A stretch of 64,000 nucleotides of DNA from Shimia litoralis (GTDB lineage: Bacteria > Pseudomonadota > Alphaproteobacteria > Rhodobacterales > Rhodobacteraceae). Location of the stretch: contig NZ_SULI01000007.1 of the NCBI RefSeq assembly GCF_005518135.1, positions 1 to 64,000 on the forward strand, given 5' to 3'. Under the pieces are notes generated by a model. The model searched no databases. It was given only the letters and a program-made list of their open reading frames with translations, and was not told where the DNA came from. The position numbers and the translations under genes are program-made. Shown piece by piece: positions 1-64,000 of this stretch (positions are counted from its first letter, which is position 1; each line of letters starts with the position of its first letter).

Positions 1-98
1 TGAACATAAACCAGATGCATCTTAGCCAAGCCGCAAACCTGTCCTAAAAAGCAGGACCACTTCAATATTTTTATTCTCAATCTGAACGTAAGCGCCAA

Positions 99-386
99 GT
101 GGAAACTGCTGCTGAAGGGCAGCTGCAATTACATTATCGCGCCTGCGAAATCGTCATGTGGGAATCTCTTCGAGCCTTAGTATCTGCTCAGTTCTATTAT
201 GCACGAACTGATCAAGACGGATACACACAGCAAGACGCACGGCAGTCGTTTGAAAGGGCGCTGCCACATTGCCGTACTGAGGGTGGCTGGTGTTTATCAA
301 ACGATCCTGTGTTCCAACGCTATTTTCAAAAAGCCATTGAGAATAAAGAAAGCGGTTTTTTTAAACCAAACTACTTTAACAATTAA
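99..386 (+). CDS. Hypothetical protein, possibly a C-terminal remnant
   Basis: I do not recognise a family. The frame is open from the stop at 45-47, so coding could begin before the GTG at 99, and no clear ribosome-binding site precedes that GTG. The product is 95 aa, rich in Gln, Arg and aromatic residues, with no membrane segment or signal peptide. It lies left of the tRNA-Phe fragment, so if real it belongs to whatever island occupies the left side. It may be the tail of a larger broken gene or a chance frame. Confidence 0.25.
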   Translation: METAAEGQLQLHYRACEIVMWESLRALVSAQFYYARTDQDGYTQQDARQSFERALPHCRTEGGWCLSNDPVFQRYFQKAIENKESGFFKPNYFNN

Positions 387-531
387 CATGCTCGAGTAAG
401 CATAAAACCTCGTGTTCAACACAGTATTCCCGCCCAATCCTCACAAAATCACCAAAAACACACTTTTACGCACACCAAAAATATGACACGCTATATCACT
501 GTAATTGAACAGTAATCTATCGCCACCTGCA

Positions 532-576
532 TTGAAAATCCTCGTGTCGGTGGTTCGATTCCGCCCCTGGGCACCA
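532..576 (+). other. 3' half of a tRNA-Phe gene (integration att site remnant)
   Basis: The 45 nt run from inside the anticodon loop (TTGAAAA, containing the GAA anticodon) through a full T arm (stem GGTGG/CCGCC around a TTCGATT loop), the acceptor strand CCTGGGC, discriminator A and CCA. The bases before 532 do not pair with the anticodon-stem strand and hold no D arm, so this is not a complete tRNA. A break inside the anticodon loop next to a tyrosine integrase is the usual footprint of tRNA-targeted integration. Identity as tRNA-Phe rests on the anticodon loop and acceptor sequence. Confidence 0.85.
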
Positions 577-603
577 TTATTTTAAATACTGATTTGATAT
601 CAG

Positions 604-1716
604 TTATTTAGATTGCGCTTTTGTCCCACTCGAAACAACCCCATCTAAAAGTGGGACACTTTTGTCCGGTGTTTGTTCCGCAGACATGCGGCGTAGCGCA
701 CTCTCTGCCCTTGTCTTTTGACTGGCGGCACGGGTGTAGCGGGTCACTTCCTTACTGGTCCGGTGGCCCGTAATCGACATAATTTCCTGTTCTGTGCATC
801 CTAGTTCGGCCAGGCGCGCGGCAGCGGCTTTGCGTAGGCCATGAACGGAACAGTTTGAAAGCCCAGCTTCGTCGCACCACTTGCGGAAACGATTGCCAAA
901 GCCATTTGACGTAAACGGGCGGTTGAAGGCCGTGACCAAGAAAGCCAGGTCCCCAGTTGGAGTTTGGTCAATGATTGTCTGTAATTCCTGAATGATTGGA
1001 ATTTCCAAACGGACAGGACTACGGTTTCGCCCCTTGTGCTGGGTGAAGATCAGCCAACCGTCTCGGACATGCTGTTTCCCAAAGACGACCAAATCAGCGC
1101 GTCTTTGGCCGGTGTAGAGAGCCAAGGCAAGGGCAAGCCGTGCTGGTGTCCCTATAGGGTGGGTGTCTTCAAATTTTTCAATCTCTGCTAAGCTCCACGA
1201 ATGGAACCCATCGGCATTGCCTTTGAGGTATTCCACCTTGTCGGCGGGGTTGTCTTCGTGGTGATCATAGCGGAGGGCAAAACGGTAGAGTTGCCGCAGA
1301 GCCTTGACCATGCTGTTCGCGGCCTCCGGGCGATCTGCCATCTCGTCACGGCGGACGCGGATATGGCGGTGAAGCAATAGGGCAAACGGTTTGTCACCAT
1401 CACCTTTATTCTGGCAAAAACGTTCCAGGATCGCGCGGCGGACTTTTTGGGTCCGTGGGTCCAATTCCTGGAACATAGCGCTTTTGAAATATTGAACGCA
1501 AAGCCACCTGATGCTGCGCGGGACAACACGGCCAGTTTGTTCAGTCTTGTTTGTTGGTGATTTTGGTTCGGCAGCGGCGGCGCGATAGTCAAGTAAGAAC
1601 TCAGGCGATCCTGCTGGCCCTCTGAGGCGTGTTTTCCGCCCGTTGCGGCGATAGTATAGTCGCACGTTGCCATGCCTGTCGGTGTCTTCAACAACATACT
1701 TTAACCGAAACTTCAT
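604..1716 (-). CDS. Tyrosine recombinase / site-specific integrase
   Basis: Integrates and excises the element at the tRNA-Phe site 27 bp from its stop codon. The C-terminal catalytic domain shows the family tetrad: Arg in TGQRRADL, His and Arg in HGLRKAAA, the second His in ITGHRTS and the nucleophile Tyr in TRYTRAAS. The N-terminal half carries the SAM-like core-binding region. I chose the ATG at 1716, which has a GAGG motif just upstream; an ATG at 1731 directly follows the excisionase stop (TAGATG), so translational coupling from there is also possible. Length of 370 aa is normal. Transcribed with the excisionase and capsid genes toward the att fragment. Confidence 0.93.
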   Translation of the reverse strand: MKFRLKYVVEDTDRHGNVRLYYRRNGRKTRLRGPAGSPEFLLDYRAAAAEPKSPTNKTEQTGRVVPRSIRWLCVQYFKSAMFQELDPRTQKVRRAILERFCQNKGDGDKPFALLLHRHIRVRRDEMADRPEAANSMVKALRQLYRFALRYDHHEDNPADKVEYLKGNADGFHSWSLAEIEKFEDTHPIGTPARLALALALYTGQRRADLVVFGKQHVRDGWLIFTQHKGRNRSPVRLEIPIIQELQTIIDQTPTGDLAFLVTAFNRPFTSNGFGNRFRKWCDEAGLSNCSVHGLRKAAAARLAELGCTEQEIMSITGHRTSKEVTRYTRAASQKTRAESALRRMSAEQTPDKSVPLLDGVVSSGTKAQSK

Positions 1717-1731
1717 AGCACCCTCGAACAT

Positions 1732-1980
1732 CTATTCGTCCCAGGGATTGTGGTCTGAATCATCGCCACCGGGCAAGGCCTCAAAGAACTTGTCGACTAA
1801 TCGCACGTCCCAAACGCGCCGTCCGTCTATTTTCTTGGGCTTTGGCATCCGTCCATCCGTGACCAAACCGTCGAATTTTGACGTTCCGATCCCAATGTAT
1901 TCAGCCGCTTCAACGCGGGAAAGCCCCCGACGTGTCGGTAAAGGGACGGCGTGAATGTCATGGGACGGCATAGCTTGCAT
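1732..1980 (-). CDS. AlpA-like excisionase / helix-turn-helix regulator
   Basis: Small 82-aa DNA-binding protein with an AlpA/MerR-like winged helix. The central part (GLSRVEAAEYIGIGTSKF, then DGRMPKPKKIDGRRVWDV) matches the pattern of excisionases and AlpA regulators: helix-turn-helix, then a basic wing with P-K-P-K-x-I-x-G-R-x-V-W. Its TAG stop abuts the integrase start region, so int and xis are probably cotranscribed. The ATG at 1980 has GGAG eight bases upstream; a GTG at 1983 and an ATG at 1971 are alternatives. Expected role: directing excision, or activating the element when a helper phage is present. Confidence 0.8.
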   Translation of the reverse strand: MQAMPSHDIHAVPLPTRRGLSRVEAAEYIGIGTSKFDGLVTDGRMPKPKKIDGRRVWDVRLVDKFFEALPGGDDSDHNPWDE

Positions 1981-2074
1981 CACAGTATCTCCGGCTCGTT
2001 ACTGGGTGTGGGTGATCCCCGCCCGCTACGGAAGGGCGTAAGCGGGCGGGGAAATGATCAGGAGCGAAACCCGA

Positions 2075-3946
2075 TCAGGGCGTTTCAATATCCTGGATTG
2101 CTGCAAACGATTCAGCATACCGAACCGCTATGTCCCATTCGGAATGGGCCACAAGTCGGACGTTGCCCTTTGCGGCCTCCGTCACATCATCCACGATTAG
2201 GTCGATTCCGCCCCACTGCCCGATTAGGAGCTCGGACCAAGCTCCAAAGATAAGCGCTGACAAGTCCACACCCGCGCCCTTGGTCAGGTCTGACGGCACA
2301 TTCCCCGAGAACCTGGCTTTGTAACCCGCCAAGCGTAAGCCCTCGGCCGTTGCGGCCGCGTCAGGATCAAGCATCATTGTGTCTGTCCCAGAAATACGTG
2401 GGGTGGACATAAGCCAGCCTTTGACCTTGCGGTTGGACAGAAAACCCAAGGACGCTGGATCAACGTTGGCTGCTTCAACGGTGCTGACAAGCTCCATCAG
2501 CTTGGCCCAGATGACGAAATCGCCGTCCGTCCCCATCGTCACGTCCCCGATACCAGCGATATTCAGTATGCCAGTTGGTTCAGGGGCAATTCCTGTCCCA
2601 GCAATAGCCGCCTTGTCTAGGGCCACCGCAATCTGCGCGCGCAAGTCATTGGTGAGGATTTGGTCTACGGCGGGCAGACTTTGCTTGAGTTGGCGGCGTG
2701 AAATTCTCGTGTGAGCGGAAAGCTGGTGCATGGTCAGGGTCACGGCGTCAAAGCCGGGCGAGGATTCGGCCGCCTCGCTGTTTTCTGCGATCCATTCGGC
2801 GGAGCATCCGGCCGTCTGACGTGGAATGGATACGTTTTCAACCAGGCCAGGCAGGACTGTTGCGCCCAGCTCCATGACCCGGACCTGGGGTTTTAGGACT
2901 TCAACAAAGGCGTCGTGCATCTGCTGCGTGCCGATCAGTGAAGGCGCGGTCCCTGTTGTGACTAAGGCGCGCCCTGCCAATGCAGCTGTGGGGACATAGG
3001 TCCCTGAGGCGCTGCGCCCAATCTGGCCTTGCAGTTCTTGCGAAACCTCACGCTCGAAACCGGCTTGAGACCAATCATTGGTAACTTGAGCTTGAGCGAC
3101 GCGAGACAGGGAGTAGGAACGTTCGGCGGCGGCGATTGCAGGCATACCCATGCGGCTGCGTGTCGTCGGCGCGTCACGTGTCCCCATGTCGTCCAGAATG
3201 GAGAACTGGAATGCGTCAACTGACAAGCCGTCCTTAATCGCGCTTTCAACATCTTCGGAAGGCATGTTGAATTTGCGGCCTAGGAGGGAGATTTCAGATG
3301 CGCGGCGGCGTTCGGAACTAACGGAACCGACAGCCAAGGTAGGCTGGTGTTCCATGGTGGTTGTGGTGGGAGTCGTCATGTTTGAACCTTTCGGAATGTG
3401 AGGGAGGGGCGCGGAAAAACCACCTGCCAGCGTCCGACCGACCCCGACCGTGGGGTCTGCCGGGACCGCGACAAGAGAGACCTCTACCGCTTCCCATTTA
3501 GTGGCGCGTAAAACGGGATACCCGTCTTGTTCGCCCGCTGGTTTCAACTCATGGACGGCGTAACCCACCGATACCGATTGCACTTCACCCGCCTTGATGC
3601 GGGATAGCATTGAGTTGCCTTCTTTCGTGTCTGCAAGCCGCACAACTGCGCGGCCCCGGCGCCCCTCGATCCGGGCGGAAACTACCGTCCCTACCATCGA
3701 GTCCACGTCACGCCGGTGATCTTTGAGGACCGGGGCCGATCCAGTGTTGAGCCGTGACAGGTCAACCTCACTTGGATCATGTCCCAGAACCTCATAGGCC
3801 GTTCCTATCGGAGTATCCCGCAGGACCGGAATTTCGCTCGAGAAGGACAGAAGGACCGTCCGGCCCTGGTCCTCCACCTTCACCTCTGCCGCGACCTGGG
3901 GGCCGAAAGCGGGCGTTTCTAAATCTGCAAATCGCTGGTGTGTCAT
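2075..3946 (-). CDS. HK97-type prohead protease fused to major capsid protein
   Basis: One 623-aa frame holds two head-assembly functions. Residues about 15-165 look like an S78 (HK97 gp4-like) prohead protease, with the His in VLKDHRRDVDS and the Ser in QSVSVGYAV followed by EVSLVAVPADP. From residue 190 the sequence is an HK97-fold major capsid protein: a charged N-terminal scaffold-like stretch, then shell-domain motifs such as SIPRQTAG, TRISRRQLKQS, GTGIAPEPTGI and IDLIVDD. In most phages these are separate adjacent genes. A good internal ribosome site and ATG at 3379 could also give capsid protein alone (434 aa). The upstream gene ends at 3949, three bases before this ATG. No terminase, portal or tail genes are seen nearby. 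Confidence 0.9.
   Translation of the reverse strand: MTHQRFADLETPAFGPQVAAEVKVEDQGRTVLLSFSSEIPVLRDTPIGTAYEVLGHDPSEVDLSRLNTGSAPVLKDHRRDVDSMVGTVVSARIEGRRGRAVVRLADTKEGNSMLSRIKAGEVQSVSVGYAVHELKPAGEQDGYPVLRATKWEAVEVSLVAVPADPTVGVGRTLAGGFSAPLPHIPKGSNMTTPTTTTMEHQPTLAVGSVSSERRRASEISLLGRKFNMPSEDVESAIKDGLSVDAFQFSILDDMGTRDAPTTRSRMGMPAIAAAERSYSLSRVAQAQVTNDWSQAGFEREVSQELQGQIGRSASGTYVPTAALAGRALVTTGTAPSLIGTQQMHDAFVEVLKPQVRVMELGATVLPGLVENVSIPRQTAGCSAEWIAENSEAAESSPGFDAVTLTMHQLSAHTRISRRQLKQSLPAVDQILTNDLRAQIAVALDKAAIAGTGIAPEPTGILNIAGIGDVTMGTDGDFVIWAKLMELVSTVEAANVDPASLGFLSNRKVKGWLMSTPRISGTDTMMLDPDAAATAEGLRLAGYKARFSGNVPSDLTKGAGVDLSALIFGAWSELLIGQWGGIDLIVDDVTEAAKGNVRLVAHSEWDIAVRYAESFAAIQDIETP
3377..3391 (-). promoter_or_regulatory. 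Internal ribosome-binding site and ATG for free capsid protein
   Basis: On the minus strand AAAGG (3387-3391) lies seven bases before an in-frame ATG (3379-3377). This start falls exactly at the boundary between the protease and capsid regions, so translation here would give capsid without protease. The same layout is seen at 4327-4342 in the preceding gene. Confidence 0.55.
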
Positions 3947-3948
3947 GA

Positions 3949-4686
3949 TCAACCGCCCTTTTTCAGAGAGGCCGCGCCCGCGTCGATGTGGGTCGCCAAC
4001 TCAGCAATGGCGGCCGGGCAAAACCCAAATAGCGGCGCGGACTCATGTTCGGCAGCTGCCACAAAACGCTCTAAACGGGACACGCTATCTGTAACCACAC
4101 CCCGCGCCCCGTTTGGGTCCAGTCGATACACCACCAACGCCCCAGGGCCTCTCGTCAAGGCCGCTTCGATCTTGTCCGGGGCGTCGCGTAGGAGGTCTAA
4201 GGCGTCATGTTGTTCGACACCTGCACAATGGATTTCGCGAGTCAGTACCGCCAAACAAGCCGCAACGACGTGCGGCCGACCAAGCTGGATAGTTTCGGTT
4301 GAGCCTGTGGTGTTGTTACCTTTAGTCATGTTTTGATCCTTTGCGGCGGGATTGGGCGGTGAAACGGAATAGTCAGGCCACTTTTTCGCAGGAGGTTTTG
4401 CCAATAGGGCTTGGACGGCGGTAGCGTCGCGCCATCGGATTCCGGCAAACGTCATATTTCCATTGGATTTAATTTTGCGAATGCCGTGTGCGGAAAGTCC
4501 GTCCTGCACAGTCGCGTTTCCGGTTTTCCCATCGCCTAAGGAAATTGGTTCGCCCTGCCAGTCAGCATACCAGGCGGCAAAAGCCTGGTGGAACTCCAAC
4601 GTCGAGGTCCGGCCCCATGGATCGCGGACCGTATATACCGCTAAGAACGAGGTAATAGGATCGTTGGCTGCATTGTCCATTTCCAT
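3949..4686 (-). CDS. Primase-type winged-helix domain joined to an unknown domain
   Basis: Residues about 10-80 resemble the winged-helix tail of phage/plasmid (P4, D5-like) primase-helicases: a TSTLEFHQAFAAWYADW helix, a mid linker, then the wing around NGNMTFAGIRWRD. No primase or helicase catalytic part precedes it. After residue 119 comes an unrelated 126-aa stretch of unknown function that has its own ATG (4329) with AAAGG eight bases upstream. The frame could therefore be a remnant primase tail running by chance into a separate small gene, or a true fusion. The ATG at 4686 has GGGA upstream; a TTG at 4698 is possible. Ends three bases before the protease-capsid start, so the two are translationally linked. 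Confidence 0.6.
   Translation of the reverse strand: MEMDNAANDPITSFLAVYTVRDPWGRTSTLEFHQAFAAWYADWQGEPISLGDGKTGNATVQDGLSAHGIRKIKSNGNMTFAGIRWRDATAVQALLAKPPAKKWPDYSVSPPNPAAKDQNMTKGNNTTGSTETIQLGRPHVVAACLAVLTREIHCAGVEQHDALDLLRDAPDKIEAALTRGPGALVVYRLDPNGARGVVTDSVSRLERFVAAAEHESAPLFGFCPAAIAELATHIDAGAASLKKGG
4327..4342 (-). promoter_or_regulatory. Internal ribosome-binding site and ATG in the winged-helix gene
   Basis: AAAGG (4338-4342 on the minus strand) stands eight bases before an in-frame ATG (4329-4327). The leader closely matches the one before the internal capsid start at 3379 (AAAGG, then a TCAAA-type spacer, then ATGAC). It would yield a 126-aa protein of unknown function. Confidence 0.5.
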
Positions 4687-4699
4687 GCTGATTCCCAAA

Positions 4700-5770
4700 G
4701 TTGATTTGCATTCGACTTAGGAACCAGAGGGTGTGACGATTTTTTCACGTCAACATTTTTTTTGCAAGGCGCGTTCGCACCGTGTTGCAATGGGTAATAA
4801 CTTTGAATTGATGTTAACTAAGAGGGTGCCCCGCAACCCGGTTGGGTCACAGACACGGACACTCCCCAAGATCAGAACATCGCGCGCTAGGGGGAGGCAA
4901 ACGCGGCTGGACCGCAAATGCCCCTTAGGGCACACCAGAACGATGCAATGACCACTGGACCAGTGGATCGGCTAGAGGTGCCGAGAACCGCACCGGCCAG
5001 GACCCCGCGCCCGAATTGAGGACTGATCCCGGCCTGGTGGGGACACCCACGCCTAGCGAAATCCGGCCCGCGAACACAAAAACACGCAACGGCAACTCGA
5101 GATCAACTCAAATCGCACTCCACTGCCCGTCAAACAATAACAACCCCAACCCAAAACCCCACTTGTCCAAGAACCAAAAGCGTCCAAAGAAACGGGGCGC
5201 GAATATACCCACGTTACGCGCTGTAGGAAGGACCCAAACTACTTAGGCCGGTTGGGTGCGCGCGCCTTGGGGACAGGAGGGACGCTGGGGAGGGGGCACC
5301 CGCTGTCTTTTCAAAACATGCTGTTACAGGTGTTTTCCTCATATGCGTTATATACCCCTCCCTAACCTCCCTATAATATGTTGAGTATTGAATTTATTGA
5401 ATAATAAGGCGTTCTACCTCCCCGAGGATATCCCCACCGCATCCCTAGCAAGCGGATTGGCTCCCCGAAACACTCAAAACATTTCACGATTCACCGCCAG
5501 TTCTGTTGGCCTTTCCCCTCATGATCCCTTGCATCATCCCCGAACTCCCCAGTTTGCAGGGTTTTGGAGGGGAGCGGGGAAGGTCGACGTTTCGATTATT
5601 GAACTGCCACCATGTTGGGTTTGATTCGAGCAAATGCCGTCACATTGCGGGGGGGAACGTCCTAATTGTGGCCGGGAAACCTGGTATTAATGCCTTGGAA
5701 GTGTCATAGGTTTCCAGAAATCAATCCCAATGTAGGGCCACTTCTAGGCGCTACATTCTTCGAGGAGCCG
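4700..5770. other. Gene-poor interval at the right side of the integrase element
   Basis: No convincing coding frame on either strand. It holds a perfect 7-bp inverted repeat with a 1-base centre (4952-4966, CCACTGG/CCAGTGG), several G/C-rich clusters and an AT-rich, promoter-like patch near 5340-5400. The leftward promoter of the capsid operon is expected in its left part. I searched for a second copy of the tRNA-Phe 3' sequence that would mark the other end of the element and saw none. Confidence 0.5.
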
Positions 5771-5775
5771 AAGTG

Positions 5776-6218
5776 ATGCCGTTGAACGATAAGCCATTGA
5801 GCTGGGACCCACTAGAGGCGGCCGACACGGTAGACGCAAATGTCCTTGCCTCAGCCAAGAAGCGTGAAATTAAGAATATTCTGAAGTCATATGTTAGCAA
5901 CTATGATCCTCTTTCGGAGTTGATCCAAAATGCGATGGATGCGGTTGAAAAAAGATGCCGGGCTGAGGAAGACGTTATTCCAAAGGTTCAAGTTAATATT
6001 GACCTTACTGACAACTCTATAGAAGTGGTTGATAATGGGTGCGGCTTTGAAGAGGCTGAGTTCAAGGCATTTCTTGCGCCAAGTATCTCTTTTAAATCTG
6101 GAGGAGAAACACGTGGCAATAAAGGTGTTGGCGTCACGTACATCGCATATGGATTTAATGACCTGACAATCCGGACGAAAAACAAACATTTTTCCTTTCA
6201 GGGTACCTTGCGAAGGGG
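5776..6218 (+). pseudogene. GHKL (Hsp90-like) ATPase, truncated by IS insertion
   Basis: The first 147 codons of a GHKL-fold ATPase survive. The ATP-binding motifs are intact: N box ELIQNAMDA (residues 48-56), G1 box VVDNGCGF (about 84-91) and lid/G2 box GNKGVGV (114-120). The ATG at 5776 has GAGGAG upstream. The frame then enters the IS end at 6219, which adds a few foreign codons and a stop. Everything after the ATP lid is missing, and no matching continuation is visible past the other IS end. Large GHKL ATPases of this type often sit in phage-defence and mobile islands, but the specific system cannot be told from this fragment. Confidence 0.75.
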
Positions 6219-6292
6219 TGTCCGTCGTCAGAGTTTTCTGGAGAACTGAGCGTTTTTGCTAACCGAGGCTCTGGTTCATCATTGGGTTCATA

Positions 6293-7273
6293 TTAGGCGG
6301 CAGCTTTCTGGTGCTGCAAGCGGCGTTTCTGGATTGTCTGTTTCTTGATCCTCTTCCTTTCTCTGAGAATGGTTTCAGCCCTGCCAAAGTAGACATCGGC
6401 CGGTGTGACGTTGTTCAGGCTCTCGTGGTAACGTCGGTGATTGTAGTAGTCGACGAAGGCCTCGATCTGCTGTTCCAGGTCACCGGGCAGATAGTAATGC
6501 TCAAGCAGGACCCGGTTCTTCATCGTTTGATGCCAGCGCTCGATCTTGCCTTGGGTTTGTGGATGGAACGGTGCACCTCGAACGTGATCCATGCCTTTTT
6601 CTTCCAGCCAATTGGCCAGATCGCCGGCAACGTAGGATGAGCCATTGTCGCTGAGCAGGCGCGGTTTGTGCAGAACCGTGGCCTGATCACAACCCGATGC
6701 GGCCAATGCCAGGTCCAGCGTGTCTGTGACGTCGCCTGCTTTCATTGTCGTGCAAAGCTTCCATGAGATGATGTAACGGCTGTAATCGTCCAGGATGGTG
6801 CTGAGATAGAACCACCCCCATCCGATGACTTTCAGGTAGGTGAAGTCGGTCTGCCAGAGCTGGTTGATGGCCGTTGTTTTGTCTTTGAACTCTTCGGCGG
6901 CCTTAATCACCACAAAAGCCGGGCTGGCAATCAGATCCTGCTCTTTCAGCCGCCTGTACACAGTGGATTCCGACACGAAGTAACGTTTGGTGTCGGTGAA
7001 CTTCACCGCCAGTTCTCGTGGCGTCAGGTCTTCGTTTTCCAGTGCGAAGTCGATGATCTGGTCTCGCATGTCGTCAGGGACACGGTTCCACACCGATCTG
7101 GGCTTTGGGGATTTGTCATGCAGAGCATCCAATCCGCCATCCAGATAAAGGTCATACCAACGATAAAACGTAGAACTGGGGATATCCAACATTTCCAGCG
7201 TCTGTTTTGCTGGCAGATGCGAGGCTTCAACCGTTCGAATGATCTCAAGCTTCTCAGAGGCTGGGTATCTCAT
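6293..7273 (-). CDS. IS3-family transposase OrfB (DDE integrase domain)
   Basis: 326-aa catalytic part of the transposase. An N-terminal helix-turn-helix region precedes an rve-type DDE domain: first Asp in QTDFTYLKV, second Asp in LLSDNGSSY, and the Glu in HPQTQGKIERWHQ. Its ATG overlaps the orfA stop (ATGA), so it can be made alone by coupling or as an OrfAB fusion by -1 frameshifting at 7302-7308; the -1 frame between that site and this start is open. All catalytic residues are present, so the copy may be active. Confidence 0.93.
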   Translation of the reverse strand: MRYPASEKLEIIRTVEASHLPAKQTLEMLDIPSSTFYRWYDLYLDGGLDALHDKSPKPRSVWNRVPDDMRDQIIDFALENEDLTPRELAVKFTDTKRYFVSESTVYRRLKEQDLIASPAFVVIKAAEEFKDKTTAINQLWQTDFTYLKVIGWGWFYLSTILDDYSRYIISWKLCTTMKAGDVTDTLDLALAASGCDQATVLHKPRLLSDNGSSYVAGDLANWLEEKGMDHVRGAPFHPQTQGKIERWHQTMKNRVLLEHYYLPGDLEQQIEAFVDYYNHRRYHESLNNVTPADVYFGRAETILRERKRIKKQTIQKRRLQHQKAAA

Positions 7274-7650
7274 GCCTCGTCCTCCCCATCCCCGATCATG
7301 CTTTTTTTGAGCAGCCGGTTCTCAAGGGTCAGTTCCGCCACGACCTCTTTCAGGGCTGCAGACTCAGACCGCAAATCCTTCACCTCAGGCGAAGTGGCCT
7401 GACGGGCCGTATCGCCCGCCAAACGGCGCTTCCCGGCTTCAAGAAACTCTTTCGACCAGCTGTAATACAGGCTCTCAGAGATGCCTTCCTGGCGGCACAA
7501 GGAGGCGATGCTTTCTTCGCCTCGCAGCCCTGCCAGAACAACGCGGATCTTCTCCTCGGCTGAGTAATGCCTGCGGGTTTTGCGGCGAATGCTTTTCACT
7601 ACCTTGTCAGCAGCGGCTTTCGATTGTCCGGATTTCTGTCTCATCTTCAC
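7270..7650 (-). CDS. IS3-family transposase OrfA (helix-turn-helix)
   Basis: 126-aa DNA-binding subunit. The helix-turn-helix lies in RRHYSAEEKIRVVLAGLRG and following SIASLCRQEGISESLYYSW; the tail (LRSESAALKEVVAELTLEN) is a leucine-rich coiled coil of the type that multimerises OrfA and OrfAB. It carries the poly-A slippery stretch described at 7302-7308 and ends in a 4-base overlap with orfB. Confidence 0.9.
   Translation of the reverse strand: MKMRQKSGQSKAAADKVVKSIRRKTRRHYSAEEKIRVVLAGLRGEESIASLCRQEGISESLYYSWSKEFLEAGKRRLAGDTARQATSPEVKDLRSESAALKEVVAELTLENRLLKKSMIGDGEDEA
7302..7308 (-). promoter_or_regulatory. Poly-A slippery site for OrfAB -1 frameshift
   Basis: Seven consecutive A residues on the minus strand, near the end of orfA (codons AAA AAA AGC). 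Slipping back one base leads into an open frame (AAG CAT GAT ...) that joins orfB without a stop. This is the standard way IS3 elements make the active fused transposase. Confidence 0.65.
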
Positions 7651-8030
7651 TCCATATCAGTTCCGATGAACCAGAAATCCTCCGTTACTCAAACCCTCAA
7701 ATCTCTCCAACAAGCGCTGACGTCAGACAGGACCCAAAAACTCTGCCGACGCACAATAATGGTCTCAACCGAATGCGTCTTAGTTGCAACCCAGAAGTGT
7801 GCGGCCACTTTGGGCTCGAAGCCGCCTTGCGGCGGTGCGGCAGCACGGTTGCAGCGAAATCTTCTCAAACCGAACCACCTAAAGGACCGCTCCCAGCCCA
7901 AAGCAGACATGGCATTTCGACAACACGGGGCGGATGTAGTGAACGGCCCAAAGCGGACATCAACGGTATTTTGGAATCCTACGATTCAGCGCCGCCGAAG
8001 CCGATATTGTTGCATGAAAAACCTCTGTGC

Positions 8031-8951
8031 TCAGTTTCGTTTCATAAACAAGGAGCGTTGATTTTTCTTCTTGTAAGTCCAAGCAATAAAGCGGCTTGTC
8101 TTTTGCCCCTGCGCCATTTCGACGACTTTATAGTCAGTAACCCCAGCTCTTTTTAGAATTCGGGAGAGGGGCTGGAGGTTGTCTTTTTTCGACACCAATG
8201 ATGTAAACCATAGGCACTGATCGGCGAACTCCATGCTTTGTTCAACCATGCGGGCAATAAACTTAATCTCGCCGCCGGGACACCAAAGCTCATCACTTTG
8301 CCCACCAAAATTGAGGTTTGTTGAACGCCCTTTGCCAAGGTTGGCCCATTTACGTTGAGTCCCCTTGCGCGCTTTCTCGATAGACCCATGGAAAGGTGGA
8401 TTGCACATGGTGAGGTGAAAGACATCGTTAGGCTGGATCACACCGCGAAAGATGTTCTCACGCTTGCTTTGCCGCCTAAGTGTTATTGCCAATTTGTTTC
8501 GGTCACAAATTTGCTTTGCCGATTTGATCGCCCCCGCGTCGATATCGACGCCAGTGAAGTGCCAGCCGTACTCACTCTGCCCGGTAAGGGGGTAAACCAA
8601 GCTTGCACCAGTGCCGATGTCCAACGCTTTGATATGATGCCCACGTGGGATCTCTTGGTTGTTGCTTTCCGCAAGCAAGTCCGCGAGATAGTGGATGTAA
8701 TCGACCCGGCCGGGAATTGGTGGGCATAAGTAACCGGCGGGAATGTCCCAAAAATCAACCTCGTAATGCGCCTTTAGCAAAGCCCGATTCAGCATACGGA
8801 TCGCGTTCACGTCTTTAAAGTCAATCGTATTTTGACCGGCAGGATTACGGGTCATGAAGGCTTCTAGATCAGGCATCTGCGCCATCAAACGTTCGAAATC
8901 ATACCCTTCTGAATGCTGATTGCGGGGGTGCAGCTTCGATTTTGTGGCCAT
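8031..8951 (-). CDS. rlmF: 23S rRNA (adenine-1618-N6) methyltransferase RlmF
   Basis: Class I SAM-dependent methyltransferase that N6-methylates A1618 of 23S rRNA. SAM motif I is DIGTGASLVYPL, the acidic loop GVDIDAGAI follows, and the catalytic N6-adenine motif is NPPF in MCNPPFHGS. The ATG at 8951 gives 306 aa, close to the enterobacterial protein, and begins with the typical HPRN...YDF region; the frame is open further upstream but that part looks non-coding. The gene stands alone between two IS elements and beside non-conserved spacer, and this family is better known from gammaproteobacteria and Bacteroidetes, so transfer is plausible but unproven. Confidence 0.9.
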   Translation of the reverse strand: MATKSKLHPRNQHSEGYDFERLMAQMPDLEAFMTRNPAGQNTIDFKDVNAIRMLNRALLKAHYEVDFWDIPAGYLCPPIPGRVDYIHYLADLLAESNNQEIPRGHHIKALDIGTGASLVYPLTGQSEYGWHFTGVDIDAGAIKSAKQICDRNKLAITLRRQSKRENIFRGVIQPNDVFHLTMCNPPFHGSIEKARKGTQRKWANLGKGRSTNLNFGGQSDELWCPGGEIKFIARMVEQSMEFADQCLWFTSLVSKKDNLQPLSRILKRAGVTDYKVVEMAQGQKTSRFIAWTYKKKNQRSLFMKRN

Positions 8952-9419
8952 GGGGACGCTTTCATTCGAGTTTTGTAGACGTCGCTCGCAAGACGGTTTT
9001 CTGCTTTTAGGCCCTGATGCACGAATAGTAAAACCGGAAGCCGGACAGGCTCCTTGCCCTCGTGACGGCTGGTCCATTCAGTTGGAGTGCCCCTTGCTGT
9101 CATCACGACCTTGGGTTTTTGGTCTCACTCGCTGCACTACGTCCCTCCATTAAGGGCGTCCATCAAGGTCTCTGACCGGACGTTGGTGCGCGACGCAGCG
9201 CAAGTCTGGTTTGAAATGCATTTCCACGCATTATCGGTTTCACGATATCGCCCCTTTCCGTTACGGTCCCTTATTGCTTCGAGCAATAGACACCGTTGTT
9301 TGAGCTGTTTGTTTCTGTACCTGCTATCGATAGATGCTGAATTTGTCTCTCGTCTGTCGTAGGATGTTGCTGACAGCAAAAAAATTGCGATGGACCAAGT
9401 AGGCAAACAGGAATTCACA
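8952..9419. other. Spacer between divergent rlmF and the DUF3604 gene
   Basis: No gene supported. Both neighbours are transcribed away from this 468-bp interval, so both promoters should lie here. Short frames present show no family resemblance and lack ribosome sites. Confidence 0.5.
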
Positions 9420-11345
9420 ATGGCTAATTTCGCAACCCATCAGATTTACCGCGCCGTTTTTCTTGGCTGCGCTCTTTCCCTCGCTCATCAAGCCATGTCC
9501 CAAGAATTGGGTGATCTGGGGTCTCAGCCGACTGAGGAAATCGAGTACTCACCTTACATAAATGACGATTTTCCAAATCAGGTCTTTTTTGGTGACACAC
9601 ATTTACACACTGCTTACTCGGCCGATGCCGGTCTGGTTGGGGCAATTCTGACCCCAGATGACGCCTACAAGTTTGCCAAAGGCGAAGAAATCACCTCGTC
9701 CAATGGAATTCCTGCGCGTTTGCAGCAGCCACTAGATTGGTTGGTGGTGACGGACCATGCCGAAAACCTTGGCCTGCCAATTGCGCTTGAAGAAGATAGC
9801 CCCGCTCTGCTGGAGAATGAGTGGGGGCGCAAGATCAGCGAAATTTATGCACCGCGTACAGATGAATCTCGGGCCTTGTCATATGATACTTGGATGCAAG
9901 ACGCGCTTAACATCGTCACCGACCCGCTTGCCGGAACTGGTTTCAGCGAGGCCATGTGGCCGCGCGTAACGGCTGCTGCTGAACAGCACAATCAGCCCGG
10001 CGCATTTACCGCGTTGATCGGCTATGAATGGACGTCTGGACCAAACGGCAACAACTTGCATCGGAACATCATATTCCGGGACGGTAAAGCACTGGCAGAC
10101 CAAATTGTTCCATTTAGTGCCTATGATTCCGAAGACCCCGAAAAGCTTTGGGACTGGCTTGAAAACTACGAAAGTTTGACTGGAGGGCAGGTGCTGGCAA
10201 TCCCGCACAATGGTAACCTGTCAAACGGACTGATGTTTGATGATACGACCCTCTCCGGCGAGCCGATTGATCGCGACTATGCGTTGCGCCGTCAACGGTG
10301 GGAACCGATCTATGAGATTACCCAGATCAAAGGGGATGGAGAAGCACACCCCCTGTTGTCGCCACAGGATGATTTTGCGGACTATGGAACTTGGGACAAA
10401 GGCAGCTTTGGACCAGAACCCAAGACAAACGATATGTTGCCAAAAGAGTATGCCCGAAGCGCATGGAAGCGCGGCATGGCCTATGAAGATGATCTTGGGG
10501 TGAACCCGTTCAAATTTGGCGTGGTTGGGTCTACGGATTCTCATACGGGTCTGTCTACAGCGCAGGAAAGCAACTTCTTCGGCAAGGTGTCGCTTGTTGA
10601 ACCTTCGGCCAATCCGCATCGCTTTGAAGAGCGTATCACAGGGCGTTTTACCCCCGATGATCCATCTGATGACTTGACGCATGCAGACGGGCTTGCGGCA
10701 GGGCTTGCCGCAGTCTGGGCACGTGAAAACACACGCGAGGCGATTTGGGACGCGCTCATGCGCAAAGAAGTCTTTGCAACAACCGGCACACGTATGCGCG
10801 TCCGCGTTTTCGCAGGGTTCGGTTTTGACAGAGATGACCTTACCCGTTCCGATTTTGCCAAATTTGGCTATGCAAACGGAGTGCCTATGGGTGGCGATTT
10901 GATCGCTGATGACCAAACACCCGCGCCGAAACTTCTGGTTCGTGCGATGCGTGATCCAAATGGGGCCAATCTTGATCGTGTTCAGATTGTTAAGGGGTGG
11001 CTCACAAAGGCTGGCGATCTGAACGAACAGGTTTTCGACGTCGCATGGTCAGATGACCGTGTTGTTGGGGATGACAACAAGCTGCCGCTGGTTGGCAATA
11101 CCGTTGATGTTGAAACCGCAACGTACCGCAACTCAATAGGGTCCCCATTTCTCGAGGCTTTTTGGGAAGATCTCGATTTTGATCCAAGCCAACGCGCGTT
11201 TTACTATGTCCGTGTTCTGGAAATCCCGACGCCGCGCTGGACCACATTTGATGCTTTGGTGTTTGGCGTGGATCGACCTTCTCATCTTGAACCGTGGCAA
11301 CAAGAAAGAGCCTATTCATCGCCAATTTGGGTCACACCAATGTAA
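9420..11345 (+). CDS. Secreted DUF3604 family protein (PHP-like metal centre)
   Basis: 641-aa protein of the DUF3604 family; biochemical role not established. Start chosen at the ATG at 9420, which has AGGA eight bases upstream and begins a signal-peptide-like stretch (AVFLGCALSLAHQAMSQE). Candidate metal ligands typical of PHP-like folds are visible: GDTHLHTAYS near the N terminus, VVTDHAEN, IPHNGNLSNG and GSTDSHTG. The conserved C-terminal part around TRMRVRVFAGF is present. It appears complete and stands as a single transcription unit within the IS-bounded segment. Likely exported to the periplasm or outside the cell. Confidence 0.85.
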   Translation: MANFATHQIYRAVFLGCALSLAHQAMSQELGDLGSQPTEEIEYSPYINDDFPNQVFFGDTHLHTAYSADAGLVGAILTPDDAYKFAKGEEITSSNGIPARLQQPLDWLVVTDHAENLGLPIALEEDSPALLENEWGRKISEIYAPRTDESRALSYDTWMQDALNIVTDPLAGTGFSEAMWPRVTAAAEQHNQPGAFTALIGYEWTSGPNGNNLHRNIIFRDGKALADQIVPFSAYDSEDPEKLWDWLENYESLTGGQVLAIPHNGNLSNGLMFDDTTLSGEPIDRDYALRRQRWEPIYEITQIKGDGEAHPLLSPQDDFADYGTWDKGSFGPEPKTNDMLPKEYARSAWKRGMAYEDDLGVNPFKFGVVGSTDSHTGLSTAQESNFFGKVSLVEPSANPHRFEERITGRFTPDDPSDDLTHADGLAAGLAAVWARENTREAIWDALMRKEVFATTGTRMRVRVFAGFGFDRDDLTRSDFAKFGYANGVPMGGDLIADDQTPAPKLLVRAMRDPNGANLDRVQIVKGWLTKAGDLNEQVFDVAWSDDRVVGDDNKLPLVGNTVDVETATYRNSIGSPFLEAFWEDLDFDPSQRAFYYVRVLEIPTPRWTTFDALVFGVDRPSHLEPWQQERAYSSPIWVTPM

Positions 11346-11384
11346 CGTTCCGAATGACGCGCTGACACCTTTGCCCCTGTTTTT

Positions 11385-11424
11385 GGGAGGCGCTGAGCCC
11401 GCAAAGCAGCCTTTGGCGCCTCCC
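11385..11424 (+). terminator. Two-tier hairpin after the DUF3604 gene
   Basis: Outer stem GGGAGGCGC/GCGCCTCCC (11385-11393 with 11416-11424) encloses a small inner stem CAAAG/CTTTG (11402-11406 with 11411-11415). No T run follows on the plus strand, so it may act with Rho or protect the mRNA 3' end. Confidence 0.45.
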
Positions 11425-12126
11425 GCAGCGAACGTCTTCTATCCGCCCTTCGTCTCACAAAGCTGGTAATGGGATAACGTTCGAGTTTGAATTTGTTTTG
11501 ATCGCCACACGCCGACCAAAAAAACTGTTAGAAATAAGGCTTCTTAGTCCGATACTGACAATATCGAACAAACACGGACGCTATGTCCGAGTTTAGTAGT
11601 GCCAGCTTTGGCAAAGTGCCCCTCGCCGCCTTACGCCTGCGCGGCGCATTTCTTTTGTTTCCTCGGCGTTAGCGTTTGTCATGTTCTTGTCCGAGTTATG
11701 CAAGTAAATGCGTGCCAAATGTTAGGAACACTCGCCCAAACTGCCCCCAACTTGCAATTGATATTTAGCCCCCCGCCGACTAGAGGTACATTAAGCATTC
11801 AGTTTCAACAACTTGCATGAACTCGGACGCCTTGACCTATTGCTGCCAATGTTAGCCCCTCTAAAGCTGTTTCGGCGGGGTTAAAACAGCTCTGGCACGA
11901 GCGCCTAAATGCAATCTGCGCATTCGGGCAAACGGACTGTGTTGATTCAGATAACCGCAAGTGCCCCATTTTGAAGGTCGCCACTTTGAACTGATGTTGT
12001 GGTTCAGTTTGAGGGTTTAGTAAGCGTAGCCTTCAGATTGGGCCGCTTTTACATTTTGAGAAGCGCTAGGTGAAAGTACTTCTTGTTTTGCCACCACGGC
12101 ATATCCAAGCTGCCGCAGTGAAGGTT
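11425..12126. other. Gene-free interval before the broken IS copy
   Basis: About 700 bp without a supportable gene on either strand. Frames here are short and low in coding character. The interval ends abruptly where transposase similarity begins at about 12127, so the missing 5' part of the second IS was replaced by or joined to this unrelated sequence. Confidence 0.5.
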
Positions 12127-12812
12127 GGACCTGATCACCAGCCCGGCGTTCATCGTGCTGAAAGCTGCAAACGAGTTCGAGCACAAGACAACGGCGATCA
12201 ACCAGCTGTGGCAGACCGACTTTACCTATCTCAAGGTTCTGGGGTGGGGCTGGTTCTACCTCAGCACGATTCTGGACGACTACAGCCGCTACATCATCTC
12301 GTGGAAGCTCTGCACGACCATGCGGGCTGAGGATGTGACAGACACCCTCGATCTGGCCTTGCAGGCATCTGGCTGTGATCAGGTTCATGTCGTCCACAAG
12401 CCAAGACTGCTCAGTGACAACGGCTCAAGTTATGTCTCTGCCGACTTGGCTGAATGGTTACAGGACAAAGGTATGAAACACAGTCGTGGTGCGCCGTACC
12501 ATCCACAAACCCAAGGCAAGATCCCTCTCGTGACATTGCTGCGCAATGCACTGCCGGGCAGTGGAACGATGGCATCAAACCCTGAAGAACCGCATTCTGC
12601 TGGAAAAATACTTCCTGCCGGGAGATCTCAAAACTCAGATCGAAGCGTTCGTCAATCACTACAACCATCAGCGCTATCACGAGAGCCTGAAGAACGTCAC
12701 GCCAGCCGATGTCTACTTCGGTCGGGACAAAGCCATTCTGCAACAACGGGAGAGGATCAAACAAAAGACGCTCGAAGCGCGACGCTTGCATCACAGCCAA
12801 CGCGCCGCATAA
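12127..12812 (+). pseudogene. OrfB transposase remnant with 40-bp frameshifting insertion
   Basis: Starts in frame at the equivalent of the DLI-SPAF region of OrfB and runs through QTDFTYLKV and LLSDNGSSY to HPQTQGKI. There a 40-bp insertion (12524-12563) shifts the frame. The rest (ERWHQTLKNRI onward to the C terminus) is readable one frame over. With the N terminus lost and the third catalytic residue out of frame, it cannot make active transposase. Confidence 0.88.
12524..12563. repeat. 40-bp insertion made of two adjacent small palindromes
   Basis: Comparison with the intact reading of the same transposase shows exactly 40 extra bases between the ATC and GAA codons of the KIERWH motif. 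The insert contains two back-to-back hairpins: CATTGC-TGC-GCAATG and CACTGC-CGG-GCAGTG. This looks like a REP-type or miniature mobile sequence rather than random slippage. Confidence 0.6.
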
Positions 12813-13009
12813 TCACACCAACCAGATGAGCCGAACACTCTCTTAGTTTACGCCGCTCTTGGTTCCAAAAACTCTGACGACGGACAATCAATTAAGGGTT
12901 TTCGAAGCTTCGGTAGAACAAACCGGATTCAAAAAATAACGAACCCAACGACGATGGTTCAACAAAATGAATGTAAAAACCAATGATATAATTCTGTGAG
13001 GGAATAAAT

Positions 13010-13085
13010 GGCGCTCTGGGGAGGATTCGAACCCCCGACCCCCTGATTCGTAGTCAGGTACTCTATCCAGCTGAGCTACCAGAGC
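13010..13085 (-). tRNA. tRNA-Arg (anticodon ACG)
   Basis: Complete cloverleaf on the minus strand, 76 nt including encoded CCA. Acceptor stem GCTCTGG/CCAGAGC, D arm in TAGCTCAGCTGGATAGAG, anticodon loop CTACGAA (ACG at 13051-13049), T loop TTCGAAT. ACG reads CGT codons and is normally deaminated to ICG. It sits at the junction between accessory DNA and the core genome. Confidence 0.97.
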
Positions 13086-13145
13086 GCGTTTGAGTGGGAT
13101 TTAGACCGAGTTCAGAGGGTGCGCAAGTGCTAAATCCCGAAAAAA

Positions 13146-14534
13146 TCAAATATCTGCAACATCCCCTTTGGGAAGGCATATTTCAAAGGTGGTTCCGGTC
13201 TCTCCAGTGCCCACCAAGCTGAGGCTCCCGCCATGCCCACGGATCAGTTCCGAGGAAATTGCCAACCCCAAACCAGAGCCACCTTTGCGAATCCCACCTT
13301 GGAAAGGTTGGAAAAGATGTTCTTGCGCTTTAGACGGCAGCCCTGGTCCAGTATCTGCAACTTGAATGTACCATGCAGAGGTATCCTCATGAGCAGCCAC
13401 AGAAATTTCTGCCCGCTCCCCGCGTGCCACGATCACCTGCCGCGCATTTCTAACCAAATTCGAAATCACGCGAAACAGCTGTTCGGGGTCAGCCCGCAAG
13501 GATAGACCCGCCGGAATATCTTCGGACAGGCTGAGATCAAAATCGCCAATCGCAAGGCGTTCCCCATCGAACACATCATCCACCACGTCGATCAACGACA
13601 CATGGGTCAACTTGGGCGGCGGTTCTTCTGCTTTGCCAAAGGCCAATGTGCTCTCGCACAGATTGACCGCGCGCGTGATCGAGTTGACCAACTTTGGCGC
13701 CATCCGCTTGACGGTCGGATCTTCACTCATCTCGATGCGGTCGGTAAACAGTTGCGACGTCGTCAAGATATTGCGCAGATCGTGGCTGACTTTGGCCACC
13801 GCCCCGCCCAACTGCGCCAAGCGTTCTTTTTGCTTCAGGGATGCCGTCAACTCGATTTGCAGAGACTGCAGGGCCTCCTCGGCCTCTCGCAACTCAACAA
13901 CACCGGCAGAGGGCTGAATAATCCGGCGCGCATCTTCGGGGGCCGCCGCATAAGACTGCATATACCCCACGACTCCCTTGATCGGACGTACCAACGTTGC
14001 GCGTACTGCAAGAAACAACAGAAAGGCCGTAATCACCGAGATCACTGCAGACAGCACAAGAATATTCAGGCCGTAATCAATCATGGCCATACGCAACCCC
14101 GAGGTTTGCATGGTGACCTCGATCAACAGTCCAGCCTCGCGAACGGGCGCGCCAATGACCCGAATGACCCGCTCTTCGCGATCGAACAGACGCATCATGG
14201 CATCTTTTATCAACTCGGTCGCCGCGGGTGCACGCAGATCAAATGTCTCATCAATCGGACGCGGCATGGGTGAAGACAGCATCAATTGCCGAACCTCGTC
14301 GCGCCGCAAAACCACGTTAAAGACCTCGGCGTTGCGCAACAGTTCGGCCTCGAGATCTGCATCAATCATGTCATCGGCCAACAAGGCGAGCGATGCGATT
14401 TGGGCACGTTCCAGTCGAGACAACAGGTAATCTTCGCGAAACCGCGCCACGGACGGCACAAAAATCAATATCTCTGCCAGCATCACAAAGATGGTGGTCA
14501 GAATCAGGAAACGGCCTGAAAGCGTATTGAGCAT
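13146..14534 (-). CDS. Membrane sensor histidine kinase
   Basis: 462-aa two-component sensor. Transmembrane segments at about residues 8-28 and 156-178 flank a roughly 125-residue periplasmic domain; a HAMP-like linker with RPIKGVV follows. The phosphoacceptor is His251 in the H box KVSHDLRNIL. ATP-binding motifs are the N box NLVRNARQV, G1 DTGPGLP and G2 GGSGLGLAIS. No response regulator gene is adjacent, so its partner must be elsewhere; the stimulus is unknown. Thirty-odd bases separate it from the oxidoreductase stop upstream, so it may be cotranscribed with that gene pair. Confidence 0.93.
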   Translation of the reverse strand: MLNTLSGRFLILTTIFVMLAEILIFVPSVARFREDYLLSRLERAQIASLALLADDMIDADLEAELLRNAEVFNVVLRRDEVRQLMLSSPMPRPIDETFDLRAPAATELIKDAMMRLFDREERVIRVIGAPVREAGLLIEVTMQTSGLRMAMIDYGLNILVLSAVISVITAFLLFLAVRATLVRPIKGVVGYMQSYAAAPEDARRIIQPSAGVVELREAEEALQSLQIELTASLKQKERLAQLGGAVAKVSHDLRNILTTSQLFTDRIEMSEDPTVKRMAPKLVNSITRAVNLCESTLAFGKAEEPPPKLTHVSLIDVVDDVFDGERLAIGDFDLSLSEDIPAGLSLRADPEQLFRVISNLVRNARQVIVARGERAEISVAAHEDTSAWYIQVADTGPGLPSKAQEHLFQPFQGGIRKGGSGLGLAISSELIRGHGGSLSLVGTGETGTTFEICLPKGDVADI

Positions 14535-14567
14535 ATTAATCCTGTGTCATTCGACTATGGGCCATAA

Positions 14568-15989
14568 TCAGGGCAACCATCGCTGGGTAAAGGCCACCAC
14601 ACGTTTCACCATAGGGTTCTCGAACAGTTTTGGCGAGAAATAGGCCCCGGCAACCCGTTTGTTGATCTCGCCGACTGTCGGATACGGCGAGACCATCGCC
14701 GCAACCGCCGACATCTTGAGCTTGTTCGCAATCACCAAGGCCCATAGGTTAATCAGCTCACCCGCCTGTGGTCCGGCAATGGATACCCCGACGGGGCGCC
14801 CCTTGACGACCATGACCTTGATCAAGCCCTTCGCCTGTCGCTGGGCAAGCAGGCGGTCATTATGGTGGAAATCAAACCGGACCACATCAAGCTTGGCACC
14901 ATAAAGCTTGCGCGCGTCCGCCTCGGTCGGGCCGATCTGGGCCAACTCGGGATTCGTATAGGTCGCATAGGGAATGTGATCGACGCGTTGCTTGGCGGGT
15001 AACCCAAACAGAGCAGACCGAATGATAACCCCCGCATGATACCCTGCGACATGGGTGAATTGTGCACCCCCTGCCACGTCTCCAATTGCATACACCTTGC
15101 GATTGGTGGTTTTCAGGCTTTCATCGACCTGAATACCGGCGCGATGTGTTTGAATACCGGCGACCTCAAGGTTCAAACGATCAATGTTGGGCTTGCGCCC
15201 GACGGCCATCAAAAGATGTGAGCCGCGAAAGATACGCCCGTCTTTTGTCTCGACTTCGATTGCACCTGCATGCCCCCGTATTTCGGCAGCCAGTGCATCT
15301 TCTTCGATCTGAATACCTTCTGATCGCAGTGCGGTTAGGACAATCTCGGCCATTTCCGGATCATCGCGACCCAAGGCCTTATCCCCTTCAATCACCGTGA
15401 CTTGACTGCCTAGGCGTCGATGGGCCTGTGCCATTTCCATGCCAATGGGCCCACCGCCGATCACCAACAAGTGCTCGGGTTGCGCGCGCAGGTCAAAAAG
15501 GGTTTCGTTGGTCAGATACGGGACCGTCTCAAGGCCGGGAATTGGGGGCACCATCGGTGACGACCCCGTCGCGATAACGATGCGCCGCGCAGTGATCCGC
15601 GTGTCACCGGCCTGAACCTCGGTAGGTGACACAAAACTGCCGAACTCAGAAATCACATGTACGCCCATGCTCTCGAACCGTTCAATTGAATCATTTGGTT
15701 CAATTTGCGCAATCACATCCGCCACATGATCTTTGGCAGCGGCATAATCGACGCGGGGCACCACATTCGAGACGCCAAAGTCTGCGCCATGCGCCTGCAG
15801 GTGGGCCACATTACCACTTGCGATCAACGCTTTGGACGGAACACATCCGTAATTCAGGCAATCGCCGCCCATCTTGTGCCCTTCCAGAAGAACAACATCC
15901 GCGCCCATTTGCACCGCGCCTGCAGCAACGGACAGGCCACCTGATCCGGCCCCGATGACAAGCAAGTCGGTTTTCATATGTGTCGTCAT
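14568..15989 (-). CDS. FAD-dependent pyridine nucleotide-disulfide oxidoreductase
   Basis: 473-aa flavoprotein of the dihydrolipoamide dehydrogenase/mercuric reductase family. The FAD-binding GAGSGGLSVA lies at the N terminus, the redox-active disulfide is CLNYGC in GGDCLNYGCVPSK, the NAD(P)H-binding site is GGGPIGMEMA, the second FAD contact is YAIGDVAGG, and a C-terminal dimerisation domain is present. The usual His-x5-Glu pair of true lipoamide dehydrogenases is not evident at the C terminus, so the substrate is uncertain. The ATG at 15989 overlaps the TVP38 stop (ATGA). Pairing with TVP38 genes is common in proteobacteria and suggests a shared membrane-associated role. Confidence 0.88.
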   Translation of the reverse strand: MTTHMKTDLLVIGAGSGGLSVAAGAVQMGADVVLLEGHKMGGDCLNYGCVPSKALIASGNVAHLQAHGADFGVSNVVPRVDYAAAKDHVADVIAQIEPNDSIERFESMGVHVISEFGSFVSPTEVQAGDTRITARRIVIATGSSPMVPPIPGLETVPYLTNETLFDLRAQPEHLLVIGGGPIGMEMAQAHRRLGSQVTVIEGDKALGRDDPEMAEIVLTALRSEGIQIEEDALAAEIRGHAGAIEVETKDGRIFRGSHLLMAVGRKPNIDRLNLEVAGIQTHRAGIQVDESLKTTNRKVYAIGDVAGGAQFTHVAGYHAGVIIRSALFGLPAKQRVDHIPYATYTNPELAQIGPTEADARKLYGAKLDVVRFDFHHNDRLLAQRQAKGLIKVMVVKGRPVGVSIAGPQAGELINLWALVIANKLKMSAVAAMVSPYPTVGEINKRVAGAYFSPKLFENPMVKRVVAFTQRWLP

Positions 15990-16717
15990 AGTGTTTTGCC
16001 CCCGCGGATCGCCTTGATCACAATGGGCAATGCTGCCAGTGCGCACAGCCCGAGAATCGGCAGGATAATTTGTGGTTCGAAGATCACGCCAAGGTTCGGC
16101 GTCTCGCCACGTTCAAAGACCCCGCCCAGACCGGCACCAACCGACGTATAGACGACAGCGCCAGGGATGATTCCCAAGAACGTCGACACAACAAACCGAC
16201 CGAGCGGAACCCCCACAAGCGCAGGGACAAGATTCGCGACAAAAAACGGCACCAGCGGAACCAACCGGATCAGAAACAACATCGACCACTGATTGTCGTC
16301 GATTCCCTCTTTGATCTTTTTCACACGTCCGTCGGCCGCATCCATGCGTGCAGAAAGGCGTTCGCCAAAACCCCATGTCGCCGCAAGAAAAATCAGGGTC
16401 GCACCCAAAGTGGCCGATGTAATGTTGATCAATGATCCCGCAAACGTGCCGAACAAGAACCCCCCAGTGAGCGACGCGGCAAGCGCCCCAGGTAAGGAAA
16501 ACGCCACAATTGCTGTGTATATTCCCATGAATACCAGCACCGTAATCCCGTAATGCGCGTCGCGATAAGCCAGCAGCGCCTCGCGATTGTCTCGCAGGGC
16601 CTGATAGCTCAAGATATCGCCCAATGTCGCAGCGCCAATCCCCGCAATCACAATAATCGCCAAAAAGGGTAAAATGCGCCCTCGTCCGCTTTTGCTTTGA
16701 TATGTCATATCGCTCAT
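15986..16717 (-). CDS. TVP38/TMEM64 (DedA superfamily) membrane protein
   Basis: 243-aa inner-membrane protein with about five to six hydrophobic segments. The family core is recognisable: FSLPGALAASLTGGFLFGTFAG, then LIRLVPLVPFFVANLVPALVGV with its conserved R-x-x-P and N, and the glycine-rich GAGLGG. The family is thought to act in lipid or small-molecule movement across the membrane. First gene of the leftward unit TVP38-oxidoreductase (and possibly the sensor kinase), translationally coupled to the oxidoreductase by a 4-base overlap. Confidence 0.9.
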   Translation of the reverse strand: MSDMTYQSKSGRGRILPFLAIIVIAGIGAATLGDILSYQALRDNREALLAYRDAHYGITVLVFMGIYTAIVAFSLPGALAASLTGGFLFGTFAGSLINITSATLGATLIFLAATWGFGERLSARMDAADGRVKKIKEGIDDNQWSMLFLIRLVPLVPFFVANLVPALVGVPLGRFVVSTFLGIIPGAVVYTSVGAGLGGVFERGETPNLGVIFEPQIILPILGLCALAALPIVIKAIRGGKTL

Positions 16718-16896
16718 GATTGGCCCGTGCTAATTATTCCGAACCAACATGCGGCAGTATTTGGGTAAACAACAGTCCGATCACGGTTGGTTGATGACGG
16801 CGGGCGCTCTCGTGATGAACAAGGCCCCTTTCAAGCCGAAATGAAACAAACCTTGGCGCCGACTGGCGAATTTGTTGCAAAACCGTCATCGGGTGT

Positions 16897-16925
16897 TTGA
16901 CTTATCCGAAAGCCCCCCCTATAGG
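16897..16925 (+). promoter_or_regulatory. Sigma-70-like promoter for rpmH-rnpA-yidD
   Basis: TTGACT (16897-16902) and TATAGG (16920-16925) separated by 17 bases, about 70 bases before the rpmH start. This is the strongest promoter-like sequence in the interval between the divergent TVP38 and rpmH genes. Confidence 0.65.
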
Positions 16926-16993
16926 ACGAACTTCGAATAGCACATGGGCCAGCGAATCTGTCGCAAGGCGCCCGACAGAATGGAGACGGAGCG

Positions 16994-17128
16994 ATGAAAC
17001 GCACCTACCAACCCTCGAACCTGGTCCGCAAACGGCGCCACGGTTTTCGCGCACGTATGGCGACCAAAGCTGGTCGTAAGATCCTGAACGCACGTCGTGC
17101 ACAGGGTCGCAAATCGCTGAGCGCATAA
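16994..17128 (+). CDS. rpmH: 50S ribosomal protein L34
   Basis: 44-aa, strongly basic protein of the large ribosomal subunit. The sequence is the near-invariant L34 pattern: [20 protein letters not shown], then TKAGRKIL and a C-terminal [10 protein letters not shown]. First gene of the conserved rpmH-rnpA-yidD-yidC neighbourhood. The start is fixed by the universal MKRTYQPS opening and a purine-rich GGAGACGGAGCG just before it. Confidence 0.98.
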
Positions 17129-17143
17129 AGCACTCAGTCGCAT

Positions 17144-17575
17144 TTGACGGATATGACACCGCCGGAGGCCCCAATAGATGGCAACACCAGCCATCGGGAT
17201 ACGCCACCGGCGGTTTCCGTTCGTCTGGACATCCTCAAAGTCAGAGCTGACTTTGTCGCCGCATCCCGTGCGCGCCGCCAAGCCAGCAAAGGGATGATGG
17301 TGCAGGCCCGCAAACGCCGCCCTGACGAATCTGTCCCCAGCGACGCAATACGCGTCGGGTTCACCTGTACCAAAAAAGTAGGCAATGCAGTTGCACGCAA
17401 CCGCGCCAAGCGACGTCTACGCGAAGTCGCACGGTTGATCCTGCCGACATTGGGACGACCGGGATGGGATTACGTTCTGGTTGGCCGCTTTCAGGTAACG
17501 GATCTGCGACCCTTTGAAGATCTTAAGGGTGACCTTAAGTATGCACTTAAGAAATTGCATACGGACGGATCATGA
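17144..17575 (+). CDS. rnpA: Ribonuclease P protein component
   Basis: Protein cofactor of RNase P, which trims the 5' leader of pre-tRNAs. The RNR signature is present ([14 protein letters not shown]), followed by DYVLVGR. At 143 aa it is somewhat longer than the typical 115-125, with a Pro/Asp-rich N-terminal extension of about 25 residues; a start near the VSVRLDILK region is possible. Lies 15 bp after rpmH and overlaps yidD by 4 bp. Confidence 0.95.
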
Positions 17576-17823
17576 ACCTTTTGGCGCACATCGTTGCCCT
17601 GCCCGTGCGAGCATATCGTTTGATATTCTCGCCTTGGGTCGGCTTTAATTGCCGATATCAACCAACATGCAGCGCCTACGCGCTTGAAGCTTTGGAAAAG
17701 CATGGCGCTTTAAAAGGCAGTTTTTTGACGATCAAACGCATCGGTCGCTGCCATCCTTTGGGCGGAGACGGGTATGATCCCGTTCCAGACGCCAAGGACG
17801 ACAGATCTTCCCACGATCAATAA
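17572..17823 (+). CDS. yidD: Membrane protein insertion efficiency factor YidD
   Basis: 83-aa peripheral inner-membrane protein that assists YidC-dependent insertion. Family motif is intact: [27 protein letters not shown] with its paired Cys residues, followed by [15 protein letters not shown]. Start overlaps the rnpA stop (ATGA). Part of the rpmH-rnpA-yidD transcription unit; yidC itself lies 3.3 kb downstream after inserted genes. Confidence 0.96.
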
Positions 17824-17932
17824 ATCAACCAAGAGGCGAAAATCCACCGATCAAGATGATCGACTGCTGGACCCGTCGCCGCGCCTCGCCTAGTGTTTAG
17901 GCTCAATTAGTAACAATTACGGATTCAGATTT

Positions 17933-18433
17933 ATGAAGCTTGCAAAAATCATGGGAACCGCCCTGCTTGGCACTGTTATCGCGACAGGTGCCCTTGCACA
18001 AAAATTCGAACATTTTGGCTCCGTCGAAGGTTGGAATGTATTTGTCGACCACGAAAAAAAATCATGCCTGATCGAAGCCAAGGATGACCTGAGCAACGTC
18101 GTGCAGATGGGGCTGACCGACGATCGTTCTGTGGCCTATATCGGTGTATTCACCAAGGCGGAAACAGATATCAAAAAGGGCCAAAAAGAAGGTGTAGCCA
18201 TTCTGATTGGAGACAATCTTTACACGGGCGAAGCCACTGGCATGCGCGGCAACATCACCGAAGGCTATTCCGGAGGCTACGTTTTGACGGATGACCCGCA
18301 GGTCGCCGAGGACATCGCGAAACAATACACAATGGCTGTGTTCCCTGAAAAATCTTATGGGTTCATCGTGGACCTAAAAGGCACCTATAAGGCGCTTGAG
18401 ATGGCGCGTGAGTGTAACGCAAAACAAATGTAA
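17933..18433 (+). CDS. Periplasmic protein, IalB (invasion-associated locus B) like
   Basis: 166-aa protein with a clear Sec signal peptide (MKLAKIMGTALLGTVIATGALA, cleaved after ALA). The mature part resembles IalB-type periplasmic proteins of alphaproteobacteria: GWNVFVDHEKKSCLIEA near the start and an ECNAK end supplying a second Cys, so a disulfide is likely. Function in free-living roseobacters is unknown. Own transcription unit, closed by a hairpin at 18453-18481. Confidence 0.7.
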   Translation: MKLAKIMGTALLGTVIATGALAQKFEHFGSVEGWNVFVDHEKKSCLIEAKDDLSNVVQMGLTDDRSVAYIGVFTKAETDIKKGQKEGVAILIGDNLYTGEATGMRGNITEGYSGGYVLTDDPQVAEDIAKQYTMAVFPEKSYGFIVDLKGTYKALEMARECNAKQM

Positions 18434-18452
18434 GCGTGTCACATACGATGCA

Positions 18453-18481
18453 TCGCGAAAGGGTTTATGGCCTTTTCGCGA
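18453..18481 (+). terminator. Hairpin terminator after the IalB-like gene
   Basis: Stem TCGCGAAAGG/CCTTTTCGCGA with a short loop, 20 bp after the stop codon. No strong T run follows. Confidence 0.6.
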
Positions 18482-18557
18482 ACATTTGGCCAAGCAATCA
18501 TTTTTCGCAACTTAGCGATCTCTTGCCCGATCATCGAATTTCGCCTAAAGGCGACCC

Positions 18558-19427
18558 ATGCTTGATGATCTAGATGATATCCACCCGCTGTTTCATGGCG
18601 CCCCGTCTTCCGCAAATTTCAAAAAATTGCGCAAGCGCATCGTCCGCCATACCCGCGAAGCCATTGAACAATACGGAATGATCGAACCCGGCGCGCGGTG
18701 GCTTGTATGCATGTCTGGCGGCAAAGATTCTTACACCTTGCTCGCGGTTCTCCATGAACTCAAGTGGCGCGGCCTTTTGCCCGTGGAAATCTTGGCTTGC
18801 AATCTCGACCAAGGTCAGCCCGGCTTTCCTGCGACAGTTCTGCCCGAATTCCTGGAACGTATGGGCGTAGAGCATCGCATTGAATACCAAGACACGTATT
18901 CGATTGTGATGGACAAAGTCCCCGAGGGCCGCACCTTTTGCGCCTTATGTTCACGATTGCGGCGCGGCAACCTCTATCGCATCGCCCGCGAAGAAGGGTG
19001 TTCTGCAGTCGTGCTGGGGCATCACCGCGACGACATCCTTGAGACCTTTTTTATGAACCTGTTTCACGGTGGGCGTCTTGCGACCATGCCACCAAAGTTG
19101 GTGAACGAAGAGGCAGATCTATTCGTGTATCGCCCGTTGGCGCATGTCGCTGAAGCGGATTGCGAAAAGTTTGCGCAGGCTATGAACTATCCAATCATAC
19201 CCTGCGATTTGTGCGGGTCACAGGATGGTTTGCAGCGCCAGCAAGTCAAACAAATACTGGACACGTGGGAGACCAATTCTCCGGGGCGCCGCCAAGTTAT
19301 GTTTCGCGCGTTGATGAATGCACGCCCGTCACATTTGCTGGATCCCAAATTGTTTGATTTTGCCGGCCTTGAGCGCGGGTCTGTCAAATTTGAACAAATT
19401 GAGAGCGACATTCCAAAGCTACGTTAA
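18558..19427 (+). CDS. ttcA: tRNA 2-thiocytidine-32 synthetase TtcA
   Basis: PP-loop ATPase that thiolates C32 of several tRNAs using an Fe-S cluster. The PP loop is SGGKDS (residues 53-58). Cluster ligands are Cys128 and Cys131 ([10 protein letters not shown]); the second CxxC is Cys215/Cys218 (CDLCGSQ). [16 protein letters not shown] is the conserved central block. 289 aa, normal length. Start at the ATG at 18558. Confidence 0.96.
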
Positions 19428-19490
19428 GGCCCTGAACAACACCCGCCCCTAGAGTCAGGCAGAATCGCTGCTTCTAGGAAAACGGATTTC

Positions 19491-21041
19491 ATGTTGCTTC
19501 GAAACGGGCTCGGTACGACAAAACTTCGCATGACCCCTGCGATCGAACAATCGCTCAATCGCGCCGTGCCGGTCTTGGCCGCTGCGTTGATTTTGCTGGT
19601 CTATGTCGTCGGTGGTGAAGGATGGTTACTTGGTGTGTCGATGCTATTGCCATCAAGCATTTTGCTGTTCAAGCGATACGCACATTTGGCGCGATATGTG
19701 CGCGACCCTCATCAAGGGTTTCTCAGAGTTCTTACCGAAGACGCATTTCACAGCACCCTGACGACAATGTTGCGCGACGCCACTCAAACTGGGCGCAAGA
19801 GCGCATATTTTCTGCTTAATATCGATGATCTCGATGCCATTCGAAAACGATTTGGCTCCAACATTTCCGAAGATGTCGCCAGATGTTGCGCGCGTCGTTT
19901 GTGTGATGCCCTTAGAGAAGATGATGCGATCTCTCAAATCGAAGATGGAAAATTTGCGATCGCACTTGCGCCGGCACATCATCTCACGACAGAGTCCTGC
20001 ATTCAGATGGCCGCGCGCATCCAGTCAGCGCTTGAAGAACCCGTCTTACTCTCGCGTGCATCGATCTTTGTGTCTTGTGCGGTAGGATTTGCGACCTCAC
20101 ACTCATCTATTGGATCGTCAGCAGAGGCCTTGCGAAACGCGGCCCAGATTGCCATGGCCGAGGCGCTGCGCGCGAGCCCCTCTGCGATCAGAGCCTACTC
20201 GAATGAACTAAAGCAAAAATCAGTATCCCGTCGCAAGGCAGAGAACGAAGCAAGTCACGCACTTGAGCGCGGCGAGATCAAAGCATGGTTTCAACCGCAA
20301 ATTTCCACAGACACTGGCCGACTGAGTGGCCTTGAAGCGCTTGCGCGCTGGGAACACCCGACCCGAGGCCTTCTTCCCCCAAGCGAATTTCTTCCGATAT
20401 TTGAACGCACGGGCCAGATGGAAGCGCTTGCCAAGCAAATGTTGGACCAATCTCTGCGCGCGCTTCAGGTTTGGGACAGCTCGGGCGTCTCAATTCCTCA
20501 AATTGGCGTAAACTTTTCCGCCGACGAACTGCGCAACCCTAGTTTACCGGAAATGGTCAAATGGGAACTGGATCGATTTGATCTCGCCCCATCTCGACTC
20601 GCGATTGAAATTATTGAAAATGTGATCGCAGGCTCGCCAGACGATATCGTTGCACGGAATGTGACCGCGCTCTGCAAACTGGGCTGTCCCATTGACCTAG
20701 ACGACTTTGGCACGGGGCACGCGTCCATTTCTTCAATTCGACATTTGCCCATTACACGCCTGAAAATTGACCGTTCTTTTGTCACACAGTGTGACCAAGA
20801 CAGTGACCAAAGACGCATGATCGCAGCGATTCTCACGATGGCGGAGCGCCTTGGCCTAGATACACTGGCCGAAGGCGTAGAGACCGCAGGTGAACACGCA
20901 ATCTTGTCCCAGCTCGGATGTTCGCACGTCCAAGGCTTTGGAATCTCCCGACCGCTTGCCCCGACGTCGGTCATTACGTGGCTTCACAAACACAATGCGA
21001 AATTGCAAACCGCGCCCCAAATTGGAAAAAAGGCGCAATAG
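19491..21041 (+). CDS. Cyclic-di-GMP phosphodiesterase (degenerate GGDEF, intact EAL)
   Basis: 516-aa signalling protein. Two hydrophobic segments near residues 20-60 anchor it in the membrane. The GGDEF-like domain (about 85-235) has EDGKF where GGDEF should be, so it cannot make c-di-GMP; it may be regulatory. The EAL domain (about 245-505) is complete: GLEALARWEHP near residue 280, IEIIENV, DDFGTGHAS near 403, KIDRSFV and AEGVETAGEH. It should degrade c-di-GMP and so favour motility over surface growth. Located between ttcA and yidC in an otherwise housekeeping cluster. Confidence 0.92.
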   Translation: MLLRNGLGTTKLRMTPAIEQSLNRAVPVLAAALILLVYVVGGEGWLLGVSMLLPSSILLFKRYAHLARYVRDPHQGFLRVLTEDAFHSTLTTMLRDATQTGRKSAYFLLNIDDLDAIRKRFGSNISEDVARCCARRLCDALREDDAISQIEDGKFAIALAPAHHLTTESCIQMAARIQSALEEPVLLSRASIFVSCAVGFATSHSSIGSSAEALRNAAQIAMAEALRASPSAIRAYSNELKQKSVSRRKAENEASHALERGEIKAWFQPQISTDTGRLSGLEALARWEHPTRGLLPPSEFLPIFERTGQMEALAKQMLDQSLRALQVWDSSGVSIPQIGVNFSADELRNPSLPEMVKWELDRFDLAPSRLAIEIIENVIAGSPDDIVARNVTALCKLGCPIDLDDFGTGHASISSIRHLPITRLKIDRSFVTQCDQDSDQRRMIAAILTMAERLGLDTLAEGVETAGEHAILSQLGCSHVQGFGISRPLAPTSVITWLHKHNAKLQTAPQIGKKAQ

Positions 21042-21150
21042 AGCAGCGCGAAACGGACCCATAACCGCTTGAGAGCCGGAATCCTCTTGACCTTTGGGCT
21101 ACACCTCTGTTGAACCACCTCAACGTTTAAAAGACAGGTGGCCCAAGGCA

Positions 21151-22962
21151 ATGGACGATCAGAATAAGAACCTAATTCTCGCGACTGTGCTCAGCTTTGT
21201 CGTGATCCTTGTATGGTTTGTCTTGTTTCCTCCTCCCGAACAGGTCGAGGATCCGAATGCGCCAGCCGTTGCAGCGGCGCCTGTAACTGTCGAAGGCGGC
21301 GTCCCTGCATTGGCACCAACCACCGAAGCAGCCGCAGCCACTGAGACAGACATCGTCGAAACCACCAATGCACCGCGTGTCGATATCTCGACCGCACGCC
21401 TAAGCGGGTCCATCTCGCTTCTGGGTGGCCGCATCGACGACCTAAAACTTAACGACTATCGCGAGACATTGGACGAAGGCGCCGCTACGGTGACTTTGAT
21501 GTCACCAAAAGGCGAGCCTCACGCATATTACGCACTTTATGGCTGGGCCCCTGGTGCGGGACTGGATTACGATACTGTCCCAGGTGCCAACACCGAATGG
21601 AGCGTTGAGCGCGGCCAAGCATTGACCGAAACCTCTCCGATCACACTTGTATGGGATAACGGATCAGGGCTCGTGTTCCGCCGCACGATTTCGGTGGACG
21701 AAAACTATATGTTTACCGTCGATCAAACCGTTGAAAACACCGGCGCTGGCACTGTGTCACTCGCCCCCTACGGTATTCTGTCCCGATATGGCCAACCCGC
21801 AGACCTTAAGAACTTCTTTGTGTTGCATGAAGGTGTTGTCGGTATGGCGGATGGCGAGCTTTCTGAAATTGACTACGACGATGTGACGGACCTGCCATAC
21901 GACCAACGGGAAGGCGCACGCGCCGAAACCACAGCCGTTACGCAAGATGGCTGGATCGGGTTCACCGACCACTACTGGATGGCGACGTTAATTCCCTCGC
22001 AAGGCACTCCATTCCAAGCCGCCGTTCGATATGACGAACGCGCCGATACGTACCACACGCGCGCCCTGATGCCGACCGTAACAGTGGCAGCAGGCGAAAC
22101 GACAACCGTTTCGAGCGAGTTGTTTGCAGGTGCCAAAGAATGGGCGACCATCAAACAGTATGAAGAAAACGACGGCGTCAAAGGCTTTTTGGATTCGATC
22201 GATTGGGGTTGGTTCTTTTTCCTGACCAAGCCAATGTTCGCCGTTTTGCACTGGCTGAATGGCCATATTGGCAACATGGGCTGGTCAATCATCGCCCTCA
22301 CAGTTCTGATCAAGGCGATTGTGTTCCCACTGGCGTATAAATCTTATGCCTCCATGGCGAAGATGAAAGAGCTTCAGCCACAAATGGAAAAGCTGAAAGA
22401 AGCCGCTGGTGGTGATCGCCAGAAGGTTCAGCAATCTATGATGGAGCTGTACAAAAAGGAAAAGGTAAACCCTGCCTCGGGCTGTTTGCCGATCCTGATT
22501 CAGATTCCGATCTTCTTCTCGCTCTACAAAGTTATTTTTGTCACGCTCGAACTGCGCCATGCGCCTTGGGCTGGTTGGATCACCGACCTTTCCGCCCCAG
22601 ATCCCTCTTCGATCTTGAACCTCTTTGGTCTATTGCCCTTTGCGACGCCAGAACCCGGTTCGATCTTCTTCATTCTAAGCCTTGGCGTCTTGCCCATTCT
22701 ATTGGGTATCTCGATGTGGCTGCAACAAAAACTGAATCCAGCGCCCACAGACGCAACGCAAGCGATGATTTTCGCTTGGATGCCTTGGGTGTTCATGTTC
22801 ATGCTCGGCAGCTTTGCGTCAGGTCTGGTTCTGTACTGGATTACCAACAACGTCATCACGTTTACCCAGCAGTATTTGATCATGCGTAGCCATGGATACA
22901 AACCCGATGTTTTCGGAAACATCAAACGAGGCTTTAAGCGCAAAGCCCAGTCGGGCGAGTGA
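21151..22962 (+). CDS. yidC: Membrane protein insertase YidC
   Basis: 603-aa inner-membrane insertase, alone or with SecYEG. N-terminal transmembrane anchor (ILATVLSFVVILVWFVLF), a large periplasmic beta domain with an Ala/Thr-rich linker, then the conserved 60KD_IMP core with about five membrane segments. Signature blocks are VFPLAYKSYASMAKMKELQP, NPASGCLPILIQIPIFFSLY and VLYWITNNVITFTQQ. I chose the ATG at 21151 (MDDQNKN, the usual opening, AAGG just upstream) over a start 19 codons earlier. Stop overlaps the MOSC gene. Confidence 0.97.
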   Translation: MDDQNKNLILATVLSFVVILVWFVLFPPPEQVEDPNAPAVAAAPVTVEGGVPALAPTTEAAAATETDIVETTNAPRVDISTARLSGSISLLGGRIDDLKLNDYRETLDEGAATVTLMSPKGEPHAYYALYGWAPGAGLDYDTVPGANTEWSVERGQALTETSPITLVWDNGSGLVFRRTISVDENYMFTVDQTVENTGAGTVSLAPYGILSRYGQPADLKNFFVLHEGVVGMADGELSEIDYDDVTDLPYDQREGARAETTAVTQDGWIGFTDHYWMATLIPSQGTPFQAAVRYDERADTYHTRALMPTVTVAAGETTTVSSELFAGAKEWATIKQYEENDGVKGFLDSIDWGWFFFLTKPMFAVLHWLNGHIGNMGWSIIALTVLIKAIVFPLAYKSYASMAKMKELQPQMEKLKEAAGGDRQKVQQSMMELYKKEKVNPASGCLPILIQIPIFFSLYKVIFVTLELRHAPWAGWITDLSAPDPSSILNLFGLLPFATPEPGSIFFILSLGVLPILLGISMWLQQKLNPAPTDATQAMIFAWMPWVFMFMLGSFASGLVLYWITNNVITFTQQYLIMRSHGYKPDVFGNIKRGFKRKAQSGE

Positions 22963-23708
22963 TGACTGCGCGGATCGCTGCTCTGTGGCGGCATCCCATC
23001 AAGAGCCATGGTCGCGAAGCGCTTTCACGCGCTTCGCTGACACAAGGACAGACCATGCCGTGGGATCGGCGTTGGGCCGTCGCACATGAGATGGCGAACG
23101 TAGATGGCGCAACGTGGGCTCCTTGCAATAACTTTTCTCGTGGCGCCAAAGCACCGGGTTTGATGGCCATCACGGCCACATCAAACGAGGCCGCTGGCAC
23201 CCTAGAACTGTCACACCCCGATTTGGGTCAACTTCGATTTGACCCTGACACCGAAAACGCAAAGTTCTTGGCGTGGGTAAATCCAATTATGCCCCAAAAC
23301 CGGGCGCAGTCGGCACAGATTGTCCGGGCTGAGACATGCGGAATGACGGATACAGATTTCCCCTCTGTCAGCTTGTTAAATTTGGCGTCGAACAACGCAC
23401 TTTCCGAAGTGATGGACACAAACCTGTCGATGGATCGTTGGCGCGGCAACATCCACATTCAGGGTCTCTCTGCTTGGGCCGAGAATGACTGGATCGGCAA
23501 AACATTGAAAATTGGGACAGCCGAACTTGCCATTCGCGAGCAGATCACGCGCTGTCTTGCGACAACAGCAAACCCTGAAACTGGTATACGCGATGCCGAC
23601 ACGCTCAAGGCGCTCAAGTCTTCCTTTGGGCATCAAGAGTTTGGCGTCTATGCTGTGGTGACATGCTCTGGCGACATTGCTGTCGGCGATACAATCGAGG
23701 TGCTCTAA
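22962..23708 (+). CDS. MOSC domain protein
   Basis: 248-aa protein with an N-terminal beta-barrel region and a C-terminal MOSC domain, the fold shared with the Moco sulfurase C terminus and YiiM/mARC proteins. The conserved Cys expected in MOSC domains is at ITRCLATTANPETG; WRHPIKSHGREAL opens the N-terminal domain. Likely handles sulfur or metal-sulfur chemistry linked to the molybdenum cofactor; substrate unknown. The ATG at 22962 overlaps the yidC stop by one base; a GTG one codon earlier is possible. Overlaps engB by one base. Confidence 0.88.
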   Translation: MTARIAALWRHPIKSHGREALSRASLTQGQTMPWDRRWAVAHEMANVDGATWAPCNNFSRGAKAPGLMAITATSNEAAGTLELSHPDLGQLRFDPDTENAKFLAWVNPIMPQNRAQSAQIVRAETCGMTDTDFPSVSLLNLASNNALSEVMDTNLSMDRWRGNIHIQGLSAWAENDWIGKTLKIGTAELAIREQITRCLATTANPETGIRDADTLKALKSSFGHQEFGVYAVVTCSGDIAVGDTIEVL

Positions 23709-24361
23709 TGCAACTACCCTTCCCGCTGGTTGAAGAGCCGGATGAATTCACGTCTGAAAAAGGCCGCAAGCTTTTTGCAGGCAACAACAGCGATTTCCTC
23801 AAGGGGGTCGTTGCCATGGATGGGCTGCCCCCCTCGGATCGCATCGAAGTTTGTTTTGCCGGACGCTCCAATGTTGGGAAATCCAGCCTGATCAATGCCC
23901 TGACTGGGCGAACACGTTTGGCGCGGGCATCAAACACCCCCGGCCGGACGCAAGAGATCAACTTTTTCACACTGGCCGACAGCCATTATCTGGTCGATTT
24001 GCCCGGATATGGTTTTGCAAACGCCCCCCTGCCGGTCATCGAGAAATGGCAAAAGCTGCTCAAGCAATATCTCTCGGGGCGCGCAAGCTTGCGTCGTGCG
24101 TTTGTGTTGATTGATACCCGTCATGGTGTCAAATCCGTTGACGAAGAAATCATGTCCCTGCTCGACAGCTCGGCCGTGACATTTCAGGTGGTGCTGACCA
24201 AGGCAGACAAGGTCAAAGTGTCTGACCGCGAAAAGGTGCTTGAGCAAGTGCGCAAGGCATTGTCCAAACATCCCGCTGCCTATCCTGAAATCGTACTTAC
24301 CAGCAGCGAAAAGGGTGATGGCATCGCGACATTGCGCTCTATTGTGGCAACACTTGACTAG
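23708..24361 (+). CDS. engB: Ribosome-biogenesis GTPase YihA/YsxC (EngB)
   Basis: 217-aa P-loop GTPase needed for 50S subunit assembly. G1 GRSNVGKSSL, G2 region around SNTPGRTQE, G3 DLPGYG, G4 TKADK and G5 TSSEKGDG are all readable. The start ATG shares a base with the MOSC stop codon (TAATG); the frame extends upstream inside MOSC but that is not the natural N terminus. Part of the yidC-MOSC-engB unit. Confidence 0.96.
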   Translation: MQLPFPLVEEPDEFTSEKGRKLFAGNNSDFLKGVVAMDGLPPSDRIEVCFAGRSNVGKSSLINALTGRTRLARASNTPGRTQEINFFTLADSHYLVDLPGYGFANAPLPVIEKWQKLLKQYLSGRASLRRAFVLIDTRHGVKSVDEEIMSLLDSSAVTFQVVLTKADKVKVSDREKVLEQVRKALSKHPAAYPEIVLTSSEKGDGIATLRSIVATLD

Positions 24362-24487
24362 CGGCGCATGTCACACCACCCGCACATCCGCGCCCGACGC
24401 GGGTAATATCTGCAGCTGACCGGCAATTTTGACCTATTGGCAGCTCTCCTCCAAGCGTCTAACAACAGACCCCAAGAGGATTTCAAG

Positions 24488-25351
24488 ATGAAGAAGCAAG
24501 ACATGAATCGCGATTGGATCGCTACCGCACGTACCCTGTCCCAAGCATTGCCGTATCTGCAACGCTATACTGGGGCGATCGTCGTTATCAAACTTGGCGG
24601 ACACGCCATGGGCAGCGACGAAGCCATGGATGATTTTGCGCGCGATGTCGTATTGATGCGCCAAGTTGGCGTCAATCCGGTCGTTGTTCACGGTGGTGGC
24701 CCGATGATCAATGCAATGCTCGACAAACTCGACATTCAGTCGGAGTTTGTGAATGGCAAACGTGTCACTGATGCCGCAACCGTCGAAGTCGTCGAAATGG
24801 TTCTGTCCGGCGTGGTCAACAAACGTATTGTCCAAGCCATCAACCGCCAAGGTGGCAAAGCTGTGGGACTTTCTGGCAAAGACGCAAACCTGATGGTGTG
24901 CGAACAAACCAACCCGGACCTCGGGTTCGTAGGCACACCTTCGGAAATGAACCCAGACGTGCTTCATGATCTGTTCGCCAATGACACGATCCCCGTCATT
25001 GCGCCACTTGGGGCAGGCAAAGATGGCGAAACATTCAATGTGAATGGCGATAACGCCGCCGGCGCGATCGCAGCGGCTCTCAAGGCTGATCGTTTGCTGC
25101 TGTTGACCGATGTGGCCGGCGTCAAAGGGACCTCTGGGGATGTGATGACCGAGCTCAAGGCGCAGCAAATTCGCGACCTCACAGCAAGCGGTGTAATTGC
25201 TGGCGGCATGATCCCCAAAACCGAAACTGCGCTGAACGCCATTGATGGCGGTGTCCGAGCGGTTGTCATTCTGGATGGCCGCGCCCCGAATGCCTGTTTG
25301 CTTGAGCTGTTTACAGAACATGGCGCCGGATCGCTGATCCGCGCGGATTAG
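24488..25351 (+). CDS. argB: Acetylglutamate kinase
   Basis: 287-aa cytoplasmic kinase, second step of arginine synthesis (N-acetylglutamate to its gamma-phosphate). Amino-acid-kinase motifs: [10 protein letters not shown] at the N terminus, [33 protein letters not shown] and MIPKTETAL near the C terminus. The ATG at 24488 has AGAGGA upstream and leaves the normal short N-terminal helix; the earlier in-frame start is not needed. A perfect AT-rich inverted repeat follows 8 bp after the stop. Confidence 0.97.
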
Positions 25352-25359
25352 GCAAGAAA

Positions 25360-25397
25360 AGCCTTATAATATTCTTGGAATAGAATATTATAAGGCT
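25360..25397. repeat. Perfect 16-bp AT-rich inverted repeat after argB
   Basis: Arms 25360-25375 and 25382-25397 (AGCCTTATAATATTCT and its exact complement) around a 6-base centre TGGAAT. It lies 8 bp after argB and 26 bp before the hydroxylase start. No T run follows, so it is not a classical terminator; it could be an operator, an mRNA hairpin or a small mobile sequence. Confidence 0.9.
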
Positions 25398-25422
25398 GAC
25401 GCTTCTTAACCAAGGCCATGTG

Positions 25423-26217
25423 ATGCAGAACGAAGTCCTCATCCGACTGGGTGTGTTTGCCGGGCTGTTCGCAATTTTTGCGATCGCTGAAACACTGGCA
25501 CCACGCAAACAACGCACCCAACCTCGTCGATCGCGCTGGGTGACAAACTGGGCGTTGACCATTGTGAATACGCTCACAATGCGCGTCATGGCTTTTGCAT
25601 TGCCCTTGCTTGCCGTTGGGGCTGCGATTGATGCAAATGCGCTTGGCTGGGGGCTCTTCAATCTTACCGACTGGCCGTTTGTGATCGAAGTGATCTTGGC
25701 TGTACTTGTGTTTGATTTTGCCATATGGGCGCAGCACCTCATTACCCATAAGGTGCCTCTATTGTGGCGACTACATCGCGTCCACCATGCTGACCGCGAT
25801 ATTGACGTCACCACCGCCATCCGGTTTCATCCGTTAGAGATAGCATTGTCTATGCTTCTCAAGATCGGGTTGGTCTATATATTGGGGCCTTCGGCATTGG
25901 CCATCATACTGTTCGAGATTGTTCTGAATGGAACAGCGATGTTCAATCACGCCAACATGCGATTGCCCTTGGGCGTTGATCGCGTGGTGCGGCTCGTGTT
26001 GGTGACGCCTGACATGCACCGCGTACACCATTCAGTGCATCGTCACGAACATGACAGCAACTATGGGTTTTCGCTCTCGATCTGGGACAGGATGTTTGGC
26101 ACCTATATCGCTCAACCTGCTGACGGTCACGACGCCATGAAGATCGGTCTTGTCTGGCAAGACGACAAACCCTCACGCCTCGGCTGGAGTCTATGGCTCC
26201 CGTTTCGACGAAAATAA
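25423..26217 (+). CDS. Sterol desaturase / fatty acid hydroxylase family protein
   Basis: 264-aa membrane di-iron oxygenase of the fatty-acid hydroxylase superfamily. Hydrophobic segments at about residues 5-22, 45-65, 80-105 and 140-165. Iron-binding His clusters: HLITH with LHRVHHADRD in the middle, FNHAN, and HRVHHSVHRHEHDSNYG near the end. Hydroxylates or desaturates a lipid or isoprenoid; the substrate is not known. The ATG at 25423 is taken; a GTG at 25420 is adjacent. Its TAA shares one base with the next ATG, so it is coupled to the Fe-S protein. Confidence 0.9.
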   Translation: MQNEVLIRLGVFAGLFAIFAIAETLAPRKQRTQPRRSRWVTNWALTIVNTLTMRVMAFALPLLAVGAAIDANALGWGLFNLTDWPFVIEVILAVLVFDFAIWAQHLITHKVPLLWRLHRVHHADRDIDVTTAIRFHPLEIALSMLLKIGLVYILGPSALAIILFEIVLNGTAMFNHANMRLPLGVDRVVRLVLVTPDMHRVHHSVHRHEHDSNYGFSLSIWDRMFGTYIAQPADGHDAMKIGLVWQDDKPSRLGWSLWLPFRRK

Positions 26218-26873
26218 TGTATGATTTGATCGCCAACACACTCGCGACGCGTCATTTGGACGTGATTGGTGGGTTCCATCCCAGCCCCGACGAGCCAGAG
26301 CTTGCGGGTCTTGAAACCGTGCTATTATTGGGGCCAAGTGGGGCCGCGTTTTGGGATGCCTTTGTGACGGAGCCCGAGTTTCAAGATGGAACAGCCAATC
26401 CTGTGGATCGCTGGTCGTCTCGCGTGATCACCGCTTTGGCCGTCGCATTTGGCGCGACACCCTTTTTCCCATTTTCAGGCCCACCCTATGCCCCGTTTTT
26501 TCAGTGGGCTCTGCGAACCCAGAGGTGCCACCAATCCCCGATCAACCTGCTGGTGCATGATACGTCAGGCCTGTTCGTTTCCTTTCGGGGCGCTCTGGGG
26601 TTCCGGCAACGTCTTGACCTGCCTGCACCGTCCACCACCCCCTGTGAGACGTGCACAGGTCAGCCATGCCGCACCGCCTGCCCTGTTAGCGCCTTTGACC
26701 AAGGTCTCTATGATGTGCCAGCCTGTAAGCAGGCCCTGCGCGCCACTGACCCCGCGCATTGCCTTGAAAAAGGGTGCGCCGCGCGGCGACTTTGTCCGAT
26801 TTCGCAGACCTACAACCGACAAGAGGCCCAATCGGCCTATCATATGAAGGTATTTCTTGAGAATGGTACTTAG
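26217..26873 (+). CDS. 4Fe-4S ferredoxin-like protein
   Basis: 218-aa cytoplasmic protein with a C-terminal iron-sulfur region: CETCTGQPCRTACP followed about 35 residues later by CLEKGCAARRLCP. The spacing resembles the bacterial ferredoxin half-modules seen in QueG-like and related proteins, but the rest does not match epoxyqueuosine reductase. It may carry electrons for the coupled hydroxylase upstream, an inference from the TAATG overlap only. Overlaps the sixA start by 11 bp. Confidence 0.72.
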   Translation: MYDLIANTLATRHLDVIGGFHPSPDEPELAGLETVLLLGPSGAAFWDAFVTEPEFQDGTANPVDRWSSRVITALAVAFGATPFFPFSGPPYAPFFQWALRTQRCHQSPINLLVHDTSGLFVSFRGALGFRQRLDLPAPSTTPCETCTGQPCRTACPVSAFDQGLYDVPACKQALRATDPAHCLEKGCAARRLCPISQTYNRQEAQSAYHMKVFLENGT

Positions 26874-27363
26874 GCTAATCCTGACCAGACACGCTAAATC
26901 GAGCTGGGACGACTTGCGTCAATCAGACCACGACCGCCCTTTGAACAAACGTGGTCGCGCATCAGCCCAAGCTGTGGGCGATTGGATGCGCGATCAGTCC
27001 TTTGTTCCACAAACTATCTTGTGTTCCACTGCGGCACGCACGCGCGAAACCCTAGCATTATTGGCGCTTGATGCCCCAGTTGAGTTCGACGAAGGGCTGT
27101 ACCATTGCTCGGCGGATACGATGCGGGCGAAACTTACGCAGCAAACCGCACAGGCTGTTTTGATGGTGGGACATAATCCGAGCATTGCCGAGCTTGCAGA
27201 ACGCTTGGCGCACGAACTGCCACGCCATCCCAGATTCCTGGACTATCCAACCTGTGCCACCACCGTTTTGGAGTTTGATGCAGATAGTTGGCAGGAAGTC
27301 CAATACGGCACCGGAAAAATCAAGGCCTTTGTGGTTCCCAGAGAATTATCAGAACGCACATAA
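26863..27363 (+). CDS. SixA-type phosphohistidine phosphatase
   Basis: 166-aa member of the histidine phosphatase superfamily. Catalytic RHG-type motif is LTRHAKSSWDD; the second catalytic His is in MVGHNPSIAEL, preceded by CSTAARTRET. SixA removes phosphate from phosphohistidine on proteins such as phosphotransferase-system components. The ATG at 26863 is preferred over a TTG at 26857. Followed at once by a strong terminator. Confidence 0.88.
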   Translation: MVLRLILTRHAKSSWDDLRQSDHDRPLNKRGRASAQAVGDWMRDQSFVPQTILCSTAARTRETLALLALDAPVEFDEGLYHCSADTMRAKLTQQTAQAVLMVGHNPSIAELAERLAHELPRHPRFLDYPTCATTVLEFDADSWQEVQYGTGKIKAFVVPRELSERT

Positions 27364-27391
27364 AAAAAGCCCCGCAGTTGCGGGGCTTTTT
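27362..27391. terminator. Bidirectional terminator between sixA and aapP
   Basis: Stem GCCCCGC/GCGGGGC with loop AGTT, flanked by a run of seven A on the left and five T on the right, so it can stop transcription from both converging units. Confidence 0.93.
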
Positions 27392-27409
27392 CAAGACTAT
27401 GGTCTCTGT

Positions 27410-28201
27410 CTAGTGACCTAAAATCTGGCTGAGGAACAACTTGGTGCGTTCGCTCTGCGGATTGTTAAAGAACTCTTCTGGTTCGTTTTGCTCAACAATT
27501 TGACCTTGATCCATAAAGATCACCCGGTTGGCGACCTGACGTGCAAAACCCATTTCGTGGGTGACACACAGCATCGTCATGCCTTCTTCGGCCAGCTCGA
27601 TCATCGTATCCAGAACTTCTTTGATCATCTCAGGATCAAGCGCCGAGGTCGGTTCATCAAACAGCATGATGCGTGGCTTCATGCACAACGAGCGGGCAAT
27701 CGCCACACGCTGTTGTTGACCACCCGACAATTGACCCGGATATTTATCAGCCTGCTCTGGAATCTTTACCTTTTCAAGGAAGTGCATCGCTGTTTCTTCA
27801 GCCTCTTTCCGAGGCGTCTTGCGCACCCAAATCGGGGCCAGAGTACAGTTTTCCAGAATGGTCAAATGCGGGAACAAGTTAAAGTGCTGGAAGCACATGC
27901 CCACTTCGGAACGGATCTTGTCGATGTTTTTCAAATCCGAGGTAAGTTCGGTTCCATCAACAACAATCCTGCCTTGCTGATGCTCTTCCAGACGGTTGAT
28001 GCACCGGATCAGTGTCGACTTCCCCGACCCTGAAGGTCCGGCGATCACGATCCGCTCGCCTTCGTTCACAGTCAGATTGATATCGCGCAGTACGTGAAAA
28101 GATCCGTACCACTTGTTCATTCCAGAAATTTCAATCGCCACATCATCAGAGACATGCATTTTGGAACGGTCGATTTCTCGATTTGTTGCAAGATCAGACA
28201 T
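27410..28201 (-). CDS. aapP: General L-amino acid ABC transporter ATPase AapP
   Basis: 263-aa ATP-binding subunit of the broad-range amino-acid importer. Walker [11 protein letters not shown]-loop region [10 protein letters not shown], signature LSGGQQQR, Walker [14 protein letters not shown] and the switch His in [10 protein letters not shown] are intact. The ATG at 28201 ([11 protein letters not shown]) has a GGAGATC-type site upstream; the frame extends further into aapM's 3' region but that is not coding here. Last gene of aapJQMP, 11 bp after aapM. Confidence 0.95.
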
Positions 28202-28212
28202 TGGTGATCTCC

Positions 28213-29520
28213 TTATTTGTGACCTGTCTGAAGCTTGCGCTCCAGATACATGGAATAACGGGACATGCCGAAGCAAAAGACGAAGAACATCAGCGCAATG
28301 AAGCCATACAGCTCCCATACGATGCCGTTCCACGCTGCATCAGCACGGATAGCATTGGACAAGCCCAGCGGGTCCAAAAGACCGATCACCGACACAAGTG
28401 TGGTATCTTTGAAAAGTCCGATGAATGTACTGACAATCCCAGGAATAGAGATTTTCAGCGCCTGAGGCATGATGACAAGCCGTTGAGCCTGCCAATAGTT
28501 CAGACCCAACGAGTCCGCCCCTTCATATTGTCCTGTGGGCAATGCCGCCAAACCACCTCGAATAACTTCGGCCATATAGGCGGATGCAAACAAGGTCGCC
28601 ATGATGATCACACGCATGATGATGTCAAAGTTCGTCCCCGGAGGCATGAAGATGTTCAAAAGCGTCGACGCCACAAACAACAGGGTGATCAGAGGAACCC
28701 CACGAATGAATTCGATGAACCCAACGCACAGTGCCTTGACGATCAACAAATCAGATTGACGTCCCAAAGCCAAAACAATGCCAATCGGAAGGGAAAACCC
28801 AATCGCGACCACGCCAATGGTGAGCGACAACATCATGCCACCAAAGCTACGACTGTCTACGAAGTCCAACTCGAGTGGGGCGATCCCTGACAAAATTGAA
28901 GAGAAACCTCCGGTCAGGAACATCCACCATACTACTGCTGCAATGACACCGGTAATTATCCCAAGCAGCCCACTCATCGTGTTGGTGACGACGGAATAGA
29001 CCGCATAGCCAATCACAAAGCCCAGCAATGCCCCGACGGGTACCCATATAGATCCTCCCCAAAGCAACCAAGGCATGACAAACGGATACAGCATTGAGAA
29101 ACGCATCATTTTTGCAGGCACATGGTCAGCAAACAACACAGGAGCCAAAGCAACCCCTAGCAACACAAATGCCAGAATTGGGCGCCAATACAGTTCAGAC
29201 GGGTAGAAGCCGAACAACAACTGAACCCAGCGATCCCGAATAACACCCCAGCATGCGCCGCCGTGTTCACCACCGCCGCCAGCAGCGGCAATAATTTCAC
29301 GGCACTCTCTCAGCGACGTGGCATCCCATGTCGGCGAGAACGCCCACGGCAGAATTTTGGAGAGAACCACATAGATCAGGCCCAGCGAGACGATGGTCAG
29401 TATCGAATTGAAAGCACCCGAAAACAGGTTCGCACGCATCCATCCAATAGCGCCAACCGACGTGGCCGGAGGATCTTGTTCAGCAAGCATCTCAGTACGA
29501 ACATACGAAATATCGCTCAT
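28213..29520 (-). CDS. aapM: General L-amino acid ABC transporter permease AapM
   Basis: 435-aa inner-membrane permease. The C-terminal half has the His/Glu/Arg-type permease fold with the EAA-like loop [27 protein letters not shown] region that contacts the ATPase; the N-terminal half carries extra membrane segments characteristic of Aap permeases. About eight or more hydrophobic segments. Forms the channel with AapQ. One base separates it from the aapQ stop. Confidence 0.94.
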
Positions 29521-29521
29521 A

Positions 29522-30790
29522 TCACCGCTCCACCAATTTGACGCGTTTGTTATACCAGTTCATCACAAACGAAATCGTCAGCGAAATCGCAAGATAGATG
29601 CCCATCCCTAATAGAACCGTCTCAAGCTCGCGCCCGGTCTGGTTCAGGGTGATCCCCATCAATGTGCCGGTAAGATCCATGTACCCGACAGCAATCGCCA
29701 AAGACGAGTTCTTGGTCAGGTTCAAATAGTTGGAGATCAGCGGCGGAATGATGACGCGTAACGCTTGCGGCAACACAACAAGGTTCATTGTCCGGTTGGG
29801 GCGCAACCCCAGAGCGCTCGCAGCCTCGGTCTGGCCATGGCTGATGGCAAGAATTCCGGCACGAACGATCTCTGCGATAAATGCAGCCGTATAGAGAGAC
29901 AATGCCAACCAGAGCGCAATCAACGAGTTGCGCATATAGATGCCGCCCTTGAAGTTGAACCCTTTCAGCGCTGGATAGCCAAGATGGAAGCCCAATACCG
30001 CGAACAGGATCGCCACTGGGATCAGCACAACGCCCAAACGTAAATACCACGTTGTGGGCCGCACGCCGGTTGATTCTTGCATCCGGTCTGCACGCTGTTT
30101 GATTTTGAAACTTGCATACAGCCCTGCAAACAACACGACCAAGAATGCGACCAAATCCAGCGATACATCAAACCGGAAGCTGCTTGCTCCAAACAGGTGG
30201 ACATTACCGAGGCTGTTGGAAAATAGCGGTTCAGGAATATACACACCGCGATTGGTCAGCGCCACACTGTCGAAAACTTTCATAGTCGCAGCAGGGTCTT
30301 CACCACGGAAAGCCCTTGGGGCAGGCATGGTTTCAATCATGATGGCCATGATGAACACGATCCAAAGCAAGACTGGTACGTTGCGGAATGTTTCCACGTA
30401 CACTGTCATCAGCTTGGAAATAAGCCAGTTTTTAGAGAGGCGCAGAACGCCAATAATCACACCCAAGATCGTCGCAGTGATGCATCCCAATACGGCGACA
30501 AGCAACGTATTCAAAAGACCAATGAAAGCAGCCCGCAGATGTGTGTGTTGAGAATTATAATCCAGCAGCCGCTGGTTGATGTCATAGCCAGCGGGTTCGA
30601 ACAAAAAGCCAAAGCTTGGTTGTTTCCCCAAATCAGCAAGGTTTTGCGCCGTGTTGCTGATGAGCCAGCCGATCAGAATGAGAAACCCGATCAGCGCGAC
30701 AATTTGAATTGTCATCGAGCGATACCGGGTGTCGTAAATCAGCATAGATAGCCGGAACGACGCCTTCGGAGGGTCGGTCAAAGTAGTCAT
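29522..30790 (-). CDS. aapQ: General L-amino acid ABC transporter permease AapQ
   Basis: 422-aa partner permease of AapM. Membrane segments begin at about residue 28; the conserved cytoplasmic loop reads EAASALGLRPNRTMNLVVLPQALR, followed by NYLNLTKNSSLAIAVGY. A long periplasmic insert after the second membrane segment is typical for this permease pair. First gene after the hairpin that separates the binding-protein gene from the membrane components. Confidence 0.94.
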   Translation of the reverse strand: MTTLTDPPKASFRLSMLIYDTRYRSMTIQIVALIGFLILIGWLISNTAQNLADLGKQPSFGFLFEPAGYDINQRLLDYNSQHTHLRAAFIGLLNTLLVAVLGCITATILGVIIGVLRLSKNWLISKLMTVYVETFRNVPVLLWIVFIMAIMIETMPAPRAFRGEDPAATMKVFDSVALTNRGVYIPEPLFSNSLGNVHLFGASSFRFDVSLDLVAFLVVLFAGLYASFKIKQRADRMQESTGVRPTTWYLRLGVVLIPVAILFAVLGFHLGYPALKGFNFKGGIYMRNSLIALWLALSLYTAAFIAEIVRAGILAISHGQTEAASALGLRPNRTMNLVVLPQALRVIIPPLISNYLNLTKNSSLAIAVGYMDLTGTLMGITLNQTGRELETVLLGMGIYLAISLTISFVMNWYNKRVKLVER

Positions 30791-30868
30791 GTAAGAAGTT
30801 CCCCGTTACTCGACCTTGTTTTTATAGGCTTTTTGCCGGTGGTCGATGTTTTGAACTTTATGAAAAGC

Positions 30869-30896
30869 AAAGGGCGCGAGGTGTCTCGCGCCCTTT
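30869..30896 (-). terminator. Intra-operon hairpin between aapJ and aapQ
   Basis: Perfect 12-bp stem AAAGGGCGCGAG/CTCGCGCCCTTT with a GTGT loop, 10 bp after the aapJ stop. Such hairpins stabilise the binding-protein mRNA and reduce readthrough, giving more AapJ than permease. Confidence 0.82.
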
Positions 30897-30906
30897 GAAT
30901 TGGGAT

Positions 30907-31923
30907 TTAGCGGAAGGGAGGCGAATACAGCAGGCCGCCTTCGGTCCACTGAGCGTTCAGGCCACGTGCCAGACCGATCGAAGTGTTTTCGCCGATGTTG
31001 TTGTCGAACAACTCACCATAGTTGCCGCCCGCCATGATGGCGTTCTTAGCCCAGTCAGCAGACAGACCAAGCATTTCGCCAAGGTTACCTTCGGAGCCGA
31101 GCAAACGGTTAACTTCTGGATTGTCCGTACCAGCTGACATTTCCGCAACGTTTGCAGATGTCACGCCAAGCTCTTCAGCTGAAATCAGAGCATTCAAAGA
31201 CCAACGTACAACGTCGCCCCATTGGTTGTCGCCATGACGGACGAGCGGGCCCAAAGGCTCTTTCGAGATGATTTCTGGCAGGAGAACGTGGTCACCCGGC
31301 CTCTCGAATGTTGCGCGTGTCGCAGCAAGGCCAGACGCGTCTGTTGTGTAGACGTCGCATGCCCCAGCAAGATATTGCTGTTGAGCTTCGGCATTGGTTT
31401 CGATTGGCACCGGATCATATTTGATGTTGTTGGCACGGAAGAAGTCGGCCAAGTTCAACTCGGTGGTTGTACCAGTTTGAATACATACGGTCGCTTCATC
31501 CAGCTCTTTTGCCGAAGATACGCCCAATTCAGCCGGAACCATAAAGCCCTGACCATCATAATAGTTCACACCAACAAAGGTGAACTTGAGGTCAACGTCG
31601 CGCGAGAAGGTCCAAGTGGTGTTACGTGCCAGCATGTCGATTTCACCGGACGCAAGTGCCGTGAAACGTGTTTTACCAGTTGTTGGCACAAATTCGACGG
31701 CTTGTGGATCGCCAAGAACAGCTGCGGCGACGGCGCGACAGATACCCACGTCGAAACCTTCCCAGTTGCCGTTTGCATCAGGTGCCGCAAAACCGACAAG
31801 ACCGACTGTTACACCACAGTTCAGTTTGCCGCGTGCTTTTACGTCATCCAGAGTGCCAGCAGCAGCAGCGCCAGCCGCCAGGCCAGCAACAGTCAGCGCA
31901 CCCAAAAGTACGGATTTTTTCAT
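30907..31923 (-). CDS. aapJ: General L-amino acid-binding periplasmic protein AapJ
   Basis: 338-aa substrate-binding protein of the Aap importer. Signal peptide MKKSVLLGALTVAGLAAGAAAA, then the mature start GTLDDVKARGKLNCGV usual for AapJ. Family landmarks: GFDVGICRAVAAAVLGD, RNTTWTFSRDVDL, VNYYDGQGFMVP and a C-terminal GGLLYSPPFR. Binds many L-amino acids in the periplasm and delivers them to AapQM. First gene of the unit; the promoter should lie in the 200 bp upstream. Confidence 0.96.
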   Translation of the reverse strand: MKKSVLLGALTVAGLAAGAAAAGTLDDVKARGKLNCGVTVGLVGFAAPDANGNWEGFDVGICRAVAAAVLGDPQAVEFVPTTGKTRFTALASGEIDMLARNTTWTFSRDVDLKFTFVGVNYYDGQGFMVPAELGVSSAKELDEATVCIQTGTTTELNLADFFRANNIKYDPVPIETNAEAQQQYLAGACDVYTTDASGLAATRATFERPGDHVLLPEIISKEPLGPLVRHGDNQWGDVVRWSLNALISAEELGVTSANVAEMSAGTDNPEVNRLLGSEGNLGEMLGLSADWAKNAIMAGGNYGELFDNNIGENTSIGLARGLNAQWTEGGLLYSPPFR

Positions 31924-32128
31924 GATTTTTATTTCCCCATTGGCTGCCCCATTTAAAGGGGCAAATATTGTGGCCGCTCCCGACCATTAACAACGCAAAG
32001 GATACTTTGTCCTCGGCATTTGTTAGTTTGGGCGCAATCATTGCAAAACGTCAAGTGCCAGATCACAAATTTCAATCTATGCGCACAACTGCCTGATGAA
32101 TGCTTGCCAACAGAGTAATATTAGGGCG

Positions 32129-32842
32129 TCAGAGCTGTGATAAACGGAAGAATCTGTCGGCGTGCAAGAAGGCTTGGCGTTTGATTTCTGCAAGTTCTTG
32201 GGCTTCTTCGTCTTCTCCCCACAAGCTTTCCTGCCATTTCTCATCGACTCGCGACAAGTCCCATATTTCATCGACCGAGTGCACAGAGTGCACTGCAGCA
32301 AATCCAAGAACCAGAGAGCCAGAGAGGCTCACCAAATCGTGAAACGCGGCCAGTTCGAAATCTGTCAGGTCATGGACCCGCTTGGCCAAGCTGGCGAGAA
32401 CCGTCGCATCTTGGGATTCGTGCATCACGCCCGAGACTGGCACAAGAGGTGCCTTGAGTTCAGAGGCGGCCCAGCTGAGCATCGGATCCCATAGCTCGGC
32501 TTGTTTGCGAATCAGCTCTTCGGGTTCAGTGGCGCGATAACATACAAGATCAGAGCCACCGTACTCGGCAATCATGTCCGCAACTTCGGAGTGTTGGATG
32601 CGCACTTTGTCAATTGCAGCATTTGCAGATCGCGTTGTCGGCATGGTCAGCGGCTGGATTTCTTCACCTTGGGCCTGCCACTCCGAGGCGATGACCTCTG
32701 CCATTTTCGCGGTCGGCACTCGCAAATCCGCTTTGGCAGGGGTTTTAAGACCTCGCCCGTCTAATAGAACCGTATACTCATGCCCCTGCGCGCTGACAGT
32801 CGCCTCTTTCCAGAACCGCTTGTTCTTCGTCCAACCACTCAT
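32129..32842 (-). CDS. ATP12-family F1-ATPase assembly chaperone
   Basis: 237-aa ATP12 chaperone, a family shared by mitochondria and alphaproteobacteria that binds the F1 alpha subunit before assembly. Recognisable blocks: RFWKEATV, LLDGRGLKTPAK, EWQAQGEEIQPLTMPTTRSANAAID and LCYRA-type SDLVCYRATEPEEL followed by WDP. C terminus is acidic, WGEDEEAQELAEIKR. Lies immediately downstream of the HAD phosphatase (one-base gap) in the run crcB-rluA-HAD-ATP12; the atp genes are 18 kb away. Confidence 0.93.
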   Translation of the reverse strand: MSGWTKNKRFWKEATVSAQGHEYTVLLDGRGLKTPAKADLRVPTAKMAEVIASEWQAQGEEIQPLTMPTTRSANAAIDKVRIQHSEVADMIAEYGGSDLVCYRATEPEELIRKQAELWDPMLSWAASELKAPLVPVSGVMHESQDATVLASLAKRVHDLTDFELAAFHDLVSLSGSLVLGFAAVHSVHSVDEIWDLSRVDEKWQESLWGEDEEAQELAEIKRQAFLHADRFFRLSQL

Positions 32843-32843
32843 C

Positions 32844-33521
32844 TCAAAGTTCCCACATCAAATCCAAAGTTCGAGGCAAATCACCAAAAGCGTCGATCAC
32901 ACAGTCCGCATCACCAAGCGCACCGATGTCGTGATACCCCCAGCTCACGCCAATACCGCGAACACCCGCAGCTTTGGCCATCGCCATATCAAAGCTGGTG
33001 TCCCCAACCATAACGGCATGTTCTGGTGCCACGCCTGTTTCCGCCAACGCCGCCATAACCATCGATGGATGCGGCTTTGACGGATGGAAATCTGCCACTT
33101 GTTCCGTGACAAATACCGAGGTCAAATCATGCCCCTCTAACAACTTGTCCAAACCACGGCGCGACTTGCCAGTCGCAACCCCCAGCAACACATTGTCTTG
33201 GGCATTTAGGGTATGCAGCACGTCTAGCGCGCCTGGGTACAGCGGCGAGGACTCGGCCGCCCCGGTCTGAGCACGCAATGTCATATAGGCGTCTTTATAG
33301 GCATCCACCAACTGGTCGTGTATTGCCGCGCTCTGATCTGGCGCCAACTTGGGCATGGCCACATCAAGCGACAACCCAACGATCCCCAAAACCGCCTCAC
33401 GCGACGGACACGCAGCCCCCACAGAAGAAAATGCTGATGCCATCGCAGCAAGAATATCACCTTGGCTGTCCACCAAGGTGCCGTCTACGTCAAAGATGAC
33501 AAGCCGAAGCGCTTCGCTCAT
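32844..33521 (-). CDS. HAD-IA hydrolase, phosphoglycolate phosphatase-like
   Basis: 225-aa HAD hydrolase. Motif I FDVDGTLVDS, motif II VATGKSRRG, motif III Lys in HPSKPHPSM and motif IV MVGDTSFDMAMAKAAG are present, with an alpha-helical cap of subclass IA after motif I. Substrate probably a small phosphate ester; roseobacter relatives are annotated as phosphoglycolate phosphatase. Start overlaps the pseudouridine synthase stop by 4 bp and the stop nearly abuts ATP12. Confidence 0.88.
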   Translation of the reverse strand: MSEALRLVIFDVDGTLVDSQGDILAAMASAFSSVGAACPSREAVLGIVGLSLDVAMPKLAPDQSAAIHDQLVDAYKDAYMTLRAQTGAAESSPLYPGALDVLHTLNAQDNVLLGVATGKSRRGLDKLLEGHDLTSVFVTEQVADFHPSKPHPSMVMAALAETGVAPEHAVMVGDTSFDMAMAKAAGVRGIGVSWGYHDIGALGDADCVIDAFGDLPRTLDLMWEL

Positions 33522-34561
33522 TCATCACCCTCAAACGGGTCACGCTCTACATCTTCGGGCAACCATTGGAAGGTATCCCACGTGTGCGCCATGTGCTTGG
33601 GCAGGTCTGCGATGATCTCGACCATCTTTTTGGTCTCGGGGTGTTCAAATCGGATCAGCCGTGCGTGCAGATGAAGTTTCTTGGAAATCTCGCCGCCGAG
33701 CTGTGCGCCCCATCCATCGCCAAGATTTTCCTGACCTGATCCACCGTATTTGCCGTCACCAATAATCGGATGGCCAATTTCAGCCATATGCGCGCGCAAC
33801 TGGTGCGTACGACCGGTGATGGGCTCCAACGCCACCCAAGATGTACGGCCAGCCGCACGAGTCAAAACGACATAATCCGTGACCGCGCGCTTAGCTCCAT
33901 AAGTATCCGCAACATCCTTTGGATGTACGCAGTACATCTTCTCGCCCTCACCGCGTTGCCCGTGGCCAGCCGCTTTGACCAGACCATATTTGATTTGACC
34001 CCGCATCGGGATCGGCACACCAGCGACGGCAGCCCAGTAAATCTTGCGGGTTTCACGATGGCGAAATGCTGTGGTCAACGCGCTGGCCATTTTGCGCGTG
34101 CGGGCCAGAACCAGCACACCCGATGTGTCTTTGTCCAAGCGGTGCACAAGGCGCGGCTTTTCCTCAAGGTCGAATTTCAGCGCTTCGGCAAGACCATCAA
34201 CGTGCTTGGTCTGTTTGCTGCCACCTTGTGTTGGCAAGCCTGGAGGCTTGTTGATCACGATAATATGGTCGTCTTTATAGATGACACAATCGCGGATCAT
34301 GCGTGCATCTGCATCAGACACAAAATCAACTGCGCGCTTAGGTTCTTGCCCCGGATCGGGCAGCGGCGGAATTCGTACCGTCTGACCTTCTAGCAAGCGC
34401 GTGGCGGGCTTCACCCGACCACCATCGACGCGAATTTCGCCCTTTCGGCAGAGCTTTTCGACTCTGATCTGGTTGATGTGGGGGAATATCCGCCGCATCC
34501 AACGATCAAGGCGCTGATCGGCGTCATCTTGTGAAACCGTAATTGTTTGTACCCGGCTCAT
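33518..34561 (-). CDS. RluA-family 23S rRNA pseudouridine synthase (RluC/RluD-like)
   Basis: 347-aa enzyme that isomerises uridines in rRNA. An N-terminal S4 RNA-binding domain (DQRLDRWMRRIFP to CRKGEIRVDGGRVKPATRL) precedes the catalytic domain; the catalytic Asp is in VHRLDKDTSGVLVLAR, and the later GRTHQLRAHMA and HARLIRFEHP blocks are typical. The ATG at 34561 overlaps the crcB stop (ATGA). Which uridines it modifies cannot be told from sequence alone. Confidence 0.93.
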   Translation of the reverse strand: MSRVQTITVSQDDADQRLDRWMRRIFPHINQIRVEKLCRKGEIRVDGGRVKPATRLLEGQTVRIPPLPDPGQEPKRAVDFVSDADARMIRDCVIYKDDHIIVINKPPGLPTQGGSKQTKHVDGLAEALKFDLEEKPRLVHRLDKDTSGVLVLARTRKMASALTTAFRHRETRKIYWAAVAGVPIPMRGQIKYGLVKAAGHGQRGEGEKMYCVHPKDVADTYGAKRAVTDYVVLTRAAGRTSWVALEPITGRTHQLRAHMAEIGHPIIGDGKYGGSGQENLGDGWGAQLGGEISKKLHLHARLIRFEHPETKKMVEIIADLPKHMAHTWDTFQWLPEDVERDPFEGDE

Positions 34562-34935
34562 GCCAATACTCCGCGTGTCATCCACATTCCCAACATCAAG
34601 GCCCCGACCGATCCCACCACGGAAATCATCACATATCCGGCAGCAGCGCCAAATTGACCACGTTCAAACAAATTCACTGTCTCAAGCGAGAACGCCGAAA
34701 ACGTTGTGAACCCGCCCAGAAGCCCCGTCATAATCAAGGGTGACAAATGCGTCAGCCCACGGTGCGCAGCCAGCACCACAAAAACCCCCATCAAGAAGGA
34801 TCCCACGACATTTACGGTAATCACCGCCATTGGAAATCCGTGCCCCAACAGGCGCACGACACCAAGACCAGTCACATAGCGCAGGCATGCACCAACGGCG
34901 CCCCCAAGGGCCACTGAAAGAAGGGTTGTTATCAT
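34558..34935 (-). CDS. crcB: Fluoride efflux channel CrcB/Fluc
   Basis: 125-aa membrane protein with four hydrophobic segments; works as a dual-topology dimer that exports fluoride. The family signatures are GGAVGACLRY at the N terminus, NVVGSFLMG, and the pore block GLLGGFTTFSAFSLE. No fluoride riboswitch was recognised in the short upstream gap. First gene of the run crcB-rluA-HAD-ATP12. Confidence 0.94.
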   Translation of the reverse strand: MITTLLSVALGGAVGACLRYVTGLGVVRLLGHGFPMAVITVNVVGSFLMGVFVVLAAHRGLTHLSPLIMTGLLGGFTTFSAFSLETVNLFERGQFGAAAGYVMISVVGSVGALMLGMWMTRGVLA

Positions 34936-35021
34936 CCCGCGTCTGTCGCGCGCAATGGCCGAAATGTCAAGTTTTCCGGCTTATTGGCAAAAGCGCCCCA
35001 TGCAAGCCAACGAAACCTTCA

Positions 35022-36332
35022 CTAGTCGGAGCGTTTGCTGCGCAATTTCACGAAATAGTCCAAGCGGCGCTTAAGTTCACGCTCGAATCCCCGCTCTACA
35101 GGTGAATACAGCACCGGCCGCTTCATGGTTTCAGGAAAATAGTTCTGTCCCGAAAAGCCATCTTCGGCGTCGTGGTCATATTGATAGCCGTCACCATATC
35201 CTTGGTCTGCCATCAAAGATGTCGGGGCGTTCAAAATATGCTTGGGGGGCGGCTCTGATCCTGTTTTGCGCGCCGCCGCCATGGCATTTTTATAGGCTGC
35301 ATAGGCCGCATTGGATTTCGGGGCCAGCGCCAGATAGGTCACCGCCTGTGCCAAAGCCAATTCGCCCTCTGGACTTCCCAATCGTTCATAGGTTTCCCAT
35401 GATTGCAGGCAGACCGCTTGGGCCTGTGGATCGGCAAGGCCAATGTCTTCTACAGCCATGCGTGTGATCCGGCGCGCCAGATATCGTGGATCTTCACCAC
35501 CTGCCAGCATGCGGGCAAACCAATACAAAGCCGCATCCGGGTCCGATCCCCGCACCGATTTGTGAAGCGCCGAGATGAGATTGTAGTGCTCATCGCCATT
35601 TTTATCATATTTGGCCGCGCGGCGCATCAATCGGGTCGCCAAGGCATCCGTGGACAGCTTGCCTTGCACCTTCCATGCGGACACCTGTTCGATCAGATTC
35701 AGCAACGCCCGCCCATCGCCATCCGCCATTTCCAAAAGCGCCTCGCGGGCAGGACCATCCAAAGGCAACCCGCGGTCCATCTCTTTTTCGGCGCGTTGCA
35801 CAAGACGCTCCAGATCGGCAAAATCCAACCTCTCAAGAACCAGAACCTGCGCACGGCTTAAGACCGCTGCGTTCAACTCGAACGATGGGTTCTCGGTTGT
35901 GGCCCCCACCAAAAGGATGGTGCCGTCTTCCATATATGGCAAGAATCCATCTTGCTGGGCTTTGTTGAAGCGATGAATTTCATCGACAAACAACAACGTC
36001 CCCTGCCCGTTTTGCCGACGGATACGCGCGGCTTCGAACACTTTGCGTAACTCCGGGACACCGGTGAAGATCGCGCTGATTTGCACAAAATGCAGATCGG
36101 TTTCATCTGCCAACAACCGGGCGATAGTGGTTTTGCCAACCCCCGGAGGTCCCCAAAACACCAGCGACGACAAACTTCCCGACGCCAACATCACACCCAG
36201 CGGTGCGTCCGGCCCAAGAACCTGTTTCTGTCCAATGACATCTGACAATACACGGGGCCGCAACCGATCCGCCAGCGGTCTTTGAGCGCTCTCAATCGTT
36301 GGATCGGATGAGGTGCTAAAAAGATCAGCCAT
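35022..36332 (-). CDS. rarA: Replication-associated recombination protein RarA (MgsA)
   Basis: 436-aa AAA+ ATPase acting at stalled replication forks, related to clamp-loader subunits. Walker A GPPGVGKTT, Walker B LLFVDEIHRFNKAQ, sensor 1 VGATTENPSFEL; the C-terminal MgsA oligomerisation region includes SALHKSVRGSDPDAALYW and the ending block QNYFPETMKRPVLYSPVERG. Length is standard. Lies 4 bp from the Do-protease stop, so probably cotranscribed downstream of it. Confidence 0.96.
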   Translation of the reverse strand: MADLFSTSSDPTIESAQRPLADRLRPRVLSDVIGQKQVLGPDAPLGVMLASGSLSSLVFWGPPGVGKTTIARLLADETDLHFVQISAIFTGVPELRKVFEAARIRRQNGQGTLLFVDEIHRFNKAQQDGFLPYMEDGTILLVGATTENPSFELNAAVLSRAQVLVLERLDFADLERLVQRAEKEMDRGLPLDGPAREALLEMADGDGRALLNLIEQVSAWKVQGKLSTDALATRLMRRAAKYDKNGDEHYNLISALHKSVRGSDPDAALYWFARMLAGGEDPRYLARRITRMAVEDIGLADPQAQAVCLQSWETYERLGSPEGELALAQAVTYLALAPKSNAAYAAYKNAMAAARKTGSEPPPKHILNAPTSLMADQGYGDGYQYDHDAEDGFSGQNYFPETMKRPVLYSPVERGFERELKRRLDYFVKLRSKRSD

Positions 36333-36335
36333 GCG

Positions 36336-37718
36336 TCACAACCTAAACCGCATGATGATACGCTGATCACCACGCTGAACAATCATCGACACACGTCCGC
36401 GCAACTTGTGGAATGCGGCCTTGGCCTCTTTTGTTGTTGTGACATCCGTCCCTTGGACGGCACGCAAAATGTCACCAGATGCCAACCCCAATCGGGTCCC
36501 CACCTCGCCGGGACGCTCAATCAGGACGCCTTTGGCGTCACTGCTCAAACTGAACTGTTCGGCAACCGCAGGATTGATATTCGAGATCACCAACCCCGGA
36601 ATTCCCGATTTTCGGCCCAGCTCTAGTGTTTTGCGGGCTGGGCTTTCCGGCGCAGCAATCAGATTGACCGGAACCGTTGCCAACGCCCCGCCCATCATGC
36701 CAGTAACCTCGGCAACAGATCCGATCCCGGCAACAGAAATCCGAAACACCATTTCGGCGGGCGTATTTACCGGCATTCCATTGACCTCAAGGATAACATC
36801 GCCTGATTGGAACCCCGCCGCGCGAAACGGGCTATCTGTATGAAGGTCAGATACCAGCACTCCATTGGGACGCCCAAGGTCAAGCGTTTCCGCCAAATCG
36901 GAATCGACAGGCTGTCCAAACATCCCCGCCCACGGACGATAGAAACGATCATTTCCAGCGCGCGCCTGACGCACAAATTGCGCCACCAGTGACGACGGGA
37001 TCGCAAACCCGATCCCATTTGATCCACCCGAACGCGTCAGAATGGATGTGTTCACGCCAATCAAGGCGCCGTTTATGTCAATCAGCGCACCACCCGAATT
37101 TCCGGGATTGATCGGCGCATCAGTTTGCAAGAATAGCCCTCGTCCGTTCCCTGTCGCGATACCGGAGCGCGCAAGGCCCGAGACAATTCCGCTCGAGACC
37201 GTCTGCCCAACACCAAAGGGATTGCCGATCGCCAACACCAGCTCTCCGACTTCGACCGTATCGCTCTCGCGTAACGGTAAGAATGGCATGTTTTGGGCGC
37301 CCTCCAGCTGAAGAATCGCAAGGTCGCTGCCTTGATCGGCCAGCAACACTTTGGCCGAATACTCGCGGCGATCGTTCAAATGTACCTGAATGTCAGTCGA
37401 GTGCCCGACCACATGGAAGTTTGACACAACAATGCCGTCGCTTGACAGAATGACCCCAGACCCAAGAGAATTCTGCACCTGAGGACGTGGCTCACCAAAA
37501 TCTCTGAACAGGTTTTGAAAGAAGGGATCGCCTTGAAACGGGCTTGATCGCACACTCACGACACGCTTGGCGTAAATATTCACAACAGCAGGGGCGGCTT
37601 GTTTAACCAAAGGCGCGAAGCCTAACGATATCTCTGACTGGCTTTGGGGGACTTTGGTTTCTGCGCCTCCAAGAGACGCAATGGACATGGTCAATATGGT
37701 CAGGATTGCGCGTATCAT
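36336..37718 (-). CDS. Do/DegP-type periplasmic serine protease
   Basis: 460-aa HtrA-family protease and chaperone for periplasmic quality control. Signal peptide MIRAILTILTMSIASLGGAE. The catalytic triad is readable: His in VVSNFHVVGHSTD, Asp in GSDLAILQLE and Ser in NPGNSGGALID. Two PDZ domains follow (around GVLVSDLHTDSPFRAAGFQSGD and GVLIERPGEVGTRLGLASGD). The ATG at 37718 has GGAGG five bases upstream; the frame is open 20 codons further but without a ribosome site. Upstream partner of rarA. Confidence 0.94.
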   Translation of the reverse strand: MIRAILTILTMSIASLGGAETKVPQSQSEISLGFAPLVKQAAPAVVNIYAKRVVSVRSSPFQGDPFFQNLFRDFGEPRPQVQNSLGSGVILSSDGIVVSNFHVVGHSTDIQVHLNDRREYSAKVLLADQGSDLAILQLEGAQNMPFLPLRESDTVEVGELVLAIGNPFGVGQTVSSGIVSGLARSGIATGNGRGLFLQTDAPINPGNSGGALIDINGALIGVNTSILTRSGGSNGIGFAIPSSLVAQFVRQARAGNDRFYRPWAGMFGQPVDSDLAETLDLGRPNGVLVSDLHTDSPFRAAGFQSGDVILEVNGMPVNTPAEMVFRISVAGIGSVAEVTGMMGGALATVPVNLIAAPESPARKTLELGRKSGIPGLVISNINPAVAEQFSLSSDAKGVLIERPGEVGTRLGLASGDILRAVQGTDVTTTKEAKAAFHKLRGRVSMIVQRGDQRIIMRFRL

Positions 37719-37784
37719 GGGGCCTCCGGCGACAAAGATGACTCGCATATGCGAGGCTGCCGACAAGATTGCAACCACAGGCCC

Positions 37785-37818
37785 AAAAAGAAAACCCCCG
37801 CCTGTTTCCAGACGGGGG
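37785..37818 (-). terminator. Terminator of the alpha ribosomal operon
   Basis: Stem CCCCCG...CGGGGG with inner CTG/CAG pairs, followed on the minus strand by a T-rich run, 27 bp after the rplQ stop. Confidence 0.9.
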
Positions 37819-37844
37819 TGAACATTCGGGACAATCCGAAATTC

Positions 37845-38264
37845 TTATTCTTCAGCAGCTTCTGCAGCGGCCAGACGGGCTTTGTCAGCGGCGCCTTTTG
37901 CATCAACGTCGCGATCCACGAATTCAATGATCGCCATCGGAGCCATGTCACCATAGCGGAAACCGGCTTTCATGATGCGGACGTATCCACCTGTGCGCTC
38001 TTTATAGCGCGGTCCCAAAACTTCGAACAGTTTTGCGACATCTTTGTCTTCCTTAAGCTTGGAAGCGACCTGACGACGGGCGTGCAAATCGCCACGTTTC
38101 GCCAATGTGACCATTTTTTCAATGATCGGGCGCAGTTCTTTAGCTTTTGGCAATGTTGTTTTGATTTGCTCATGTTCGATGAGCGAGCCAGCCATGTTCG
38201 AGAACAACGCTTTGCGGTGTTCATGTGTACGATTCAGGCGACGGTAACCACGTGCGTGACGCAT
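37845..38264 (-). CDS. rplQ: 50S ribosomal protein L17
   Basis: 139-aa large-subunit protein at the peptide exit side. N-terminal [34 protein letters not shown] and [23 protein letters not shown] are the conserved blocks. Acidic/Ala-rich tail (AAEAAEE) is usual in alphaproteobacteria. Last gene of rpsM-rpsK-rpoA-rplQ; a hairpin of GAGGAGG/CCTCCTC in the 135-bp gap after rpoA may tune its expression. Confidence 0.98.
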
Positions 38265-38399
38265 TTTCTAATTCCTTGTTAAGCTTGTGCTTTGTCTGGA
38301 GACCGATGCGGGTCAGTCCCTCTCCTTGGGGCAGGATTGCCCATATTTCCCCGACTTCTCGGGCATTGAAGAGGAGGACTTGCGCCCTCCTCAAAAGCT

Positions 38400-39416
38400 C
38401 TAGAACGAGTCTTCGAACTTCTTAGCCAGATCTTCGATGTTGTCCGGTGGCCAGTCCTCAACGTCCATGCCAAGATGCAGCCCCATACCTGACAGCACTT
38501 CTTTGATTTCGTTCAAAGATTTGCGGCCAAAGTTTGGTGTCCGCAGCATTTCTGCTTCGGTCTTTTGGATCAGATCGCCGATGTAGACAATGTTGTCGTT
38601 CTTCAGGCAATTTGCCGAACGTACAGACAATTCCAGCTCGTCCACTTTCTTGAGAAGAAGCGGGTTGAACTCGAGACCATCGTCTTCGTCTTGGCGGCTG
38701 GCCGACTCGGGCTCTTCGAAGTTCACGAAGATCGACAGTTGATCCTGCAGAATGCGTGCAGCAAATGCCACAGCATCATCTGGTGTGATCGACCCGTCGG
38801 TTTCCACCTTCATCGTCAGCTTGTCATAGTCCAAAACCTGACCTTCGCGGGTTGGTTGAACGTCATAAGAGACCTTCTTAACCGGCGAATAGATGGCATC
38901 GATTGGGATAAGGCCAATAGGCGCATCTTCAGGTTTGTTTTTGTCTGCAGCCACATAGCCTTTGCCGGTGTTCACAGTCAGTTCCATGAACAAGTCAGCG
39001 CCGTCATCCAAATGGCAGATCACGTGATCTTTGTTCAGAATTTCGATGCCTGCACTGTCAGAGATATCGCCTGCGGTCACCGCACCGGGACCCTTAGCAT
39101 TCACTGAAAGACGCTTAGGTCCTTCAACTTCCATGCGAACAGATACCTGCTTAAGGTTCAGGATGATGTCGGTGACATCTTCGCGAACGCCGGCAACGCT
39201 GGAAAACTCATGCAGAACGTTGTCGATCTGAACGCTGGTGATTGCAGCGCCTTGCAGCGAGCTCATCAAAACACGACGCAGCGCGTTGCCCATTGTCAAA
39301 CCAAAACCACGCTCCAGCGGCTCGGCAACGACCGTCGCCTGACGTGCCGGATCATTTCCCGGTTTTACGTCAAGCTGTGTCGGCTTGATTAGTTCTGCCC
39401 AATTCTTGTGGATCAT
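38400..39416 (-). CDS. rpoA: RNA polymerase alpha subunit
   Basis: 338-aa core polymerase subunit. N-terminal assembly domain ([22 protein letters not shown]) and C-terminal DNA/activator-contact domain ([14 protein letters not shown] then [19 protein letters not shown]) are both complete, joined by an acidic linker. The ATG at 39416 gives the standard [12 protein letters not shown] start; an upstream ATG at 39452 is in frame but not conserved. Third gene of the alpha operon. Confidence 0.98.
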
Positions 39417-39529
39417 GCGTCCCTCCATTCTTGTCTGACCTCCATGTCCCAAAGGTCAAGACTCCCGAGGTTTCAAAATGACGAACTGGGGCCGAGCGTC
39501 AGACGCGGCCCCAGAGGTGCAAAGTTCGC

Positions 39530-39919
39530 TTAGACGCGGCGGCGTTTTGGCGGACGGCAGCCGTTGTGTGCCATCGGAGTTACATCGCGGATAGACGTGA
39601 TGTTAAATCCAACAGCAGCCAACGCGCGCAGTGCTGATTCACGACCAGAACCTGGGCCTTGAACTTCAACTTCCAAGGTTTTCACGCCGTGCTCTTGTGC
39701 TTTTTTGCCTGCATCTTCTGCAGCCATCTGAGCAGCATAAGGTGTAGACTTACGAGAGCCTTTGAACCCCATGGTACCGGCGGACGACCATGAAATGGCG
39801 TTGCCCTGCACATCAGAAATCAGAATTTTTGTGTTGTTGAAAGAGCTGTTTACGTGAGCAACGCCCGAGGCGATGTTCTTACGCTCTTTTTTCTTCGTAC
39901 GAGTCTTTTCGCGTGCCAT
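39530..39919 (-). CDS. rpsK: 30S ribosomal protein S11
   Basis: 129-aa protein of the 30S platform. [40 protein letters not shown] and the C-terminal [16 protein letters not shown] are near-invariant. Sixteen bases after rpsM on the same strand. Confidence 0.98.
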
Positions 39920-39935
39920 TGATCAAACCCTCCTA

Positions 39936-40304
39936 TTACTTCTTCTTACCAGCAATGGCCTTAGCAGGACCTTTGCGAGTACGAGCGTTAGTGTGGGTAC
40001 GCTGACCGCGTACAGGAAGGTTACGACGGTGACGCAGGCCACGGTAGCAACCAAGATCCATCAGGCGTTTGATGTTCATCTGAACTTCACGACGCAAGTC
40101 ACCTTCAACGGTGAAGTTCGCATCGATATGCTCGCGCACAGCCAGAACTTCAGCGTCGCTCAGCTCGTTTACACGGCGAGTTGCGTCGATGCCTACGGCT
40201 TCGCAGATTGCTTGGGCAGAGGTGTTACCAATACCAGTGATATATGTCAGGGCGATCGGGACCCGCTTGTGGGTCGGGATGTTAACGCCGGCGATACGTG
40301 CCAA
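39936..40304 (-). CDS. rpsM: 30S ribosomal protein S13
   Basis: 122-aa protein of the 30S head. Conserved opening [20 protein letters not shown], helix-two-turn-helix region and C-terminal [25 protein letters not shown] (basic tail near tRNA). First gene of the rpsM-rpsK-rpoA-rplQ unit; its promoter should lie in the 250 bp before it, which also hold a hairpin AAGCCCGA/TCGGGCTT near 40364-40392. Confidence 0.98.
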
Positions 40305-40553
40305 GTGCCACTTTCCTTTTTCGTTGCGATTCCGTAGCTCCGGAACCTTTTTTCACAACACAAGCCCGAGGCAATATCGCGCCATCGGGCTTCAGCTGAT
40401 CAGGTGATCTCACTCATTGGGTGCGACCCGCAAAATGATTATGATTCTCTTTCGAGATAGGGCTGAATATTGAGATTACGGGATATCGTCAACCCCACGC
40501 ACGCGGCTTTGGGATATATCTTTTCGTCGCCCCCCTCTGGTGCCAAAATCTGA

Positions 40554-40847
40554 CTAGGTTCGGCGCCACCAGCGCGCCTTCTTGCGCAACAATACCCCGT
40601 ATGGAATTGCCTTCCACACCGCGAAAATCGCCATCGCAATCAATGGGATTTTTGCGAGGGCCGCCGTGACGGCATAGCCTCCGAGCAAACAAACGACGGC
40701 GATCCCGATCCAAACAAAAAGACGAACCATAAGCCAAGGCTTTTGCTGTACTGTCTTGCGGATCAAGTATCCATGGCGCGCGCCGCAGCCCGAACATTTT
40801 ATGGAGTCATCTGGTAATTCTGTTTTGCAAAATGGACAAATTTGCAT
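40554..40847 (-). CDS. Small zinc-ribbon membrane protein, unknown function
   Basis: 97-aa protein of unknown role. The N terminus has a zinc ribbon, CPFCKTELPDDSIKCSGCG, and the rest holds two hydrophobic segments (LFVWIGIAVVCLLGGYAVTA and IPLIAMAIFAVWKAIPYGV) with a basic end. Start taken at the ATG at 40847, which begins MQICPFC and has GAGGA upstream; the longer frame is not supported. It stands between adk and rpsM, each side bounded by hairpins, so it is probably its own short transcription unit. Confidence 0.72.
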   Translation of the reverse strand: MQICPFCKTELPDDSIKCSGCGARHGYLIRKTVQQKPWLMVRLFVWIGIAVVCLLGGYAVTAALAKIPLIAMAIFAVWKAIPYGVLLRKKARWWRRT

Positions 40848-41028
40848 GGAGGATTCCTCATGCGAAAATTCGGAAAAAAAACAAATACAAAAATAACTGA
40901 TACAATTAACAATTTCGTAACTTTTGGCGACAAAAAAACCAAGATCAACTTTCATCCACGAGAACAGTCGGCGCCAATTTGATCTACGTTGGTGCAATTT
41001 TGCCATTGCTTGCGCTGTTACAGCTCAG

Positions 41029-41055
41029 AAAAAAAGCCCCTCAAGTTGAGGAGCT
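41029..41055 (-). terminator. Terminator after adk
   Basis: Stem AGCTCCTCAA/TTGAGGGGCT on the minus strand (one G-T pair) followed by a run of T, 24 bp after the adk stop. It separates the rplO-secY-adk unit from the zinc-ribbon and rpsM genes. Confidence 0.9.
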
Positions 41056-41078
41056 TTCGATCATTTCTGTATGGTGCC

Positions 41079-41720
41079 TTATCCAAGCGCGCTTTCTATT
41101 TCGGCTTTGACATCCGAGATTTCTCCAAGCCCATTTACGGTCTTAAGATCACCCTTGGCGTAATAATAGCCGATCAACGGAGATGTTTTTTTATAGTACT
41201 CCATCAAGCGGTTCTTAAGGCTGTCTTCGTTATCATCTGCACGACGCTTGAAGTCCGCAGCACCACAATTCGAGCACTTGCCATCTGCGGGCTGTGGCTT
41301 GGTGATGTCGTTGTAGACTTCACCGCAAGCCCCACATGTCGACCGCGCTGTGATACGTTGAACCAACGCTTCATCATCCACTTTCATTTCGACGACCGCA
41401 TCCAGAACTTCGCCCTTTTCGGCCAGAAGTTCACCCAACGCATCGGCCTGCGCAAGCGTGCGCGGAAACCCATCAAAGATGAAACCGCCTGCTTTGTCGC
41501 CTTCAAGCTTTTCACGGATCAGGCCGATCACGATTTCGTCGGTCACGAGATCGCCACGCGCCATAACGCCGGCAACGATTTCGCCCATTTCTGTTCCGCT
41601 ATCTTTGGCTTCACGCAACATGTCGCCTGTAGAAAGCTGGATCATGTTGCGGTCATCTACCAAATGGCGCGCCTGAGTTCCCTTGCCCGCACCGGGTGGT
41701 CCTAGAAGAATAAGGTTCAT
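41079..41720 (-). CDS. adk: Adenylate kinase
   Basis: 213-aa enzyme interconverting ATP, AMP and ADP. P-loop [10 protein letters not shown] at residues 6-15, AMP-binding STGDMLRE and [12 protein letters not shown]. The lid carries four Cys (CGACGEV and CSNCGAAD), so it should bind structural zinc, as in the Cys4 class of adenylate kinases. Start overlaps the secY stop by 4 bp. Confidence 0.98.
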
Positions 41721-43081
41721 CGGCGAGCCGGTCCTTTCCGTTTGCGCTTGCCGCGCCCTTTACCGGAAAGCTGTGATTTTTCAATCAAGCCTTCGTATTG
41801 GTGTGCAAGCAGATGGCTTTGCACTTGTTGGATTGTGTCCATCGTAACCGACACGACAATCAGCACCGATGTCCCACCGAAGTAGAACGGAATGGAGAAT
41901 TGACCACGCAGGATTTCAGGGAGCAAACACACAGCCGCGAGATACGCGGAGCCGAGCAGCAAAATCCGCGAGACGACATATTCCAAATACTCGGCGGTCT
42001 TTTTGCCGGGGCGAATACCCGGGACAAATCCGTTTTGTTGCTTGAGGTTATCCGCAACTTCATCCGGTTTGAACGACACGTTGAACGTATAGAAATAGGC
42101 AAAGAAGACGATCATCGCAACAAAGAACAAAAGATACAGCGGCTGACCCGGTCCAAAGTACGCCAGGATCGTCGACATGATTGGACCCGTTTGCGAGCCA
42201 GAGAACGTCGAGATTGTGGTCGGCAACAGCAACAGCGACGACGCAAAGATCGCGGGGATCACGCCTGCTGGGTTCACCTTGACCGGAAGGTGAGACGACC
42301 CACCATCATAGACTTTCATGCCAACTTGGCGGCGCGGATACTGGATGTGGATTTTGCGCAGAGCGCGCTCCATGAACACCACGAACGCAATCGTACCAAT
42401 CACCATGACCATGACACCAATGATCACAACTGGGCTGATGGCACCGGACCGGCCAGAGGCAAAGAATTGCGCCAGTGCGGCAGGAACTTCGGCGATAATA
42501 CCCACAAAAATGATCAGCGAAATGCCATTACCGATCCCGCGTGCGGTGATTTGCTCACCCAGCCACATCAGGAACATGGTACCGCCAATCAGCGTAATCA
42601 TGCAGGCAATCCGGAAGAACATACCCGGGTCGGTCACAAGCTCTCCTGCCTCGAGGCTGACAGCCAATCCGTAAGACTGTAGCGTGGCCAGAGCAACCGT
42701 ACCATAGCGGGTATATTGGTTGATCTTCTTGCGGCCCTGCTCGCCTTCTTTCTTAAGCTGCTCAAGCGCAGGCACCATAGAGGTCAGAAGCTGAATAATA
42801 ATCGACGCCGAGATATACGGCATGATTCCCAAAGCAAAAATGCCCATCCGACCCAAGGCACCACCGGTGAACATCGTCAGGATGCCCCCAATACCTTGTG
42901 CGGCTTCTTCCATGAATTCACGAAGTGCGACGCCGTCGATGCCGGGCACAGGAATATAGGTGCCAAGACGATACACGACCAGCAAACCCAATGTGAACAG
43001 GATGCGGTTGCGAAGATCGGTGGCTTTACCAAGCGCGGCCCAGCTTGTGTTGGCCGCCATTTGCTCTGCTGCAGATACCAT
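41717..43081 (-). CDS. secY: Preprotein translocase subunit SecY
   Basis: 454-aa channel subunit of the Sec translocon with ten membrane segments. Plug and pore regions are recognisable ([35 protein letters not shown]), as is the cytoplasmic [14 protein letters not shown] loop contacting SecA/ribosome, and a basic end [18 protein letters not shown] at 43081 with AGAGAG upstream. Separated from rplO by an intercistronic hairpin. Confidence 0.98.
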
Positions 43082-43101
43082 TCGGATCTCTCTGTAATAA
43101 G

Positions 43102-43137
43102 AACGCCGCCAAAACCGTTCTCCGGTTTGGCGGCGTT
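43102..43137 (-). terminator. Hairpin between rplO and secY
   Basis: Long stem AACGCCGCCAAA-ACC paired with GGTTTGGCGGCGTT, loop of a few bases, one bulged A. On the minus strand it is followed by a short T-rich stretch (GTTCTTATT), so it may act as a partial terminator lowering secY relative to rplO. Confidence 0.7.
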
Positions 43138-43185
43138 TGGAAAACTAAGGAGTATGTAAGCGGCTCAGCGCCGGCTCACAACCTC

Positions 43186-43659
43186 TTATTCAGCCGCTTG
43201 CGCGGTTGTGACTTTCAGCGAGCCGCCTGCCTTTGCAACAGCTTCAACAGCTGCAGCGGAGGCACCGGTGACATTCAGTTCAACTTTGGCAGTGATTTCG
43301 CCTTTGTTCAGAACACGAACACCGTCAAGAACGCGACGTACAACGCCGGAAGCTACCAGCGCTTCTTCGGTGATTGCTTCTTTCGCGTTCAGCTTACCTT
43401 CGTCGATGAACTTTTGGATCAGACCCAAGTTCACAACAGCAAATTTCTTACGGTTTGGCTTGTTAAAGCCGCGCTTAGGCAAACGTTGGTACAACGGCAT
43501 TTGGCCGCCTTCGTAACCGTTGATGGCTACACCCGAACGAGACTTTTGACCTTTGATACCACGGCCAGCAGTCTTACCCATACCCGAACCAGGGCCACGG
43601 CCAACGCGTTTGCGTCGTTTGGTGGCGCCTTCGTTGTCGCGCAATTCATGAAGTTTCAT
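43186..43659 (-). CDS. rplO: 50S ribosomal protein L15
   Basis: 157-aa large-subunit protein. Opening [20 protein letters not shown] and [22 protein letters not shown], then [17 protein letters not shown], are conserved. The ATG at 43659 has GGAGAAG upstream; the frame extends 16 codons further without support. Here L15 is the first gene of its unit: rpmD and rpsE, usually just upstream, are not adjacent, and the neighbouring gene runs the other way. Confidence 0.97.
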
Positions 43660-44020
43660 ATCGCTTCTCCTTATGCCGGAAATGACCCACGAAGCGTAAG
43701 AGGTCAAACACGGCTTTTCTTAATTTTGATTCTATAGCCAGATTGGCCACCGTGGGCGTATAGACGTGTTGATGTACGGGATCAAGAGGCAGTCGTTTCA
43801 CCATTCGACACCTTACGTTGCGAAGACGGCAAAACGTACCGTAACCACAACGATATGTCTTGAAATGTCACACAATTGTCTTCGCACTTTGCTTTATTGC
43901 GGCCACGCAAGACGCGCCGCTCAGATACTCTGCCCAGGTCATCCACCGGATTTCGCTGGAAACACCGCATCGGCTTTGCGATACAACTTTTGACTCAACG
44001 CGTACGCAGGATAGGCCGGC
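43660..44020. other. Divergent promoter region between rplO and a HAD gene
   Basis: 361 bp with no gene on either strand. It must hold the leftward promoter of rplO-secY-adk and the rightward promoter of the HAD hydrolase. I saw no convincing terminator or RNA element; the ribosomal genes rpmD and rpsE are absent here. Confidence 0.5.
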
Positions 44021-44896
44021 ATGACACAGATTATTCAATCCCTCGCAGAAGTTTCCGACCGTTACGACGCTCTGTTCGTAGATCTTTGGGGGTGTGTTCA
44101 TAACGGCGTCACCGCCTATCCAGAGGCCGTAAGCGCGCTTCAGGCGTATCGCCAGCGCGGCGGCATTGTGGTTCTGGTGACCAATTCGCCCAAACCACGC
44201 GCGGGTGTCATCACGCAACTTGGCCTGTTTGGTGTTCCTGACGATGCGTATGACACAATCGCCACCTCTGGTGACAGCGCCAGAGCCGCGATGTTCACCG
44301 GGGCGGTGGGCGAAGATGTATATTTCATGGGAGAATGGCGGCGAGACGAAGAGTTTTTCGCACCATTGGACGTGATTGAGAATCCAGTGCCTATCAAGCG
44401 CGTCCCCCTCACCGACGCCCAAGGTGTCGTGTGTTGTGGCCCATTTGACCCAATGGCCGATCCCGCCGTAAACCGCGCGGATTTTCTGTATGCCAAGACC
44501 AATGGCCTCAAACTTTTGTGCGCCAATCCTGATTTGGTCGTCGATCGCGGCGACGTACGGGAATGGTGCGCAGGCGCATTGGCACAGCTCTACACAGAAA
44601 TGGGCGGCGAAAGCCTCTACTTTGGCAAACCGCACCCTCCTATTTATGACCTCGCGCGACGTCGCCTTGCTGCTCTGGGCAAAGATATCCCGGATTCTGC
44701 GATCCTCGCCATTGGCGATGGCGCGCAAACGGACATCAAAGGCGCGATGGGCGAAGACATCGATTCTCTGTTCATCTCAGGCGGGCTGGCCGCCGAAGAA
44801 ACACGTACCACCGACACCCCTGATCCAATGGCCCTGCAAGAGTATCTGCAAAAAGAAAACTCTGCGCCCAATTTTACCATTGGCCAACTGCGGTGA
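44021..44896 (+). CDS. TIGR01459-family HAD-type hydrolase
   Basis: 291-aa HAD-IIA (NagD-like) phosphatase. Motif I is altered to VDLWGCVHNG (D-x-W instead of D-x-D), as usual for this alphaproteobacterial subfamily; motif II is VTNSPKPR, motif III Lys lies in FGKPHPPIYDLA, and motif IV is GDGAQTDIKGA. Substrate unknown. Divergent from rplO; no coupled partner downstream. Confidence 0.88.
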   Translation: MTQIIQSLAEVSDRYDALFVDLWGCVHNGVTAYPEAVSALQAYRQRGGIVVLVTNSPKPRAGVITQLGLFGVPDDAYDTIATSGDSARAAMFTGAVGEDVYFMGEWRRDEEFFAPLDVIENPVPIKRVPLTDAQGVVCCGPFDPMADPAVNRADFLYAKTNGLKLLCANPDLVVDRGDVREWCAGALAQLYTEMGGESLYFGKPHPPIYDLARRRLAALGKDIPDSAILAIGDGAQTDIKGAMGEDIDSLFISGGLAAEETRTTDTPDPMALQEYLQKENSAPNFTIGQLR

Positions 44897-45000
44897 TGCG
44901 ATTTGGGCTTGATCTTCTGCACCTGCAAAGTAATAAAGTTGCGAGAATTGCGCAAAATGCGCCTTAAAATTACCAAGCCATCCCAAATCTGGAGAATGAG

Positions 45001-45435
45001 ATGACTGAGACCTTGCCGCGCGGCACTATCTATATCGACGAAATGGAAGTGGGAATTGCGCGTTCACTGACCAAAGTGATCACTGACGAAGATATCCAAA
45101 TGTTCGCTCAGGTTTCGACAGATCATAATCCAGTGCATCTGGACGATGACTATGCAAAAGGCACAATGTTCAAAGGGCGTATCGCGCACGGCATGCTGAC
45201 AGCTGGGCTGATCTCCGCAGTGATCGGAGAGCAGCTTCCGGGATATGGGACCGTCTATATGGGGCAAACCCTCAAGTTCTTGGCACCAGTACGCCCCGGT
45301 GATGAAGTATACGCCGAAGTTAAAGTCACAGATTTTGACCCAGAAAAACGCCGCGTCAAAATGGATTGCCACTGTTCAGTAGATGGCAAAAAGGTGCTGA
45401 TTGGCGAAGCCACCGTGCTGGCGCCTTCACGCTAA
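45001..45435 (+). CDS. MaoC-family (R)-specific enoyl-CoA hydratase
   Basis: 144-aa hot-dog-fold hydratase, PhaJ-like. The hydratase-2 motif with catalytic Asp and His is present: QVSTDHNPVHLDDDYA, then FKGRIAHGMLTAGL. Hydrates trans-2-enoyl-CoA to the (R)-3-hydroxyacyl-CoA, which can feed polyhydroxyalkanoate or fatty-acid metabolism; the true substrate is not fixed by sequence. Single gene ended by a strong terminator. Confidence 0.9.
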   Translation: MTETLPRGTIYIDEMEVGIARSLTKVITDEDIQMFAQVSTDHNPVHLDDDYAKGTMFKGRIAHGMLTAGLISAVIGEQLPGYGTVYMGQTLKFLAPVRPGDEVYAEVKVTDFDPEKRRVKMDCHCSVDGKKVLIGEATVLAPSR

Positions 45436-45490
45436 GACCACGAGCGGCTCATTGCTCAACGTTTTGTCTGAATAATCGCTCTAATGTCCC

Positions 45491-45522
45491 AAGGGGGTAC
45501 AGTCACTGTACCCCCTTTTCTT
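45491..45522 (+). terminator. Terminator after the MaoC gene
   Basis: Perfect stem GGGGGTACAGT/ACTGTACCCCC around a single C, followed by TTTTCTT. Confidence 0.93.
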
Positions 45523-45585
45523 GTCAAACTCAGGCATGCACCCTGCCCTCTTGCAAGCGATCGCCCAGACAGGTAACCCAGCTTC

Positions 45586-46518
45586 ATGCGCATACTTCGA
45601 GATTATCAATTCGTCCCCCCCCAAGATCGCGGCGCAAGTGCTGCGATCGGCAACTTTGATGGTGTCCACTTGGGGCACCAATCTGTCATTGAAATTGCCC
45701 GAAACGCGGCCCCCAAGGCTCCACTGGGGATTGTGACGTTCGAACCCCACCCCAGAGAATATTTCGCACCCAAAGGGCCAAGCTTTCGCCTCACCAACTC
45801 CAAAAGCCGCGCGCATCGTCTTGAAAAGCTTGGTGTCGATCTGCTGTATGAACTGCCGTTCAACACGGCCTTGTCGGAGCTCACGCCCTTTGAGTTCGCC
45901 AAAAACGTTCTGGCAGATGGATTGGGATTAACGCACGTCGTGATTGGTGCCGATTTTTGCTTTGGCAAAGGGCGCAAAGGCACCGCCGAAGACCTTGAGG
46001 CCTTGGGCCAACAATTGGGATTTGGAGTGACAATTGCTCCGTTGGTCAAATCCAGCCAAAGTCAGGTGTCCTCGACCAATATCAGGCATGCGATATCCGA
46101 AGGGCGCCCCAGAGATGCAGCCAAGATGCTGGGACATTGGCATCGCATTGACGGCCCTGTGATTGGTGGCGAACAGCGCGGGCGCGAACTGGGCTTTCCG
46201 ACGGCGAATATGTCGATCGATGGTTTGCACCCTCCGAAATTTGGCGTGTATGCCGTCATGGTCGACGTGTTAGACGGACCAAATCAAGGCAGTTATCGAG
46301 GAGCAGCTTCGGTTGGTGTGCGCCCGATGTTTGGCGAGAACCAAGCCAATATCGAAACCTATCTGTTTGATTTTTCAGGCGACCTGTATGGGGCCAACCT
46401 CTCGGTCGCTCTTGTCGAGTATCTGCGCCCGGAAATGAAATTTGATGGACTGGACGCGCTGATTGCTCAAATGGATGCGGACTGTAACACATGCCGCCAA
46501 ATACTGGACACGCAATGA
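45586..46518 (+). CDS. ribF: Bifunctional riboflavin kinase / FAD synthetase
   Basis: 310-aa enzyme making FMN then FAD from riboflavin. N-terminal FAD synthetase domain: IGNFDGVHLGHQ nucleotidyltransferase motif, TFEPHPREYF, VVIGADFCFGKGRKGT and SSTNIRHAI. C-terminal riboflavin kinase domain: GPVIGGEQRGRELGFPTAN and FGVYAVMV. First gene of a tight unit with ycgN and the aldolase: its stop overlaps the ycgN ATG by 4 bases. Confidence 0.96.
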   Translation: MRILRDYQFVPPQDRGASAAIGNFDGVHLGHQSVIEIARNAAPKAPLGIVTFEPHPREYFAPKGPSFRLTNSKSRAHRLEKLGVDLLYELPFNTALSELTPFEFAKNVLADGLGLTHVVIGADFCFGKGRKGTAEDLEALGQQLGFGVTIAPLVKSSQSQVSSTNIRHAISEGRPRDAAKMLGHWHRIDGPVIGGEQRGRELGFPTANMSIDGLHPPKFGVYAVMVDVLDGPNQGSYRGAASVGVRPMFGENQANIETYLFDFSGDLYGANLSVALVEYLRPEMKFDGLDALIAQMDADCNTCRQILDTQ

Positions 46519-46991
46519 CAGCCAAAGATCCAATTGACCGCCGCGGGCTGTCGCGTCGTTTTTGGGAACGCAAGCCGCTGGCCAAACTGAACCAACAGGA
46601 ATGGGAAGCGCTGTGTGATGGATGCGGGAAATGCTGTCTGAACAAATTGGAAGATGCCGATACCGGCGACGTCGCGCTGACACGCGTGGCATGTCGGTTG
46701 CTGGATGACGAAAGCTGCAGGTGCACCCAATACGACATTCGCCACCAATTTGTGCCGGAATGTATTGTGCTGACCCCCAAGAACCTAGACGAACACGCCT
46801 ATTGGATGCCCCAAACCTGCGCCTATCGTCTTTTATGGGAAGGTAAATCTCTGCCCGAGTGGCACCCGTTGCTGACGGGCACCCCGAAATCTGTGCACGA
46901 TGCGGGTGTATCCGTCCAAGGGTGGACCGTGTCCGAATTCGAAACCCCCGAAGAAGATTGGGAAGACCACATCATCGAGGAGCCTATCTAG
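46515..46991 (+). CDS. YcgN-family cysteine-cluster protein (UPF0260)
   Basis: 158-aa protein with conserved Cys motifs: CDGCGKCCLNKL, then ACRLLDDESCRCTQY and PECIVL, ending with TCAYRLLWEG. It matches the YcgN/YkgJ group thought to bind zinc or an Fe-S cluster; function unknown. The ATG at 46515 overlaps the ribF stop and the TAG shares a base with the aldolase GTG, so all three are translationally coupled. Confidence 0.9.
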   Translation: MTAKDPIDRRGLSRRFWERKPLAKLNQQEWEALCDGCGKCCLNKLEDADTGDVALTRVACRLLDDESCRCTQYDIRHQFVPECIVLTPKNLDEHAYWMPQTCAYRLLWEGKSLPEWHPLLTGTPKSVHDAGVSVQGWTVSEFETPEEDWEDHIIEEPI

Positions 46992-48046
46992 TGTATTTTG
47001 CATCTGACAACGCCGGTCCTGCCCACCCTGCCATTATGCAAGCGATGGCAGACGCAAACACGGGGTATGCCCTGCCGTATGGTGCCGACACGATCATGGA
47101 TGACGTGCGTGCGCAAATTCGCGATACATTCGAGGCCCCCAACGCTGCCGTGTACCTTGTTGCGACAGGCACTGCGGCAAACTCATTGGCTTTGTCCTGT
47201 GTATGTCAGCCCTTTGAGACAATTTTTTGCAGCCCCGTCGCGCATATCCACGAAGATGAATGCAATGCACCCGAGTTCTTTTCTGGTGGCGCAAAGCTGA
47301 CCCTTGTTGGCCAAGGCGACAAGATGACACCGCAAACATTGCGGACGGCAATCGCGAACGAAGAAACCCGCGGCGTGCACGGACCAAAACGCGGACCTGT
47401 GTCGATCACCCAATTGACCGAACGTGGTAGTGCGTATTCAGTTCAGGAACTGACCGACCTATGCGCCGTTGCAAAAGGCTTTGGCTTGCCTGTTCATCTT
47501 GACGGTGCGCGCTTTGGCAACGCGATGATGGCTCTTGGCTGCACTCCAGCCGAGATGACGTGGAAGGCTGGCGTTGATGTTGTCAGTTTTGGCGGAACCA
47601 AAAACGGGTGTGTCGGCGTCGAGGCGCTGATCCTGTTTGATCCAGATAAAGCTATGGAATTTGAATTGCGCCGCAAACGCGGTGCGCATCTTTTCTCAAA
47701 GCATCGCTATTTGTCGGCCCAGATGCAAAGCTATCTTGCCGACGACTTGTGGCAGAAGAACGCAAGCCAAGCGAACGCCAACTGTGCGCGCTTGGTTGCC
47801 GGATTGCGCGACACTGAGACCGTGTCGTTCATGCACGAGCCGCAAGCCAATATGATTTTTTGCAGTTTTCCACGCGCAGCACATCAACGTCTGCATGATG
47901 CTGGCGCAATGTATTATGTGTGGTCTGGCACGCTCGAAGGTGACGATCCCAATGAAATGCTAGAAGCGCGCTTGGTCTGTGACTGGAGCATCTCGGACGC
48001 GTTGATAGATCAGTTTGTCGACCTTGTGCGCGGCAACACGCCCTGA
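46991..48046 (+). CDS. Low-specificity L-threonine aldolase
   Basis: 351-aa PLP enzyme splitting L-threonine or allo-threonine to glycine and acetaldehyde. Fold type I landmarks: YFASDNAGPAHPAIM start, ATGTAANSLAL, VHLDGARFGNA (Asp contacting the PLP ring), and the PLP-binding Lys in SFGGTKNG. The GTG at 46991 overlaps the ycgN stop by one base; the frame continues upstream inside ycgN but that is not its N terminus. Close relatives include beta-hydroxyaspartate-type aldolases, so substrate range is open. Confidence 0.9.
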   Translation: MYFASDNAGPAHPAIMQAMADANTGYALPYGADTIMDDVRAQIRDTFEAPNAAVYLVATGTAANSLALSCVCQPFETIFCSPVAHIHEDECNAPEFFSGGAKLTLVGQGDKMTPQTLRTAIANEETRGVHGPKRGPVSITQLTERGSAYSVQELTDLCAVAKGFGLPVHLDGARFGNAMMALGCTPAEMTWKAGVDVVSFGGTKNGCVGVEALILFDPDKAMEFELRRKRGAHLFSKHRYLSAQMQSYLADDLWQKNASQANANCARLVAGLRDTETVSFMHEPQANMIFCSFPRAAHQRLHDAGAMYYVWSGTLEGDDPNEMLEARLVCDWSISDALIDQFVDLVRGNTP

Positions 48047-48062
48047 TCATCTTGGCGGGTAT

Positions 48063-48091
48063 CCAAGGAATGCGCGTTTGGCATTCCTTGG
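48063..48091. terminator. Hairpin between converging aldolase and isomerase genes
   Basis: Perfect 11-bp stem CCAAGGAATGC/GCATTCCTTGG with a 7-base loop. No T run on either side, so termination may be Rho-assisted. Confidence 0.6.
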
Positions 48092-48112
48092 GATTGCAAC
48101 CGCGATAGGCGG

Positions 48113-48712
48113 TTAGGACGCATCCGCAAGATGCTGGTCAAGGTAGACAAGACGATCTTGCCCCCAAAACCGCGCACCATCATCCGTGACATAAAACGGC
48201 GCGCCAAAAGCCCCCGCCTCGACCGCATCTTCCAGATTACGCGCATATGTCTCAGCACCCACCAAAAGCCCGCTATCCGCCAAAGAAGGATCGAATCCTG
48301 CGTTGGTCAGGCATTCTTTGATGACACTGTCCTCTGCGATATCCTTTTCCTCGACCCAACAGGCTCGCATCAGGCTTTGCACCAAGGCACCAACGTCGCC
48401 GCCGCCTGCTTTTGCTGCTGCAATCACGGCATAAGATGAAGGTGCCATATTGGTCGGCCAGTGTGCGGGCTTTAGGTTAAAGTCCATGCCCAGCATTTTG
48501 GCCTGTCGAACCAAATCCATTGCACGATATTCTTGGCGCGACACGTGACGATCTTTGGGCGAAGTCCCACCCGTGCGCGAAAACTGGGCCATAATATCCA
48601 GAGGTTTATAGGTAATCGTTGCGCCATGTTTCGCGGCAATTTCCTCCAATCGCGCACCCGCCAGATACGCATACGGGGAAATCGTCGAAAAATAGTAGTC
48701 AATATGTGCCAT
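48113..48712 (-). CDS. 2-hydroxychromene-2-carboxylate isomerase / DsbA-like family
   Basis: 199-aa thioredoxin-fold protein of the kappa-class GST/HCCA isomerase group. The N-terminal motif YYFSTISPYAYLAG carries the Ser that replaces DsbA Cys; FNLKPAHWPTN, SLMRACWVEEKDI and FGAPFYVTDDGARFWGQDRL are the usual later blocks. Likely a glutathione-dependent isomerase or transferase; a role in naphthalene breakdown is not implied by context. Single gene. Confidence 0.87.
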   Translation of the reverse strand: MAHIDYYFSTISPYAYLAGARLEEIAAKHGATITYKPLDIMAQFSRTGGTSPKDRHVSRQEYRAMDLVRQAKMLGMDFNLKPAHWPTNMAPSSYAVIAAAKAGGGDVGALVQSLMRACWVEEKDIAEDSVIKECLTNAGFDPSLADSGLLVGAETYARNLEDAVEAGAFGAPFYVTDDGARFWGQDRLVYLDQHLADAS

Positions 48713-48829
48713 TTAGGTCCCTCCAGGCAAAGGCATATCTTTGCCAGACGTTAGGGGCATGTTAAGCGGTGTGCACGTCACGAATCTGTCATCTGCTCTA
48801 TCGGACATCTTCCTCGGGGACCACTCACC

Positions 48830-49843
48830 ATGCCTACTACTCTGGAACCGAAACTTATCACCGGCACCGCCAATATTCCACTGGCCAAGGCGATCGCGCG
48901 CCGCATGTCGATCCACCGCAATCTCGGGCTGGTTAATGCGCGTGTTGAACGGTTCAACGACCAAGAAATTTTCGTCGAAGTCTATGACAACGTCCGCGGC
49001 GAGGACATGTTCATTATCCAATCGACATCCCGCCCAGCCAACGACAACTTGATGGAACTGTTGATTATGGCAGATGCGTTGCGCCGCTCTTCGGCCAAGC
49101 GCATCACTGCGGTGATCCCGTACTTTGGATATGCACGTCAGGATCGTCGCGCCAAAGCACGCACGCCTATCTCTGCCAAGCTGGTCGCGAATATGCTCGT
49201 CGAAGCTGGTGTTGAGCGGGTTCTGACCATGGATTTGCACGCCGCCCAAATTCAGGGCTTCTTCGATATTCCGGTGGATAACCTGTACGCAAGCCCGATC
49301 TTTGCGCTCGATATTCTGCATCAGTTCAAAGACACTGGCCTTAACGATGTAATGGTCGTGTCCCCTGACGTCGGTGGCGTTGCACGCGCACGTGAACTTG
49401 CCAAACGGATCAATGCCCCGCTGGCAATCGTTGACAAACGTCGCGAAAAGCCCGGTGAGATCGCAGAAATGACCGTGATCGGCGATGTGTCTGGCAAGAA
49501 ATGTATCATTGTAGACGACATTTGCGATACCGCCGGAACGCTCTGCAAAGCTGCAGAAGTCTTGATGGAGCACGGCGCGACCGAAGTGCATTCATACATC
49601 ACGCACGGTGTGCTCTCCGGCCCTGCTGTCGAGCGTATCTCGAATTCCGTGATGAAATCCTTGGTCATCACAGACTCGATCGAGCCAACTGATGCGGTCA
49701 AAAACACACCAAACATTCGGATTGTTCCCACAGCTCCTTTGTTTGCCCAAGCAATCCTGAATATCTGGAATGGCACGAGCGTTTCATCGTTGTTCGAAAC
49801 AGAAACTCTAGAGCCAGCTTATGAAGGCCTCTACGATCTCTAA
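48830..49843 (+). CDS. prs: Ribose-phosphate pyrophosphokinase
   Basis: 337-aa PRPP synthetase supplying nucleotides, His and Trp synthesis. ATP/ribose-5-phosphate sites: [28 protein letters not shown], the flag region with [11 protein letters not shown], and the PRPP-binding loop [11 protein letters not shown]. Slightly longer than the 310-320 typical length, with an extra N-terminal stretch usual in alphaproteobacteria. Ends in a strong terminator. Confidence 0.97.
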
Positions 49844-49867
49844 ACATTGATCGACACATTTGAATTC

Positions 49868-49899
49868 GAAGGCGCCCTCGTGGCGCCTTCTTTCTTTTT
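49868..49899 (+). terminator. Terminator after prs
   Basis: Stem GAAGGCGCC/GGCGCCTTC with loop CTCGT, then TTTCTTTTT. Confidence 0.95.
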
Positions 49900-50019
49900 G
49901 GTCTTTCGACAAACCTGTCAGCTTGCATTCACCAAGACACTCGGTTTCAGAGATCGGCTTGCAATCGTGCACCTGCTAAGGCATGAGCATCCAATTCCCG
50001 CCAACGTCCCAAGGAGTTT

Positions 50020-50202
50020 ATGATGGACTACAAAGCCGCAGGCGCCCCAAGAAAGGGCACGAATAAGCCCCGCCACCAAGAACACAACGCGCGAGGGACC
50101 AACAAGAATCCCTATGCTCGCAAAGATGCCAAGCAAGAGTTGTTGGATCGGATGAAGGCCGCCGCTGTTGCGAACAAAGACAACAGCCCACGCGTAGGGT
50201 AA
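50020..50202 (+). CDS. Small basic hypothetical protein
   Basis: 60-aa, Lys/Arg/Asn-rich protein (GTNKPRHQEHNARGTNKNPYARKDAK) ending in a short helix ELLDRMKAAAVANK. No family recognised. A strong AAGGAG lies just before two consecutive ATG codons; the second (50023) has the better spacing. Composition suggests nucleic-acid binding or an intrinsically disordered peptide, but this is only compositional. Confidence 0.6.
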   Translation: MMDYKAAGAPRKGTNKPRHQEHNARGTNKNPYARKDAKQELLDRMKAAAVANKDNSPRVG

Positions 50203-50250
50203 AACAGGACATCTGTGAAAGCACCGCCCTGTATCGAAAGGGTTAGGTCG

Positions 50251-50601
50251 TTACTCTACGGCCCAATCATCGTCATGCGCCAACTCACCAATGGCAAACC
50301 AGCTCATGCGAACACGTGCCACGCGGCTATCGCCCCATGTACGAAACACCAGATCAAACCCACGCCGTCCGACGTTTTCTGCCGTCACCTCTGCACGGTG
50401 ATGCGGGCCACTGTCCATGTCTGACAATGACAACCCGACCTGTATCGAAGGCGGGGTCTTGAATTCCTCTGAAAACTTAATCTTCTTGCGGCGTTCGCGT
50501 GGACCAGTTCCTGTCCACATTTCACCGCCGTCTTCGAAGTCGGCGAACAACGGCACATCGCCTTGTTCGACACCGATAAGATGATTTTGTAGTCGTTTCA
50601 T
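50251..50601 (-). CDS. H-type lectin domain protein
   Basis: 116-aa protein resembling the H-type lectin domain (snail agglutinin / discoidin fold). Typical features: GEMWTGTGPRERRKKIKFSEEFKTPP at the start of the beta-sandwich, IQVGLSLSDMDS, then VTAENVGRRGFDLVFRTWGDSRVARVRMSWFAIG. No signal peptide, so the location is unclear. Short N-terminal helix may oligomerise. Lies between a small ORF and the atp terminator; no evident operon partner. Confidence 0.78.
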   Translation of the reverse strand: MKRLQNHLIGVEQGDVPLFADFEDGGEMWTGTGPRERRKKIKFSEEFKTPPSIQVGLSLSDMDSGPHHRAEVTAENVGRRGFDLVFRTWGDSRVARVRMSWFAIGELAHDDDWAVE

Positions 50602-50656
50602 TCGTTCTTCCAGTTGATCGCACTGATAAAGAACAAATCTCTTTCGAGTGCAAACA

Positions 50657-50688
50657 AAAAAGGCCCCACCAGCGCGGTGAGGCCTTTT
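50657..50688 (-). terminator. Terminator of the atp F1 operon
   Basis: Stem AAAAGGCC..ACC/GGT..GGCCTTTT followed on the minus strand by a T-rich run, about 25 bp after the atpC stop. Confidence 0.9.
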
Positions 50689-50710
50689 CTATAGATTAAG
50701 GAGCTAATCC

Positions 50711-51106
50711 TTAGTCCATGTTCTCTAGCAGATGAACAAGATCAGCTACAAATTTCTCTGCAGCATCTTTATCCTCTGCACTGGCTGCGCTGGCGCTTTC
50801 GCGCGCGGCAGTCAGAACATCTTCCAGATCAGCCTTTTTGACATCCGAACCCACATGCGCGTGTTCGGCAATCACAGACACAGAGTCTGCCGAAATCTCG
50901 GCAAAACCGCGTGTGACGACAAAGTCCTTGTCCCCATCAGGTGACTGAACATGTACGACACCAGGGCGCAACGAGGTCAGAACCGCGCTGTGGCCGGGCA
51001 TTGCAGTCATATCACCGTCTGCGCCAGGAATCTGTACGGCAGTCACCTGAAGCGAAGCGAGGCTTCGCTCAGGGCTGACCAGATCAAATTGCATCGTGTT
51101 TGCCAT
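50711..51106 (-). CDS. atpC: F1F0 ATP synthase epsilon subunit
   Basis: 131-aa subunit of the central stalk. N-terminal beta-barrel with [36 protein letters not shown] and [18 protein letters not shown]-terminal Ala/Glu-rich helix is short, as in many alphaproteobacteria where epsilon inhibition is weak. Last gene of atpHAGDC. Confidence 0.97.
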
Positions 51107-51117
51107 TTCGGGCCTCC

Positions 51118-52563
<1,446 letters not shown>

Positions 52564-53439
52564 TTAGAGCGCCTCAGCGCCCGAAATGATTTCAATCAGC
52601 TCGTTGGTGATGACGGCCTGACGCGAGCGGTTATACTCGATAGTCAGTTTGTCGATCATTTCGCCAGCGTTACGTGTCGCGTTGTCCATAGCGGACATCC
52701 GTGAGCCTTGTTCCGAGGCGCCATTCTCCAGAAGAGCAGCGAAAATTTGTGTGGCCACGCCGCGCGGCAAAAGATCGGCCAAAAGGGCCTCTTCGCTTGG
52801 CTCGTAGTCATACAGAGTGCTTGCAGTCTCACCTTCGACGGCATCAAATGCTGCCGGGATGATTTGCTGTGCGGTGGGGATCTGCGTCACAACATTCACG
52901 AACTTCGCATAGAAGATCGTTGCGACGTCAAACTCGCTGGCATCAAAACGGGCCAAGATATCGCGCGCGATGTCTTGGGCGTTATCATAACCAACGCGCT
53001 TCACTTCACTGAGATCAACGTGGCCGACGAAATTATCGCCAAATTCACGTTTGATGCTGTCACGGCCTTTTTTGCCAACAGTGAGAATTTTCACTGTTTT
53101 GCCTTGCGCGATCAGTTCTTGGGCCCGAGCACGGCCAAGTTTGGCAATGTTCGAGTTAAAACCACCGCACAAACCGCGCTCAGCTGTCATGATGACAAGC
53201 AAGTGCACATCATCTTTGCCCGTACCGCTAAGCAGTTTGGGCGCAGAGTCAGATCCACCAACCGAAGCAGCCAACCCACCCAGAACAGCATTGAACCGTT
53301 CTGTGTAGGGGCGTGACTGTTCGGCACTTTCCTGCGCGCGGCGAAGTTTCGCCGCGGCAACCATTTGCATGGCCTTTGTGATCTTACGCGTGTTTTTCAC
53401 ACTCGCGATCCGGTTTTTGAGATCCTTAAGATTTGGCAT
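52564..53439 (-). CDS. atpG: F1F0 ATP synthase gamma subunit
   Basis: 291-aa rotor shaft. N-terminal helix [32 protein letters not shown], central [14 protein letters not shown], and C-terminal helix [39 protein letters not shown] form the coiled coil. Normal length for alphaproteobacteria. Confidence 0.98.
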
Positions 53440-53451
53440 CTGTCAGGCCCC

Positions 53452-54990
53452 TTAAGCGAAGTCAGCGGCGTATTCGTCGAGTGCTGCTTTGACTTTATCC
53501 GCGGCTGCATCCTTAATCTTGGGATCTTCGTCTGTGATCCACTGAAGAAGGTCGGCGTGTTTGCTACGCAGGTGCTGCAACATGCCTTGCTCGTAACGGC
53601 CAACGTCTTTGACGTCGACTGTATCAAGATAGCCGTTCACACCCGCAAAGATGACACATACGATTTCGGCGTTGGTCAGCGGCGAGTACTGAGCTTGCTT
53701 CATCAATTCAGTCAGACGCGCACCACGGTTCAGCAATTGCTGTGTAGAAGCATCAAGGTCGGAACCGAACTGAGCAAACGCAGCCATCTCACGATACTGA
53801 GCCAGCGACAGTTTAACAGGGCCAGCAACCGAAGACATCGCTTTGGTTTGAGCCGAAGAGCCAACACGCGAAACTGACAGACCAGTGTTCACAGCAGGGC
53901 GGATGCCTTGGTAGAACAATTCGGTTTCAAGGAAGATCTGACCGTCGGTGATCGAAATCACGTTGGTTGGAATAAACGCAGAAACGTCACCACCTTGAGT
54001 TTCAATCACGGGCAGCGCTGTCAGCGAGCCGGAACCGTTGTCTTCGTTCAGTTTAGCCGAACGTTCCAACAGGCGCGAGTGAAGATAGAAAACGTCACCA
54101 GGATAAGCTTCACGTCCGGGTGGGCGACGCAACAGCAAAGACATCTGGCGATAAGAAACAGCCTGCTTAGAAAGGTCATCATAGATGATCAGGGCGTGCT
54201 TGCCGTTGTCGCGGAAATATTCCGCCATCGCGGTTGCCGAGTAAGGTGCGAGGAACTGCATAGGTGCAGGATCGGACGCTGTCGCTGCGACAACGATCGA
54301 ATACGCCAGTGCGCCAGATTCTTCGAGTTTCTTAACCAGCTGGGCAACAGTCGAACGCTTTTGACCGATCGCAACGTACACACAGTACAGTTTTTTGCTT
54401 TCGTCATCGCCAGCGGCGTCGTTGTAAGACTGCTGGTTCAGGATGGCGTCAAGTGCCACAGCAGTTTTACCTGTCTGACGGTCACCAATGATCAGCTCGC
54501 GCTGGCCACGGCCAATTGGGATCATCGCGTCTACAGACTTCAGACCAGTCGCCATTGGCTCGTGAACCGATTTCCGCGGGATAATACCCGGTGCTTTTAC
54601 GTCTGCCAGACCGCGCTGTTTGGCTTCGATCGGACCTTTGCCGTCGATCGGGTTACCCAGACCGTCTACGACGCGACCCAAAAGCTCTGGGCCAACTGGA
54701 ACGTCCACGATCGAGTTGGTGCGCTTAACTGTGTCACCTTCTTTGATGTCACGGTCGGTCCCGAAGATAACAACACCAACGTTGTCATTTTCCAGGTTCA
54801 GGGCCATGCCCATGATGCCACCTGGGAATTCGACCATCTCACCGGCCTGAACATTGTCCAGACCATAGACGCGTGCGATACCATCACCGACGGAAAGCAC
54901 TCGGCCAACCTCGGCCACTTTGGCGTCTTTGCCAAAGTTCTTGATCTGGTCCTTAAGGATCGCAGAAATTTCGGCTGCTTGGATACCCAT
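53452..54990 (-). CDS. atpA: F1F0 ATP synthase alpha subunit
   Basis: 512-aa non-catalytic nucleotide-binding subunit, client of the ATP12 chaperone encoded at 32129. P-loop [21 protein letters not shown], and [16 protein letters not shown] with the Arg finger region VSRVGSSAQ. Start overlaps the atpH stop by one base (TAATG-type). Confidence 0.99.
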
Positions 54991-55550
54991 TATCCGACCT
55001 CTTTCATTGCATTCTGGAGGGAAGAGAGCTTGGAGGCGATCGACGTATCGATCATCTTCGAGCCCACCTTAACGACAAGACCGCCAATGAGGGATTCATC
55101 AACGGTCGCATTGATTTTGACATCTTTGCCCACACGGGCCGTAAGTGTCTTTGAAAGTTTTTCGCTCTGCGTTTTGGTCAGAGCTTTTGCGGAAACCACG
55201 TCTGCAGTGACTTCGCCTTTTTCTTCAGCGATCATGGCGCGCAATTGAATAATCAATTGTGGCAACACGAACAGGCGGCGGTTCTCGGCCATCAAGCCCA
55301 AAACGTTTACCAGCACAGGCTGAAGGCCCATTTTCTTTGCAATACCCGCAATAGCCTTGCCCTGCATCTCGCGGCTATAAACCGGCGAGGAAATCAGGTC
55401 GCGCAATTCTGCGCTTTCGGCCAATGCAGCACTAAGGTCATCAAGACCACCTTCCAACTTGGAAAGCGCCTTGTTCTCTTTTGCGATCTCGAAGACCGCT
55501 GTGGCATAGCGCGCAGCAATGCCGGAGGAGATCGAAGCTGGTTCGGACAC
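54990..55550 (-). CDS. atpH: F1F0 ATP synthase delta subunit
   Basis: 186-aa peripheral-stalk subunit joining F1 to F0 b subunits. The GTG at 55550 opens the conserved [28 protein letters not shown] lies ten bases upstream. The frame is open for 45 more codons but those positions hold the promoter and leader. Later blocks: [21 protein letters not shown] and [16 protein letters not shown]. First gene of atpHAGDC. Confidence 0.96.
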
Positions 55551-55570
55551 GTCCACCCTTCCGCTTTCTG

Positions 55571-55610
55571 GCCCCGATTTTGGCATACAATTGTATGCCG
55601 TCGTCGGGGG
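55571..55610 (-). promoter_or_regulatory. Two-tier hairpin leader / palindrome before atpH
   Basis: In the mRNA sense an outer stem CCCCGA/TCGGGG encloses, across a 4x4 internal loop (CGAC/AAAA), an inner stem GGCATAC/GTATGCC with an AATT loop. At DNA level 55582-55599 is a perfect 18-bp palindrome (GGCATACAA/TTGTATGCC). It lies about 20-60 bases before the atpH start and just downstream of the promoter at 55614-55643. Confidence 0.8.
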
Positions 55611-55613
55611 CGT

Positions 55614-55643
55614 TTCATAGCCCCGAAAACTCAGGGCAGTCAA
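55614..55643 (-). promoter_or_regulatory. Predicted sigma-70 promoter of the atp F1 operon
   Basis: On the minus strand TTGACT (55643-55638) and TATGAA (55619-55614) with an 18-base spacer. The start of transcription would fall near 55607, at the first bases of the leader hairpin. Confidence 0.6.
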
Positions 55644-55689
55644 ATCCGTCGTGGATGTAGCAGAGCTATGCTCACCTAGCAACATTGTT

Positions 55690-56007
55690 TGACAGATTCC
55701 GCATACCGGAAATGCCCCTTATTTTTAGGGCTTTACGCTAGGTGCGACCCTTTGCCAGTGACGAAGCGTCAAAAAAATGTGCGGAAATTCACACTTTTTC
55801 GCGATTCCCGTGCCATTTCGCGCCTCAGCGGGTTCAAATTTGCGACCGAAAAGGGCGCCTTCCGACCGGATATTCCGCAAATACGGCATGGCGATCTTTG
55901 GGTCTTGAGAGATTCTGGCAAGAAGGGCGCGCGCGGGATACGCGCGCCATTGTCGATTTTGCGCGCACATACCCCAATGCCGGGCAGCCCTCGCAAATAT
56001 CAGAGGA
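55690..56007. other. Interval between the atp promoter and an acyl-CoA dehydrogenase
   Basis: About 320 bp without a supported gene. Contains a GGCGCGCG/CGCGCGCC-type hairpin near 55926-55949 that could end the leftward dehydrogenase unit, since its stop codon is at 56008... the unit is transcribed toward this region. Short frames present look accidental. Confidence 0.45.
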
Positions 56008-57114
56008 TCAGAGACCTCGATCCTGTAACAACCACTCCGCATGGCAACTGTCATCGCCAAGATACTCAATGCACGCGCGCGCCTTTTTCATGAATAGGCC
56101 GATATCAATAGCATCCGTCATCCCGATACCGCCATGCATTTGTACGGCCTCGCGCACGGCCAAAGACGCCGTTTTATTGGCCTTGGCCTTGGCGACTCGT
56201 GACAAACGCTCTGCGTCTTCATGGTTTGCATCGAATGCAGCAAGTGCCGCACTGGTGATCGCTTCGGTTGTTTGAATTTGCGTATACAAGTCGGCGGCGC
56301 GATGCTGCAGAGCCTGAAATTGCGCCAGTGCGACGCCAAATTGCTTGCGGTCCCGCAGATAGGCATTGGTGCGCTCGGCGACTTCCTTTGACAGCCCCAC
56401 CATTTCCGACGCGGCAACCGACCTTCCGACCCGGAGCGTCAAAGCCAATGCGCTTTCGGCCTCGGAGCCTTGGGCAATCAGCGTGTCCCCTCCCAAAACC
56501 ACCTGATTGAAGTCCATCGATGCCGCATTCCGGCTGTCGACTGTGCTTACCTGATTGGTGACAACTCCCCTCAATTTCGGATCGACCAAAAACACACCAA
56601 GCCCTTGATCCGTCATCGCAGTGACCAGCACCGCGTCCGCCCCGACTGCGTCGCTCACAAAACGCTTGGAGCCGCTCAGGACAAACCCGTTTCCCGACAC
56701 CTCAGCTTTGGTCGACACTTTGTCAGGTCGATGCTTACTGACCTCATCAAACGCCACGGCGACGACCGCATTTCCTGATGCGATCTTTGCAGAAATTTCC
56801 ACAGCATTGCATGCGCGCGCCATCGTCGCGGCCATCACGGCAGACGATAGAAAGGGGGCCGCAGACAACCGGCGCCCCATTTCTTCGGCAACCAACCCCG
56901 CGACACCGGCTCCTAGGTCAAGCCCGCCCACATCTTCGCTGGACATCATCCCAGTCCAGCCCATACCGGCCATGTCGGTATATACCGACGTATCATAGCC
57001 TTGGCTGTCCGCACGATCACGCAGGTTTCGCAAAGCCGAAACCGGTGCGTTTTTTTCAAGAAATCCCGCGGCCATGTCGCGCACCATTTGGTGCTCTTCG
57101 TTCAGTAGTCTCAT
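56008..57114 (-). CDS. Acyl-CoA dehydrogenase (small partner)
   Basis: 368-aa flavoprotein of the acyl-CoA dehydrogenase superfamily. Conserved blocks: MGWTGMMSSEDVGG, GNGFVLSGSKRFVSDA, then YLRDRKQFGVALAQFQALQHRAADLY and the C-terminal VQMHGGIGMTDA. Paired 4 bp downstream of another acyl-CoA dehydrogenase, an arrangement typical of heteromeric enzymes for bulky or side-chain acyl-CoA substrates. Expected to introduce a 2,3 double bond and pass electrons to electron-transfer flavoprotein. Substrate unknown. Confidence 0.9.
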   Translation of the reverse strand: MRLLNEEHQMVRDMAAGFLEKNAPVSALRNLRDRADSQGYDTSVYTDMAGMGWTGMMSSEDVGGLDLGAGVAGLVAEEMGRRLSAAPFLSSAVMAATMARACNAVEISAKIASGNAVVAVAFDEVSKHRPDKVSTKAEVSGNGFVLSGSKRFVSDAVGADAVLVTAMTDQGLGVFLVDPKLRGVVTNQVSTVDSRNAASMDFNQVVLGGDTLIAQGSEAESALALTLRVGRSVAASEMVGLSKEVAERTNAYLRDRKQFGVALAQFQALQHRAADLYTQIQTTEAITSAALAAFDANHEDAERLSRVAKAKANKTASLAVREAVQMHGGIGMTDAIDIGLFMKKARACIEYLGDDSCHAEWLLQDRGL

Positions 57115-57118
57115 GCCC

Positions 57119-58297
57119 CTACCCCAATTCCAGAACAGCTTTGGACAAGATCGACAACATCACTTCGGATGTGCCGCCTTCGATAGAATTTGCTTTGGAG
57201 CGCAGCCACAATGACGCTTTTTCATCGCTTGCCGCCTGCGCAAAGTCCCACTCCAGCGCATCCAGCCCGCTGACTTCCATAATCAGCTCCTGCCGACGTT
57301 TGTTCAGCTCTGTCCCCGTGTACTTGAGAGTGGCGGATTGAACGCCAAGCTGATTTCCAGCGCGCATCCAATCTTGGGCGCGGGCCAATTCGGCATCGAA
57401 TGCGGCCTCATCCACCAAAAAGTCGGCGATCTTCGCGCGCAGCAATGGGTCGTCCAACTGACTTAAAGCATTTAGCCCGATCGCATCCTTGGCAACTTCG
57501 ACCACATCTTCGGACCCAAACAACGCGGCATCAGATGATCCAATCATTTCACGTTCGTGGGTCAACAGATACTTGGCAATGGTCCAACCATTGCCGCGCG
57601 CACCAACGATTTGATCCGCGGGTACTTCGACTTGGTCAAAGAAGGTCTCGCAAAACGGTGACGCTCCAGAAATCAACTGGATCGGTTGGGTCGAGACGCC
57701 CGCGCTTGTCATATCAAACAACAGAAACGAAATGCCTTTGTGTTTTGGCGCATCAGGCTCCGTCCGCACCAGACAGAAAATCCAGTCGGCTTGATCGGCA
57801 TATGATGTCCAGATTTTCTGGCCTGTAACCTCAAAGTGCGATCCGCAGTCCACGCCCTTGGTTTGCAACCCGGCCAGATCCGACCCTGCGCCGGGTTCTG
57901 AATAGCCCTGACACCAGCGGATCTCTCCGCGTGCAATCTTAGGGAGGTAATGACGTTTTTGTTCTTCGGTTCCGAACTCCAGCAGGGCGGGGCCCAACAT
58001 CCAAATTCCAAAGCTTTGAAGTGGAGGGCGCGCATTGATCCGCGACATCTCTTCTTTGAGGATTCCGGCCTCGTCGCCACTTAGGCCACCACCACCATAT
58101 GCTTGGGGCCACTCGGGAACAGTCCAGCCACGTGTGGCCATCCTGTCAAGCCAAAGACGTTGATCCTCTGACTGAAACACCCACTTTCGTCCCCCCCAAC
58201 AGACATCAGCCTCTGACATCGGTTGGCGCATGGTCTCTGGGCAATTCTCTTCCAACCACGCCCGCGTAGTGGCGCGAAAACTATGTAAATCCGTCAT
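57119..58297 (-). CDS. Acyl-CoA dehydrogenase (large partner)
   Basis: 392-aa acyl-CoA dehydrogenase. Signature blocks: GWTVPEWPQAYGGGGLSGDE, RWCQGYSEPGAGSDLAGLQT (FAD/substrate loop), VTGQKIWTSYADQADWIFCLVRT, and the ending SIEGGTSEVMLSILSKAVLELG. Same strand and 4 bp from the preceding entry. Lies after the binding-protein gene with a hairpin between them, so the transporter, ligase and dehydrogenases may form one pathway unit. Confidence 0.93.
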   Translation of the reverse strand: MTDLHSFRATTRAWLEENCPETMRQPMSEADVCWGGRKWVFQSEDQRLWLDRMATRGWTVPEWPQAYGGGGLSGDEAGILKEEMSRINARPPLQSFGIWMLGPALLEFGTEEQKRHYLPKIARGEIRWCQGYSEPGAGSDLAGLQTKGVDCGSHFEVTGQKIWTSYADQADWIFCLVRTEPDAPKHKGISFLLFDMTSAGVSTQPIQLISGASPFCETFFDQVEVPADQIVGARGNGWTIAKYLLTHEREMIGSSDAALFGSEDVVEVAKDAIGLNALSQLDDPLLRAKIADFLVDEAAFDAELARAQDWMRAGNQLGVQSATLKYTGTELNKRRQELIMEVSGLDALEWDFAQAASDEKASLWLRSKANSIEGGTSEVMLSILSKAVLELG

Positions 58298-58320
58298 GTG
58301 TCACCTGAATTCGCGTGTTG

Positions 58321-58347
58321 AAAGGCGCCAGAGTTTCCGGCGCCTTT
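58321..58347 (-). terminator. Hairpin after the substrate-binding protein gene
   Basis: Perfect 9-bp stem AAAGGCGCC/GGCGCCTTT with a 9-base loop, 12 bp after the stop. Same placement as the hairpin after aapJ, likely protecting the binding-protein mRNA and lowering readthrough. Confidence 0.72.
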
Positions 58348-58359
58348 CCTGAGAGGTAA

Positions 58360-59520
58360 TTACTCTTCGTGGACTTTTATCCAGCCACCATCTTGGACAA
58401 CAGACACATAGATCGAGTCCGCGCCTTGGTGATCTTCGGGACCGTATGTGATGTGGTTGCCGACCAAATCATCTTGGTAATCCAAAGTCTCCATCGCCGC
58501 GATAAAGCTCTCTTGGGTCAAATCGGGACCCGCGGCCTCTAGCGCCATCACAGTCATGGAAGCGGCTGCATATCCAAGCATTGCGAAACCGGCAGCGTCT
58601 TCGCCATAGGCCGCTTTATACTCTTCGATAAACGCTTTCGGGGCTGGCTCGTCTGCACGTGCCCACAGGTCCTGCCAGCTCGCGGCCGCATAGTACCCTT
58701 CGGTGATGCCACCCGGAACCTTGGCCACAACGGTCAGGAAGCTCGCAGATGTTCCAAGGAATTTCATATCCGTCAGGCCCATCTTTTTGGCGGTGCCCAC
58801 GATTGTAATCGCTTGGCGTACGCCAACAGCCATTGTGACGATGTCACATCCGGATTCCTTGAGCTTGGACAATGATCCGACAAAATCGCTTTCGTCTGGC
58901 TTGTGCGTTGTCTCGGCGACAAAGGAAATTCCGGCTTCTTCGGCTCCGGCATGTGATCCTTCCAGAATCTCCTTACCAAAGTCGGTCGGCAGATACATCG
59001 AGCACACGTTCTTGGAGCCAAATTCACCAGCCAGATATTTCACGCCAACACGTGCCTGATCATAATACGACGAAAACGATGTGAACTTGTTGTGCATCGG
59101 CTCCTGAAGCATTTGCCGCGCAGCAGTCAAAGGCGCAATATTCGGGATACCCTTGGGATCTAACAGTTTAAAACCGGCAAGGTTCATGGGCGTACCCAAA
59201 GATTGCATCATCGCAAACACCTTGTCGCGGTTCAGAAGCTTGTTATAGCCCTGCATCGCACGCGGCATCTGGTATCCGTTGTCCTCCACAACGAACCGGA
59301 TTTTGCGACCATGTACACCGCCAGCTTCGTTCACCTTGTCAAAGTACAGGTTGGCCCCTTTGGTGGCGGGCACGCCAACGGCCGCAAAGATACCTGACAG
59401 GTCATTCACCGACCCGATCACAATCTCTGAATCGCTGACACCCTGCGCATCTGCTGAAGCCATCGAAGCCGCAGCCATCCACCCAGCAGCGAGCGATAGC
59501 GTCTTTACATATTTTTTCAT
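58360..59520 (-). CDS. Branched-chain-type ABC transporter substrate-binding protein
   Basis: 386-aa periplasmic binding protein of the LivJ/type I fold. Signal peptide MKKYVKTLSLAAGWMAAASMASADA; mature start GVSDSEIVIGSVNDLSGIFAAVG is typical. Other blocks: GKILEG-like FGKEILEGSHAGAEEAG and VGVRQAITIVG. Neighbours (acyl-CoA ligase and dehydrogenases) suggest the ligand is a carboxylic acid rather than leucine. The ATG at 59520 has GGAGGAAG upstream. A 120-bp gap separates it from the ligase. Confidence 0.92.
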   Translation of the reverse strand: MKKYVKTLSLAAGWMAAASMASADAQGVSDSEIVIGSVNDLSGIFAAVGVPATKGANLYFDKVNEAGGVHGRKIRFVVEDNGYQMPRAMQGYNKLLNRDKVFAMMQSLGTPMNLAGFKLLDPKGIPNIAPLTAARQMLQEPMHNKFTSFSSYYDQARVGVKYLAGEFGSKNVCSMYLPTDFGKEILEGSHAGAEEAGISFVAETTHKPDESDFVGSLSKLKESGCDIVTMAVGVRQAITIVGTAKKMGLTDMKFLGTSASFLTVVAKVPGGITEGYYAAASWQDLWARADEPAPKAFIEEYKAAYGEDAAGFAMLGYAAASMTVMALEAAGPDLTQESFIAAMETLDYQDDLVGNHITYGPEDHQGADSIYVSVVQDGGWIKVHEE

Positions 59521-59642
59521 TAGTCTTCCTCCCATTGGTATTCACACAAACATTGTTATTCTATTTTCAAAACCCGAACGTCCTTAGGCCCGATGCCTTG
59601 GTATGATTGCGTGGTCCCTGCCACGTTGGACAGGCACCCCTA

Positions 59643-61526
59643 TCAATACATCTCCTCAATCAAGTGACCATGCGCCTTTTCCACATAACTCCGCTTAAGC
59701 TTCATCGTCGCGGTCAGTTCTTCATCTTCTGCCGTCAGTAAGACATCGATCAAGCGAAAATCCTTAATCTGTTCAACGCGCGCGAACTCCTTGTTCACCG
59801 CATCAATCTCTGTCCGGATCAGCGCTTTGATTTCTTCCGCAGCACAAAGCGACGCAAAGTTCGAAAACGGCACCTTCTGGTCCTGAGCGTATTTCTCAAC
59901 GTTCTCCTGATCAATCATGATCAACGCCGTCAGGAATTTGCGGCGATCACCGATGATCACAGCATCCGAGATGAAATGCGAAAACTTGAGGCGGCTTTCG
60001 ATTTCGGCGGGTGTAATGTTCTTCCCCCCTGCCGTGATGATGATGTCCTTAAGGCGCCCAGTGATGGTCACATACCCATCTTCGTCGAGCCGCCCCACAT
60101 CGCCGGTTCGCAGCCATCCGTCATCGGTAAAAGTTTCGGCGGTTTTTTCGTTGTTGCGCCAATAGCCCTGAAAGTTGTTCAGGCCCTTAGTCTGGATTTC
60201 ACCGTCGTCTGCAATCCGCAAATCATATCCCGGCACGGCCTGTCCGATGGTGCCGACAACATTTTCGAACCGTGTGTTCATCGTTGCCAAGCCTGCGGTT
60301 TCGGTCATGCCGTACCCCTCGACCAGAGGGACGCCAATGGACCAATACCATTTCAACAGTTCCGGCGAAATCGGCGCGGCACCTGATCCGCCGCGACGCA
60401 TACGATCAAGCCCCAGCATCCGCCGCAAATTCCGCAGCACCAAGCGGTCCCAAATCCAGTAGTTTATCGCAACACCGGTTGGCACCTTGTCGGCCTTAAT
60501 CTTGTAATCTCCACGTTTGGCCCCTGCCTTAAGCGCCATCCCATAAGCCAGGCGCCCAATGGGCGTCGCCTCTTGCATGAGGATCAAAACCTGAGAATAA
60601 ATCTTCTCCCAAACCCGTGGCACCGCCGTAAACGTATGCGGCGAGACTTCCTGCAGGTTATTGAACACCGTTTCCGGGCTTTCGGCGAAATTGACGATGC
60701 ATTTGCCTGCCAGCGGGAAATAGATCGACACGTCCCGCTCCAGAATATGGCACAACGGCAAGAAGCAAAGCTGTTCATCTGTCTCATAGACCGACAGGCG
60801 GCGCGCACCGGCTTCAATCGCGGCCATAATGTTTTCATTGCTCAACATGGCCCCTTTGGGCATGCCTGTTGTGCCAGACGTATAGATCAAAAGAGCCGTG
60901 TCCTCGGGCTGGGCCTCATCAATCTCGTTCTCAAACGCCTCGGGCTCCTGAATGTCGGTATCCCATCCGATTTGATACAAATCTTTGATCAGCATGCACC
61001 GATGGTGCGACAGATCATGAAGCCCCTCGTCCTCGAGAATAATGACCTTGAGCAAGCCGGGCACCTGATCTTCGATCTGGAGGTATTTATCCAGTTGCTC
61101 TTCGTCTTCAACAATCAGAAAGCGGCTGTCACTGTCGTTGATCAGATACGCCAGCTGAGACGCCGAATCTGTTGTATATACCCCCGAAGCAATGCCACCC
61201 ACAGCTTGGATGCCCATATCTGCATAGGCCCACTCCTTGCGATCCTCTGACAGAATCGACACGACATCCCCGCGTTCAAGACCCAATTCACGCAGCGCCA
61301 GACCAATCCATTTGGCGTGGTTCCAATAGTCTTTCCAACTATAGGTTTTCCAAATGCCCAAATCTTTTTCGCGATGCGCGGTCCGATCCCCCATGCTCTG
61401 GCATCGCTGCTTGAACAGTGCCGGAATGGTCGCACATTTATCCACCAACACAGGGCGTTGGCCCGGCTTTGTATTATAGCTCACACCATTGATGGTGGTC
61501 TGGTCCGGTACGGTATGCATATTCAT
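59643..61526 (-). CDS. AMP-dependent long-chain acyl-CoA synthetase
   Basis: 627-aa adenylate-forming ligase of the long FadD15/bacterial long-chain type. Motifs: P-loop YTSGTTGMPKGAM, GYGMTETAGLATMN, the hinge GWLRTGDVGRLDEDGYVTITGRLKDIII, and the C-terminal catalytic Lys region TATMKLKRSYVEK. Activates a fatty or aromatic acid to its CoA ester for the dehydrogenases downstream. The ATG at 61526 has GGAGG upstream and lies just after the livF stop (61532). Confidence 0.93.
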   Translation of the reverse strand: MNMHTVPDQTTINGVSYNTKPGQRPVLVDKCATIPALFKQRCQSMGDRTAHREKDLGIWKTYSWKDYWNHAKWIGLALRELGLERGDVVSILSEDRKEWAYADMGIQAVGGIASGVYTTDSASQLAYLINDSDSRFLIVEDEEQLDKYLQIEDQVPGLLKVIILEDEGLHDLSHHRCMLIKDLYQIGWDTDIQEPEAFENEIDEAQPEDTALLIYTSGTTGMPKGAMLSNENIMAAIEAGARRLSVYETDEQLCFLPLCHILERDVSIYFPLAGKCIVNFAESPETVFNNLQEVSPHTFTAVPRVWEKIYSQVLILMQEATPIGRLAYGMALKAGAKRGDYKIKADKVPTGVAINYWIWDRLVLRNLRRMLGLDRMRRGGSGAAPISPELLKWYWSIGVPLVEGYGMTETAGLATMNTRFENVVGTIGQAVPGYDLRIADDGEIQTKGLNNFQGYWRNNEKTAETFTDDGWLRTGDVGRLDEDGYVTITGRLKDIIITAGGKNITPAEIESRLKFSHFISDAVIIGDRRKFLTALIMIDQENVEKYAQDQKVPFSNFASLCAAEEIKALIRTEIDAVNKEFARVEQIKDFRLIDVLLTAEDEELTATMKLKRSYVEKAHGHLIEEMY

Positions 61527-61531
61527 CCCGA

Positions 61532-62305
61532 TTACCTCCACGTTTTCTTGCGTTTCCAGCGTCGCTCTTCGCGAGCACCTTCTTCTTGAACGCCAAGATA
61601 GAAGTTCTGGATATCTTCGGATTTCATCAGGGCCTCGGCGGTGCCGTCCATCACGATGCGACCGACCTCCATCACATACCCATCATGCGCGAGGTTCAGC
61701 GCCGCAGCGGCGTTTTGTTCGACCAACATCATGGTCATGCCCTGCTCTTTGTTCAGACGTCGGAGAATTTCAAAGATTTCCTGAACCAGCAATGGCGACA
61801 GCCCCAAGGACGGTTCGTCGAGCAGCATGATTTTTGGTCGCGCCATAAGGCCACGCCCAATCGCCAACATCTGCTGTTGCCCGCCGGACAAAGTGCCCGC
61901 CTCCTGTGTGCGACGTTCTTTGAGGATCGGAAAATAGTTAAACACCAACTCGCGATCCTGCTCGATCCCCTGCGTGTCATTGCGGGTGTACGCCCCCAGT
62001 GACAGGTTGTCGTCGACCGTCAAAAGAGGAAACACTTCGCGTCCCTCTGGCACATGCACAATCCCGCTGTGCACGATCCTATGGGGTTCCTGCCCCTGGA
62101 TTTCTCGCCCGTCAAAAATGATCTGTCCCTTTTCGGGGTCCATCACACCGGAAATGGTTTTCATCAGGGTTGTCTTGCCTGCGCCATTGGCCCCGAGGAT
62201 CGACACAATCCGCCCCTCGTGGACATCCAGCGAGACACCACGAATAGCCATGATCGGACCGTAGAAGCTCTCAATATTTCGGATTTTCAGAATGGGTTCA
62301 CTCAT
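61532..62305 (-). CDS. livF: Branched-chain-type ABC transporter ATPase LivF
   Basis: 257-aa ATPase of the LivF type. Walker A GANGAGKTT, Q-loop HVPEGREVFPLLTV, signature LSGGQQQM, Walker B IMLLDEPSLGLSP and a C-terminal VMEVGRIVMDG. Extended charged tail (EEGAREERRWKRKKTWR) beyond the usual end. Overlaps livG by 4 bp. Confidence 0.95.
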   Translation of the reverse strand: MSEPILKIRNIESFYGPIMAIRGVSLDVHEGRIVSILGANGAGKTTLMKTISGVMDPEKGQIIFDGREIQGQEPHRIVHSGIVHVPEGREVFPLLTVDDNLSLGAYTRNDTQGIEQDRELVFNYFPILKERRTQEAGTLSGGQQQMLAIGRGLMARPKIMLLDEPSLGLSPLLVQEIFEILRRLNKEQGMTMMLVEQNAAAALNLAHDGYVMEVGRIVMDGTAEALMKSEDIQNFYLGVQEEGAREERRWKRKKTWR

Positions 62306-63066
62306 GATGCTTTCCCCAAATAGGCCTCGATCACAGCGGGGTGCGATTGCACCTCGGACGGTGTGCCCAGCGCAAGTTTGGCACCATCCGCCAGCGCCAG
62401 AACACGATCTGAAACGCCCGAGACAAGGCCCATGTCGTGCTCAACCATCAACACAGTGATCCCCATCTGGCGGCGAATGTCATCAATCCACCACCGCATA
62501 TCGGATGTTTCTTCGACCGAAAGGCCCGATGCGGGTTCGTCCAGCAACAACAGCTTGGGGTCGGTTGCCAACGCACGGCCAACTTCCACGACTTTGCGCA
62601 CCCCATACGGCAGCCCCGCAATCATTTTGTCGCGATAGGCTTGGAGGTCCAGAAAATCGATTATTTCTTCAACCAATTGCCGGTTTTGCATTTCTTGGCG
62701 TTTCACCGATGGTGTGAAAAAGAGCTCTGACAAAAAGTTGCTTTGGCGGTGACGATGACGCCCAACCAGCAGATTTTGCAGAACCGACGCATGGTCGAAC
62801 AATTCGATGTTCTGAAAGGTGCGCGCCACGCCAAATGATGCAACGCCACTGGCCTTTTGCTTAAGAAGGTCGTGACCATCAAACCGAATAGATCCTTCAT
62901 ACGGATCATAGAACCGTGAGATCAGGTTAAAGACAGTGGATTTACCGGCCCCATTTGGCCCCACAATCGCAAACACTTCGCCCTGTTCCACCGAAAACGA
63001 AAGCTTGTTTACGGCAGTGAGCCCACCGAACTTTAGCGTGACATTGTCGAGTTCAAGAATACTCAT
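62302..63066 (-). CDS. livG: Branched-chain-type ABC transporter ATPase LivG
   Basis: 254-aa ATPase of the LivG type. Walker A GPNGAGKST, FGVARTFQNIELF around the Q loop, Walker B LLLLDEPASGLS and switch VEHDMGLVSGV. The signature segment is LPYGVRKVVEVGRAL, a variant in which the usual SGGQ is replaced by YGVRK; LivG-like proteins of this subgroup commonly deviate here. Overlaps both neighbours by 4 bp. Confidence 0.94.
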   Translation of the reverse strand: MSILELDNVTLKFGGLTAVNKLSFSVEQGEVFAIVGPNGAGKSTVFNLISRFYDPYEGSIRFDGHDLLKQKASGVASFGVARTFQNIELFDHASVLQNLLVGRHRHRQSNFLSELFFTPSVKRQEMQNRQLVEEIIDFLDLQAYRDKMIAGLPYGVRKVVEVGRALATDPKLLLLDEPASGLSVEETSDMRWWIDDIRRQMGITVLMVEHDMGLVSGVSDRVLALADGAKLALGTPSEVQSHPAVIEAYLGKAS

Positions 63067-64000
63067 CTCAGACGCTCCGTTTTCAGATAGGATTTCTGAC
63101 GCTTGAACATATCCTTGCGATAGAACGGGAACAGTTCAAAGAAGGTGCGTATTTTAAGCCATCGGCCATAAATCCCCATCGGTTCAAACAAGATGAACAT
63201 GATCAGGATCATCCCGAAAATCCCGAACTCCAGTCCGGGGATCGCAACTGTGTTGCTGCCGAATACCCCGCCGACCCATTCTTTGGAAATCGACAGGAAC
63301 TGCGGCAGGAAGCCGACCACAATTGCGCCAAAGAATGCCCCGTGGATAGAGCCGAGCCCGCCAATCACAATCATCATCAACAGTTGAATCGAGATCACGA
63401 CGCTAAATGTTTCATTGTTGAACGCCCCAGAGAACAACCCCATCAAGGCGCCCGCCAATCCGGTGATGCCACAAGAAATCGCAAACGAAATTGCTTTTGT
63501 GCGTGCCACATCGATACCCATGGCTTGTGCCGACACTTCGGAATCGCGCACCGCGATGAAGCTGCGCCCCAAGGGAGATCGCAACAGGTTGATATACCCC
63601 AGCGTGACAATCACCGTGACCCCAAGCACCAGATAGAAAAACTCGCGCGGTGTGCCCCAGCGATCAATCATGACACCAAAGACATTTACCGAAGGCGCGT
63701 ATTTGCCGCCGACCCCACCGGTCCAAGGCTCGGTCAGGACGATGATGTCATCCACAAGGATGGACATCGCCAGCGTCGCAATCGCCAGATAAATCCCATG
63801 CAACCGCAAAGCGGGCACAGCCACGACCATCCCAATAACCCCGGTCAGCACGCCTGCGATTGGGAATGCGACCATAAACGGCAACCCCTGTTCGATCAGG
63901 ATGATATTGATATAGCACCCCAGCGCCAGAAACGCTGCGTGCCCAAGGCTGGCTTGTCCCGTATGGCCGGTCAGAACCATCAACCCCAACCCTGCGAGTG
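63063..64000 (-). CDS. livM: Branched-chain-type ABC transporter permease LivM (partial)
   Basis: Inner-membrane permease, cut by the right window edge; the frame is open through 64000 and the N terminus is missing. At least 312 residues are present, with the family opening LTGHTGQASLGHAAFLALG, the GRSFIAVRDSEVSAQAMGID loop that contacts the ATPases, and eight or so hydrophobic segments. A LivH-type partner permease probably lies further right. Confidence 0.93.
   Translation of the reverse strand, partial: LAGLGLMVLTGHTGQASLGHAAFLALGCYINIILIEQGLPFMVAFPIAGVLTGVIGMVVAVPALRLHGIYLAIATLAMSILVDDIIVLTEPWTGGVGGKYAPSVNVFGVMIDRWGTPREFFYLVLGVTVIVTLGYINLLRSPLGRSFIAVRDSEVSAQAMGIDVARTKAISFAISCGITGLAGALMGLFSGAFNNETFSVVISIQLLMMIVIGGLGSIHGAFFGAIVVGFLPQFLSISKEWVGGVFGSNTVAIPGLEFGIFGMILIMFILFEPMGIYGRWLKIRTFFELFPFYRKDMFKRQKSYLKTERLR

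Follow-up and report, generated by a model that had tools for sequence, protein, structure and literature searches.

The first 64,000 nucleotides of a contig of Shimia litoralis (the window hereafter, starting at base 1 of contig C67) open with a short row of phage-like genes, and the question raised by this locus is what kind of element keeps a capsid gene and an integrase gene in so little space. The initial annotation placed genes for an integrase, an AlpA-like excisionase, a prohead protease-capsid fusion and a primase-type winged-helix protein, all leftward, at 532-4698 next to a tRNA-Phe 3' fragment, and took the whole either for a decayed relative of the capsid-forming phage-inducible islands (cf-PICIs) or for a smaller class that makes only a shell. 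Our comparison makes it likely that the window element is a damaged copy of a family of cos-type phage satellites of the Rhodobacterales, which would form a small shell of their own and borrow terminase, portal and tail.

Gene content and state of the window element

The four leftward genes and their place next to the tRNA-Phe 3' part were confirmed. The tRNA part (46 nt, 531-576, + strand) adjoins the integrase gene and constitutes the integrase-side att; its 5' half is absent in the window, its sequence recurs without a mismatch in the intact tRNA-Phe gene on contig C26, and it has the same position relative to int as the intact tRNA genes in relatives. The integrase gene int (604-1731, - strand) is an open frame for a tyrosine integrase of 375 aa (PF00589, E 1.1e-17). 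Next to it lies a gene for a small DNA-binding protein of 83 aa (1732-1983, - strand), which matched phrog_25900 ('transcriptional regulator', E 1.6e-11) and phrog_66 ('excisionase and transcriptional regulator', E 3.9e-5). The designation AlpA-like excisionase is reasonable in the light of these PHROGs, but there was no curated match above cut-off, as both Tn916-Xis (E 0.002) and TIGR01764 (E 0.0021) scored below their own cut-offs; we call the gene xis-like. The prohead protease-major capsid fusion (2075-3946, - strand, 623 aa, open frame) contains Peptidase_S78 (PF04586, E 1.1e-8) and Phage_capsid (PF05065, E 2.4e-35) domains, both above cut-off, and matched phrog_617 ('major head protein', E 2.3e-121) over its entire length. 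In the alignment of the protease part H77, S126 and E155 are invariant, which would fit an S78 catalytic set.

The fourth frame (3949-4686, - strand), initially described as a primase-type winged-helix gene, had no match in Pfam, PHROG or NCBIfam, and its counterparts in relatives are the C-terminal part of a helix-turn-helix (HTH)/winged-helix gene of ~314 aa and a separate gene of ~125 aa. The latter, the family-specific small gene (3949-4329, - strand), lies directly upstream of the capsid gene; its protein is 54-95% identical among aligned members, and a structure model (pLDDT 82, pTM 0.72) found no PDB match at E <= 0.001, the best being a MerR regulator at E 0.12. The former is present as a C-terminal remnant (4402-4686, - strand, located by tblastn with the proteins of relatives) that has lost the first ~215 residues and is continuous in frame with the small gene. 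The structure model of the HTH/winged-helix protein was poor (pLDDT 62). Its primase likeness is real but weak: the homologue of locus L011 matched a primase PHROG (E 0.0039), and the full-length homologue of locus L009 is 27-30% identical to the C-terminus of an ORF of primase/helicase type that two helper-type phages encode. Because its C-terminal domain resembles the ends of helper primases, a role in replication is possible.

The element extends further than 4698, since a cos site and a truncated cargo gene also belong to it. The region 4740-5760, ~1 kb without long ORFs, was considered as possibly coding, and alignment revealed a conserved non-coding site instead, namely a cos site of the Cronusvirus type (5137-5235, - strand), recognised by an exact pattern and by a profile made from phage sites only (see below). 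Within it, the 13 bases GGTATATTCGCGC (5197-5209, - strand) are the cosN equivalent, as they align with GGTTCCTTCGCGC, the 13 bases repeated at the two ends of the RcCronus record. The cargo gene (5773-6249, + strand) is a 5' part encoding a GHKL-type HATPase domain (PF13589), covers the first ~140 of 657 residues and is 51-52% identical to the intact genes of loci L007 and L010 and of a helper-type prophage (L034). It is followed by a two-ORF IS that lies outside the satellite (6293-7650, - strand; PF00665/PF13683 (rve) and PF01527) and then by an RNA methyltransferase gene.

For the window copy itself the description as a decayed relative holds, given the ~215 lost residues, the truncation of the cargo gene beside an IS and the failure to find a second att. 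Its capsid and integrase frames are open, and the copy can probably no longer move. The tRNA part in the window and the intact tRNA gene on C26 suggest that the tRNA-Phe gene was later the target of another element, although the ends of the window contig and of C26 cannot be joined. Locus L005, where a neighbouring element has an integrase of its own past a tRNA part of this kind, points in the same direction.

Relatives, integration sites and descent of the capsid

A capsid scan of genome contigs yielded nine loci at 81-96% identity, which with the window form group I (window and L005-L013); the diverged group II comprises L026/L061, L036 and L037. The order of capsid gene, xis-like gene and int is conserved in eight of the nine loci (L013 is a capsid fragment and int of L006 is shortened), with an xis-like protein 72-82% identical to that of the window between the other two. 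The small gene precedes the capsid gene in seven (all except L010 and L013), with a frameshift in L007 and truncation by the end of the contig in L008, and the HTH/winged-helix gene is found in five (L005, L006 (partial), L007, L009 and L011). The capsid frame has its full length in six, among them L009 with an altered C-terminus; L011 has a frameshift and L012 an internal deletion. Damaged copies are many (L006, L007, L011, L012, L013, the remnant L059 and the window).

A capsid search of the family sample was positive at E <= 1e-30 in 11 of 394 genomes, four with members of the satellite family (100, 87, 56 and 56% identity) and seven at 31-39%. With the small-protein alignment, at E <= 1e-8, 6 of the 390 genomes searched in the order were positive: the window genome, G026, G134, G554 (host of L026), G426 (the L012 locus) and G547 (remnant only). 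Among viral contigs the single-protein capsid scan found no close capsid relative, and of the 104 stretches matched by the small-protein alignment L026 was the sole relative; this one satellite among the viral contigs is identical in sequence to part of a sampled genome.

Five elements are bounded by direct repeats of a tRNA 3' end and measure 7,991-8,976 bp: L009 (8,144 bp) and L011 (7,991 bp) at tRNA-Glu with exact repeats of 17 bp, and L036 (8,633 bp), L037 (8,272 bp) and L061 (8,976 bp) at tRNA-Cys with repeats of 47 bp, exact in the last two and 96% identical in L036. The expected recurrence at tRNA-Phe was seen in part of the family, namely in the window, L005, L006 and L012, but not in other relatives, which reside at tRNA-Glu or tRNA-Cys. 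Beyond int an intact tRNA-Phe gene is present in L006 and L012 and a tRNA-Phe 3' part in L005, and the stretches examined of these three loci contained no second att repeat. The window integrase is 85% identical to that of L005 and 83% to that of L012, as against 71% to those of L007-L011, while the window capsid is 87-88% identical to all of these (83% in L010). As integrase identity varies with the site and capsid identity stays level, the integration site goes with the integrase.

The cargo of relatives includes an AIPR/AbiU-like protein (L011) and HATPase proteins (L007, L010). With PADLOC, the matches for HATPase (TmtA), TIR and AbiU were weak and serve as hints only; the Gabija match in L035 was strong. 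In L005 the TIR gene is found past int and the tRNA part, next to a different integrase, and since this position assigns it to the neighbouring element we excluded it from the cargo. The resemblance of the cargo to defence genes could mean that these loci are islands serving the host, in which capsid and cos act as decoys or triggers, the cargo protects the cell and there is no transfer of their own; HATPase cargo also lies near the cos of a helper-type prophage, which would fit. We regard this as very improbable, because the int and xis-like genes are conserved, the two att repeats of an element match perfectly or almost perfectly, and each lineage has an integration site that goes with its integrase, as befits a moving element.

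The window capsid is 83-88% identical to six close relatives, with dN/dS values of 0.084-0.124 (Nei-Gojobori); the value against two group II capsids is 0.202, and the maximum over 36 pairs is 0.344. These ratios are a family average and do not show that selection still acts on the window copy itself; from these sequence comparisons the protease-capsid is shown to be under purifying selection in the family. The block recurs with intact frames in several genera and at low capsid dN/dS, two of the marks of a maintained element that the initial annotation had proposed. In a capsid tree (23 rows, midpoint root, two long rows of unsure placement) the capsids of group I (seven) and group II (three) formed one clade (support 100/100) with no sampled phage inside; the sister group, RcCronus and L024 (82/97), is suggestive. 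Satellite and Cronusvirus-type helper capsids are 36-38% identical over nearly the full length, the figure for the window capsid being 38%.

These data also bear on the reading as a plain relic, in which the locus is what remains of a Cronusvirus-type prophage after the loss of most genes. The window copy taken by itself looks like one, since one gene is without its N-terminal portion, the cargo gene is incomplete and the second att is missing. Relatives in other genera, however, have the same small gene set between att repeats with one cos each, the small and HTH genes are satellite-specific, and the capsids form their own clade without sampled phages and under purifying selection; a plain relic is therefore disfavoured and has in our view a very small chance of being the right description.

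The cos site and the likely helper

The ~100 bp non-coding stretch with the cos site is common to group I and group II, and its position relative to the cargo and the HTH gene varies. The exact pattern was present in 6 of 394 family genomes (none of 394 for the reversed-pattern control), four of them with satellites, one (G294) with a helper-type prophage and one (G317) with Gabija genes; four viral contigs matched this pattern and five a looser one. In the viral contigs L024 and L027 the motif lies directly before the small and large terminase genes, which in L024 are followed by portal, protease-capsid and tail genes. L024 is a viral contig of 37 kb, and the proteins of it that were searched are identical to those of prophage L034 of G294.

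BLAST with a typed cos consensus matched the phages RcRhea, RcCronus and RcSaxon exactly at the ends of their records at E 3 only, and two unrelated matches in the same list were no worse. We nevertheless count these phage matches, because of their exact position at record ends and because of the phage-only profile described next. All three phages have defined genome ends with 13-base 5' overhangs (PMC4882933 and PMC8601537). The RcCronus record ends with AACGTG-GGTTCCTTCGCGC and starts with GGTTCCTTCGCGC-CGCGTTGC, so that both ends are inside the motif. Because the exact pattern was derived from satellites, an independent profile was built from phage sites only (RcCronus, L024, L027 and L025) and applied to 14 loci and the window. 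At E <= 3.3e-6 it recovered 10 of these 15 targets, the window and 9 of the 14 loci; the weakest match was in L035, a locus without a capsid gene, and the best of 62 base-shuffled control sequences reached E 4.1. The window site (E 2.1e-14) was the only window match below E 1. Among the 15 targets no match was obtained in L005, L006, L008, L010 and L059. Of these, L008 has its first base inside the small gene and L005 only ~0.8 kb ahead of the HTH gene, the HTH gene is partly or wholly missing from L006 and L010, and L059 is no more than a remnant. All five complete elements contain a single cos site.

The window and 17 loci (12 satellites and 5 others), with L061 in addition, were searched by tblastn (E <= 1e-4) with the TerS, TerL, portal, joining, tail-tube and tail-chaperone proteins of RcCronus and L024 and the tape-measure protein of L024. 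None of these matched in the 64 kb window, in agreement with the initial observation that terminase, portal, connector and tail genes are lacking; a functional prophage of the Cronusvirus type would have terminase, portal and tail genes after its cos, and none of the kinds searched follows it in the window. The possibility that homologous loci always have such genes, deleted only here, did not hold either, as no TerS, TerL, portal or joining genes of the RcCronus/L024 type were found in the 12 satellite loci and L061. In this comparison the capsid alone matched in the satellites, plus the tail tube in group II (L061 behaving as L026), and L024 and L034 matched throughout. Similarly, PF05876 (GpA terminase) and PF05136 (lambda-type portal) found nothing within the elements of G000, G026, G134, G554 and G169 and did match the prophage of G294; the absence of terminase and portal refers to the RcCronus/L024 proteins and these two Pfam families.

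A large terminase was detected in 9 of 394 family genomes at E <= 1e-80, with a close one in G294 only and 38-44% identity in the rest; the four satellite genomes of the sample are not among these nine, and no sampled genome was seen to have both a satellite and a close helper terminase. The window's own genome has regions with a GpA-type terminase and a lambda-type portal on C24 and C84 and a partial terminase on C27. As a resident helper these were rejected, the C24 and C84 terminases being 23-24% identical to helper-type ones, and the two stretches (13.0 and 10.0 kb) gave no cos-profile match better than E 2.5. Throughout this genome the cos pattern, with up to 3 mismatches, occurred at the window site alone (one match for the reversed control). 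The L024 TerL had no match in the genome, an empty result that carries little weight alone.

Relation to known satellites and proposed life cycle

From its sequences the family is shown to combine integration at a tRNA end with int, the xis-like gene, the protease-capsid fusion, the small gene, the HTH gene (a remnant in the window), a Cronusvirus-type cos and variable cargo; mobilisation and shell formation are inferred. An active helper of the Cronusvirus type would cause the satellite to excise and replicate as concatemers, the fusion protein would build and mature a small shell around the helper portal, the helper terminase would recognise and cut the satellite cos and pack ~8-9 kb into this shell, and the helper tail would finish the particle. 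That the shell would be small follows from the size of the elements, about a quarter of the 36 kb helper. Against this picture stand the lack of a close capsid relative in the viral-contig scan, the sample in which satellite and close helper terminase were not seen together, the distance between helper and satellite capsids and the many damaged copies.

The Cronusvirus phages (RcCronus, RcRhea and RcSaxon) and prophage L024/L034 share the cos motif with the satellites and are their nearest sampled capsid lineage, but these are full phages of ~36 kb with terminase, portal and tail, and their capsids are the distant ones described above. In their presumed working, the nearest analogues of the satellites are the cos PICIs with capsid homologues, above all SaPIbov5 and also PmCI172 and EcCICFT073. 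SaPIbov5 is an integrated satellite with a helper-type cos and a capsid homologue, Ccm, which alone makes no shell, and no protease has been identified for it (PMC8569155). PmCI172 is a cos PICI with a capsid homologue and small capsids, and EcCICFT073 one said to be packaged in full-sized heads (both from the account in PMC6092414). Like SaPIbov5, the Rhodobacterales satellites combine a helper-type cos with a homologue of the helper-type capsid; unlike in SaPIbov5, this capsid is fused to its own protease, the hosts and the surrounding genes are others, and group II has a tail-tube gene (65-66% identical to that of RcCronus in L026, L036 and L037).

The analogy with SaPIbov5 brings in another mode of action, in which the satellite capsid makes no shell by itself and co-assembles with the helper capsid, shrinking or poisoning it, the DNA being packaged in mixed small heads or as multimers in full heads. 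Ccm of this cos-type SaPI acts in such a way, at pentamers, and is 24% identical to the helper capsid (PMC8569155); a 36 kb head would be full with four copies of 8-9 kb, and in PICMIs the packaged DNA is a concatemer (PMC10803314). We nevertheless judge such interference rather unlikely, because protease and capsid are kept in one full-length chain with both parts conserved, which is more than co-assembly requires, whereas SaPIbov5 has no identified protease.

The proposed relation to the cf-PICIs was not confirmed. These encode capsid, protease, portal, head-tail connectors, both terminase subunits and HNH (as summarised in PMC10690885) and average 14 kb (PMC10803314). The satellites resemble them in their own capsid and head protease, their integrase, their small size and a tail presumably taken from the helper, but measure 8-9 kb, have a helper-type cos and lack portal and terminase of the kinds searched; for this reason we do not class them as cf-PICIs. 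For the head-tail connectors, the joining proteins of RcCronus and L024 were the sole queries, unmatched in the 12 satellite loci and L061. With the P4-like satellites and the PICMIs they would share a small size, integration and dependence on helper packaging. P4 relies on Sid to resize the helper capsid and on the helper terminase at cos (PMC10690885). PICMIs lie next to fis, have a primase and are described as without a capsid-remodelling gene (PMC10803314). In the Rhodobacterales satellites, in contrast, the att is at tRNA-Phe, -Glu or -Cys and not at fis, and a PICMI-type primase (DUF3987/DUF5906) gave no Pfam match in the subset of element ORFs scanned. Satellites of this kind in Rhodobacterales or alphaproteobacteria were not found described in the open-licence PMC literature, and the elements treated in PMC12324425 are described without an HK97-fold capsid.

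The initial idea of a smaller class that makes only a shell is supported for the family by the intact frames, the occurrence in several genera, the low dN/dS and the absence of the searched helper terminase, portal and joining genes from the related loci, but was incomplete, as a helper-type cos is carried as well. In its extended form, a single chain of protease and capsid would make an entire small procapsid into which a foreign helper portal fits and which a foreign terminase fills at a stolen cos, and the tail tube of group II would indicate that different satellites replace different structural parts of one helper type; we consider the chances of this as about even. Since helper and satellite capsids are 36-38% identical, the fit to the helper portal is not obvious, which raises the question of how such a shell works with the portal of so distant a phage. 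The likely helper type is an isolated phage lineage with published cohesive ends, and the idea is therefore directly testable. If true, it would extend satellites to the Rhodobacterales and bridge the elements that reshape the shell of a helper (P4, SaPIs) and those that carry a full set of head and packaging genes (cf-PICIs), shell and protease being here a single polypeptide.

Helper-type and other phage genes and sites outside the window

Satellites of group II encode a tail tube of their own (L026 5854-6243, L036 10168-10551 and L037 9772-10158) that is 65-66% identical to that of the Cronusvirus-type phage RcCronus, although the capsids of these satellites show only about 36% identity to the RcCronus capsid. 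In the genome that holds the window, two other prophage-type regions with a GpA-type terminase and a lambda-type portal were found (L071, G000:C84:112000-125000, and L072, G000:C24:5000-15000). A protease domain in one of them is 37-39% like that of the helper, and no Cronusvirus cos was found in either stretch.

A cos-like site of the Cronusvirus type was identified on contig L035 (G317:C56; 3287-3384, minus strand, E 3.3e-6), adjoining a GajA/GajB pair (Gabija defence; genes at 3702-8029). No capsid gene was found on this 10 kb contig, which is perhaps another satellite using the same helper type as the window family.

Possible neighbouring elements at tRNA-Phe

In the group I satellite L005, a TIR-domain gene and another integrase (5590-10343) lie past int and the tRNA-Phe 3' part, and apparently a second element was inserted at the same tRNA-Phe as the satellite. 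The contig ends adjoining the tRNA-Phe copies, window 1-530 and L003 (C26) 1-477, have short repeats in common (GTGTTCAACACAG and others), which perhaps stem from a second integrated element or represent integrase arm sites.

Cargo in satellites and a helper-type prophage

By eye, the N-termini of two cargo proteins, of 336 aa in L012 of group I (8356-9366, minus strand) and of 347 aa in L036 of group II (5088-6131, minus strand), are similar; neither protein had a Pfam match. A HATPase cargo gene lies upstream of the cos of the helper-type prophage L034 in genome G294 (6746-8716, minus strand), and the same kind of gene is found in the satellites L007 (222-2195) and L010 (373-2346) and, cut, in the window (5773-6249). 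The L007 and L034 versions are 67% alike. With this gene in both, it is as if helpers and satellites have cargo in common.
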